Positions 1 to 36,044 of a stretch of 36,044 nucleotides of DNA are shown in pieces (position 1 is the first letter of the stretch; each line of letters opens with the position of its first letter). The stretch spans positions 1 to 36,044 of the IMG/VR virus record IMGVR_UViG_3300032334_000189; one strand, given 5' to 3'. Under the pieces are notes generated by a model. It saw only the letters and a program-made list of their open reading frames with translations. It was not told where the DNA came from and searched no databases. This DNA comes from a virus. Position numbers and translations under genes: made by a program.

Positions 1-123
1 GATACCAACCTGCCCTTCGTGGAAATAACGTCAATTGGCGAGCTGCAAGAGGCCTATAAATGGCTCACGAGCAGTGCTGAAGCCAACGAGTTTGAGTCTG
101 TGGCGCTTGATTCAATCTCTGAA
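1..123. repeat. Direct terminal repeat, left copy
   Basis: These 123 bases recur without mismatch at 35922-36044, and the reading frame of the Sak4-like gene runs through the join without a break. The likely reading is that the contig was closed from a circular or circularly permuted molecule and the repeat is assembly overlap. Headful packaging, expected for a P22-type terminase, gives permuted ends. A true short terminal repeat inside a coding region would be less usual. Confidence 0.95.
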
Positions 124-519
124 ATCGCCGAAGTGGTCCTAAACGCCGAAAAAAAGGCGACAAAAGACCCTCGGCAAGCGTACGGCGCTATGCAGGAGCA
201 GATGGCTGACATTATACGAGGCTTTCGCGACTTGCCTGGCAAGCACGTTTACATGAGCGCAAAGCTCGAGAAGACCCAAGACGAAATGGGCCGCGTGCTG
301 TACGCCCCCTCGATGCCGGGTAACAAGACCGGCCAGTCGTTGCCTTACTTCTTTGACGAAGTACTGGCGCTGCGGGTTGAGAAGGATGCCGAGGGCAACA
401 CTCGCCGAGCTTTGATGACGGACGGCGACGGCCTTTGGCTTGCCAAGGACCGCAGCGGCAAGCTGGACGTTTGGGAAGACGCTGATTTGGGCGACATCAT
501 CAGGAAGATACAAGCATGA
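1..519 (+). CDS. Sak4-like AAA ATPase, C-terminal part (continues from 35769)
   Basis: This is the second part of a gene that starts at 35769; joined across the circle it encodes 223 residues. Codon 1 of the window is residue 52. The Walker B-type segment (VALDSIS, Asp at about residue 88) is here, and Walker A is in the other fragment. Small P-loop proteins of this build (the AAA_24 or phage nucleotide-binding family, Sak4 class) are Rad51/RecA-related single-strand annealing recombinases, acting with an SSB in phage recombination. The DUF669 protein two genes downstream fits that role. The stop overlaps the next start (ATGA at 516-519), indicating translational coupling. The family call rests on motifs, length and neighbours; no search was run. 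Confidence 0.85.
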   Translation, partial: DTNLPFVEITSIGELQEAYKWLTSSAEANEFESVALDSISEIAEVVLNAEKKATKDPRQAYGAMQEQMADIIRGFRDLPGKHVYMSAKLEKTQDEMGRVLYAPSMPGNKTGQSLPYFFDEVLALRVEKDAEGNTRRALMTDGDGLWLAKDRSGKLDVWEDADLGDIIRKIQA

Positions 520-920
520 CAATCTTTGACGACATTACGATAGACGCGCTCGCCGAGCGCTGGCTTGGGTATAAGGAGGCCGAGCGTATCGCGGTTGAGA
601 TGCGCCGCGACTGCGAAGACCAGATCTTAAAGAAGGTTCAGTTCCCTGAAACTTTCGAGGGAACCGAGAACTTGGTGCAACCCGGTTCGCCTTTTGGCAT
701 CAAGATCGAGGGACGCATCAACCGAACGGTCAACGCAGACAAGTTGCTCTTGATTGCCGCCGAGGAAGGGCTTGACGAGCATTTGTCAACGATCTTTCGC
801 TGGAAGCCAGAGATCAACATGGCGATCTGGAAAGCCACCGAGGAGTCGATCACCAAACCATTATCGGGCGCAATCACGGCCAAACCTGGCCGCCCATCTT
901 TCACCATCACGAGGAAATAA
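516..920 (+). CDS. Conserved phage protein between Sak4 and SSB genes
   Basis: A 134-residue soluble protein with no signal peptide or membrane segment. The first half is charged and helical, the middle is a basic stretch (IKIEGRINRTVN), and the end is Pro/Thr-rich. It starts inside the stop codon of the annealing ATPase and ends 2 bases before the ssDNA-binding protein gene, so the three are almost certainly one translational unit. I associate proteins of this look with the Sak4-SSB cassette of phages of Gram-negative hosts, but no biochemical role is known to me. A recombination accessory role is inferred from position only. Confidence 0.75.
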   Translation: MTIFDDITIDALAERWLGYKEAERIAVEMRRDCEDQILKKVQFPETFEGTENLVQPGSPFGIKIEGRINRTVNADKLLLIAAEEGLDEHLSTIFRWKPEINMAIWKATEESITKPLSGAITAKPGRPSFTITRK

Positions 921-922
921 TC

Positions 923-1402
923 ATGTTGTTAGACGAAACCTTTGACCTTGGCTCGCTTCCACAATCGGAGCGTAACTTTGAACCCCTGCCTGCTGGCTGG
1001 TATACCGCAATCATTACCGGAGCAGAAATCGTGCCAACTAAGCTCGGCAACGGCAAGTACATCAAGGTCCGTTATGACATCACCGGCCCGACTCATGAAG
1101 GGCGCGTGGTGTTTGGCAACCTGAATGTGCGTAACGCCAACCCGAAGGCCGAGGAGATTGGCCGGCAACAGCTCGGCGAGATCATGCGGGCGATCGGCCT
1201 AACCTCGCTCAAAGATACGGATCAGATGATCGGCGGCAATCTGTCCATCAAGCTCGACATTCGGATCTCGGAGCAGTACGGCAACAGCAACGAGGTCAAG
1301 GGCTTTAAAGCGCTGGCTGGTGCTGCTGCTCCTGCGCCGAAACCCGCAGCCGCTGCGGCTGGTGCTGGCGTCAAAGCCGCGCCGCCATGGGCTAAGAAGT
1401 AA
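923..1402 (+). CDS. DUF669 family, probable ssDNA-binding protein
   Basis: A 159-residue protein with the DUF669 layout. An N-terminal LPAGWYTAII strand (about residues 23-32) is followed by a KYIKVRYDI strand and a 'GRVVFGNLNVRN' segment typical of an OB-like core. The C-terminal tail from about residue 130 is Ala/Pro/Lys-rich and ends PPWAKK. DUF669 proteins act as, or replace, single-stranded DNA-binding proteins in phages with Sak, Erf or RecT-type recombinases, and this gene lies in a Sak4 operon. The tail is low-complexity and lacks the acidic tip of bacterial SSB, so recruitment of host SSB partners may differ. The ATG at 923 is preceded by GAGGAAAT. Confidence 0.82.
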   Translation: MLLDETFDLGSLPQSERNFEPLPAGWYTAIITGAEIVPTKLGNGKYIKVRYDITGPTHEGRVVFGNLNVRNANPKAEEIGRQQLGEIMRAIGLTSLKDTDQMIGGNLSIKLDIRISEQYGNSNEVKGFKALAGAAAPAPKPAAAAAGAGVKAAPPWAKK

Positions 1403-1414
1403 CAGGCAAAAAAA

Positions 1415-1437
1415 TGCCCCGGTTCAGCGCCGGGGCA
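1415..1437 (-). terminator. GC-rich hairpin with T-run on the minus strand
   Basis: A perfect 8-bp stem (TGCCCCGG / CCGGGGCA, loop 1423-1429) is preceded by seven A residues on the + strand. Read on the minus strand it is a textbook rho-independent terminator: stem-loop followed by seven T. Read on the + strand it has no T-run, so it should let early rightward transcription through. No minus-strand gene is present here, so it may stop antisense or runaround leftward transcripts, or act as an RNA-processing stem in the early mRNA. Confidence 0.6.
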
Positions 1438-1465
1438 AAGTACCAAAGTACCAAGGGAGAGAGCA

Positions 1466-2491
1466 ATGAGGATACCTGACGCGCAGTATAGCATTCCAGA
1501 GCTAATTGACCAGCACCACGCGGACAAGCCACAGCATCATCGAGATCACCTTGGTGCTTCCCTGCTTGGGCATCCTTGTGATCGTTGGTTGTGGTTGTCT
1601 TTCCGGTGGGCTGTCGCTACGAAGTTTGAAGGTCGCACGCTGCGAATCTTTCGCCGGGGCCAGCTTGAAGAAACAACCATTAAGGATGACCTCCGCGCAA
1701 TCGGCGTCCAGTTTAAGGCTGGCATGACGCAGGAGCGGGTGGACTTTGGATACCACATCGGCGGCAGCATTGACGACATCGCCTTGAGCGGCGTACCTGG
1801 CGCACCGAAGTCAAAGCACATTGTTGAGTACAAGACCCACAACCGAAAGAGTTTTGAACAGGTTGAAGACAAGGGCGTTGAGAGCGCCAAATGGGAACAC
1901 TACGTCCAGATGCAACTCTATATGCACGGCACCAAGATTGATCGTGCGTTGTATGTGGCGGTCTGTAAGGACGATGATCGACTGTACGCCGAGCGCGTTG
2001 AGTACGATCAGGACGTTGCTGAGAAAGCGCTGGCCCGTGGTAAGCGGATTGCATTGTCAGACCGGATGCCTGAGCCGTTAAGCACCGATCCAAGTTGGTA
2101 TCAATGTAAGTGGTGCCCCGCGCATTCGTTTTGCCATGGCGATCGCCTGACTAAGGAAGTCAACTGCCGCACTTGCGCTCACAGTACGTCAACGCCGGAG
2201 TCAATCTGGATCTGCGAGCGCCACGCCGGCAACGAGATCCCGGTGGAATGGCAGCGCGAAGGATGCGGTAGCCATGTCTTGCACCCGGATATGGTCCCGT
2301 GGCAGCGCAAGGATGCTCAGGATGAATGGCAAACCATCTACGTCATCAAAGGTAAAGACGTTGTGAACGGTGAGCCAGGTGAGGGCGTGTATGGGTCAAA
2401 AGAGATCGTCGCAAACCCTGATGCTTGCGCGGAGCCGGATGAGGGAATGGAAAAGCTGCGCCAAGCGTTTGATGGGCGGGTGGTTGGATGA
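1466..2491 (+). CDS. RecB/Cas4-like PD-(D/E)XK exonuclease with Fe-S cysteines
   Basis: A 341-residue nuclease. The PD-(D/E)XK core is visible as GSIDD (Asp 103/104), the E-Y-K triad at 121-123 (HIVEYKTHN) and a QMQLYMH motif at 148-154, as in RecB-family motifs. Four cysteines, Cys38 (GHPCDR), Cys214, Cys217 and Cys223, are spaced as in AddB/Cas4 nucleases that hold a 4Fe-4S cluster. A second set (Cys234, Cys237, Cys250, His253, Cys267) could form an extra zinc site, which is not standard for Cas4. It probably resects DNA ends to make substrate for the Sak4/SSB pair. The start has a good Shine-Dalgarno (GGGAGAGAGCA before ATG). Membership in the PD-(D/E)XK superfamily is fairly sure; polarity of digestion is not. 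Confidence 0.85.
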   Translation: MRIPDAQYSIPELIDQHHADKPQHHRDHLGASLLGHPCDRWLWLSFRWAVATKFEGRTLRIFRRGQLEETTIKDDLRAIGVQFKAGMTQERVDFGYHIGGSIDDIALSGVPGAPKSKHIVEYKTHNRKSFEQVEDKGVESAKWEHYVQMQLYMHGTKIDRALYVAVCKDDDRLYAERVEYDQDVAEKALARGKRIALSDRMPEPLSTDPSWYQCKWCPAHSFCHGDRLTKEVNCRTCAHSTSTPESIWICERHAGNEIPVEWQREGCGSHVLHPDMVPWQRKDAQDEWQTIYVIKGKDVVNGEPGEGVYGSKEIVANPDACAEPDEGMEKLRQAFDGRVVG

Positions 2492-2496
2492 TTTTG

Positions 2497-2505
2497 TGTT
2501 ATGAT
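2497..2505 (+). promoter_or_regulatory. Possible extended -10 promoter before the endonuclease gene
   Basis: TGTTATGAT matches the extended -10 form TGnTATAAT with one mismatch. No good -35 is present at the right distance, which is tolerable for extended -10 promoters. It would start transcription about 2512, giving the low-GC nuclease gene its own transcript. It overlaps the left arm of the inverted repeat at 2501-2533, so a protein bound there could block it. Evidence is sequence match only. Confidence 0.35.
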
Positions 2506-2533
2506 CAACAACAACTTAATGTAGGTTGATCAT
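2501..2533. promoter_or_regulatory. 9-bp inverted repeat over the -10 and start codon
   Basis: ATGATCAAC (2501-2509) and GTTGATCAT (2525-2533) are perfect complements with a 15-base spacer. The right arm includes the first two bases of the ATG at 2532, and the left arm covers the possible -10. It can work as a dimeric repressor operator, or as an mRNA hairpin hiding the start codon. Upstream of this start there is only a weak ribosome site (TAGGTTG). Confidence 0.5.
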
Positions 2534-3167
2534 GGCAAAAAAACACGAATTTCACCCAGAATTTTCAAAATTGACAGCAACTGGGCAGCGAGCAAGAGAA
2601 TTAGGGGAGACTTTGTATTTTACTGGGAAAAGATGCACCAAAGATCATTTGTCTCCACGATACGCGTCTTCTGGAAATTGTTCTGAATGTATTGCTATTT
2701 CTCGAGGCAAAGCCGAAATTAATACAAGCGGAAGGTCTAGCAAACGATCTTCTGTAAATCACGCCGCAGCATTAGCTGCGATAGCCGCGGGGCATTTGGA
2801 ATATTTATCAGACGCGGCTTGCCCTAATGGACATTATCGTCGGTTTGTCACCACAAACAACTGTATTGACTGCAACGCTGAGTCAAGATTAAAAAGAGCG
2901 GAAAAGGCTCGATGGGCGCGGGTAAAAAAAGAATATGGACTAAGCGAATCAGACGTTGCACAAGCCATGGGCAAACAAAACTTCGAATGCTTGATTTGCA
3001 ATATAAATATTAAACACGCCTATCATATTGATCATTGCCACCTCACTGGAAAATTTCGCGGTCTTTTGTGTCAAAAGTGCAATCAAGCGATTGGTCTTTT
3101 GAAAGAAAATGAATTGTTGTTTTTCAGGGCCGCCGAGTATATCAGGGAACACAATGCAACTTCGTGA
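2532..3167 (+). CDS. Endonuclease VII-like (His-Me finger) nuclease
   Basis: A 211-residue protein whose C-terminus matches the recombination endonuclease VII family: Cys153/Cys156, the HIDHCH motif at 165-170, GKFRGLLC and the second pair Cys180/Cys183 followed by Asn184. T4 endonuclease VII cleaves Holliday and branched junctions; smaller relatives include homing-type nickases. The N-terminal 120 residues hold two copies of a zinc-binding module (Cys35, His39, Cys50, Cys53 and Cys97, His101, Cys111, Cys114), an internal duplication that may bind DNA. The gene is clearly more A+T-rich than its neighbours and has its own promoter-like sequence, which suggests insertion as a mobile or recently acquired gene. 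I use the ATG at 2532; a TTG at 2526 is possible. Its end overlaps the helicase start by 14 bases. Confidence 0.85.
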   Translation: MAKKHEFHPEFSKLTATGQRARELGETLYFTGKRCTKDHLSPRYASSGNCSECIAISRGKAEINTSGRSSKRSSVNHAAALAAIAAGHLEYLSDAACPNGHYRRFVTTNNCIDCNAESRLKRAEKARWARVKKEYGLSESDVAQAMGKQNFECLICNINIKHAYHIDHCHLTGKFRGLLCQKCNQAIGLLKENELLFFRAAEYIREHNATS

Positions 3168-4755
3168 ATACCAGAGTCGAGCAATCGCCGCTCTATATCA
3201 ATGGTTTGAAAACGAGAATCAGGGGAATCCTTGCATAGTATTGCCAACGGGGGCCGGCAAAAGCCATGTCGTTGCATATTTGTGCAAAGATGCTTTACAG
3301 AATTGGCCTGAAACCCGCGTTCTTATTTTAAGCCATGTAAAAGAAATTCTTGAGCAAAACGCCGAAAAGATGCTCCAACACTGGCCGAACGCCCCGCTGG
3401 GCATCTATAGCGCTGGCATAGGCCGGCGCGAGTTACACCAGCCGATCACCTTTGCCGGTATTCAGTCGGTGCGGGACAAAGCGGCGCAGATAGATTTTGT
3501 GGATTTGGTGATTATTGATGAATGTCACTTGGTTAATCATAAAGATACTGGCGGTTATCGTGACTTACTTCGCCAGCTCAAACGCATCAACCCCAATCTT
3601 CGGGTTATTGGTTTAACCGCCACGCCTTACCGCTTGGGCCATGGCCTGATCACGGATGAGCCGGCGATCTTTAACGCGCTGATTGAGCCGGTCACCATCG
3701 AGGAGCTGATCTTCAAAAAGCACCTCGCTCCGCTGCGATCCAAGTTAACGTCAACAATGTTGGATACAACTGGCGTTGCCAAGCGAGGCGGTGAGTTCGT
3801 GGAAGGCGCTCTGCAACGAGCGGTTAACACGAAAGACCAGAACGTGCGCGTGGTGTCCGAAGTGATTGCGCTGGCCGAGGAGCGGCAGCACTGGTTATTT
3901 TTCTGTACCGGCGTCGAACACGCTCAGAATATTTGCGAGATTTTGAACTACTGGGGTGTTGCCGCTGCCTGCGTGACCGGCGAGACACCAAAGAAAGAGC
4001 GCGAGCAGATCATTGAACACTTCAAGGCCGGCAAGATCAAAGCGTTGACCAACGCCAACGTGTTGACAACCGGGTTTGATTACCCCGACATTGACCTGAT
4101 CGCGATGCTGCGGCCTACGATGTCCCCTGGTTTGTACATCCAGATGGCCGGTCGAGGAATGCGGCCCAAGAGCCACACTGATCATTGCATGGTGCTGGAT
4201 TTTGCCAAGGTCGTTTCTACCCACGGGCCGATCACCGCCGTACAACCGCCCAAGAAAGGCGGCACGGGCGACGGTGTTGCGCCGGTCAAGGTTTGCATCG
4301 CCTGCAACGAAATCTGCGCCCTATCGGTGCGGGAATGCCCGTCCTGCGGCACGGAGTTTCCAGCGGCATCGCCCAAGAAGCTCAAGCTCCAGAATGATGA
4401 CATCATGGGCGACAGCGGCACGGAAATGGCCGTAAGCGACTGGACCTGGCGGCAGCACGTTAGCCAAACCAGCGGCAAAAAGATGCTTTCTGTGACATAT
4501 TATGGTGGTTTGAGCGGTGCGCCGATCACCGAGTATCTTCCCGTGCTGCATGGAGGTTTTGCTGGAGAGAAAGCGCTTGGGACGCTATATTATTTGGCGA
4601 GCAAGGCCAGCGTGATCCTGAGCGAGATGGCAAGGCTGGCCGACACTGAAGCTCTGGACTACGCCGTGATCGCCATGAACCAGGGCAAGCCGCCGGTGTC
4701 GATTGAGTATAAGCGTGATGGTAAGTTTTTTCGAGTGGTGAGTAGGAAATGGTGA
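3154..4755 (+). CDS. DEAD/DEAH-box (SF2) helicase with C-terminal zinc ribbon
   Basis: A 533-residue helicase. Motif I is PTGAGKS (31-37), motif II is DECH (122-125), motif III is TAT (155-157), and motif VI is QMAGRGMRP (330-338), with TGFDYPDID before it, so both RecA-like lobes are complete. After the helicase core lies a CX2C...CX2C zinc ribbon (Cys381, Cys384, Cys395, Cys398) and a tail of about 120 residues unlike standard motifs. The fold is that of SSL2/RadD-type helicases. With the exonuclease, junction nuclease and VRR nuclease around it, a role in recombination-dependent replication or fork repair is likely. The start chosen is ATG 3154, after AGGGAACAC; upstream codons in frame lie inside the preceding gene without a ribosome site. 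Confidence 0.92.
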   Translation: MQLREYQSRAIAALYQWFENENQGNPCIVLPTGAGKSHVVAYLCKDALQNWPETRVLILSHVKEILEQNAEKMLQHWPNAPLGIYSAGIGRRELHQPITFAGIQSVRDKAAQIDFVDLVIIDECHLVNHKDTGGYRDLLRQLKRINPNLRVIGLTATPYRLGHGLITDEPAIFNALIEPVTIEELIFKKHLAPLRSKLTSTMLDTTGVAKRGGEFVEGALQRAVNTKDQNVRVVSEVIALAEERQHWLFFCTGVEHAQNICEILNYWGVAAACVTGETPKKEREQIIEHFKAGKIKALTNANVLTTGFDYPDIDLIAMLRPTMSPGLYIQMAGRGMRPKSHTDHCMVLDFAKVVSTHGPITAVQPPKKGGTGDGVAPVKVCIACNEICALSVRECPSCGTEFPAASPKKLKLQNDDIMGDSGTEMAVSDWTWRQHVSQTSGKKMLSVTYYGGLSGAPITEYLPVLHGGFAGEKALGTLYYLASKASVILSEMARLADTEALDYAVIAMNQGKPPVSIEYKRDGKFFRVVSRKW

Positions 4756-5078
4756 TGCCAACTGAACACGAAGAACAGCGCGAACTGGTGCGTTGGTTTC
4801 GCCAGACCTACCCAGATGTTCGTATTTTTGCCATTCCCAACGGGGAGAAGCGCAGCATCAGTGTGGCCGGCAGGCTAAAGGCAGAAGGCGTCAGCGCTGG
4901 GGTGCCAGATTTGTTTGTCCCCTCGTGGGGCTTATGGGTTGAGATGAAACGTCAAAAAGGAGGGACGATCAGACCAGAGCAAAAGGACTGGATTGAATAC
5001 TTAAAAAACTGCGGTCATCGAGTCATTGTGGGATACGGATTTGAAGACGCAAAAACCAAAATTGAAAACCAAGGATGA
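4755..5078 (+). CDS. VRR-NUC domain nuclease
   Basis: A 107-residue protein (109 if the ATG at 4749 is used) that is essentially one VRR-NUC domain. The pattern includes an N-terminal E-x-x-E-Q helix, GVSAGVPDLFVP with the metal-binding Asp, and VEMKRQKGG as the E-x-K motif. Stand-alone VRR-NUC proteins are junction-resolving nucleases of the PD-(D/E)XK superfamily (FAN1 contains the same domain) and are often placed beside phage helicases, as here. TGATG at 4753-4757 joins the helicase stop to ATG 4755, and AGGA at 4744-4747 is at a good distance for that start but too close to 4749. Function as a Holliday-junction resolvase is inferred from family. Confidence 0.9.
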   Translation: MPTEHEEQRELVRWFRQTYPDVRIFAIPNGEKRSISVAGRLKAEGVSAGVPDLFVPSWGLWVEMKRQKGGTIRPEQKDWIEYLKNCGHRVIVGYGFEDAKTKIENQG

Positions 5079-5081
5079 GAA

Positions 5082-5339
5082 ATGAGTTTAATTAGCATTA
5101 CGCATGATGAGCCGTACGCAAGGACGGAATCCATGAGAATGGTTGAAGGCAAGTTGCTCAAGGCCAGAGTCAAAGGAATTCATTTAGACGAAATCAGGGA
5201 AATGCTTTTGGTTGACGTAGCGTTCAAAAGAAAGATTTTCAAGTGCTACATGGACTGCGTGACCGGCAGTTTGTATGACATCAAAACCAAAGAATGCCTG
5301 TCCAGCACAAACTTAAAAATTGCGCAAGTTAAACAATGA
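5082..5339 (+). CDS. Small early protein, unknown
   Basis: An 85-residue soluble protein, rich in Lys, Met and Ile, with two cysteines near the C-terminus (KCYMDC) and no recognised motif. It starts 3 bases after the VRR-NUC gene with an AAGGATGAGA ribosome site and ends in an ATGA overlap with the next gene. It is the first of a run of small accessory early proteins. Phage genes in this position often alter host functions, but nothing in this sequence says which. Confidence 0.7.
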   Translation: MSLISITHDEPYARTESMRMVEGKLLKARVKGIHLDEIREMLLVDVAFKRKIFKCYMDCVTGSLYDIKTKECLSSTNLKIAQVKQ

Positions 5340-5653
5340 GAATCGCAATAGATCAGAACCACCCGACGATTAAATACGTCTGGGAGCATGGTGAAGTGAC
5401 TGCGTACGGGATAAATCTACCTCAGTACACAAGGTTCTCAATCGAGGATCATCTGCAAAAAGGTATTGCGCGCAATCTACTGACTCGCCGCAAAGCGCCG
5501 GTTGAACTTGGGTCTAACCGGATGGTTTGGTTTTATCAAGTAGCTAAAAACGTTTGCCCGGATGATCAAAAGGAAAAGTCAGAAGTGACTTATATCGGAG
5601 GAGAACCGGACTACGCGCACTATTTGAGAAACTTTTTTAGGGAGGCTGTATGA
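5336..5653 (+). CDS. Small early protein, unknown
   Basis: A 105-residue protein, mixed charge, with aromatic residues spread along the chain and no membrane segment. It overlaps its neighbours by 4 bases at both ends (ATGA at 5336 and at 5650), so it depends on ribosomes arriving from the preceding gene. I recognise no family. Confidence 0.7.
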   Translation: MRIAIDQNHPTIKYVWEHGEVTAYGINLPQYTRFSIEDHLQKGIARNLLTRRKAPVELGSNRMVWFYQVAKNVCPDDQKEKSEVTYIGGEPDYAHYLRNFFREAV

Positions 5654-5919
5654 CACGCGATGACATCATCCGCATGGCTTGGAAGGCAAACTTGCCATCG
5701 TGCCATATAACGCATCCTAAAGCCCTTGAACGCTTCGCCGCCCTTGTCGCCGCAGCCGAGCGTGAGCGCCAGTGGGTCGGGCTGACAGAAGAAGAAGTGC
5801 TTGAAGAAGAAGAATTTATTAACCACAGATATGGAAAACACATAAACGAAACAACAGCAATCCTTTTGGATTTTGTGAGGCAAATTGAAGCCAAACTCAA
5901 GGAGAAGAACGGTGGATAA
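5650..5919 (+). CDS. Small conserved phage protein (ALERFAALVAAAERE type)
   Basis: An 89-residue protein with the motif ALERFAALVAAAERERQW near residues 25-42, a pattern seen in many small proteins of phages of beta- and gammaproteobacteria that start MTRDDIIRMA. The second half is strongly acidic (a run of Glu around 46-55) and probably helical. No activity is known to me. It starts in an ATGA overlap, with GGGAGGCTGT as ribosome site. Confidence 0.72.
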   Translation: MTRDDIIRMAWKANLPSCHITHPKALERFAALVAAAERERQWVGLTEEEVLEEEEFINHRYGKHINETTAILLDFVRQIEAKLKEKNGG

Positions 5920-6103
5920 ACCAACCTACTTCACAGCAGAACACGCCGTGAGCATGACTTTGCGCGATTACCTTGCAGGACAGGCAATGCAAGCGTTGAT
6001 AACCCGAGAAACCAAAATGATCCCTGACCCATCGGTGTACGCAGGTGCGGCCTATGATCTTGCAGACGCAATGCTGGAAGCGAGGAAACAAGATGTTCAA
6101 TGA
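5912..6103 (+). CDS. Small conserved phage protein, GTG start
   Basis: A 63-residue protein of the common 'MTLRDYLAGQAMQALI...AYDLADAMLEAR' type found in phages of proteobacteria. The GTG at 5912 is chosen because AAGGAGAAG lies 7 bases before it; the longer form from TTG 5885 lies inside the preceding gene and has no such site. It overlaps the previous gene by 8 bases. Function unknown. Confidence 0.68.
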   Translation: MDKPTYFTAEHAVSMTLRDYLAGQAMQALITRETKMIPDPSVYAGAAYDLADAMLEARKQDVQ

Positions 6104-6206
6104 ATACCCCGGATTCCCCAGCGATGAATTTTTTGCTGTGCTGCTGGGTTGTATGGCGCGCAGCTCTGCTGACATGGTTTATTTTTTACTTGGTGACGGG
6201 CAGTGA
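6093..6206 (+). CDS. 37-residue early protein, unknown
   Basis: A short frame, ATG 6093 to TGA 6204-6206, overlapping the previous gene by 11 bases and the next by 4 (GTGA). AGGAAACAAG precedes the start. The product begins MFNEYPGFPSDEFFAVLL and is hydrophobic in the middle. Overlap on both sides and the ribosome site support it; no homology is recognised. Confidence 0.5.
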   Translation: MFNEYPGFPSDEFFAVLLGCMARSSADMVYFLLGDGQ

Positions 6207-6400
6207 TTAAATACGTCACATATTTAATTTACATACTTTCGTTTGAAGCCATTGTTTTGGGTGGTATAGGCTACGCTGTTTTTGTGCTGGGCTTTAGCGG
6301 CTGGTGGTTTGCGCTTGCTGTCGCATTATCGTTCTGTGCGTACAAACCAAGTGATTGGATAGGCAAGGAATCTAACGATGATCAGATACGGCATCCTTGA
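6203..6400 (+). CDS. Small inner-membrane protein with two TM helices
   Basis: A 65-residue protein from a GTG start that overlaps the preceding stop. Two hydrophobic helices (about residues 5-27 and 31-47) are joined by a short turn with FSGWW, followed by a charged C-terminal tail. It is placed among early genes, far from the lysis cassette, so a holin role is unlikely. A superinfection-exclusion or host membrane function is possible but not shown. Confidence 0.65.
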   Translation: MIKYVTYLIYILSFEAIVLGGIGYAVFVLGFSGWWFALAVALSFCAYKPSDWIGKESNDDQIRHP

Positions 6401-6518
6401 CGACGAGGGCAAGGTTGTCCGGTGGGTCTGGGTCAAGCCGCCCTACCCGCACATCGTCAGCAGACCTAAACGTAAACCGAAGTTCGACTTCTCCAAGTGC
6501 GAGCCAGCGCCATTTTGA
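6378..6518 (+). CDS. 46-residue basic early protein
   Basis: ATG 6378 to TGA 6516-6518, overlapping the membrane-protein gene by 23 bases. The product is basic, with WVWVKPPYP in the middle and a KRKPKFDF segment towards the end. The ribosome site (AAGGAATCTAACG) is well placed. Coding status is supported by tight packing; function unknown. Confidence 0.5.
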   Translation: MIRYGILDDEGKVVRWVWVKPPYPHIVSRPKRKPKFDFSKCEPAPF

Positions 6519-6526
6519 AACCAGTC

Positions 6527-6676
6527 ATGGATAAATACGTTAACTGTCAACAGTGCCGACGAAACATCGGCGTTCACAAAGTACCAACGAGCAACGGGAA
6601 AGGTTTTCGCTGGAAGTGCGAAACGTGCTTTCGCAGGAACCGACCGATGGGATTTAAGAATCGGTCAACGGTATAA
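6527..6676 (+). CDS. 49-residue zinc-ribbon protein
   Basis: ATG 6527 to TAA 6674-6676. The product has two CX2C pairs (Cys7/Cys10 and Cys31/Cys34) separated by 20 residues, and a very basic tail, so it is likely a zinc ribbon binding nucleic acid or a host protein. It follows the previous gene by 8 bases; the ribosome site is weak. Small zinc-ribbon proteins are frequent in early phage regions, but no specific family is recognised. Confidence 0.55.
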   Translation: MDKYVNCQQCRRNIGVHKVPTSNGKGFRWKCETCFRRNRPMGFKNRSTV

Positions 6677-6745
6677 ATTAAATATGGAGGTCAAGCCACT
6701 TTAACAACCTGCCCGCCCCGCAAGCCACATTTTTTTGAGGATAGT

Positions 6746-6910
6746 ATGGCCGACTTTTCAACCTGGCGTTACGAAAATCTAGTTAAGTTTGCACAAGAAG
6801 CAAACGAGCGTCTTAAGATTCTTGACTCTGAAGTCAAAGCTCTAAGCGAAGACCTCAAGATCGCGATCAAAGCCTACCGCGAGCTTAATACCAGCTTGCC
6901 CCTGAAGTAA
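6746..6910 (+). CDS. 54-residue helical protein, last rightward gene
   Basis: ATG 6746 follows TTTTGAGGATAGT, a good ribosome site. The 54-residue product is almost all helix with heptad-like Leu/Ile/Ala spacing from residue 10 to 45 and could form a coiled coil. The gene runs into the end of the leftward operon and overlaps the last 37 bases of the metallophosphoesterase gene on the other strand. It is separated from the previous gene by 69 bases. Function unknown. Confidence 0.6.
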   Translation: MADFSTWRYENLVKFAQEANERLKILDSEVKALSEDLKIAIKAYRELNTSLPLK

Positions 6911-7842
6911 GCATTATTGTCATCGCGCACCGCGCAGAACTCGGGATACAGCAGCATCCCGTTGGCCCAAGTGAGTACGACAAACCCGGATTGCCAGTTG
7001 AATCCGGGTTTGCTCAACCTGTAGTCAAACTCGTTCTGGTACTCATCTGCCAGCATCCCAGTCTTGATGCCGTAGTGGGTGTTTTTGAACCCTTTATGCG
7101 CCTTGACAGACAGCTCGTGCGTATGACCGGTGATGACGTTGCAGCCGCCCTTGAGTACGTCATTCCAGCCGCTGTGCAAACCGTAGTGCCAGTCATGGAT
7201 CACCACGGTGTCTTCATTGATGTCAATCCGCTCGGAATCTTTCCAGCCAGGGATATGGTCGCGCAGCAACATACCCGGCACGCCTTCGTACTCAGGCACC
7301 AGGTTGGCGAGCTTGGCATCAAAGCGCATACAGTGGTTGCCGTAGGTACGCATTAACTTTGCGCCCCGCGCTGCCTGCTCAATCTCGTGCAAGCGATCCA
7401 TCACCGCTTCAAGCTCTTGCTTGACGGTCGGAGGCTTTTTCCAATTCTGACGACTGTGGCGGCCAATGCTGCCGCCATCTAGTATGTCGCCGTTCAGGAT
7501 GACCGCCACGGGGCTTATTTCGGCGGCTACGGCGCACAAAGCGCGGTGGGCTACTGAGATGTGTCCTGGCGAGTAATGCGCGTCAGAACCGACGATAATC
7601 GAGCCGTTCTGTATCTCTAGCCGGTTAACGTCTCGGCGCTCCGACATGACCATCACGATCGCCGGTGGCTGGACAACGTTGTTATTTGACTGGGTTGCGA
7701 CAGGCAACAGGATTTTGTAGGTTTTCTCTATGTTACGCCGTCGCGTAAACACAGAACGAAGTTTGAGGTTCAGTTCTTTGGCGACTTCGGTGCCGCTTTG
7801 CAGCCGCATCCAAGCGTCAATAAATTCTTCGTCTGTAACCAT
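6874..7842 (-). CDS. Calcineurin-like metallophosphoesterase with N-terminal HTH
   Basis: A 322-residue protein. Residues 1-45 look like a helix-turn-helix (EVAKELNLKLRSVFTRRRN). The phosphoesterase core follows with GSDAHY (Asp87, His89), NGDILD (Asp119, Asp122), YGNH (168-170), HDWHYG (His216, His219) and GHTH (239-242), so all five metal-binding motifs are intact. Phage members are uncharacterised; the fold can act as a nuclease or phosphodiesterase. As the last gene of the leftward operon after lysis, it may be expressed late, but the HTH suggests DNA binding. Confidence 0.88.
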   Translation of the reverse strand: MVTDEEFIDAWMRLQSGTEVAKELNLKLRSVFTRRRNIEKTYKILLPVATQSNNNVVQPPAIVMVMSERRDVNRLEIQNGSIIVGSDAHYSPGHISVAHRALCAVAAEISPVAVILNGDILDGGSIGRHSRQNWKKPPTVKQELEAVMDRLHEIEQAARGAKLMRTYGNHCMRFDAKLANLVPEYEGVPGMLLRDHIPGWKDSERIDINEDTVVIHDWHYGLHSGWNDVLKGGCNVITGHTHELSVKAHKGFKNTHYGIKTGMLADEYQNEFDYRLSKPGFNWQSGFVVLTWANGMLLYPEFCAVRDDNNAYFRGKLVLSSR

Positions 7843-7871
7843 GGACGCCTAGATAACACAGAATTATGACA

Positions 7872-8309
7872 CTATTTAGACGCTACGCCCTTAGATTTCT
7901 CAAATGAGCGCATACCGCCAAAGCCTAGTAGGCCGGCCAACAGAGTCATGAGTTGTTCAACATTCAGGTCTGGCGGTGCGGCCAGCCCCTTGGGAATCAG
8001 ATCAACGCCCTGACCAAACGCCCAGCACCATTGCATCAAAGGGTAGCCAAGGAACTGGTAAGCCAGACCAAGTACGCCCACCCAACCCACAGCAGGACGC
8101 CAGCCGCTAACAAATAGATTAGTGTTTGCAGCCTCAATCTTATTGATGTCCACCTGGGCGAGGTCGGTGGCTTGATCAATTTTCTTTTCCTCCAGATCGA
8201 GTTTGCGTTCCTCGAGCGCGATCTGAAGACGTTCCTTGTCTGTTGTGATGAGATCGCCTGCAACCTTACCAACCCCTTCAATGATTGAACCAATCCCGAG
8301 CAGATCCAC
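7872..8309 (-). CDS. Holin, 3-TM family
   Basis: A 145-residue protein with an N-terminal Gly/Ile-rich segment, a long charged helix (Glu/Lys-rich) and then the conserved GWRPAVGWVGVLGLAYQF block of the '3-TM holin, gene-transfer-agent type' family. Three hydrophobic segments follow in the C-terminal half. It permeabilises the inner membrane so that the endolysin encoded just upstream can reach the cell wall. I use the GTG at 8309, which shares a base with the endolysin stop (TAGTG); an earlier GTG at 8342 gives 156 residues but lies within the endolysin and lacks a family-like N-terminus. Confidence 0.85.
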   Translation of the reverse strand: MDLLGIGSIIEGVGKVAGDLITTDKERLQIALEERKLDLEEKKIDQATDLAQVDINKIEAANTNLFVSGWRPAVGWVGVLGLAYQFLGYPLMQWCWAFGQGVDLIPKGLAAPPDLNVEQLMTLLAGLLGFGGMRSFEKSKGVASK

Positions 8310-8821
8310 TACTTCAAGCCCTTCAAAGTGCGATTGATCCACCCCAACAGGAATTTAGACTGCGGCTTGTTTCGGTTGCAAATGTCGGCGTAACGGGCGA
8401 TCTTCGCCAGCGCGTAGGCTTTCTTAAATGAGTCCGCCTCAACGGCGTTGAACTTCTCGACGGTCTTAGGGCCAACAGCGCCGTCTGGCGTGACGCCAAC
8501 GATGAGCTGGGCCAGCTTGACCGAAACACTTAGGCCGGTGTTTACCGCAAAGTTGAAGATGCTTTCCGCAACAGCTTGCTGCGTAATCTCATCCCCTCGG
8601 ATACGATCCCAAAACTCAACCCGGTAAAACTCACGCACGAACGAAGTAAGGAGCGGGCCTTTTTCGTCATGGTCAATAAGGTTCCAGCCGCCCCAGGATG
8701 GATTTTTGTTTCTAGCAATTCCAGCATAAGTCATTCCGCCGGCGTCGCCGGGTACGTTGTGGAGGACGTAACCGCCCTCGTCCACAATCATTTTCTCAAA
8801 AGCGGCGTCAAAATGAGCCAT
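8309..8821 (-). CDS. Endolysin, GH108 N-acetylmuramidase with PG-binding domain
   Basis: A 170-residue muramidase. The family signature is clear: DEGGYV with the catalytic Glu at residue 15, then NVPGDAGGMTYAGI at about 22-35. The C-terminal half, with TPDGAVGPKTVEKFN and the ARYADICNRNKPQSKF region, is the usual GH108-associated peptidoglycan-binding domain. Length is typical. No signal peptide or membrane anchor is visible, so it should wait in the cytoplasm for the holin. The ribosome site, a run of six G on the message (8829-8834), can be paired within a hairpin at 8830-8849. Confidence 0.93.
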   Translation of the reverse strand: MAHFDAAFEKMIVDEGGYVLHNVPGDAGGMTYAGIARNKNPSWGGWNLIDHDEKGPLLTSFVREFYRVEFWDRIRGDEITQQAVAESIFNFAVNTGLSVSVKLAQLIVGVTPDGAVGPKTVEKFNAVEADSFKKAYALAKIARYADICNRNKPQSKFLLGWINRTLKGLK

Positions 8822-8829
8822 TTAATTAC

Positions 8830-8849
8830 CCCCCGAGGTCATCGAGGGG
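8830..8849 (-). promoter_or_regulatory. Hairpin covering the endolysin ribosome-binding site
   Basis: In the leftward message CCCC, a bulged T, then CGA can pair with TCGGGGG, closing a 5-base loop (TGACC). The right arm contains most of the six-G ribosome site, which ends 7 bases before the endolysin ATG. Folding would reduce translation initiation, so lysozyme synthesis may depend on ribosomes from upstream or on melting of the stem. Confidence 0.4.
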
Positions 8850-8856
8850 CCGAGCA

Positions 8857-9084
8857 TTAGTCGTCAGTCTGCTCGTCGTAGTCTTCCGCTTCTTCTTCTT
8901 CAGCGTCAACCTCGTCGTCAGCGTGAGCTGCAAAGAGCGCGTCAACCGTCGAGGAGAACAGCGAAGAAAGCATAAACTCGTTTAAGTTTGATGCTTTGGC
9001 GATCAAAAAAGCAACCGAGAACAGAGCGTTGAGAGCGTCAATTGGCTCTGAACTATCAATCGCGGCAAGGATGTCGTCTTTCAT
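8857..9084 (-). CDS. Small acidic late protein, unknown
   Basis: A 75-residue protein: a helical, moderately hydrophobic N-terminal half (ALNALFSVAFLIAKA) and a very acidic tail from residue 55, rich in Glu and Asp. ATG 9084 is chosen; a TTG four codons upstream also opens the frame, and neither has a strong ribosome site. It lies between the membrane protein and the endolysin, so a role in lysis is possible, but no antiholin or spanin feature is seen. Confidence 0.6.
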   Translation of the reverse strand: MKDDILAAIDSSEPIDALNALFSVAFLIAKASNLNEFMLSSLFSSTVDALFAAHADDEVDAEEEEAEDYDEQTDD

Positions 9085-9137
9085 AGCAGTACCCAAAAGG
9101 TTAAGGAGCTTTCAATCTACAAGCAGACGATGACCGT

Positions 9138-9326
9138 TTAATGACCTTTGATCAACATGGTCAGCAGCAGCATGATGATCGCACCAGCGCCGCTTACGAA
9201 AATCTGCTCCAAGCGCTTGATCCTGGCATGGATACCCTTGGTTTCTTTCTCAATCCCCTCGTACCTGACGGCACAAATATCTATGTGGGAATCAATTTTG
9301 TGATCGACTTCGGATAGAGTAACCAT
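9138..9326 (-). CDS. XhlA-like small membrane protein of the lysis cassette
   Basis: A 62-residue protein. Residues 1-42 form a charged amphipathic helix (IEKETKGIHARIKRLEQI), and residues 44-59 are one C-terminal membrane helix ending KGH. This layout matches XhlA-type lysis proteins, which bind the membrane next to a holin. The start shares bases with the stop of the ejection protein gene (TGATG). A pinholin or spanin-like role cannot be ruled out; no lipobox is visible. Confidence 0.65.
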   Translation of the reverse strand: MVTLSEVDHKIDSHIDICAVRYEGIEKETKGIHARIKRLEQIFVSGAGAIIMLLLTMLIKGH

Positions 9327-11056
9327 CAGGGCACCAGTTGGTTTTGATTGGTGGGAGCGAGGGCGTTAAAGGTTGCGGCTTCTTTAGCTTGTTTTTTGGT
9401 TCTATAGTCTTGACGCAACTCTGCAACTGTTTTTGCGCCTGGAATCCGAAGCGCCATATTTTCCAAACCACGCATCACTGCGCTGGCGGTATTGGAATAG
9501 TTTACGGCACCAGGTTGCTTAACCAAAGCATCCTTGACGGTATCTCGTAGATCAAGAATTTGCTCTCGACCAGCCTTGCCAAACAACTCGGTTAATTTGT
9601 CTTCGCGTTCTAACTTGTCAATTGCCTTGCGGAAGTTGTCAAATTTGGTGACGCCATTGACGCCAGTTGCTTGGCCTTTTAGCCATTGGACCGTCTGGCC
9701 TTTCAGTTCATTGATTGCTTGCTCGCCTTCAGGCCCAGCGCGTTTAAGCAACGAAGTTATGTGTTGAATGTCTTCTTTTGAACTGCCAAGAACCACGTTG
9801 TCAAACACGTTGGACAAACGGACAAGACGATCTTCGCCTTTGCTGCCAACCAATTTAGCAACAGAGGCAACATCTTCAAATTCTTTGGCAAACTGGCGAC
9901 GAGCTGCGCGAGCTTCTTTATAAAGGTCACCGCCAGCGCCTTCAGTTGATTGATCTATTAGGTTTTTAAGATCTTTGCCGTAAGTAGAATTTGGAGTGCC
10001 TGGCTGCGCTTTTTTACCAATGTTTTGGTACACATCTTCAAGCGCACGAATAGAAATGCTGCCAGTATTATTGGGATCGTTAATCTTGAGTTGTTCAAGC
10101 GTGTCTTGCAAAATCGGCGCAAGAGAAGTTCTTGTTGTTGGAGTTTGCTTGTTGATGTAGTCAACAAGACTCTGGTACGGCACCTCTTGCAAAGTTTCGC
10201 CAGCGTTGTCGGCTGCGTTGTATTTACTACGATAATTGGCAATCGATTTTTCGTACTCCGCCATCAGTGGCTTATCAACAATCTTGCCAACGTCGCGCAG
10301 GTAGATTGGGTCAACATCAGCCACGGTCGAGCCGGTGGCTTCGGTCAGTTTTTGGAATTGGCGACCAATTGCTTCTTGTTGCTGTTGCTTTAGGTTGGTC
10401 AGAGGCGCTACCAACTGAGGCTTGTTGGACTTAAGCAAATCTTGCTCAAGTTGTTGTTGAGCCAAACTTTGCAGTTGCTCGCCTTTGGTAAGTGGTATGT
10501 TCTGGCGTTGAGCGCGTTCTGCTCGCAACAGTGCCGCTTGGGTTTCTGCCGCCCCACCACCAGCCATCTGTGGTTCTGGAGCGCGTACCAAAGCGTTCTG
10601 TACGGTTTGAACGGCGCGTTGCGCCGCCGGCGTAGCTCGGGCGGCAAGCGCATTGACGCCTTGTGCAACTTGTCCGGCCTGCCCGATCGCCGGCACAAAA
10701 GCAGGCAAGCCAGACGTTAAAGCGCCAAATGATTGAAGATTGGCTTGCGCTGCTGGGCTAATAGGTACGTCAGACCCCAGCTCCATAATCTTCCGGGCGG
10801 TTTGCTCCTTAGGAGTACCCGTCAGAATTTCTTTGCCCAAAGCAATCGGAGCTGCCGCCAACCCGGTCAGCCCGCCATAAATCATTCTTGCGGCTGTTTC
10901 CGGTGCCGCGCCAACCCGTTCAAAGAAAGATGGTTCTTGGGTCTGCGCTAACGGCATGACGCCGGGAATTTGTTCTGGCGTTGCGTCAAGCTGAAACCCC
11001 GGCGGCAACTTCATTGCCGGGGCTTTATCCAATACAAATCCTGCTGGCAAAGGCAT
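9326..11056 (-). CDS. Probable internal virion (DNA ejection) protein
   Basis: A 576-residue protein. It starts with two copies of an LPxGFxLD motif (residues 3-9 and 17-23), followed by a Gly/Ala-rich, membrane-active looking stretch at 50-160, then a long helical part rich in Gln, Lys and Glu to the C-terminus. The LPxGFxLD repeat is seen at the N-termini of large phage internal virion proteins. It is the third of three consecutive genes in the place where podoviruses encode proteins ejected with the DNA. No lytic transglycosylase motif is evident. It overlaps its neighbours by one and three bases. Confidence 0.7.
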   Translation of the reverse strand: MPLPAGFVLDKAPAMKLPPGFQLDATPEQIPGVMPLAQTQEPSFFERVGAAPETAARMIYGGLTGLAAAPIALGKEILTGTPKEQTARKIMELGSDVPISPAAQANLQSFGALTSGLPAFVPAIGQAGQVAQGVNALAARATPAAQRAVQTVQNALVRAPEPQMAGGGAAETQAALLRAERAQRQNIPLTKGEQLQSLAQQQLEQDLLKSNKPQLVAPLTNLKQQQQEAIGRQFQKLTEATGSTVADVDPIYLRDVGKIVDKPLMAEYEKSIANYRSKYNAADNAGETLQEVPYQSLVDYINKQTPTTRTSLAPILQDTLEQLKINDPNNTGSISIRALEDVYQNIGKKAQPGTPNSTYGKDLKNLIDQSTEGAGGDLYKEARAARRQFAKEFEDVASVAKLVGSKGEDRLVRLSNVFDNVVLGSSKEDIQHITSLLKRAGPEGEQAINELKGQTVQWLKGQATGVNGVTKFDNFRKAIDKLEREDKLTELFGKAGREQILDLRDTVKDALVKQPGAVNYSNTASAVMRGLENMALRIPGAKTVAELRQDYRTKKQAKEAATFNALAPTNQNQLVP

Positions 11057-12528
11057 TATCTCTTACCTCCCACTGGCGTCCAAGTCTGACCACCATCCGT
11101 AGATTGAATTCGCTCGCCGGTTTTGGGGTTGGTTGCGGTTAGTGCTGGTTGAGAACCTTGACCGCTAGGGACCACAGGTGCCGAATAATCGACAATCACA
11201 TCTTCTGGATTTAACTTGGCACGTTTTGCCATGCTGGTGTATTGCTCTTTGATTCGATCCGCGCCTACCTTCTGAGCTTTGTAAAGATTGCTTGCTTCGT
11301 TAATAAAATCTTTTCTCAACTCCGGGCTAAGGCGCTGACCAGTCATTACTCTGTTAACAGCGGTTTGCACTCGTTCGCCAAACGAACCAGACGCAGCAGC
11401 AGCGGCAAACTCACTTTCACGCACAACAGAAGTTGGATCAAGCAGTTTGACGTAATTGTAAAGCAAAGACATATCACCAGCGCCGGTTGGTGACGCCGTG
11501 GTTATTTTCGTATGTGCATCCTGGACTGCTCTAAAATCTTTTGTTAGAGCACTGTATTCATCTCTAAGTTCATTTGGCCTTATTTGCTCTGGCTTTTCAG
11601 AAGGAGGCAAAAATCTTGTTGGATTTTTAAGTATTTCTTCTCTTGTTGCATAAACGTTTTGCCCAAGCATTTTGTCAAATGTTGGGACTGGAGCCAAAGG
11701 TTGTGCTGGTGGACGCATGGCCGCAGACCTAGCAACAACAAAATCTTGATAAGAGCCCTTAAAGTTGCCGCCCTCTGGAGTTCTGGCAAAATTGTATTCT
11801 TGCACTAATGATGGTTGCCCTTGCGGTTTTTCCGGCGCAGTGTAAACAGCTTTTCCGCCTTGAAACACAGTTGCGCCAGGAGAAACAACTATATTTTTGT
11901 TTGCTTCATCCCTGCGTGCTTCCAATGCTTTGGCAAATGCTAGCGCCGGAGGAGTGCCCAAGGCATAAGCACCTCTAATCTGACGATCAATTTGATCAAG
12001 ATCAGTGGCAAGCATATTGGTTGGCAAACTTGGCTGTGTTTGTGGCGCAGTCATTCCAGCCAACTGGTTTGCCCTGTCAGTTTCAGGGGTTGCCAACGCA
12101 TTATATGGTGCGTTGACAGGACGCATTGATATTGCCGGCCCCGAGATTGGAGCGGTTGATACCGCCGAGGTGAGTGGCGCTTCGGGTGCTTTTGGACTTA
12201 TTAAAGACTGAAAATCTTCTTGTTCTTTAATCTTCTGAAGTCCAGTGTATCCAATTTTTGCGTATTCTGGCAATTTGGAGTTAATCATTTCGGTGAATGC
12301 CATCTTTAGATTAGATGGCCCACCTGCTGCTTCAATGCGTTTTTGCATTTCGTCCAGCGCGACGCGATCTTGTTGAAGCTGGGCTAGTTGCTGCTCATGA
12401 ATTTGACGAGCAACGCGCCCAGACTTGATTTGCTCAAGCGCCGCCACATCCTGCAAAGGATCTGGCATATTGAACTGCGGCGGTTTGTAGGCGCTGACGA
12501 TTGACGGGTCAAGAGGTCGAAGTGCCAT
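11056..12528 (-). CDS. Probable internal virion (DNA ejection) protein
   Basis: A 490-residue protein. The N-terminal 100 residues are a coiled-coil-like helix rich in Gln (HEQQLAQLQQDR), the middle is Pro/Thr-rich and probably disordered, and the region around 345-440 holds GAGDMSLLYNYVKLLDPTS and SVVRESEFA, a motif I know from injection proteins of various tailed phages. The gene shares its stop with the next start (TAATG). Length and position suit a gp16/gp20-like ejection role; sequence identity to P22 proteins is not claimed. Confidence 0.7.
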   Translation of the reverse strand: MALRPLDPSIVSAYKPPQFNMPDPLQDVAALEQIKSGRVARQIHEQQLAQLQQDRVALDEMQKRIEAAGGPSNLKMAFTEMINSKLPEYAKIGYTGLQKIKEQEDFQSLISPKAPEAPLTSAVSTAPISGPAISMRPVNAPYNALATPETDRANQLAGMTAPQTQPSLPTNMLATDLDQIDRQIRGAYALGTPPALAFAKALEARRDEANKNIVVSPGATVFQGGKAVYTAPEKPQGQPSLVQEYNFARTPEGGNFKGSYQDFVVARSAAMRPPAQPLAPVPTFDKMLGQNVYATREEILKNPTRFLPPSEKPEQIRPNELRDEYSALTKDFRAVQDAHTKITTASPTGAGDMSLLYNYVKLLDPTSVVRESEFAAAAASGSFGERVQTAVNRVMTGQRLSPELRKDFINEASNLYKAQKVGADRIKEQYTSMAKRAKLNPEDVIVDYSAPVVPSGQGSQPALTATNPKTGERIQSTDGGQTWTPVGGKR

Positions 12529-12537
12529 GATTAAACC

Positions 12538-13269
12538 TTAATAAACGCCGTAACCGGAATATGTTGGATCTGATATCCCATAAGAAATATATGGTGTAGA
12601 CGCGGAAATTGGAGCGCCTCTGTTTCCGCCATACGCATTGGACAAGGCTTGAGTCCGCTGCCCATACTGGTACATTTGCCCAGCCTGCCCAAGAGCACTT
12701 GACAATGCGTTTTGTCCACCAAGGTATCCAGAAGCCCTTGCGCTTCCTATATCTTGTAGGTTTTGCCCAGTTTGCGCACCAAAGTTGCCATAAGCGCCGG
12801 TTAAAGTATTTGCGGCAGTTTGGCCTACTCCGGCCAATGATTGCAATGGCTGTAATTGCGCTGCGCGTTCAGTCTGGTAGCGATTAAAAGCGTTTGTGTA
12901 CTCTTGCGAACCCAAATCTTGACCAAAGCGTTGCGCCCCTTTAAGGGCAGCGCCAGACAACAGGCCACCTCTTGCCGCAGCGGTACGATCAAGGGCTTTC
13001 ATCCCTTCAGACAGACGAAAGGCGTAGCCCGGATCTGCCTGAAACTGAGACATATCAAATTTCTTGTATTCAGTAAGCGGAACCAGTTTGTTGAGAGCCG
13101 CTTCACCAGCCTTGCGCCATGGTTCTTGAAGTTGAACCTGGCGTTCAAACATTCGCTCTTGCGCGGCTTGCGCGTCTCGAGTTGCTTGCGCTTGCACATC
13201 GGCAGCATCGCTAGCCGCATTTGCTCCCAAAAACCCACTTGCGATACTCGCGGCGGCCATCCAAGGCAT
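12538..13269 (-). CDS. DNA transfer (ejection) protein
   Basis: A 243-residue protein with an Ala-rich N-terminal segment that could insert in membrane, a helical Gln/Ala part, a conserved core (FQADPGYAFRLSEGMKALD, then AAARGGLLSGAALKG) and a Gly/Tyr/Gln-rich tail. Proteins with this core are regularly annotated as phage DNA transfer protein in P22-like and related podoviruses and lie just before larger ejection proteins, as here. AAGGAGTATTAAA precedes the ATG. It is thought to leave the virion with the genome and help it cross the envelope. Confidence 0.8.
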   Translation of the reverse strand: MPWMAAASIASGFLGANAASDAADVQAQATRDAQAAQERMFERQVQLQEPWRKAGEAALNKLVPLTEYKKFDMSQFQADPGYAFRLSEGMKALDRTAAARGGLLSGAALKGAQRFGQDLGSQEYTNAFNRYQTERAAQLQPLQSLAGVGQTAANTLTGAYGNFGAQTGQNLQDIGSARASGYLGGQNALSSALGQAGQMYQYGQRTQALSNAYGGNRGAPISASTPYISYGISDPTYSGYGVY

Positions 13270-13270
13270 T

Positions 13271-13615
13271 TTAATACTCCTTTTTCAGAATTTGCATTAC
13301 ATTTGCAAATTCTTTCATGTCGGCTGGTTGAATCAACGTGTCGTCAATTTCGTTTTCGTCCGTGCAGTCCGTAGCATGGATGCAGTACCAAACAGCGTCA
13401 GTTAAAGTTTTAACACCATGGTGTTTATTTGCTTCAATAGTAAAACACGCCGGCGCGTCTATAACAGATGTTTTTCCGTCCACCACAATTTCTACAGACC
13501 CACTGGCCAAAATGGATAGGTGGTCATGTTTATGGGAATGCTGAACCAAAATATGCCCCGCTGGTATGCGCGACTCTTTGGCGTAGATCCCAGAACTAAA
13601 ATAATGTTTAATCAA
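13271..13615 (-). CDS. Cupin-domain protein, TTG start
   Basis: A 114-residue single-domain cupin. Motif 1 is GHILVQHSHKHDHLSILASG (residues 20-39; His26, His28 and His30 could bind metal) and motif 2 is EANKHHGVKTL around 62-72. Two-histidine cupins hold a metal and may act as sugar- or amino-acid-modifying enzymes or as sensors. The only start is a TTG at 13615 sharing bases with the upstream stop, with GGAAGG nine bases before it. It lies among virion genes and its role in infection is unknown. Confidence 0.82.
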   Translation of the reverse strand: MIKHYFSSGIYAKESRIPAGHILVQHSHKHDHLSILASGSVEIVVDGKTSVIDAPACFTIEANKHHGVKTLTDAVWYCIHATDCTDENEIDDTLIQPADMKEFANVMQILKKEY

Positions 13616-13947
13616 GTAATCTGCCTTCCACTAGCCCTGATGTTAATAGAGTTCGCCGTTCCGGCCAGCGTAGAAATAAAATCGCCGACGCCTAAAACGT
13701 GGCCCACAATCTCTGGGAATGTGTAGGTTTCGTTTGGTTGCAGACGCCTAGAACTTACCGTCAAATTTGAGTTTGACGCAGAGTCATTTCTTTGAACCAA
13801 GTTGACATTTATAGTCGCAACCGCGCCGCCATAATTTGTGGCCGTGAACTTGTCCACAATCGTGACCAAGTTCGTAGACGTATACTGCGTTTGTTGAGAC
13901 GCAGGTATCGTCTTGGACTCAATTAAAACTACTGCGGTGACTGCCAT
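13612..13947 (-). CDS. Small beta-rich virion-associated protein
   Basis: A 111-residue protein of predicted beta-sandwich character (alternating Val/Thr/Asn, few charged residues) with TYTFPEIVGHVLGVGDFIS near residues 73-91. I recognise this as a small protein common near the tail genes of proteobacterial podoviruses and siphoviruses, with no assigned role. It overlaps the cupin gene by four bases. A capsid or tail decoration role is a guess from composition and context. Confidence 0.62.
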   Translation of the reverse strand: MAVTAVVLIESKTIPASQQTQYTSTNLVTIVDKFTATNYGGAVATINVNLVQRNDSASNSNLTVSSRRLQPNETYTFPEIVGHVLGVGDFISTLAGTANSINIRASGRQIT

Positions 13948-13956
13948 TTATATGCT

Positions 13957-14367
13957 TTACAATTTAATTGCGCGCAAGCCTGCCAAAGATTGAGCGGCAT
14001 CAGCCAATTGTGTTATGTCGCGCAGCCGCTGCTTTTCAGCCACGATTGCAGAAGTGTCTGCGCCGGTTTCTAATGCACGCTGGAACGCAATATCCTGAGC
14101 GGCCAGCAAAGGCACACGCTTGGCTCGCAGCCGATCTTTGGTAATTTCGCGGGCTTTTGTTACGTTAACCGTAACAAGACCGTTGGTCTGTTCCCATGCG
14201 TTGAAGAAATCATTGTCTGCTTCAGGCAGCGTGGATGCGTCTACGATAAAGGACTGCACGCCGGCGGGCGTGTCTTTTGCTTGAACCTGCTCAATCAATA
14301 AATCGCCAGTGGGAACGCAGACAGATACGCCGCCGTGTTCGTTGGTAAAGATAATAACTTTTTTCAT
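13957..14367 (-). CDS. Probable tail-fibre assembly protein (second fibre)
   Basis: A 136-residue protein. The N-terminal 60 residues are beta-rich, and the C-terminal part from about residue 70 is helical (ITKDRLRAKRVPLLAAQD, then RLRDITQLADAAQ). This pattern of small N-domain plus helical tail resembles tail-fibre assembly chaperones, and the gene directly follows a fibre gene. The other fibre gene, at 25899, is likewise followed by such a protein. It is probably needed for trimer formation of the fibre encoded at 15249. Confidence 0.6.
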   Translation of the reverse strand: MKKVIIFTNEHGGVSVCVPTGDLLIEQVQAKDTPAGVQSFIVDASTLPEADNDFFNAWEQTNGLVTVNVTKAREITKDRLRAKRVPLLAAQDIAFQRALETGADTSAIVAEKQRLRDITQLADAAQSLAGLRAIKL

Positions 14368-14382
14368 TGGCTGCCCTTTGGA

Positions 14383-15249
14383 TTAACTAAAGATCACAAC
14401 GGAAATAAACGTCGCATCGGCAGCGATGCTTAGACCATCGTTATAGCATCCTATGCGAATAGAAGATGTTGAAAACGCCGAGCCGGATGAAACATTGTAG
14501 GGGCCGATCAAGCCGCTTTTTGAGTTGCCGCCACCAAAGTAACCAGCCGATGCGCACACAGCATAATTTGTATCTACCATTGCGGTTGTGAAGTTGACAG
14601 TGTAATCACCAGTGCCATTGCGAGTAACGCTGCTGACGTTAAATGAATCACGAATCGACGCCGTACTAACGCCGTTAAAATTTACCCACGCAGAAATATT
14701 ACCGCCGCCGCCGGCATACTGTGGAATATTAAGCGTGTTTGAAGTGAATGTCGCCGCACCAGAAGTTCCGGTTGTGGTCAGAGTGATCGGAGCTTGATAG
14801 TCAGTCCCAGCGGTTGCCGCGCTAATTGCTGTTCCATTGCCTTTAAGCAATCCCGTTACGCTGGTTGACAGAGTAATGGCCGGCGTTGTTGTGGGGTTTG
14901 CTACCGTACCAGCTAAACCGTTGGCAGAAACAACGGAAACAGAAGATACCGTACCGAAGGAAGCAGTTGATAAAACAGAAATATCATCAACAACCCAAAT
15001 TTGTACATCGTTTGCGTCAGTTAATTTGAACTTATACGATGTACCAGGGGTTAGCCAAACATTGGCTTCGCCGCGGGAATCCAAGATGATCGGATTGGCG
15101 TTTGATGTGGTTCCGGTCGAATCCGTGTAGGTCGCCAACAAAGTAGTCGTTCCGCCGGCGTATGTGTACAACTTTCCGCCCGCCAACGGGTTGCCATTAG
15201 CATCAAAAAATTGTTGCTTGGCGTTTGGAGTTAGTCTTGTGGTTGGCAC
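14383..15249 (-). CDS. Short tail fibre or tailspike
   Basis: A 288-residue protein. The N-terminal 95 residues carry the head/tail-attachment module FDANGNPLAGGKLYTYAGGT, as in P22-tailspike-like N-domains. The centre (100-180) is Ser/Thr/Gly-rich fibre shaft, and the last 100 residues form a compact domain with NGTGDYTVNFTTAMVDTNY, a receptor-binding tip type found in many fibres. The start is GTG with GAGGTAATT before it. Compared with the 1384-residue fibre it is very short, so it may be a central or side fibre. Confidence 0.82.
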   Translation of the reverse strand: MPTTRLTPNAKQQFFDANGNPLAGGKLYTYAGGTTTLLATYTDSTGTTSNANPIILDSRGEANVWLTPGTSYKFKLTDANDVQIWVVDDISVLSTASFGTVSSVSVVSANGLAGTVANPTTTPAITLSTSVTGLLKGNGTAISAATAGTDYQAPITLTTTGTSGAATFTSNTLNIPQYAGGGGNISAWVNFNGVSTASIRDSFNVSSVTRNGTGDYTVNFTTAMVDTNYAVCASAGYFGGGNSKSGLIGPYNVSSGSAFSTSSIRIGCYNDGLSIAADATFISVVIFS

Positions 15250-15251
15250 AA

Positions 15252-15695
15252 TTACCTCGGAATGAATGTCATGTTTGGAGCGGAAACATACGTTACTCGT
15301 AGCCGATCATACGGAGACAACGTAAACATTCCGTAATAGCTGCCGGTGTCGTAATAAGTAACACCGTCACGAGAATATTCCAGTTTTGAAACGCCGCCGC
15401 CAGAAATCATTACATCGCCGCTGTACGTTTGGTTGTTGACGTACACAAAAGGCGATGCCGTTACGGTAATCGCAGACGGTAAAATATTGTAGTTATACAG
15501 CCCAGATACGTCAACGGAAGATACCCCGCCAGAAGGAGGGCCGATTTGCAGATCGGTCAACGTCGTTGAGTTAGCCCCGGACCCCGTGAGAGTGAACAGA
15601 GACAAAAAAAATCGGTACCAAGCCCGATCAATGTATCCGGTTCTGGGGTCTGTGAGCGGAACCCTCGGCGGGGTAATCTGAGTGGTATCAGGCAT
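15252..15695 (-). CDS. Virion-associated protein, unknown role
   Basis: A 147-residue protein with the N-terminal motif RVPLTDPRTGYIDRAWYRFF (residues 11-30), which I know from small proteins next to neck and fibre genes in podoviruses. The rest is beta-rich with many Tyr, Ser and Gly. It overlaps the gp10-like gene by eight bases and precedes the short fibre, so it may link fibre to tail. That is inference. Confidence 0.62.
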   Translation of the reverse strand: MPDTTQITPPRVPLTDPRTGYIDRAWYRFFLSLFTLTGSGANSTTLTDLQIGPPSGGVSSVDVSGLYNYNILPSAITVTASPFVYVNNQTYSGDVMISGGGVSKLEYSRDGVTYYDTGSYYGMFTLSPYDRLRVTYVSAPNMTFIPR

Positions 15696-17127
15696 TGGTT
15701 GCGCTCACAATCAGTTCAGCGCCCATGATAACCGTTTTGACCGGATCCGTTCCAGATACCTCGTAAACCCGATCACGCAACTTCAAGGTCATGCCCAAGC
15801 GCCGCCAGAATACTCGCTGCTGGTAGACACCGATCTTCCCAACCGGCGACCAGTGTTCGTTTGACCAAGTGTGACCGCCATCATCAGACCAGCGTAGCAT
15901 CACTTGAGGGTTTGACCCTTGACCAGTGTTTAAGCCAACGCCAGTCTCACAATCAAGTTGCAGCGTGTGATGAGCGGTGCGTTTAAGATTGTTCTGGCCG
16001 GTTGGCAGCGCTCGCCATGAGCGCAGCCACTTTTGTATACCGCCATTGTCGGCGTAAACATCCAGATCAAATGCGTAGATGTTGCCGTTCTCAAAGTCGC
16101 CAACAATCACTTGATTGTTAAACGCCATCTGACAGTTGCTACGGTGACGGGTAAAGTTGCCGTTTACCCAACCAGCTCGCTCGTGCCACGCTTCCGTAGC
16201 GGCATCGTAAACCCAGGTGGCGTTGCCCGACGGAAACGTCAGCACATAAAAAGAATGCCCGCCTTGTTGATAGGTATAGGCGATCGCGTCAGAAATGTCG
16301 CCATACTGCTGGATTTGCCATTCAATCGCATGGGTCGAAATACGTTGGCCGGTGTAACCGTTGGCCCTATAGACCATGCCTTGACCTCGGCGATCGCGCC
16401 CAAGCCAAAACATTCCGTTGTCCATTTTAGCAACTGAGAACGGAGCCGCACAACCAAGCTCGTTAAACGCCCCTTGAATGCGCTCCAAAGGAAAGTCAGG
16501 GTTGGCAGAATCGTACCAGACTTCGATTGAGTTGGTCCCAAACGCCCAAACCTCGCGGAAGTTTGCGGCAACTGCAATCAAGCCATCCGGCGAGCCTTCC
16601 GTGCTGGCAAACTCAAGCGGGTCAATAGACGTACCGTCTAGCAGCGCGGTAATCCACATTTTCTGGCTGTTTGGTTCGTTGAACACAAAGTAGCCATCTA
16701 GGTAACAAACAGTCGCCGCCCCGGGGAAGTCTGGATCAGTGATCTGGCCGAAAGCGTTGGTGTTGTTGTTGTAGATGTAGCTTGGACCGTTGGCGGCAAT
16801 AAATAGCTGTATACCATTGTCAGACATACTGACCGGGCCTGTTCCGGCTATCGTTCCGAGCAGCGTTGCCGTGTAGTTTCTGGTGATCTTGTACAGCTCG
16901 GTGCCAGACACAACGAATGCGGTGTTGTCGTTAGACGAGTACGCCCACAAGCCTCTGATTGGCCCGGTGCCGATTGTTGCCAAGAACTTGAGGCCTGGGG
17001 CTCGATTTAGAAACGCTGGCTCTTTGCCGGCCTCTGGCACGATCTCGGCAAAAAGATTCACCATTCTGTTGTCGGCAGCGTTGACGCTGCGGGCGACGTA
17101 GGCCGACCCCAAAATCGGCGTATGCAT
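15688..17127 (-). CDS. P22 gp10-like packaged DNA stabilisation protein
   Basis: A 479-residue protein, near the 472 residues of P22 gp10. It opens with the family-like N-terminus (AYVARSVNAADNRMVNLFAE) and continues as repeated beta-blades with conserved Trp/Tyr and Gly turns, including FREVWAFGTNSIEVWYDS around 190-207 and GMFWLGRDRRGQG around 240-252. In P22, six copies form the tail hub closing the portal-gp4 channel and carrying the needle. Start and preceding stop share bases (TAATG) with the gp4-like gene, matching their joint assembly. Confidence 0.92.
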   Translation of the reverse strand: MHTPILGSAYVARSVNAADNRMVNLFAEIVPEAGKEPAFLNRAPGLKFLATIGTGPIRGLWAYSSNDNTAFVVSGTELYKITRNYTATLLGTIAGTGPVSMSDNGIQLFIAANGPSYIYNNNTNAFGQITDPDFPGAATVCYLDGYFVFNEPNSQKMWITALLDGTSIDPLEFASTEGSPDGLIAVAANFREVWAFGTNSIEVWYDSANPDFPLERIQGAFNELGCAAPFSVAKMDNGMFWLGRDRRGQGMVYRANGYTGQRISTHAIEWQIQQYGDISDAIAYTYQQGGHSFYVLTFPSGNATWVYDAATEAWHERAGWVNGNFTRHRSNCQMAFNNQVIVGDFENGNIYAFDLDVYADNGGIQKWLRSWRALPTGQNNLKRTAHHTLQLDCETGVGLNTGQGSNPQVMLRWSDDGGHTWSNEHWSPVGKIGVYQQRVFWRRLGMTLKLRDRVYEVSGTDPVKTVIMGAELIVSATNA

Positions 17128-17858
17128 TACAGGTTTCCAGCAAAAATATTGTATCGCTGCCGAGTCGCCACCAACGAGTAAGGCATCGACATCACATCGT
17201 CAGGGTTGTTGATGCGCTTGAGGTTGCGCTTGCTGGTCATGGCAATACGCTGCACCTGCGGCGATGGTTCAACGCCAAACTCGGGCGCGATTTCCATCGC
17301 TAGGTTGTAGGTAAACGCCCGCAGATAACCCGGGGGAAAGGCCAGCGTAGTCGCCAGCGTTGCCGGTTGGGATAGTTCTTCAACACTAATAAAATGCCAC
17401 TCCAAAACCCGCGTGGGCTTGGGATAGAGGTAGATGTCGATGTCGGGGTAAGTCATGTTTACGAACATGACCTGCGGGTAAGTAGACGTTACGGTCTTGA
17501 CCGCAATGCCATCATATTGCTGTTGGTTGATCAGTTTGATCCCGTAAGACACATTCGTCTGCGGGTCACGGAAATACGTTGCGTCGTCAACCAGAATGGG
17601 ACGAACCGCAGTACCGTTTAGGCGTACCAAAGACCCTGACGGTCCAAGCGTAGCGTTAATTGAGTTGACCGGCCAATTAACAATTTGATCTATGGTTGAG
17701 AACACCGACAACCGCTCGGTGTTCCAGCTTTCAATCATCTGGTTCATCGCCATCAGTGAGTCTTGTGACACTGATGCCGAGGGCGTTTCACCTTCTGCTA
17801 GGACGCCCAACAAGCGCAGGGCGCGATTGATCTGATCGCCAGCCGAATATGTCGCCAT
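17127..17858 (-). CDS. P22 gp4-like tail accessory factor
   Basis: A 243-residue protein, longer than P22 gp4 (166 residues). It begins with the typical GDQINRALRLLGVLAEGE and NQMIESWNTERL segments (residues 7-50) and has GYLRAFTYNLAMEIAPEFG (about 186-204) in the C-terminal helix. The P22 protein binds the portal after packaging and begins tail assembly. GAGG lies eight bases before the ATG. I see no muramidase motif. It is next to the gp10-like gene as in P22. Confidence 0.9.
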   Translation of the reverse strand: MATYSAGDQINRALRLLGVLAEGETPSASVSQDSLMAMNQMIESWNTERLSVFSTIDQIVNWPVNSINATLGPSGSLVRLNGTAVRPILVDDATYFRDPQTNVSYGIKLINQQQYDGIAVKTVTSTYPQVMFVNMTYPDIDIYLYPKPTRVLEWHFISVEELSQPATLATTLAFPPGYLRAFTYNLAMEIAPEFGVEPSPQVQRIAMTSKRNLKRINNPDDVMSMPYSLVATRQRYNIFAGNL

Positions 17859-17875
17859 CGTAAACCTCAGAAGGA

Positions 17876-17889
17876 GGGGCCGAAGCCCC
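17876..17889 (-). terminator. UUCG-tetraloop hairpin before the neck genes
   Basis: GGGGC-TTCG-GCCCC in the leftward message is a 5-bp stem with a very stable UUCG loop, directly followed by a pyrimidine-rich stretch and then the gp4 ribosome site. It lacks a full U-run, so it may act as an RNA-processing or 3'-end-protecting stem for the abundant head-gene message rather than a strong terminator. Confidence 0.4.
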
Positions 17890-17894
17890 GCCTG

Positions 17895-18353
17895 TTAGCT
17901 TGCGCCGTGGATGATGCAGAAGTTAATAATAACTGCTTCAGAGTATGAAGTTGCGCTCAAATTACGCAACGTAATTGAGGCAGAGCCAGCAGACATATTG
18001 GAAACATAACTGGTATATGCCCCAGCGGTACTACCAGTGGTAACACTAGAAATACACACAGTAATTACGTCATTGGTGGAAATCAAACTGTTGTTCAACG
18101 TAAACGAAACCGCAGTAGATCCAGCCAAAGCCGCGTTGTTCATTGTGATGCGACCAGCAGACTTGTTTAGCGTTACCGCTGTTGACTTGTCCGTTGCTTG
18201 CGTCACAGTACCTTGGGCTGCTGCGCTATAACCAATTTCTTGGGTTGCGTAAATGGTCGTGCCAACAATCGTCGATGGATTGGTAGCGCCAATCGTGCCG
18301 CCATCAATGTCTTGATCGCTATAGGCAACGCCAATAGATTTCGAATTACCCAT
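17895..18353 (-). CDS. Small virion protein, possible capsid decoration
   Basis: A 152-residue beta-rich protein, almost free of charged residues after residue 60. The conserved part is VTLNKSAGRITMNNAALAGS (about 60-79) with an ending SYSEAVIINFCIIHG. I recognise it as a frequent small protein between coat and neck genes. Its abundance-type codon pattern and position suggest a head decoration or vertex protein, not proven. Confidence 0.65.
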   Translation of the reverse strand: MGNSKSIGVAYSDQDIDGGTIGATNPSTIVGTTIYATQEIGYSAAAQGTVTQATDKSTAVTLNKSAGRITMNNAALAGSTAVSFTLNNSLISTNDVITVCISSVTTGSTAGAYTSYVSNMSAGSASITLRNLSATSYSEAVIINFCIIHGAS

Positions 18354-18369
18354 TTTTAATCCTTTAGAA

Positions 18370-18397
18370 AAGGGGAGAGCTTGTGGCCCTCCCCCTT
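18370..18397 (-). terminator. Hairpin after the coat/decoration genes
   Basis: In the leftward message, AAGGGG+GAG pairs with CTC+(bulged T)+CCCCTT, followed by TTCT. The stem is nine pairs with one bulge and a nine-base loop. It may partly terminate the coat/decoration message so that head proteins outnumber tail proteins. Confidence 0.45.
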
Positions 18398-18401
18398 AGA
18401 C

Positions 18402-18809
18402 TCAGACGCGGTAAACGACCCAAGTTGAATCGCCGGTGCGGCGGAACAAGAAGCGACCGCTGGAGGTAACAGCAACCGCAACCAGTCCGTTCCCGCCATC
18501 AGTGATGCCGGTGCTTGCAGCAAGCGCTGCCGTACCCGAGGACGTACCCAAGTTCACCAGCGTTAGTTCAAACGTGCTGTTGATCTTAGCGCTGGTCACA
18601 AGAGCGTCTAGCGACGCGCCGGTGGGCAGCGTGTACGTCTGGGCAGTAGTAGCGCCCGAACCAACCAACAGAACGCCAGAGGCGAGCTGTGCGGCGGTCA
18701 GGGTTGCAGTACCAGTCACAGACTGAGGAGCGGCTTGGTAACCCAGAACAACTTCGTTCAGATTACCGTCGCCAAGCTGGTAACCACCAGCGCCATTAGG
18801 GAGAGCCAT
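18402..18809 (-). CDS. Small virion protein next to the coat gene
   Basis: A 135-residue protein beginning MALPNGAGGYQLGDGNLNEV, a recognisable start of a small family encoded directly after the coat gene in P22-like phages. It is Ala/Thr/Gly-rich, beta-type, and ends with RFLFRRTGDSTWVVYRV. High expression and capsid decoration are plausible from position, 20 bases after the coat gene. No function is established to my knowledge. Confidence 0.68.
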   Translation of the reverse strand: MALPNGAGGYQLGDGNLNEVVLGYQAAPQSVTGTATLTAAQLASGVLLVGSGATTAQTYTLPTGASLDALVTSAKINSTFELTLVNLGTSSGTAALAASTGITDGGNGLVAVAVTSSGRFLFRRTGDSTWVVYRV

Positions 18810-18829
18810 GATATTTCCTTAAAAAGAGT

Positions 18830-20032
18830 TCAACCCCAGAGGCGGCAAGCCATCTGCGGACGGATCGTTGAGAAGCCATACAGAACGTCAATACGGCAAG
18901 GCAGACGGTCATTGTTGATATCGTACTGACGAACGACACGCAACGAAATACCGTTGTGTACTGCACGCGAAGCCATGTCAACTCCCTGCGGCAGGATCAA
19001 GTCAGCCGTTGCAAACGTGATCGCGTCTTTGTGGTAGATCAGGTTTTGCGGGTACTGAGTCGATGCCGAGCCAAGCATCGTCACAACAGCCGAAGCCTGC
19101 GGGAACGAATCAACCGTTGCCAAGGCATTGTCCGACGTGTAAAGCGCCGGGAAAATGCTTAGCGTAGCGCTCGACGAACCCGAAGCGGCAGCGGTCACAA
19201 CGAACTGCTGGAGCGAACCAGTCGATTCACGGGTCTGCGGGTTAACCGCATACACGTTAGCAATGGTAAACACATCGCCGACGTTCCAAGTCTTGCTGGA
19301 GCCGGTGAAGCTGATACCAAGCGTCGATTGGCCTTGCGTCGAAACGGTGCTGGTGACCGTGATCGACGTACCCCAGTTGCCGGTGGTGTGCTGCTTGATC
19401 GACTGAGACATATTGATCTCGTCAAACCCAAGAACGCCAGTGCCCATCATGCCGTTCTTGAACTGGCGAGCAATGGTGTCCGTCGGGTTAAACAAGCCCT
19501 TCATGCCTTCAACCAAGCCAGCATTGGCAGCCGGGTTAACGGTTGCATAACGCGGCGACATAACAGCGGCGTTTTCGTTCAGCTTCTGTTGAGCTTGCAA
19601 CAGAACCAACGAAGTGCCTGGCGTCGTGCCGGGCGTACCAACCGAGTTGCCAATCGCCTTGTATGCGTTTGCAACGTCAGCGTCAATGCTGGAGGCCAAC
19701 TGCGAGATACGCGGTTTGAGAACGCGATCTGCGAAGTCGTCCAACTGCATCGTCAGCTCGGCGCTGGTGAAGTTCACGCCGATATGCTTTTGGGTCGAAA
19801 CGGTCAGGGTGGTGTACTGCTCGTTGTCGTCCTGAACTTGCAGGGCGGCACCGTCAGTGACAAGAGCGCGGTCCGGCAGACGGATACGCAGGGTAGAACC
19901 AATCTTCGCACCTTCAACAGCAAAGCTGTCGTCGTACTGACGGTTCACGTTACGGGTAAGAACCAGATTGTTTTCCAAGATCTCCAGGGCTTTCCTAGTG
20001 ATCATGTCAATCGTTAAGATTGAGTTTGACAT
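18830..20032 (-). CDS. P22-type major coat protein
   Basis: A 400-residue HK97-fold coat protein of the P22 gp5 family (P22 itself 430 residues). Diagnostic parts are the N-terminal arm MITRKALEILENNLVLTRNV, the DRALVTDGAALQVQDD region near 53-68, FTSAELTMQLDDF near 87-99, and the C-terminal VVRQYDINNDRLPCRID. A beta-rich insertion around residues 225-320 corresponds to the I-domain of P22 coat. It follows the scaffold gene by 18 bases. It self-assembles with the scaffold into a T=7-type procapsid, by analogy. Confidence 0.95.
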   Translation of the reverse strand: MSNSILTIDMITRKALEILENNLVLTRNVNRQYDDSFAVEGAKIGSTLRIRLPDRALVTDGAALQVQDDNEQYTTLTVSTQKHIGVNFTSAELTMQLDDFADRVLKPRISQLASSIDADVANAYKAIGNSVGTPGTTPGTSLVLLQAQQKLNENAAVMSPRYATVNPAANAGLVEGMKGLFNPTDTIARQFKNGMMGTGVLGFDEINMSQSIKQHTTGNWGTSITVTSTVSTQGQSTLGISFTGSSKTWNVGDVFTIANVYAVNPQTRESTGSLQQFVVTAAASGSSSATLSIFPALYTSDNALATVDSFPQASAVVTMLGSASTQYPQNLIYHKDAITFATADLILPQGVDMASRAVHNGISLRVVRQYDINNDRLPCRIDVLYGFSTIRPQMACRLWG

Positions 20033-20050
20033 TTCAAATTCCTTAAAAAA

Positions 20051-20791
20051 TTATAACATTTGGGCTTGCCATTTCTTAACCTGTCGCTGCCGTTCAGCTT
20101 CAATCCATTCCGTCGCGTTCATGGTTTTCGTCGAGCGCGGGTCGGTAGTATCGTAACTTGGATTACCTGACTTTCTGGCAGTTACTGGGGTAATAGGTGG
20201 CGGGGCTGAGGTTGTGCGTTTGACGGGCGGGTCAGAAGTCAGTTTGGCTTCAATTTTCCCGATCTCTTTGGCTTGCAACAATGGCGAAAGCCGTGCAATC
20301 CGATCAGATTCCTTTGGGTTGGACCCTAGCCAATAGGCAATATCTGGGCCAACATCAGAAGCCTGAACGGCTTGCGCCATGATTTCCGTGATGTTAAGTG
20401 AACGATTGTATGCGACTTGTTCAAAGTCATCATACTTCTCGCGCGCCTTTTCCTCACGCTCATGGTAAGCCTCAAGCACTTCCTCTTGCTTTCGTTGAAG
20501 TTCGCGCTGTTCAATCATTTTGAGCGCTTTGGCTTCTGCGTAAGCATCAACCGACTCAAACTGATCTACTGGCGGAACCTCAACCGGAGGCGGAGGAAGC
20601 GATTGTAGCTTTCGTTCCCACTTTCGCTGTTCTGCAAGTAAGCGTTTCTGAACAACTGCATCCAGTTCCTCTTGGGTAAAGGTTCTAGGAGCAGGAGCTT
20701 CTTCCGGCGTAGCGATAACGGGAGACTCTGAAGCCACCGTGACTTCAGGTTCCGGCGCGGGTATAACCTCCGCTAAGGTTTCATCAGACAT
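20051..20791 (-). CDS. Scaffolding protein
   Basis: A 246-residue, highly charged protein directly upstream of the coat gene. The N-terminus is acidic and Pro/Glu-rich, residues 40-125 are one long coiled-coil-like helix (EELDAVVQKRLLAEQRKWER, later a second Gln/Glu/Arg-rich helix), and the C-terminus is basic and ends in a helix, WIEAERQRQVKKWQAQML, as needed for coat binding in P22 scaffold. P22 gp8 is 303 residues. No protease domain is visible. Confidence 0.85.
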   Translation of the reverse strand: MSDETLAEVIPAPEPEVTVASESPVIATPEEAPAPRTFTQEELDAVVQKRLLAEQRKWERKLQSLPPPPVEVPPVDQFESVDAYAEAKALKMIEQRELQRKQEEVLEAYHEREEKAREKYDDFEQVAYNRSLNITEIMAQAVQASDVGPDIAYWLGSNPKESDRIARLSPLLQAKEIGKIEAKLTSDPPVKRTTSAPPPITPVTARKSGNPSYDTTDPRSTKTMNATEWIEAERQRQVKKWQAQML

Positions 20792-20834
20792 TTTAATACT
20801 CGTTTGAGCGCTCGGTCAACTGGGCCGATACAGT

Positions 20835-21005
20835 TTATGACTCCAACAGAATCAAGCCATTATCTTCTTGCAACAAAAAATCATTCGTTTCCATCAGTAG
20901 CGCGTCATCTACCAACGGCACGTTGGTGCCGCTGCCGGAAAGCATCGAAATAATGCCACCTAGCCCAATGGGCAGGGCATTTCTAACGTCTATTCCAAAG
21001 CTCAT
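20835..21005 (-). CDS. 56-residue protein, LLxExG-type tail
   Basis: ATG 21005 overlaps the stop of the upstream gene (ATGA) and TAA lies at 20835-20837. The 56-residue product has a Gly/Ile-rich N-half (GLGGIISMLSGSG) and an acidic Leu-rich end (FLLQEDNGLILLES), a style of repetitive C-terminus seen in small phage tail or structural proteins. It sits between the small virion gene and the scaffold gene. Support is the 4-base overlap and family-like composition. Confidence 0.55.
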   Translation of the reverse strand: MSFGIDVRNALPIGLGGIISMLSGSGTNVPLVDDALLMETNDFLLQEDNGLILLES

Positions 21006-21304
21006 CGGATGTTAATCGGTTTGCAGTAAATGTTTCCGCTGCCGGAGATTTGCACGGCGCTCACTCGCCAAACCCCAGAGACAGTGGGCTGAATCTTGAA
21101 CGGAATTGGCGTATACGCCGGGATCGGCGTGTCGGACGTTGTAGCCGTAACATTTTCACCGACTGCAATGTAACACGCTGCGTCAGCCCAAACCATTACG
21201 CCCTCTGGGCCAGCGTTCCATCCGGTCGTTGACCCAGCCGTGCCGCTAAACGATGCGGTTTGGGCTGGGAAGTTGCTCTTAGCTAAAGGATTTAGCAGTT
21301 CCAT
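21002..21304 (-). CDS. Small structural-region protein, unknown
   Basis: A 100-residue beta-rich protein with few charges: a Ser/Gly/Thr-rich first third, then GVMVWADAACYIAVGENVTA and a GVWRVSAVQISGSG segment. The pattern resembles small beta-sandwich virion proteins common in tailed phages, often of unknown location. It lies between the fibre chaperone and the 56-residue gene. Confidence 0.62.
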   Translation of the reverse strand: MELLNPLAKSNFPAQTASFSGTAGSTTGWNAGPEGVMVWADAACYIAVGENVTATTSDTPIPAYTPIPFKIQPTVSGVWRVSAVQISGSGNIYCKPINIR

Positions 21305-21311
21305 TTAAGCC

Positions 21312-21734
21312 TCAAGGGTTGGTAGGCCACTGGATAGCAAACGGGTCATCCTGGGTGGTAATGTCCCGCAGCGCTTGACGATACGTCGCCCACGCAGCTT
21401 TATCTACTGGGGCATCTGCCACCTGCGTCCAATCGCTGTCTTTGAGCATCTGGTTGCGTGCGGTGCGGATCACCTGCCACTGCGTAGCTTTGCGCTGCGC
21501 TAGGTCCTCCTCCGTCATCGGCGCAACATCAACAGTGAAGACCTGACCATCAATCAAATGAGGAGCGGCAGGGACCAGCTTCTCCGTTGCATGGTCGTAG
21601 GGCTTGTACACGCAGATAGGGTAGAACCCACATTCACGGATGTACTGAAGGGTTGGTCCGGTAGAACCAAAGTTCTGGAACGGAAACCACTCTGAACTGT
21701 CTTTGACAACCAGATTGATGTTTGCAAGTAACAT
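21312..21734 (-). CDS. Tail-fibre assembly chaperone
   Basis: A 140-residue protein. The C-terminal 60 residues match the tail assembly chaperone pattern: TARNQMLKDSDWTQVADAPV, then WATYRQALRDIT and a final AIQWPTNP. The N-terminal half is a small beta domain. It lies ten bases after the giant fibre gene and probably helps its trimerisation. Such chaperones are usually specific for the tip of the partner fibre. Confidence 0.85.
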   Translation of the reverse strand: MLLANINLVVKDSSEWFPFQNFGSTGPTLQYIRECGFYPICVYKPYDHATEKLVPAAPHLIDGQVFTVDVAPMTEEDLAQRKATQWQVIRTARNQMLKDSDWTQVADAPVDKAAWATYRQALRDITTQDDPFAIQWPTNP

Positions 21735-21744
21735 TTTTTAATCC

Positions 21745-24700
21745 TTACTGGACAGGGAATGATGCGGTTGGCACGGTGGTTACAATGCGGGCTACGCCTT
21801 TGGTGATACGAAGGTCTTGGATGGAGCCGTTTAATGCGCTGCTACCAATCCGATCCGCGCCAACATATAGTGTGCTTGTTTGGTTAAAATTGTCTGTTAC
21901 TGCGCCGCCACTTGTCGCCTCAACAGATCCATTCAAATATAGCTTCAAGTTTCCAGTCGCACTACCAGAACGCACAACAGCAAAATAATACCAAATGCCT
22001 GTTGACAGTGACGTTGTTCCGGTAAGGTTTGTTGCTGTATAACTAAACTGAAGTTTGTTTAACACGGTTACGTTTACGGACCAACCTGTTGTAGCAGTTC
22101 CTTTGCTGACAATTCCGTAAGCAATACCGTTTGCCGATAAGTAAACCCATCCTTCAATTGTAAAATCACCCGTTCCTAGTTGGAGTTGTGGGCCGTCAAC
22201 TGCCGTTAACCAATCACCAGTCCCATCAAATTTTATAGCAGTTGTTACGCCAAATTTAGGAGTCGGGGTTATACTGGTCTGAGCATTCCCAACCGTCGAC
22301 ACTACGTTCTGCGTTGTAGCGTCGTATATTCCTGCGTTGGTCATGTTGAGCAGGAGTCTGGTGTTGGCGTCGTCTGTAAACGGAGCGGTTGGAACAGAAG
22401 TTACCGTTCTAACGTTGTTGCTTACACGGACGCTAGAAAGATAACCGTCAAGATAATAACCAGCGGTGGGCGACGTCCACAAGCCGCTAATACGAAGTTG
22501 CGAGTTTTGTGCGCTTGTTGTATTGCTTGCGGAGTTTAGTAGCGTCCCGTTAAGGTACAGGGCAATGGTGGCCCCGTTATAGGTCATCGCCAAATAGTTC
22601 CAAGTATTTAGCGTTGGTGCGGCAGAAGAATAAACAAAAACACCGCCAACCTGACAAAACCATTTGGCTCCAGAACTATTGTCAATTCCTATCGCCGTTC
22701 TTCCCGCAGAACCACTTGTACCTTGAGAAACAAATGCTTGCGTTGCAGTTGAACTTGTGACGTAAACAAACAACTCAATTGTAAAATTGCCGGTTGGAAT
22801 TATTTGACTGCTTGAAGTCAACAAAGTATCAGATGTTGAAGCAACAAAGTACCCACTCCCACCATACGCCGCAGTGGTATATGGGGCCGTTGGGGAGAAC
22901 GGCTGGAATGCTTGGACGGTAGGAGTGCCGGAACCAACAGTGATTGCGCTAGTTAAGGATGAACCATCAACAAAACGGTTGTATCCGCAAGATAAGAAAA
23001 TTGTGCTCCCCAGAGCTGTTAATGGAGTTGTTGGCGTTGATGAAATTGTCAGGTTGGTATTTGACAACCTCAAATTTGATATGTACCCAGCAAACCCGTT
23101 TGCAGCACTTCTGTCCGTTCCGATCCGCATTGCGTCGGTTTGGCTAAACGTGGTTGCAGATGTGCCTGTTCCGTCAGACACTCCATTTACATATAAAGTT
23201 GTTTGATTTGAACCAGTGCCGGCTCGAACAACAGCGACGTAATACCAAGTATTTGCTGCAAGACTGGTAGCGCCAGTAATGCTTGTTGACGTATCAATAA
23301 AAACAAGTTTATCAGCAGAGCTAACTTGTAAAACCCATCCGGTTGGGGTTGACGCGCCTTTGGCAGCAATTGTGTGTGTTGCTCCCGATGCCGTACGAAA
23401 CACCCATGCTTCAATAGTAAAGTTTGCAGCCCCAAACCGAAGACTTGCGCTATCCGCAACACTCAAGTAACTAGATGAAAAAAAGTTACTCCATTGGCCG
23501 GTCGGCCAATATGGAGTCACCGACCCCTGCGTTGGAGATCCGCTTCGAGTGAGGGAAAAAGTATTGCTGCTGCTGTCAAGAAACCCGTTAGTAGACGTTG
23601 TGCCTTGGTTGTTCTGCCCGTTGGTGCTGGTTGTTTCTAGTAACAATGGGACGTAGGTAAATGACGGATCTTGCACAACAGCCGATGGGGTCACAGCAGG
23701 AGAACTAGCCGCGCTAGCTGTGCCTGTGCCGATACTGTTAGTGGCGGTTACTGTGAACGTGTATGGCGTGCCATTTGTCAAGCCAGACACGGTGATAGGC
23801 GAAGAAGATCCGGTTCCAGTAATTCCATTGTTAGATGTTGCGGTGTAAGTTAAGGTTGCAAGTAACGGACCTCCAGTTGTCGTTGGAGGGGTAAACGCAA
23901 CAGAAACTTGGGCATTTCCAGGCGTGGCCGTGCCGATCGTAGGAGCGCCGGGAACCGTGCCTGCAATTGTAGAGGTTGCAGCCGAAGTTGCGTTAGCGCT
24001 ACCCGCCGAGTTGGTCGCAGTGACGGTACATTTCACCGTGTTGTTGTAGTCCGCATCGACTAGCGTATAAGTCGACGATGTAGCGCCGCTGATGTTGGTT
24101 GCTGCGCCTCGAACCCACTGATATGCGTAAGTCGGTGCTGGGTAGCCGTTCCAGCCGCCGGTCGTGCAACTCAAGGTTTGACCAACGGTTGCGGTGCCAG
24201 AGACCTCCGGCAACGCATAGTTTGTAGGTGCAACAGGCGTAAGCGTTGGGGTGGCCCAAGTCAATGTACCAGAGCCGTTGGTCACCATGGTCTGACCAGA
24301 CGTTCCGTCTGTGCCGGGCAGCGTCCAAGTCGTGTTGGCCGACATTGAAGCCGGTGCCTTAAATGCAACGTAATTTGTCGTTGCATTTGAGAACCGCAGC
24401 GCAGACGAGTTATTGAGCTGCGTATTGGTTCCGTCAGTGGTCAGATTGGGTAGACCGCCCAAAATGCCGCCTTTGTTATACTGAAACTGCGTGTTGTTGC
24501 CGCCAGGGGTGGTCGCACTGCTTGGGGTTGCCCAAGTTGCCGTGCCGCCCTGAACCGTTAGAACTTGGTTGGTCGAACCAATAGCCAGTTTGCCGGCTGC
24601 ATTCGTTCCAGTGCCGACAATCAGATCGCCAACAGCCGTGATTGGAGACAAAGCATTAAATCCAGCCGCCTGCGCGGTTTGTCCGGTACCACCTTGAGCA

Positions 24701-25899
24701 ATCGCAACAGCCCCGGAAGTGACTTGGCTGCCGCTAATCGCAATATTCGTATTAGACGCGCTGGTGATCTGGCCTTGCGCGTTTACGCCGATCTGAGGCA
24801 CGGCAGAAGCCGAACCATAAGTGGCCGAGGAGACTCCAGTGTTGGTGATGCTGAACTGGTTGGTACCCGATAGCGAAAGACCAGTGCTTGCCGAGTAGAG
24901 AACCGTACCAGAACCAAACTGAACAAAGTTAAGGCCGGTGCTGCCAATCGTAATCGGAGGCAGTACCGTCTGAACCCAAGAGGTTCCCGCGTTCGTGGTG
25001 CCAGCCAGAATCAGCGTGAAGTCGCCAGCATCAACATTAAGGTACGTCGTCCCCGGCGTGTCGTAGTCCGTCGCACGGGTCAAAATAAACGGCAGCGAAC
25101 CACTGCCGACCTGCGTGACCGTATAGATGCCGTTTTGCACCGGCGAAGCCTGGTTCTTAACCAGAATTCGATAGCCTGCAACCACGCTAACAGAGTCAAC
25201 CGTCAGCAGACCGTTAGCCGTAGCGGTGAGCGTCGCACCAACACCAGACGTACCGTTGTTGTAAGTACAAGTCGGCAGCGCGGTGGTGGTCGCTAGATTA
25301 CAGTTTGCATGAAACGTCAATCCAGTGGCAACCGCATCTGCGTACGCCTTATTTACAATGCTATTGGTCGTTGTCGGAGCGGACGTAATGTTGCCGCTCG
25401 TGGCGTTCATCGTGGTGAACGTGCCGGCAGCAGGAGTCGTACCGCCAATCGGCGTATTCTCTACCGTGCCTCCGGTGTAAATGCCGCCGGTAACCGTTTT
25501 TCCGGTAAAGGTAAGGGTGCTTGGCAGCGACAAAACAGGAGTCGTTCCGCCCGTTGAGGCAATCTCGTTAGCCGTGCCGGATACGCTCGTGACTGGCGTT
25601 GAGCCAGAGGATGCTGCCGTAACTTGTCCTTGAGCGTTAACCGTAACGCTTGGGTTGGTATAAGTTCCAGGGGTTACCGCTGTATTGGCAAGTGCAATCG
25701 TGCCAAACGTAGTAATCGGACCACCCGTAAGCCCCGTGCCGGTAGAAACCTGCGTAACAGCACCACCGCCCGATCCACCACCGTTAAGGTCTTTAGTTGT
25801 GACATTGACGGTTACACCGCCCTGGACAATCGGAACAAGCTCTGTTCCCGTTAGCGGAGTACTAGCCGCTGGCAGATTAGAGATTTTGGTGTTAGCCAT
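21745..25899 (-). CDS. Giant tail fibre with Ig-like, FN3 and three LamG domains
   Basis: A 1384-residue fibre. Residues 1-45 (MANTKISNLPAASTPLTGTE) are an attachment motif; 46-190 and 330-545 are Gly/Ser/Thr-rich shaft with NAQGQVTAASSG-type repeats; 190-330 form a compact domain containing ILVKNQASPVQNGIYT. A bacterial Ig-like domain lies at about 560-645, a fibronectin type III domain at 648-740, and three concanavalin/LamG-type domains at about 805-960, 1020-1190 and 1225-1380, marked by FTIEAWVF, FTIELFVYV and FTIEGWVYL. LamG domains usually bind glycans, so it is the likely host-receptor protein. Its place between portal and scaffold genes is unusual. Confidence 0.9.
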   Translation of the reverse strand: MANTKISNLPAASTPLTGTELVPIVQGGVTVNVTTKDLNGGGSGGGAVTQVSTGTGLTGGPITTFGTIALANTAVTPGTYTNPSVTVNAQGQVTAASSGSTPVTSVSGTANEIASTGGTTPVLSLPSTLTFTGKTVTGGIYTGGTVENTPIGGTTPAAGTFTTMNATSGNITSAPTTTNSIVNKAYADAVATGLTFHANCNLATTTALPTCTYNNGTSGVGATLTATANGLLTVDSVSVVAGYRILVKNQASPVQNGIYTVTQVGSGSLPFILTRATDYDTPGTTYLNVDAGDFTLILAGTTNAGTSWVQTVLPPITIGSTGLNFVQFGSGTVLYSASTGLSLSGTNQFSITNTGVSSATYGSASAVPQIGVNAQGQITSASNTNIAISGSQVTSGAVAIAQGGTGQTAQAAGFNALSPITAVGDLIVGTGTNAAGKLAIGSTNQVLTVQGGTATWATPSSATTPGGNNTQFQYNKGGILGGLPNLTTDGTNTQLNNSSALRFSNATTNYVAFKAPASMSANTTWTLPGTDGTSGQTMVTNGSGTLTWATPTLTPVAPTNYALPEVSGTATVGQTLSCTTGGWNGYPAPTYAYQWVRGAATNISGATSSTYTLVDADYNNTVKCTVTATNSAGSANATSAATSTIAGTVPGAPTIGTATPGNAQVSVAFTPPTTTGGPLLATLTYTATSNNGITGTGSSSPITVSGLTNGTPYTFTVTATNSIGTGTASAASSPAVTPSAVVQDPSFTYVPLLLETTSTNGQNNQGTTSTNGFLDSSSNTFSLTRSGSPTQGSVTPYWPTGQWSNFFSSSYLSVADSASLRFGAANFTIEAWVFRTASGATHTIAAKGASTPTGWVLQVSSADKLVFIDTSTSITGATSLAANTWYYVAVVRAGTGSNQTTLYVNGVSDGTGTSATTFSQTDAMRIGTDRSAANGFAGYISNLRLSNTNLTISSTPTTPLTALGSTIFLSCGYNRFVDGSSLTSAITVGSGTPTVQAFQPFSPTAPYTTAAYGGSGYFVASTSDTLLTSSSQIIPTGNFTIELFVYVTSSTATQAFVSQGTSGSAGRTAIGIDNSSGAKWFCQVGGVFVYSSAAPTLNTWNYLAMTYNGATIALYLNGTLLNSASNTTSAQNSQLRISGLWTSPTAGYYLDGYLSSVRVSNNVRTVTSVPTAPFTDDANTRLLLNMTNAGIYDATTQNVVSTVGNAQTSITPTPKFGVTTAIKFDGTGDWLTAVDGPQLQLGTGDFTIEGWVYLSANGIAYGIVSKGTATTGWSVNVTVLNKLQFSYTATNLTGTTSLSTGIWYYFAVVRSGSATGNLKLYLNGSVEATSGGAVTDNFNQTSTLYVGADRIGSSALNGSIQDLRITKGVARIVTTVPTASFPVQ

Positions 25900-26639
25900 T
25901 ACTCGGGATTCCTAATCAAAGTTCCTTCAACCTGCACCGATCCGGGCGCTGCCGTTGATTGATTTAACTGCCATTGAATATCGGTCTTCTCAACATACGC
26001 GCAGGGAACCAAGCGCAGAGAGTTATAAGACCCGACAAAAGGAGCGGTCAGAACAATCGTTGGAGTCGTAACGCCGTTGACAACTGTCTGCGAATATACG
26101 CGGTAAGTACAGTTTTGGCTGCCATTATTGTGCGACAAAGCGTATGCACGTTGCAAATAAAACGTATTGCCAGCCGGAACCGTGTAAATAGCCGCCTGAC
26201 TGGTCCCAGCCCCGGCATTGATTCTAGCGTAAGTCGTGCCGCCGTTGGCTGCCGTAATGTTCCCAACGCTTGTTCCAGACGTAATCACCATCCGATTGAT
26301 GCGGAAAAACGTGCTAGTGCCGCTGGTCACCACTCCGGTTGTGGACGCCGTAAACGTGACTGTGGCCGTTTTTAGCAGGTAATTTGCATCTAAACCAAAA
26401 ACCGTCATGGCCACGGTTTCAGCAGACCCGCTCGAAAAGGTCATTGCGACCGCAGCAGACGGGAAAACATACGCTACCGAATCAGCCAGCTCCCAAGGCG
26501 CTCGAAATGACGTTGGCATCGACGAGTTGTAGCCTTGGATGTTGACCGTCTCGTGACCAACAACCTGCCCTCTGGCAACCTGAAGCTCAAAGGCTTCGGT
26601 CTTGCCAAAGTACGTCTGCGAGAAAAACGTGGTACTCAT
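25899..26639 (-). CDS. Virion protein next to the portal group, unknown
   Basis: A 246-residue beta-rich protein. The N-terminal half has FGKTEAFELQVARGQVVGHE and APWELADSVAYVFPSAAVAM, and the C-terminus is a second beta domain. I recognise homologous-looking proteins in podovirus structural regions with no role given. It starts in an ATGA overlap with the previous gene and ends on the start of the giant fibre gene, so it could be a fibre-attachment protein. That last point is inference. Confidence 0.65.
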   Translation of the reverse strand: MSTTFFSQTYFGKTEAFELQVARGQVVGHETVNIQGYNSSMPTSFRAPWELADSVAYVFPSAAVAMTFSSGSAETVAMTVFGLDANYLLKTATVTFTASTTGVVTSGTSTFFRINRMVITSGTSVGNITAANGGTTYARINAGAGTSQAAIYTVPAGNTFYLQRAYALSHNNGSQNCTYRVYSQTVVNGVTTPTIVLTAPFVGSYNSLRLVPCAYVEKTDIQWQLNQSTAAPGSVQVEGTLIRNPE

Positions 26640-26998
26640 GCCAAAAACCTTAGCCTATACAAGGCGCGAAGGTAGATTTCAATAATATTATCAATCAACT
26701 GCTGCAAAGCCATGTCGGTCTTGTCAACAATATCGTATCGAGACTCTTCAATCTCTTTAAGCTGATTCTCAAGAAACTCAATGATGTTAGTCGTCTTCTT
26801 GGCCGACATCAACGTAATCGGCCCGATCAGACCGTGCCGGCCCTGATAGGCTTCGGCAAAGTCATCTGCCGCCTCAACAATCAATTCGTAAAAGTGCCCA
26901 AGCGCTTTGTGCTTGCTGTAGCTGCGGGTATTCAAATGAACACTATGCGCTACATCTCGCGCCAAGAACAAAAGCCCGACAAAATCCGCGCACTTCAT
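26636..26998 (-). CDS. DUF5856-like helical protein after the portal
   Basis: A 120-residue, all-helical protein with DFVGLLFLARDVAHSVHLNT at the N-terminus, KHKALGHFYELIVEAADDFA near 30-49 and YQGRHGLIGPITL near 51-63. The His/Glu pattern is suggestive of a ferritin-like four-helix fold. Proteins like this lie next to portal genes in many podoviruses and I believe them to belong to DUF5856; the role is unknown. Start and stop are both in ATGA overlaps. Confidence 0.72.
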   Translation of the reverse strand: MKCADFVGLLFLARDVAHSVHLNTRSYSKHKALGHFYELIVEAADDFAEAYQGRHGLIGPITLMSAKKTTNIIEFLENQLKEIEESRYDIVDKTDMALQQLIDNIIEIYLRALYRLRFLA

Positions 26999-29151
26999 TG
27001 CTGATACTCCGGCATCATTTCCATAGGCTCACGCCCCGGCATTTCGGCGACCAAATCGCCGCTGGTGATCATGCCATGTAGAGTGCCCATGACAATATCT
27101 TGGATCTGATCCTCTGACATACCCGCCTGCACGGCACTAATACGCTGCGTCTCGGCTTGATACGCCTTAATTTGCGCCTCAAAGTCCTTGCGCTCCATGT
27201 CCTGCGCTTCCATGGATTTGCCGACATTTTGCAGCATATTGTGCAACTGATCCAACTCTGCCGCCATCGCCTGCATCTGCTGTTGCGCGGCTTGCAAGGC
27301 CGGATTGTCGTCAGCCTCTTGCATTAGCTTGGGATCAATGGTTTTGGCAAAGCGTTTTGCCATTTCAGCAGCACCAGGCCAATCCATGTTCTTAACGAAC
27401 AGATCGCCAGCCACCGCCCACAACTGCGGGTTACCTTGCAGCAACTGTGCCATCGCTTCCAGCGCTTCTTGACGTTTGGTCGCGTAACCTGGACCAGTGG
27501 CAACCACTACGTCGTATTTACCGACACTTGGGTTGTAAATCTTGTCGATCACAATCCCTTCTTGGTTCTGGATCTTACGCACGGCCTCTGGCTGCATAGG
27601 GTCAATCTTGACCATCTTTGTCTCGCCATCCAGCCCAATGATTCGGGCAATACGCCGCGTATCGTAAATCTTGGGGATCATATCGACGAGCTGGCGGCCA
27701 ACGTAGCGCACCGCCCGAGCCAAATTGTCTTGGTAGTGGTAAGTACCAACGTCGCCCTCACGCTGACGAGCCAAAATAGCCCTGCCGGAGCGCTCGTTGG
27801 ACGTTTGACCAAGACTTGCGTTGTATTGCCCCGTGGCGCTCTTAATGTCCTCCGAAGCACCCATTTTGGCCTGTATCAGACCAGTTTGGGCCATTGGAGG
27901 CAGCGCACGTTGCGGCAGCGGTAAAACCGCGCCCTGACCGTCCGTCACGTCAGGATTGACCTCCAAATAAGGCCAATTCTGCGTGTTTGCGGTCTTCCAC
28001 TGGGTTTCATAACCTTCAAACTGACCGCCATAACCAATGAACGGAGCCTTCGGAGCCAGCGCCAGCATTTCGGCTTCTTGACTCGTCCAGTAGTTGTACA
28101 TCCGTTGTGCATCTTTGGCGTTACGCACCAAGCCGCTGATGTAAATGCGGCCCTCAACCTCGTATTCGTTGCCAATTACCCGCACAACCGGGATACAACT
28201 ACCCGCCCATTCCTGTTCTTCAAGGATTTCGTAGCCGTTAATCTTGCACCACTTGATCTTTTTACGATCTGCTTGGCGAGATTTCTTCGGTTTGCCGTAA
28301 ACCTGGCGCAATTCCTTGTCTTCCGGCGTGCCTTCAAAGGCAGTCACGTTGCCAGGGTACAAATTCAACGTATGCTTCTCGTATTCAATATAGAAATACT
28401 CAGCAATACGAATTGTGTCCGTATTTAGCCACTGGCTTAGGTTCTGATCGCCAACACCCAGCGTTTCTAGCGTAGAAACCGGCGACGCATCAGGGAAAAG
28501 GCGGTGATATTCGTCTTTTGACAGGTCTTCGGTGATAAAACACCACTTTGCGTCACTGCCGCACGGGTCTTGGATCAACGGATCCATGTAGACCGAGAAA
28601 CTATTGCGTACCCGAGCGATCTTAATGTCCTGATCAAACGAGTTTTCGTCGCAATATTGCGTCAAAAGGCGAATATACCCCTCGCCGTAGGCTACTTGGT
28701 TCTCGCAGGCCGTGTCGTAGGCCACATCGGCATCCGAGATGTACTCAATATGCCGGATCATGCCGTTAAAAATCTCGGCAACCTCTACATCCGCATCATC
28801 ATTAACCGGAATGACCTTGACACTAGGCCGGTTCTGGCGCTGATCATTCGTAATTTGGTGAACGTGCTGCGGCAGTTTGTTAATCGTCAAGCAGGGCCTA
28901 GCGTTAATCGTCTGCCCTTGCACCGCACCACGAGTTGCCAGCACATCCGCCGGCCATTGCCACTGGTTATCCGGGCTACCGGCATAAAAACGAAGGTCGT
29001 CCAGCTCGTCTTCGCGTGACTCCGAATACGCCGAAATTGCCATTGAGAGGCGATCTCGTGCCGTTGACAGCACATCCGAGTCGCTTTTGAGTGGCTTACC
29101 ACCCAATGCGACGTTACCAACGGCGTTAATACCAGTGTAATCAGATGCCAT
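26995..29151 (-). CDS. P22-type portal protein
   Basis: A 718-residue protein, close to the 725 residues of P22 gp1. Recognisable parts are YAGSPDNQW and ARPCLTINKLPQHVHQITND near the N-terminus, ACENQVAYGEGYIRL (about 145-160), YISGLVRNAKDAQRMYNYW in the wing, GQYNASLGQTSNERSGRAI near residue 450, and a long Gln/Met-rich C-terminal helix (from about 610) matching the barrel. Twelve copies should form the DNA channel. ATG 29151 follows TGGAAG at five bases and shares bases with the preceding stop (TGATG); the GTG two codons earlier is less likely. Confidence 0.95.
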   Translation of the reverse strand: MASDYTGINAVGNVALGGKPLKSDSDVLSTARDRLSMAISAYSESREDELDDLRFYAGSPDNQWQWPADVLATRGAVQGQTINARPCLTINKLPQHVHQITNDQRQNRPSVKVIPVNDDADVEVAEIFNGMIRHIEYISDADVAYDTACENQVAYGEGYIRLLTQYCDENSFDQDIKIARVRNSFSVYMDPLIQDPCGSDAKWCFITEDLSKDEYHRLFPDASPVSTLETLGVGDQNLSQWLNTDTIRIAEYFYIEYEKHTLNLYPGNVTAFEGTPEDKELRQVYGKPKKSRQADRKKIKWCKINGYEILEEQEWAGSCIPVVRVIGNEYEVEGRIYISGLVRNAKDAQRMYNYWTSQEAEMLALAPKAPFIGYGGQFEGYETQWKTANTQNWPYLEVNPDVTDGQGAVLPLPQRALPPMAQTGLIQAKMGASEDIKSATGQYNASLGQTSNERSGRAILARQREGDVGTYHYQDNLARAVRYVGRQLVDMIPKIYDTRRIARIIGLDGETKMVKIDPMQPEAVRKIQNQEGIVIDKIYNPSVGKYDVVVATGPGYATKRQEALEAMAQLLQGNPQLWAVAGDLFVKNMDWPGAAEMAKRFAKTIDPKLMQEADDNPALQAAQQQMQAMAAELDQLHNMLQNVGKSMEAQDMERKDFEAQIKAYQAETQRISAVQAGMSEDQIQDIVMGTLHGMITSGDLVAEMPGREPMEMMPEYQQ

Positions 29152-29408
29152 CAACACTTCCAGCGTTTAAGTGACGCCTTGGCCCGCTCCGCATCGCCCT
29201 TGGCATGGGCCACAACCCCTTCCATCCTAGCGCAAAAGCTGGACTTGCGGCCCTTGTCGGCCTCTGTCTTGGGGTTTGGAGCCGGCGCTTTCAAATTGCT
29301 GCCAGTCTCACGATTATACTTCTCTCGACCCTTCTCCGTCAGGCCAGCGCCCTTGCTAACTGGCAACTTCTCGCCGCGACCGACGGATAAGGAAACGCCC
29401 TTCTTCAC
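29151..29408 (-). CDS. DUF6321-like basic protein, GTG start
   Basis: An 85-residue basic protein with GLTEKGREKYNRETGSNLKA (residues 22-41), PNPKTEADKGRKSSFCARM (44-62) and the ending SLKRWKC. This signature is that of DUF6321, found near terminase and portal genes. The GTG at 29408 overlaps the previous stop (GTGA). Function unknown; the charge suggests DNA binding, possibly a packaged or assembly-related protein. Confidence 0.78.
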   Translation of the reverse strand: MKKGVSLSVGRGEKLPVSKGAGLTEKGREKYNRETGSNLKAPAPNPKTEADKGRKSSFCARMEGVVAHAKGDAERAKASLKRWKC

Positions 29409-29551
29409 TTCTTCTTCGCCGTCTTTGCCGACTCTTTGAAGTCTTTGGCCGTTGGCGCACCAGCAGAACCAGGTTTGCGCATCTTTTCGCCGCTGCCGGC
29501 CTTAATGCGCTCCTGCTTCGCGTGAATATTGGCGTAAAGGCCCTGCTTCAT
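29405..29551 (-). CDS. 48-residue basic protein
   Basis: ATG 29551 to TGA 29405-29407. The product has KQERIKAGSGEKMRKPGSAG in the middle (residues 12-31), then PTAKDFKESAKTAKKK. The 'MRKPGSxGAPTAxDFxxSAKTAKK' pattern is one I know from small phage proteins between terminase and portal. It is joined by ATGA and GTGA overlaps to the basic genes on each side. Confidence 0.7.
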   Translation of the reverse strand: MKQGLYANIHAKQERIKAGSGEKMRKPGSAGAPTAKDFKESAKTAKKK

Positions 29552-29679
29552 TTCTTCTTCGCCGCTTCGCGCTTAACCGAGTACGCAATCGCTACGGCCT
29601 GTTTCACCGGCTTACCGGCCTTGACTTCAGTCTTTACGTTCTCTTTGAACGCTTTTGGCAAGGCAGACTTTTTAAGCAT
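29548..29679 (-). CDS. 43-residue Lys-rich protein
   Basis: ATG 29679 to TGA 29548-29550, first of three basic genes after terL. The product is a helix with KENVKTEVKAGKPVKQAVAI followed by AYSVKREAAKKK. It resembles small 'xxFKxxVxxxxxxGKPxKQAxAIAYSxKR' proteins in many phages. Its start lies just after the terL stop, in an ATGA chain with the next gene. A histone-like or assembly role is inference from charge. Confidence 0.68.
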   Translation of the reverse strand: MLKKSALPKAFKENVKTEVKAGKPVKQAVAIAYSVKREAAKKK

Positions 29680-29682
29680 TGT

Positions 29683-31206
29683 TTATGATCCCATCCAAGA
29701 CCCAGACATTGTAGCCCCACTAGACCTTATGGTCCTAGGTGGCTCCTTGTATTCCCGATGCGCCACCGGGTAGGCAAACGTCACGGCCAACGCATCAGCC
29801 GCATCCGGGCTTGCCAAACCCCTGGCCTTCATTTCTTTCTTACCTTCCAGAAAGATCGTACCCGCGGAGTTTGGCTTTTTCATAGGGCCAATCAAATCAG
29901 CCTTCAATTGCCGATCCTTTGGAATGCTGGCAGATCGTAACCAATCACGCATCGCGCCCCACATTTCTGCCCGCTTATTACCCCACATCACAGGGTTTTT
30001 GGCTTTCCAGCCAAAGTTAACCCCACGCACCTTATACCGTTGCTCGGTCAATCTGTCAAGCACGCCATAACCCAAACCGCCCTCATCAATTACCGTCAAA
30101 GTCGGCTTGTATTCCTCAATCGCGTCAATCACATTGCCCACCGTGGTCATCGTGTCATCACCACGGAAACGCTTAATCGCAATCAAATCCCGGCCTTGGC
30201 GCACCACAATAACCGTCGCATCCAAGCCGCCCCTCGCCGGATCCACGCCAATCACAATCGGCGCAGTCTCATCCTTGTATTTGGCCCGATCCATTGCCTC
30301 ATCCACTATCCTCGGGCCAATAAACTGATCATCACCACTGGCCGGAAACTCGCCATAAACCTCAACCCTCGCCTGCGGTGAATCCTCGCCATACTCGGCA
30401 ATAATCTGCTCGTAAGTATTCTTGTCCGTCCCTTCCACCTGCCTCGCGTCTATTTGCCTGCCCTTCCAGAAGTCGCGCTTGCCGTGGAAAGTCTCAAAGA
30501 AATACCCCTGGTTGCGCCGAGGGTTGCTAAACGCAAACCAATACCGATCCAAGATATTCTCGGTAAAAAACCCAGCACCCACCGCCCAGATCGGATCCGG
30601 TATCCCGCTGGCCTCGTCAAAGATCAGCATCATTCCGTCATGGTTGTGCACCCCGGCGTACGCATCCGGGTTTTCCTCCGACCAGAGTTTGCCCTCCGCC
30701 GCCCAGTAGCGCGTACCCTTCTTCAAATCCCGCTCAACCAGTTCGGTCAACCACTGCGCCGGCACGATCTTGGTCGCGCTGATCTCCCACCAGTAGCTGT
30801 TGATGATCATCGCCTGCCACTTGGTTAGCTCGCCCCAGGTCACCGAGCGCAGCTGGCTCTCGCTGTTGGCGCTTACGATCACCGTTGAGCCAATCCTCGT
30901 GGTCAGCATCCACAGAATTAGCCAACTCACCAACGCAGACTTGCCGATCCCTCGACCGCTTGAGACCGCCTCGCGCAGGGTCTCCATGTCGGCCTTACCT
31001 TTGTTCGCCCTAATGTGCGCGGCGATGTCTCGCAAGATCTCACGCTGCCACTTCCTCGGCCCGTTGAACTTGGCAAGCGGCGTGTTTTCTTGGCCCCACG
31101 GAAAGGCAAACAGCACGAAGGCTTCCGGGTTGTCGGCAATCGTCGGCGACCAAAGTTTGGTCATTAGGATCTGTTCGTCTTCGGCGCTGTATCGAGTTTT
31201 TTGCAT
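29683..31206 (-). CDS. terL: Terminase large subunit
   Basis: A 507-residue packaging motor. The Walker A-type loop is SGRGIGKS (83-90), Walker B is MLIFDE (193-198), and the motif SNPRRNQGYFF (227-237) lies near the coupling motif. The nuclease domain has VIGVDPARGG (Asp322), TVIDEGG (Asp374) and SPDAADALAV (Asp468), the three acidic sites of the RNase H-type fold. Start ATG 31206 is directly behind a run of nine T with no ribosome site, so translation may be leaderless-like or depend on a different start (an internal ATG at 31164 is possible). Headful (P22-like) packaging is likely from the head type and the permuted genome. Confidence 0.95.
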   Translation of the reverse strand: MQKTRYSAEDEQILMTKLWSPTIADNPEAFVLFAFPWGQENTPLAKFNGPRKWQREILRDIAAHIRANKGKADMETLREAVSSGRGIGKSALVSWLILWMLTTRIGSTVIVSANSESQLRSVTWGELTKWQAMIINSYWWEISATKIVPAQWLTELVERDLKKGTRYWAAEGKLWSEENPDAYAGVHNHDGMMLIFDEASGIPDPIWAVGAGFFTENILDRYWFAFSNPRRNQGYFFETFHGKRDFWKGRQIDARQVEGTDKNTYEQIIAEYGEDSPQARVEVYGEFPASGDDQFIGPRIVDEAMDRAKYKDETAPIVIGVDPARGGLDATVIVVRQGRDLIAIKRFRGDDTMTTVGNVIDAIEEYKPTLTVIDEGGLGYGVLDRLTEQRYKVRGVNFGWKAKNPVMWGNKRAEMWGAMRDWLRSASIPKDRQLKADLIGPMKKPNSAGTIFLEGKKEMKARGLASPDAADALAVTFAYPVAHREYKEPPRTIRSSGATMSGSWMGS

Positions 31207-31226
31207 AAAAAAAAATTTTGTGCGGG

Positions 31227-31546
31227 GTCACCGTCACCGTGACCGGTCGCCCCCGGCCCTCCCCCGCCCCCTCGGCGCGTGGCGGAAGCGGCTGGCTGGC
31301 CCTTGGCGGGGTGGCGGTTTGGCCCTAAGTCGTTGATTTCATTGCGTTTTCGTCGCGGCGGCCGACCGTAACGGCGTTCGTGCCAAGCGTAACAGGGTCT
31401 GTTACGGCCATCGATATGTTTACGGCGGAGGATGCGTCCGCCATCGGCCTAGGATTCATGCGGGTTCGCGGGTTGCTTGGCGTCAATACATACCTTCTCA
31501 CTTACCGTAACCGGCGTAACATCAACCGTAACAGCGTCTGTTACGC
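31227..31546. repeat. GTNAC site cluster in terS 3' end and terS-terL gap
   Basis: Ten GTNAC pentamers lie in 320 bases: GTCAC/GTCAC/GTGAC at 31227, 31233 and 31239 (6-bp spacing, forming the inverted repeat GGTCAC-N7-GTGACC), GTAAC at 31368 and 31389, GTTAC at 31401, and GTAAC/GTAAC/GTAAC/GTTAC at 31507, 31516, 31528 and 31540. Chance would give about one. Several extend to CCGTAAC/GTTACGG as in the 33.2-kb cluster. In terS they fall on Val-Thr codons. Location in and after terS is where pac sites of headful phages lie. Confidence 0.7.
31325..31444 (-). other. Possible 39-residue frame in the terS-terL gap
   Basis: An ATG at 31444, five bases after the terS stop, opens a frame to TAG 31325-31327. 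The product contains AVTDPVTLGTNAVTVG, like the VTDAVTVDVTPVTV end of TerS. No clear ribosome site is present and the Val-Thr pattern follows from the GTNAC repeats, so it may be non-coding. The rest of the 242-base gap (31207-31324) is very GC-rich with no frame. Confidence 0.2.
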
Positions 31547-31994
31547 CGAGCAGCGGCGTGTCCTGCTCGACGATCTCGGCCTCGATGATGCGAGCCTGAG
31601 CCTGCGCGAGCGCGTCGGTGATGCTGATGTTGGCGCTCAACTCGATCTGGCGCGGTGCTTCGGTCCAGCGCATTTGCGTCTTCGTCCACCAGATGAGCGA
31701 GGCGACGTCGCCGGACATTGCCTTTTGGTAGAGCGTCTTGCCGATCCCGGCGTGAGCTTTAGCGCGGCCTTGCTCAAGATTTTCCTTAAACCGCTCGCGC
31801 AAAGTCGAGACGCCAATCCCGCCGCGAATCAACGATGCGATGTGCGCCTCAGCAACGCCATAACCAGCCATTGCCTCAACTTGCTTGCGTTCTTCGTCCG
31901 TTGGTTCGAAGCGGGGGCGGCCCGAATTCGGCCTCGCACCACCGTGTCGATTTTGTTGTTTCTGACTTTCAACTTCCATTTGCCGATAACTCAT
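31449..31994 (-). CDS. terS: Terminase small subunit
   Basis: A 181-residue protein immediately before terL. After a basic N-terminus (GGARPNSGRP) comes the typical PTDEERKQVEAMAGYGVAEA, then HIASLI...STLRERFKENLEQG as helix-turn-helix and YQKAMSGDVASLIWWTKTQM, as in small terminase subunits. The C-terminal 40 residues (from about 148) are Val/Thr-rich and coincide with the GTNAC cluster. It recognises pac and guides TerL. It overlaps the methyltransferase gene by 26 bases; ATG 31979 is an alternative start, and neither has a strong ribosome site. Confidence 0.88.
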   Translation of the reverse strand: MSYRQMEVESQKQQNRHGGARPNSGRPRFEPTDEERKQVEAMAGYGVAEAHIASLIRGGIGVSTLRERFKENLEQGRAKAHAGIGKTLYQKAMSGDVASLIWWTKTQMRWTEAPRQIELSANISITDALAQAQARIIEAEIVEQDTPLLGVTDAVTVDVTPVTVSEKVCIDAKQPANPHES

Positions 31995-33165
31995 TGAATG
32001 TTTTGGAGTTTTCCTGGCACACTGCTTGCTTTCCTGTGTAGTCCTGCCATCTCTTAATTATGACGTCACAATATTTTGGGTCAAGTTCCATCATCCTGCA
32101 TTGCCGTGCTGTTTTCTCACAGGCTATCAGCGTAGAGCCGGAGCCGCCAAACAGGTCAACCACAACATCGTCTGGCTTTCCCCATTTATCAAAGAACCAT
32201 TTATGCAACGCTATCGGTTTTTGAGTTGGATGAACTCGATTCTCCGATTTTTCCTTAGCAGTAAACCCGGACCATAAAAAACGAGCGACCATACGTTTAT
32301 GCGGGATCATTGACCAGCAAAGTTCGTAACCAGTTCCAATGCTTTCGTCTAAATCTTCTTTTTTCTTATCCCAAACCACCCAAGAACCGCCTTTAGGCAA
32401 GGTTTGGCAATAATAATCTGCCCCCCACCAAAAGTGTTCCCTTGCATTTTTGAAGTATTCAAAAAAAAATGAAGGATCAAAATCCTGATCGTCACCAATC
32501 ACTTGGGAGTAGATTTTTCCTTTTACTTTTTCCGTTTGAGCGTAGTTTGTATCCAGATTCATGCCATATGGTGGGTCCATATAAACAAAATCAGCCTTCC
32601 GCCCATCCATCAGCGTATCAACCGCGTCAATCGACGTAGAATCGCCGCACATCAGTCGATGCTGCCCTAGTATCCAAATGTCGCCCAATCGCGTTGTAGG
32701 CTCATCTGGAGCCTCTGGAACGGCATCCTCATCCGTCAACCCAGGTTCCACCTCCAACGGCGTGAGCGCATTGATCTCATCAAGGGAAAAACCAGTCAAA
32801 TCTAAGTCAAACCCTGCCTCGCCCAGCTCCTTAAACTCAAGGGCCAGCATCTCGTTGTCCCATCCGGCGTTTAGGGCCAATTTGTTATCGGCCAGGACGT
32901 AAGCCCGCTTCTTCGCGTCGCTCCATCCTCGGGCCACCATGACCGGCACTTCACGCATCCCCAGACGCTTCGCTGCCATCGTCCTGCCGTGACCGGCGAT
33001 GATCCCCCCATCTTCATCTACCAACACTGGGGTAGTCCACCCCCACTCTTTGATGCTGGCAGCGATCTGCCCTACCTGCTCATCCGAGTGCGTCCTGGCG
33101 TTCCTCGCGTAGGGAATCAATTTTTCAATCGCCCATTTCTCAATTTTCTCTGCTGGATCCGTCAT
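31969..33165 (-). CDS. ParB-like domain fused to beta-class DNA methyltransferase
   Basis: A 398-residue fusion. Residues 5-95 form a ParB/Srx-like domain with GHGR at 58-61 and ADNKLALN at 92-99. The methyltransferase part has CGDSTS (173-178), MDPPYGM (DPPY 197-200), HPTQKP (312-317) and VVDLFGGSGST (335-345). The order DPPY before FGGSG marks the beta class of N6-adenine/N4-cytosine enzymes. No restriction partner is near. Such fusions occur in phages, where methylation may protect DNA or control packaging or replication. ATG 33165 is used; GTG 33174 is possible. Confidence 0.93.
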   Translation of the reverse strand: MTDPAEKIEKWAIEKLIPYARNARTHSDEQVGQIAASIKEWGWTTPVLVDEDGGIIAGHGRTMAAKRLGMREVPVMVARGWSDAKKRAYVLADNKLALNAGWDNEMLALEFKELGEAGFDLDLTGFSLDEINALTPLEVEPGLTDEDAVPEAPDEPTTRLGDIWILGQHRLMCGDSTSIDAVDTLMDGRKADFVYMDPPYGMNLDTNYAQTEKVKGKIYSQVIGDDQDFDPSFFFEYFKNAREHFWWGADYYCQTLPKGGSWVVWDKKKEDLDESIGTGYELCWSMIPHKRMVARFLWSGFTAKEKSENRVHPTQKPIALHKWFFDKWGKPDDVVVDLFGGSGSTLIACEKTARQCRMMELDPKYCDVIIKRWQDYTGKQAVCQENSKTFNELSANGS

Positions 33166-33220
33166 TTCCCCCACTTTCCCCTAAAAGTGAAACCTTACCG
33201 TACCGTATCACTCCGCATCG

Positions 33221-33270
33221 TACCGTAACACCGTAACACTCTAAAGAGTGTGTTACGTTACGTTACGGTA
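33221..33270. repeat. Large nested inverted repeat
   Basis: TACCGTAAC (33221-33229) and GTTACGGTA (33262-33270) are perfect complements. Inside them ACACTCT and AGAGTGT (33236-33242 and 33245-33251) also pair perfectly around AA, and CCGTAAC (33231-33237) faces GTTACG (33252-33257). The whole can form a long stem or cruciform, or present inverted binding sites. Confidence 0.85.
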
Positions 33271-33331
33271 AACTCGCCTTTGCCGCCGTAACAATGTTAC
33301 GGCATGTTACGGCTTGTTACGGTTGTTACGG
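33223..33331. repeat. Iteron-like GTTACGG / CCGTAAC array
   Basis: In 109 bases there are ten GTNAC sites. CCGTAAC occurs at 33223, 33231 and 33286; a tandem GTTAC of 5-bp period starts at 33252, 33257 and 33262; and GTTACGG occurs at 33296, 33306, 33316 and 33325. The last four are spaced 10, 10 and 9 bases, so they lie on one face of the helix. The stretch is flanked by GTACCGTA variants (33189-33225) on one side and an AT-rich stretch (33332-33350) on the other. It fills the 195-base gap between the primase and methyltransferase genes and contains no frame. Origin iterons or operators are the likely meaning. Confidence 0.85.
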
Positions 33332-33360
33332 ACTAATTTTTAGAACTAAATCCCTTTCCC

Positions 33361-35223
33361 TTAGCCTAGTTTTTCCATAAGCCTTTTGGATAGCACTGTA
33401 TTTTTAACCAGCCACCCCTTGTCATGCTTGCCTATAATTTCAGCATCCGTCAGATCCCTGATGATCATTCCCGGCCTGGCTGAAGCCTTCAAGTGCTGGT
33501 CTACCGAATTGGTTTTGACACCCTGCTCCAGCAAAAACGTCTTGAACGCCTCTCGGCTGACGTAAGGCATCTCATCCATCACTTCCGCCCCACCGACGAA
33601 CCAAGCCCGCTCCAAGTTGGCCTTGTGCTCGGCCAGCTTGTCTTCCTTTGGTTGTGGCATCCGAAGATCGCCCTCTTGAAACATCTCAAACACCGCCCCA
33701 GGCAGCGGCAACCCATCCTCATCCTGCCAACCTAGATCCACTGGGCTTAAGCACCCATGCAAATCCTTCGGTTCCGGCGCGTCTTTCTGCTTAGTACAAC
33801 TCACAATAATCTCGTGGGTCTTGCCGTGAACCAAGATACTCGCGTCCAATGCCCCTCGCCACGCGCTAGAACCCCGCGCACGCTGTTTTGACTCCGAGTT
33901 GTGGCCTAAGTGGTGGATCAACATTGTCGTCGCACTGAGGGCCATTGAGACGATATTGCAGGCATTGATCATCGCTCGGGTGTCTTTGGCGCTGTTCTCG
34001 TCGCCGCTCATATGGTTGTTGAGCGTATCGATGTTCACGAGCGCGACTGGCTCGGACGTTAACGCACGCACCGCGGCGATCACTTCTGTCGCTGCGCCTG
34101 GGCCGTCCAGATCAATTGCTTTGTTGCTGATCAGCAGGTTGTCGAGACTGGTTACGTTGTTACGCCGGCACCAGCTCGCGATACGCTGGCGCATCCCGTA
34201 GTTACCTTCACCTGCCAGGTAGACAACGATGCCGGGTTTGGTTCTGATACCGCCCCACGGAATACCGCTGGCAATGCAACAAGCCATGTCCAACGCAACG
34301 AATGTCTTACCCACTCCAGACTCGCCATACATCATTGCCGTGGCGTATGCCGGCAGCCACCCCTTCACAATCCACGGCACGGGGCTTGGTTGGCCCAGGA
34401 AGCTCGTTGCGCGGGTAAGGAAATAGTCTCGGGTTGGCTCGCCCTCTAAAAGCCGTTCTGCGGCCTCTGAGCCGATTGCGCTGCTGGCTGCAACATCCGT
34501 GTCTGGCTCGTACCGCGTGACGGATCTTGCGATCTGCTTGATCTCGCTGCTCGGCAAGGGGATCTCGCACCGGGTTTCGTTGGCGACGCTGATCGCGGCC
34601 AGAATCTCGGCTTCGGTCATGCCAAACGAACGCATCGCACCGGCTAAGCTCGTCAGACCATCGTTACGGTTGCCTTGGATCAGCTCCCCGCTGGTCGTTG
34701 GCGTGGCTTTGCGCCGGCCTAGATGCGGCATCCACACTTCAGGTATCGCACTAGGTGCTACACCATCGAACGGATCGCTGGAAGCCTCCCACTCGTAGCC
34801 GCGCTCCTCGATTGTTGATGGGTACACGATGAAGTAGCGCCCGTCTGACAAAAGGTCAATGCCATCGGCCAGCTTGCAGGATCGGATGCCATCAAGATGC
34901 TTGGCAACGTAATGCTGGCCTCCGCCCGCGGTGAGCGCCATCACGCCGTCACGGATCTGACCGTGATCCGAGATCCATTGCTGCCAACTGGCATCACCAC
35001 CGTTGCGTGGGTCAATATCAAACACCACGATCCCACTGGCGCTACCGCAGGCAATGCCGATGTTCAGGTTCGGGTTTTGGGTCCACCAGCGCTTGATCTG
35101 CTCTGGGTCTGTGGTTGCGTCGTTGACCCCGTGAGCGGTGGCCGGCACCTTACCGTTGGGCACTACCGGTAGGACGAACCAGCCCCAGGAGACGTAGGTC
35201 AGGGCGGCGTCAATCTTGTTCAT
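33361..35223 (-). CDS. Primase-polymerase fused to RepA/DnaB-like helicase
   Basis: A 620-residue replication protein. Residues 1-165 form a bifunctional primase/polymerase (prim-pol) domain with GKVPATAHGVNDATTD (24-39), the catalytic FDIDPRNGG (Asp69, Asp71) and TAGGGQHY with His104. A PriCT-like linker (about 183-235) follows, then a RecA-type ATPase with GESGVGKT (300-307), Walker B-type LVNIDTL (395-401) and HHLGHN (437-442). Prim-pol plus helicase proteins start replication at origins in plasmids and phages. ATG 35223 lies inside the end of the Cro-like gene (14-base overlap). The GTNAC array lies directly after its stop. Confidence 0.9.
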   Translation of the reverse strand: MNKIDAALTYVSWGWFVLPVVPNGKVPATAHGVNDATTDPEQIKRWWTQNPNLNIGIACGSASGIVVFDIDPRNGGDASWQQWISDHGQIRDGVMALTAGGGQHYVAKHLDGIRSCKLADGIDLLSDGRYFIVYPSTIEERGYEWEASSDPFDGVAPSAIPEVWMPHLGRRKATPTTSGELIQGNRNDGLTSLAGAMRSFGMTEAEILAAISVANETRCEIPLPSSEIKQIARSVTRYEPDTDVAASSAIGSEAAERLLEGEPTRDYFLTRATSFLGQPSPVPWIVKGWLPAYATAMMYGESGVGKTFVALDMACCIASGIPWGGIRTKPGIVVYLAGEGNYGMRQRIASWCRRNNVTSLDNLLISNKAIDLDGPGAATEVIAAVRALTSEPVALVNIDTLNNHMSGDENSAKDTRAMINACNIVSMALSATTMLIHHLGHNSESKQRARGSSAWRGALDASILVHGKTHEIIVSCTKQKDAPEPKDLHGCLSPVDLGWQDEDGLPLPGAVFEMFQEGDLRMPQPKEDKLAEHKANLERAWFVGGAEVMDEMPYVSREAFKTFLLEQGVKTNSVDQHLKASARPGMIIRDLTDAEIIGKHDKGWLVKNTVLSKRLMEKLG

Positions 35224-35383
35224 GGTCTGCACGTAACTTGCCCTCGGTCTTGACTTCAATCTCGTACTGCCTGCCCATGGGTGGCCTGTCTCCCCATCTA
35301 TAGATCACCTGGGGCCAGACCCCAAGCGCATCGGCGAGCTTCTTGAGCCCCCCGAAATGCTCGATTGCTTCCTTGGTCGTCAC
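35210..35383 (-). CDS. Cro/YdaS-like repressor, GTG start
   Basis: A 57-residue helix-turn-helix protein: EAIEHFGGLKKLADALGVWP forms helix 2 and the turn, then QVIYRWGDRPPMGRQYEIEV the recognition helix and end. This is the Cro/YdaS type (LAxALGVxPQxxxxWG). GTG 35383 is chosen because AAGGTGG lies five bases before it and the longer frame upstream has no similarity. It faces the early genes and probably binds the dyad at 35411-35444. No separate CI-type repressor is present. Confidence 0.85.
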   Translation of the reverse strand: MTTKEAIEHFGGLKKLADALGVWPQVIYRWGDRPPMGRQYEIEVKTEGKLRADHEQD

Positions 35384-35410
35384 TTTTTCCACCTTGGTTG
35401 AAACTTTGTG

Positions 35411-35439
35411 TTGACACTTTAACTGGAAAGGGGTAAAGT
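35411..35439 (+). promoter_or_regulatory. Early rightward promoter
   Basis: TTGACA (35411-35416, full consensus -35), 17-base spacer and TAAAGT (35434-35439, four of six for -10). The expected start of transcription is near 35446, giving a leader of about 50 bases before the first + gene at 35496. It shares its DNA with the leftward promoter. Confidence 0.8.
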
Positions 35440-35444
35440 GGCAA
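35416..35444 (-). promoter_or_regulatory. Leftward promoter for the Cro-like gene and left arm
   Basis: On the minus strand TTGCCA (35444-35439), a 17-base spacer and TAAAGT (35421-35416). Transcription would start near 35409, 26 bases before the GTG of the Cro-like gene. The -35 is five of six. It may drive cro, prim-pol and the methyltransferase early; a separate late promoter was not found. Confidence 0.7.
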
Positions 35445-35447
35445 CCA

Positions 35448-35476
35448 CTGCACGAACGGATGGCCCGACGGTGCAG
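35448..35476 (+). promoter_or_regulatory. Leader hairpin of the early transcript
   Basis: CTGCAC (35448-35453) pairs with GTGCAG (35471-35476), and CGG (35457-35459) with CCG (35665-style inner stem at 35465-35467), separated by a 3x3 internal loop and closed by a 5-base loop. It starts two bases after the expected transcription start and ends ten bases before the ribosome site, so it may protect the 5' end of the mRNA or be a regulatory leader. Confidence 0.45.
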
Positions 35477-35495
35477 CCAACAACCAAGGATAGTG

Positions 35496-35663
35496 ATGAA
35501 GATCATTTTTACCAAGCGAGAGGTTGAGCAGATCATCCTCGGTCATGTGCATCGTGAGTTCTATGAGGAAGTCAACAAGGTCGAGCTTCGCTCATACAGC
35601 GAAGACGAGTTCGTGACCGTGAGCTGGTCGGACGAAACCGAGGAGGAAGACGGCGATGAATAA
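35496..35663 (+). CDS. First early gene, 55-residue acidic-tailed protein
   Basis: ATG 35496 follows AAGGATAGTG. The 55-residue product has a mixed-charge N-half (FTKREVEQIILGHVHREFYE) and a very acidic end (DETEEEDGDE). It is the first gene of the rightward transcript and should be made immediately on infection. No family is recognised; small acidic first-early proteins in phages are often DNA mimics or host inhibitors, but that is not shown here. It overlaps the next gene by eight bases. Confidence 0.65.
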   Translation: MKIIFTKREVEQIILGHVHREFYEEVNKVELRSYSEDEFVTVSWSDETEEEDGDE

Positions 35664-35769
35664 GTTTGAACCACGCGAAGATTCCCTTTGGGTAACGGCG
35701 CTGGCCTCGATTGCGGTTGGCGCAATGGCTGCGATCTGCCTGTTTCTGGCTTTAAGCGGGGGGCTGTGA
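35656..35769 (+). CDS. 37-residue single-TM protein
   Basis: ATG 35656 to TGA 35767-35769. The 37-residue product has a charged N-terminus (MNKFEPRED) and one membrane helix (about 11-35). GAGGAAGACGGCG precedes it, and its stop is shared with the next start (TGATG). Tight overlaps on both sides support it. A membrane-targeting early role is possible; nothing more can be said. Confidence 0.6.
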   Translation: MNKFEPREDSLWVTALASIAVGAMAAICLFLALSGGL

Positions 35770-36044
35770 TGGCAATCCAACTTAAACGCACCAAAGAGGC
35801 GACCGCGCAAGCGGTCAAGCTCTTGGTCTATGGTCAAGCTGGGGCGGGCAAGACCAGCCTCATCCCGACGCTGCCTGCGCCGGTCATTCTGAGCGCTGAG
35901 GGCGGGTTGCTGAGTATCGCTGATACCAACCTGCCCTTCGTGGAAATAACGTCAATTGGCGAGCTGCAAGAGGCCTATAAATGGCTCACGAGCAGTGCTG
36001 AAGCCAACGAGTTTGAGTCTGTGGCGCTTGATTCAATCTCTGAA
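35769..36044 (+). CDS. Sak4-like AAA ATPase, N-terminal part (continues at base 1)
   Basis: The first 92 residues, cut by the end of the window; the frame goes on at base 124 of the left end. Walker A is GQAGAGKT at residues 22-29, followed by LPAPVILSAEGGL, in which the 'SAEGG' after strand 2 is typical of this phage ATPase family. ATG 35769 shares a base with the upstream stop and follows six G at a good distance. See the entry at 1-519 for function. Confidence 0.85.
   Translation, partial: MAIQLKRTKEATAQAVKLLVYGQAGAGKTSLIPTLPAPVILSAEGGLLSIADTNLPFVEITSIGELQEAYKWLTSSAEANEFESVALDSISE
35922..36044. repeat. Direct terminal repeat, right copy
   Basis: Identical to bases 1-123. It marks the overlap of a closed circle and implies a genome of about 35,921 bp. 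Confidence 0.95.

Follow-up and report, generated by a model that had tools for sequence, protein, structure and literature searches.

Here, we describe a repeat array directly downstream of a prim-pol/helicase gene in an aquatic phage genome and propose, with a probability of about 0.82, that it is the replication origin of the phage (or an initiator-loading site), whose iterons would be bound by the predicted C-terminal winged helix of the prim-pol protein. Both the origin reading of the initial annotation and its nomination of the prim-pol protein as a candidate binder are strongly supported, as the C-terminal domain of this protein and the unit of the array change together in relatives. 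Recognition word and reading domain have most likely been exchanged between related phages as one small cassette, to judge from the aligned genomes.

Parts of the array in the window

The window analyzed here, 36,044 bp long, comprises an entire virus record. It probably represents a complete circular assembly, because it carries an exact 123-bp terminal direct repeat (1-123 and 35922-36044) and a Sak4-like gene spans its ends. The array is flanked by a prim-pol/PriCT_1/AAA_25 helicase gene, the proposed initiator (33361..35259, minus strand; Pfam PF09250, PF08708, PF13481), and a ParB_N/N6_N4_Mtase gene (31969..33174, minus strand), and is co-directional with both. Its placement between these genes by the initial annotation was right, though it occupies only about 110 bp of the 186-bp gap (33175-33360) that it was said to fill. 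The reported GTNAC cluster is real: ten sites at 33225-33329, all GTTAC or GTAAC (GTWAC), fall within 105 bp, compared with a maximum of 5 GTNAC or 4 GTWAC sites per 109-bp window in 300 simulated genomes (first-order Markov, modelled on the window). CCGTAAC/GTTACGG occurs 8 times against a simulated maximum of 2 in any 109-bp window, and TGTTACGG occurs 11 times in the whole window against 1.06 expected, with 7 of the 11 copies inside the array.

Read along the gene strand (minus), the array begins with four direct CCGTAAC units 9-10 bp apart, R1 (33325..33331), R2 (33316..33322), R3 (33306..33312) and R4 (33296..33302), whose GTTACGG starts at 33296, 33306, 33316 and 33325 give the spacing of 10, 10 and 9 bp that had been described. 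An inverted unit, r5 (33286..33292, plus strand), can form a short hairpin with R4 and is followed by a non-repeat core, GGCAAAGGCGAG (core 1; 33273..33284, minus strand), that is kept in relatives with different units. Three overlapping direct units come next (R6-R8, CCGTAACGTAACGTAAC; 33252..33268, minus strand). These form the GTTAC triple with a 5-bp period that was noted initially, and its presence stands, but the middle copy looks optional, other unit classes usually having two units 9-10 bp apart. The conserved hairpin ACACTCTTTAGAGTGT (33236..33251 on the gene strand) varies in its arms while pairing is kept; no T-run follows it, and terminator prediction did not call it as a terminator. 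Beyond it lie two inverted units, r9 (33231..33237) and r10 (33223..33229), both on the plus strand, and a second non-repeat core, CGATGCGG (core 2; 33213..33220, minus strand), again conserved in relatives. The nested inverted repeat of the initial annotation was recovered with 19-nt arms (33213-33231 and 33250-33268) that are 84% complementary, whereas the two non-repeat cores had been overlooked.

Two further features named at the outset proved less useful. An AT-rich stretch does lie beside the array (33332-33365, 68% AT), but it is incidental and not a constant part of the array, since in most relatives the first unit includes the stop codon of the prim-pol gene (TAA in most with GTAAC units). 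Across the family we found no constant AT-rich unwinding region, the mean peaking at 63% AT 60-79 bp beyond core 2. Cumulative GC skew, put forward as a check for an origin, was uninformative because it is confounded by divergent transcription: in 12 of 14 genomes, 1.1-2.9 kb separate the minimum from the array, and in the window the minimum falls at the divergent promoter.

Variation of unit and domain among relatives

Searching IMG/VR with the prim-pol sequence and with an alignment of related proteins yielded 124 distinct gene/downstream sequences, mostly from metagenomic contigs, many of them fragments, with unit labels partly assigned by eye; a scan of prokaryote genomes picked up largely remote primases and pointed to no clear host. 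Of the relatives that extend far enough beyond the prim-pol stop codon, nearly all have the array immediately behind it or behind one inserted gene. The order of parts is conserved as four direct units about 10 bp apart, an inverted unit, GGCAAAGGCGAG, direct units, the hairpin, two inverted units and CGATGCGG. The unit itself occurs in about 16 versions (GTAAC, GTCAC, GTAGC, CGTAC, CGTACC, GTACC, GGGACA, GGTACA, GGTTCA, CGATAC, AGAACA, GGTAAC, GTAACC, GGGAAC, GCCCCT and CGGAA), and within a genome most copies, direct and inverted, switch as a set. Unit spacing, both cores and a hairpin whose short loop resembles TTTA or TATA are retained across these changes, so that the comparison with related phages suggested by the initial annotation found layout and spacing conserved and the unit sequence replaced. 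On a quickly built tree of the helicase domain only, in which some branches are long, we counted at least 17 changes of unit among 16 types.

The array and the prim-pol gene need not touch, since a gene lies between them in some relatives. Seven sequences (L009, L015, L029, L030, L035, L046 and L053) have such a gene, or the contig end, at this position, and in several of them visual inspection shows a PP-loop-like SFSGGRTSAYM motif at the start of the inserted gene. In L215 (6094-6390), a phage contig in which no prim-pol gene was detected, a GTTACGG array occurs together with a hairpin and with GGCAAAGGGGGCG, which resembles core 1; this is perhaps the same origin style used with another initiator, and other GTTAC arrays occur in L164, L169, L211 and L219.

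Similar-style, unannotated arrays also lie directly 3' of the helicase gene in cultured phages, namely Alteromonas phages PB15 and XX1924 (unit GGTTCA, the gene being annotated as a TOPRIM domain protein), Idiomarinaceae phage 1N2-2 (GGTACA) and Salicola phage CGphi29 (GGGGACA), all of which share the helicase and C-terminal region with the query (residues 275 to ~620-632, 38-41% identity). Roseobacter phage CRP-406 has an array of CTGGAAA units, with a protein match limited to the helicase core (296-509); its array lies inside an annotated hypothetical ORF, CRP406_2 (L411, PV211008.1, 161-487), which may be a spurious call across a putative origin. Given these arrays in cultured phages, putative origins of this style also occur apart from the prim-pol domain.

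The prim-pol protein is mostly conserved among relatives except for its last ~90 residues, which are variable. This region holds the domain that we propose as unit reader on the grounds of structure models and its variation with the unit (aa 541-631; 33367..33639, minus strand). It is modelled as helix-strand-helix-helix-helix-strand-strand (pLDDT 86.9), a predicted winged helix, and the winged helix and a linker (534-539) are also visible in the full-length model, for which overall confidence is low (pLDDT 66). Foldseek against solved structures gave a weak best match (E 0.07) to CRP-type winged helices, searches of Pfam, PHROG and PDB profiles with the domain returned no named family, and its best viral match is another prim-pol protein. 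Within its third helix (aa 599-605; 33445..33465, minus strand), Thr604 tracks the GTAAC unit: Thr occupies this position in 51/51 GTAAC-type proteins, including that of L275, and is absent from it in every other unit class tallied. All 37 GGGACA proteins have Arg at residue 598.

We compared pairs of proteins at least 95% identical over residues 13-528 and scored C-terminal identity over residues 541-622. This identity was 0.83-1.00 in 187 pairs sharing a unit and at most 0.70 in 9 pairs with different units. The weight of the sequence evidence lies with two independent contrasts. In one, the GTCAC phages L054 and L055 are 99.0-99.6% identical to GTAGC phages before the domain and 51-52% within it; for L054 and the GTAGC phage L237, the values are 99.0% for the N-terminal part, 50.6% for the C-terminal part and 99.3% for the small terminase TerS. 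The DNA of these two phages is about 90-98% identical either side of an island of ~420 bp (-250 to +170 around the stop codon, 48-78% identity), which contains both domain and array and in which the cores and the hairpin loop are still recognizable. In the other, L275 (GTAAC) and L276 (CGTACC) are 98.5% identical in the N-terminal part and 69.5% in the C-terminal part. A third, looser contrast is provided by AGAACA phages within the GGGACA group (N-terminal identity about 0.81, C-terminal about 0.48). Generalized from these genomes, the picture would be one of a widespread phage family with an interchangeable ~420-bp origin cassette that passes by recombination between otherwise near-identical genomes, so that at least 16 groups of origin specificity result; we advance this wider claim tentatively, with somewhat less than even confidence.

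Candidate readers and alternative functions

The initial annotation had also considered a partition site and named the ParB-like domain of the neighboring methyltransferase as a possible binder. A partition or methylation-related site bound by this ParB_N domain would agree with the adjacency in the window and with a ParB_N match that passes the Pfam cut-off, yet only 37 of 90 relatives have the methyltransferase gene immediately after the array, and it was not detected in that position in the others. The array is kept in the 53 of 90 where another gene follows, so the link between site and parB gene expected of a ParB/parS system was not found, and the unit follows the prim-pol C terminus, which argues against the methyltransferase as reader. 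We therefore abandoned both suggestions, judge the gene to lie outside the system and hold this reading to be extremely improbable. Equally hard to credit is a packaging (pac/cos) site bound by TerS: for all that terS is often close to the array (the next gene in 32/90) and has a second GTTAC cluster at its end, TerS is nearly unchanged between the GTCAC phage L054 and the GTAGC phage L237, and yet only 70% identical between two GTCAC phages. Although L054 and L057 differ in unit, as do L055 and L237, their Cro proteins are 100% and 97.7% identical, respectively, and near-identity in pairs with different units led us to reject both Cro and TerS as readers.

The protein domain changing together with the unit also speaks against a structured RNA (attenuator or small RNA) with stems that pair while the sequence drifts. 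The inverted units and hairpin could fold as RNA, but R1-R3 switch with the set although no inverted partner is left to pair with them, the unit spacing corresponds to one DNA helical turn, and Rfam covariance models gave no match to the array up to E = 1, making this explanation very unlikely. The C-terminal domain might instead bind the array only as an operator, repressing transcription that runs across the array into the downstream gene, or limiting its own mRNA, while replication starts elsewhere. This would suit an intergenic array that is co-directional with its neighbors and includes a hairpin, but downstream genes differ among relatives, some of which have an extra gene between prim-pol and array, nothing resembling a promoter was detected within the array, and its ten phased units with two cores and a hairpin are more than an operator usually has. 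We consider an operator on its own unlikely, though the array may have an operator function beside its function as an origin.

Separate from the array, the cluster near terS comprises seven units with at most 1 mismatch (31366-31546) at the 3' end of the gene and just beyond. It recurs in GTAAC-class genomes in which terS was located, and GTCAC and GTAGC relatives showed no counterpart; it may serve as a further binding site or simply reflect the Val-Thr-rich tail of TerS. A GC-rich stretch between terS and terL (31207-31330) contains GTCACCGTCACCGTGACCGGTC beside an A/T tract, with a core conserved in the relatives read, and is possibly a terminator or packaging site.

Proposed mechanism and known systems

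Returning to the array as an origin read by the prim-pol protein, we infer physical binding, ring loading, initiation at the array and a role for the hairpin as follows. The winged-helix domain would bind the units as double-stranded DNA, first at the four copies nearest its own gene, which are helically phased, and next at the copies either side of the hairpin. Binding would load rings of the prim-pol/RepA-type helicase, the DNA would open around the conserved cores and hairpin, and the fused primase would start synthesis, with the hairpin serving, at a guess, as a priming or opening site. With word and reading domain travelling as a cassette, relatives would fall into origin-specificity groups.

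Several known replicons share elements of this arrangement. SaPI Rep and SCCmec Cch2 have a C-terminal domain that binds double-stranded DNA and short iterons directly downstream of the helicase gene, and the isolated C-terminal domain of Cch2 reads a 5-nt iteron (PMC7581432). Iterons lie directly 3' of the helicase gene here too, but the SaPI/SCCmec helicases are of the D5/Primase_Cterm or DUF927 type, in contrast to the RecA-fold AAA_25 (RepA-type) helicase found here, which is fused to an AEP prim-pol, or to a TOPRIM-annotated primase in the Alteromonas phages, and is paired with a fixed two-part origin layout with a hairpin and two cores. In turn, pRN1 has a stem-loop origin directly downstream of a prim-pol/helicase/winged-helix gene, and specific binding of its replication protein to the origin was sought and not found (PMC4234260), which by analogy would count against origin binding here. 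As in pRN1 and at the proposed origin of phage BIP-1, a single protein here carries prim-pol, helicase and a predicted C-terminal winged helix, its gene is immediately followed by a stem-loop, and conservation is low in sequence but high in structure, whereas those systems have an SF3 helicase and a stem-loop of about 100 nt without iterons in place of AAA_25 and iterons (PMC4234260). The alpha protein of satellite P4 couples primase and helicase and binds origin repeats through a C-terminal winged helix (PMC4234260). The prim-pol protein resembles it in being a primase-helicase with a (predicted) C-terminal winged helix and repeats at the putative origin, but Pfam did not identify a P4-type primase with an SF3 helicase here. 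P4 has two separate iteron sites, ori and crr, both of them needed; the GTTAC cluster near terS would be a second site in GTAAC-class genomes, but GTCAC and GTAGC relatives showed no such cluster. We know of only one unit in P4 and of no family-wide unit turnover. Among lambda-type O proteins, close relatives have different iterons matched to initiator specificity. Close relatives among geminiviruses likewise carry different iterons matched to Rep specificity (PMC12548392). Unlike the protein described here, geminivirus Rep and lambda-type O are initiators unrelated to prim-pol, and geminiviruses use rolling-circle replication. The principle is known; the open-licence papers searched yielded no description of these arrays, and none of the phage family, its layout and type of helicase, the extent of unit turnover or the cassette-like exchange.

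The array and prim-pol protein provide a testable origin and initiator for an aquatic phage group, several of which are cultured and for which none of the annotated records inspected marks an origin. About 16 DNA words with matching domains on one helicase constitute a data set on DNA choice by winged helices. For lambda, it is reported that the phage can be arrested by ectopic copies of its own origin (PMC4488673). If cassette exchange is true, switching could avoid titration of the initiator by co-resident satellites, prophages, plasmids or competing phages. Pairs of phages that differ in little else offer material on the divergence of replicons into compatibility groups.
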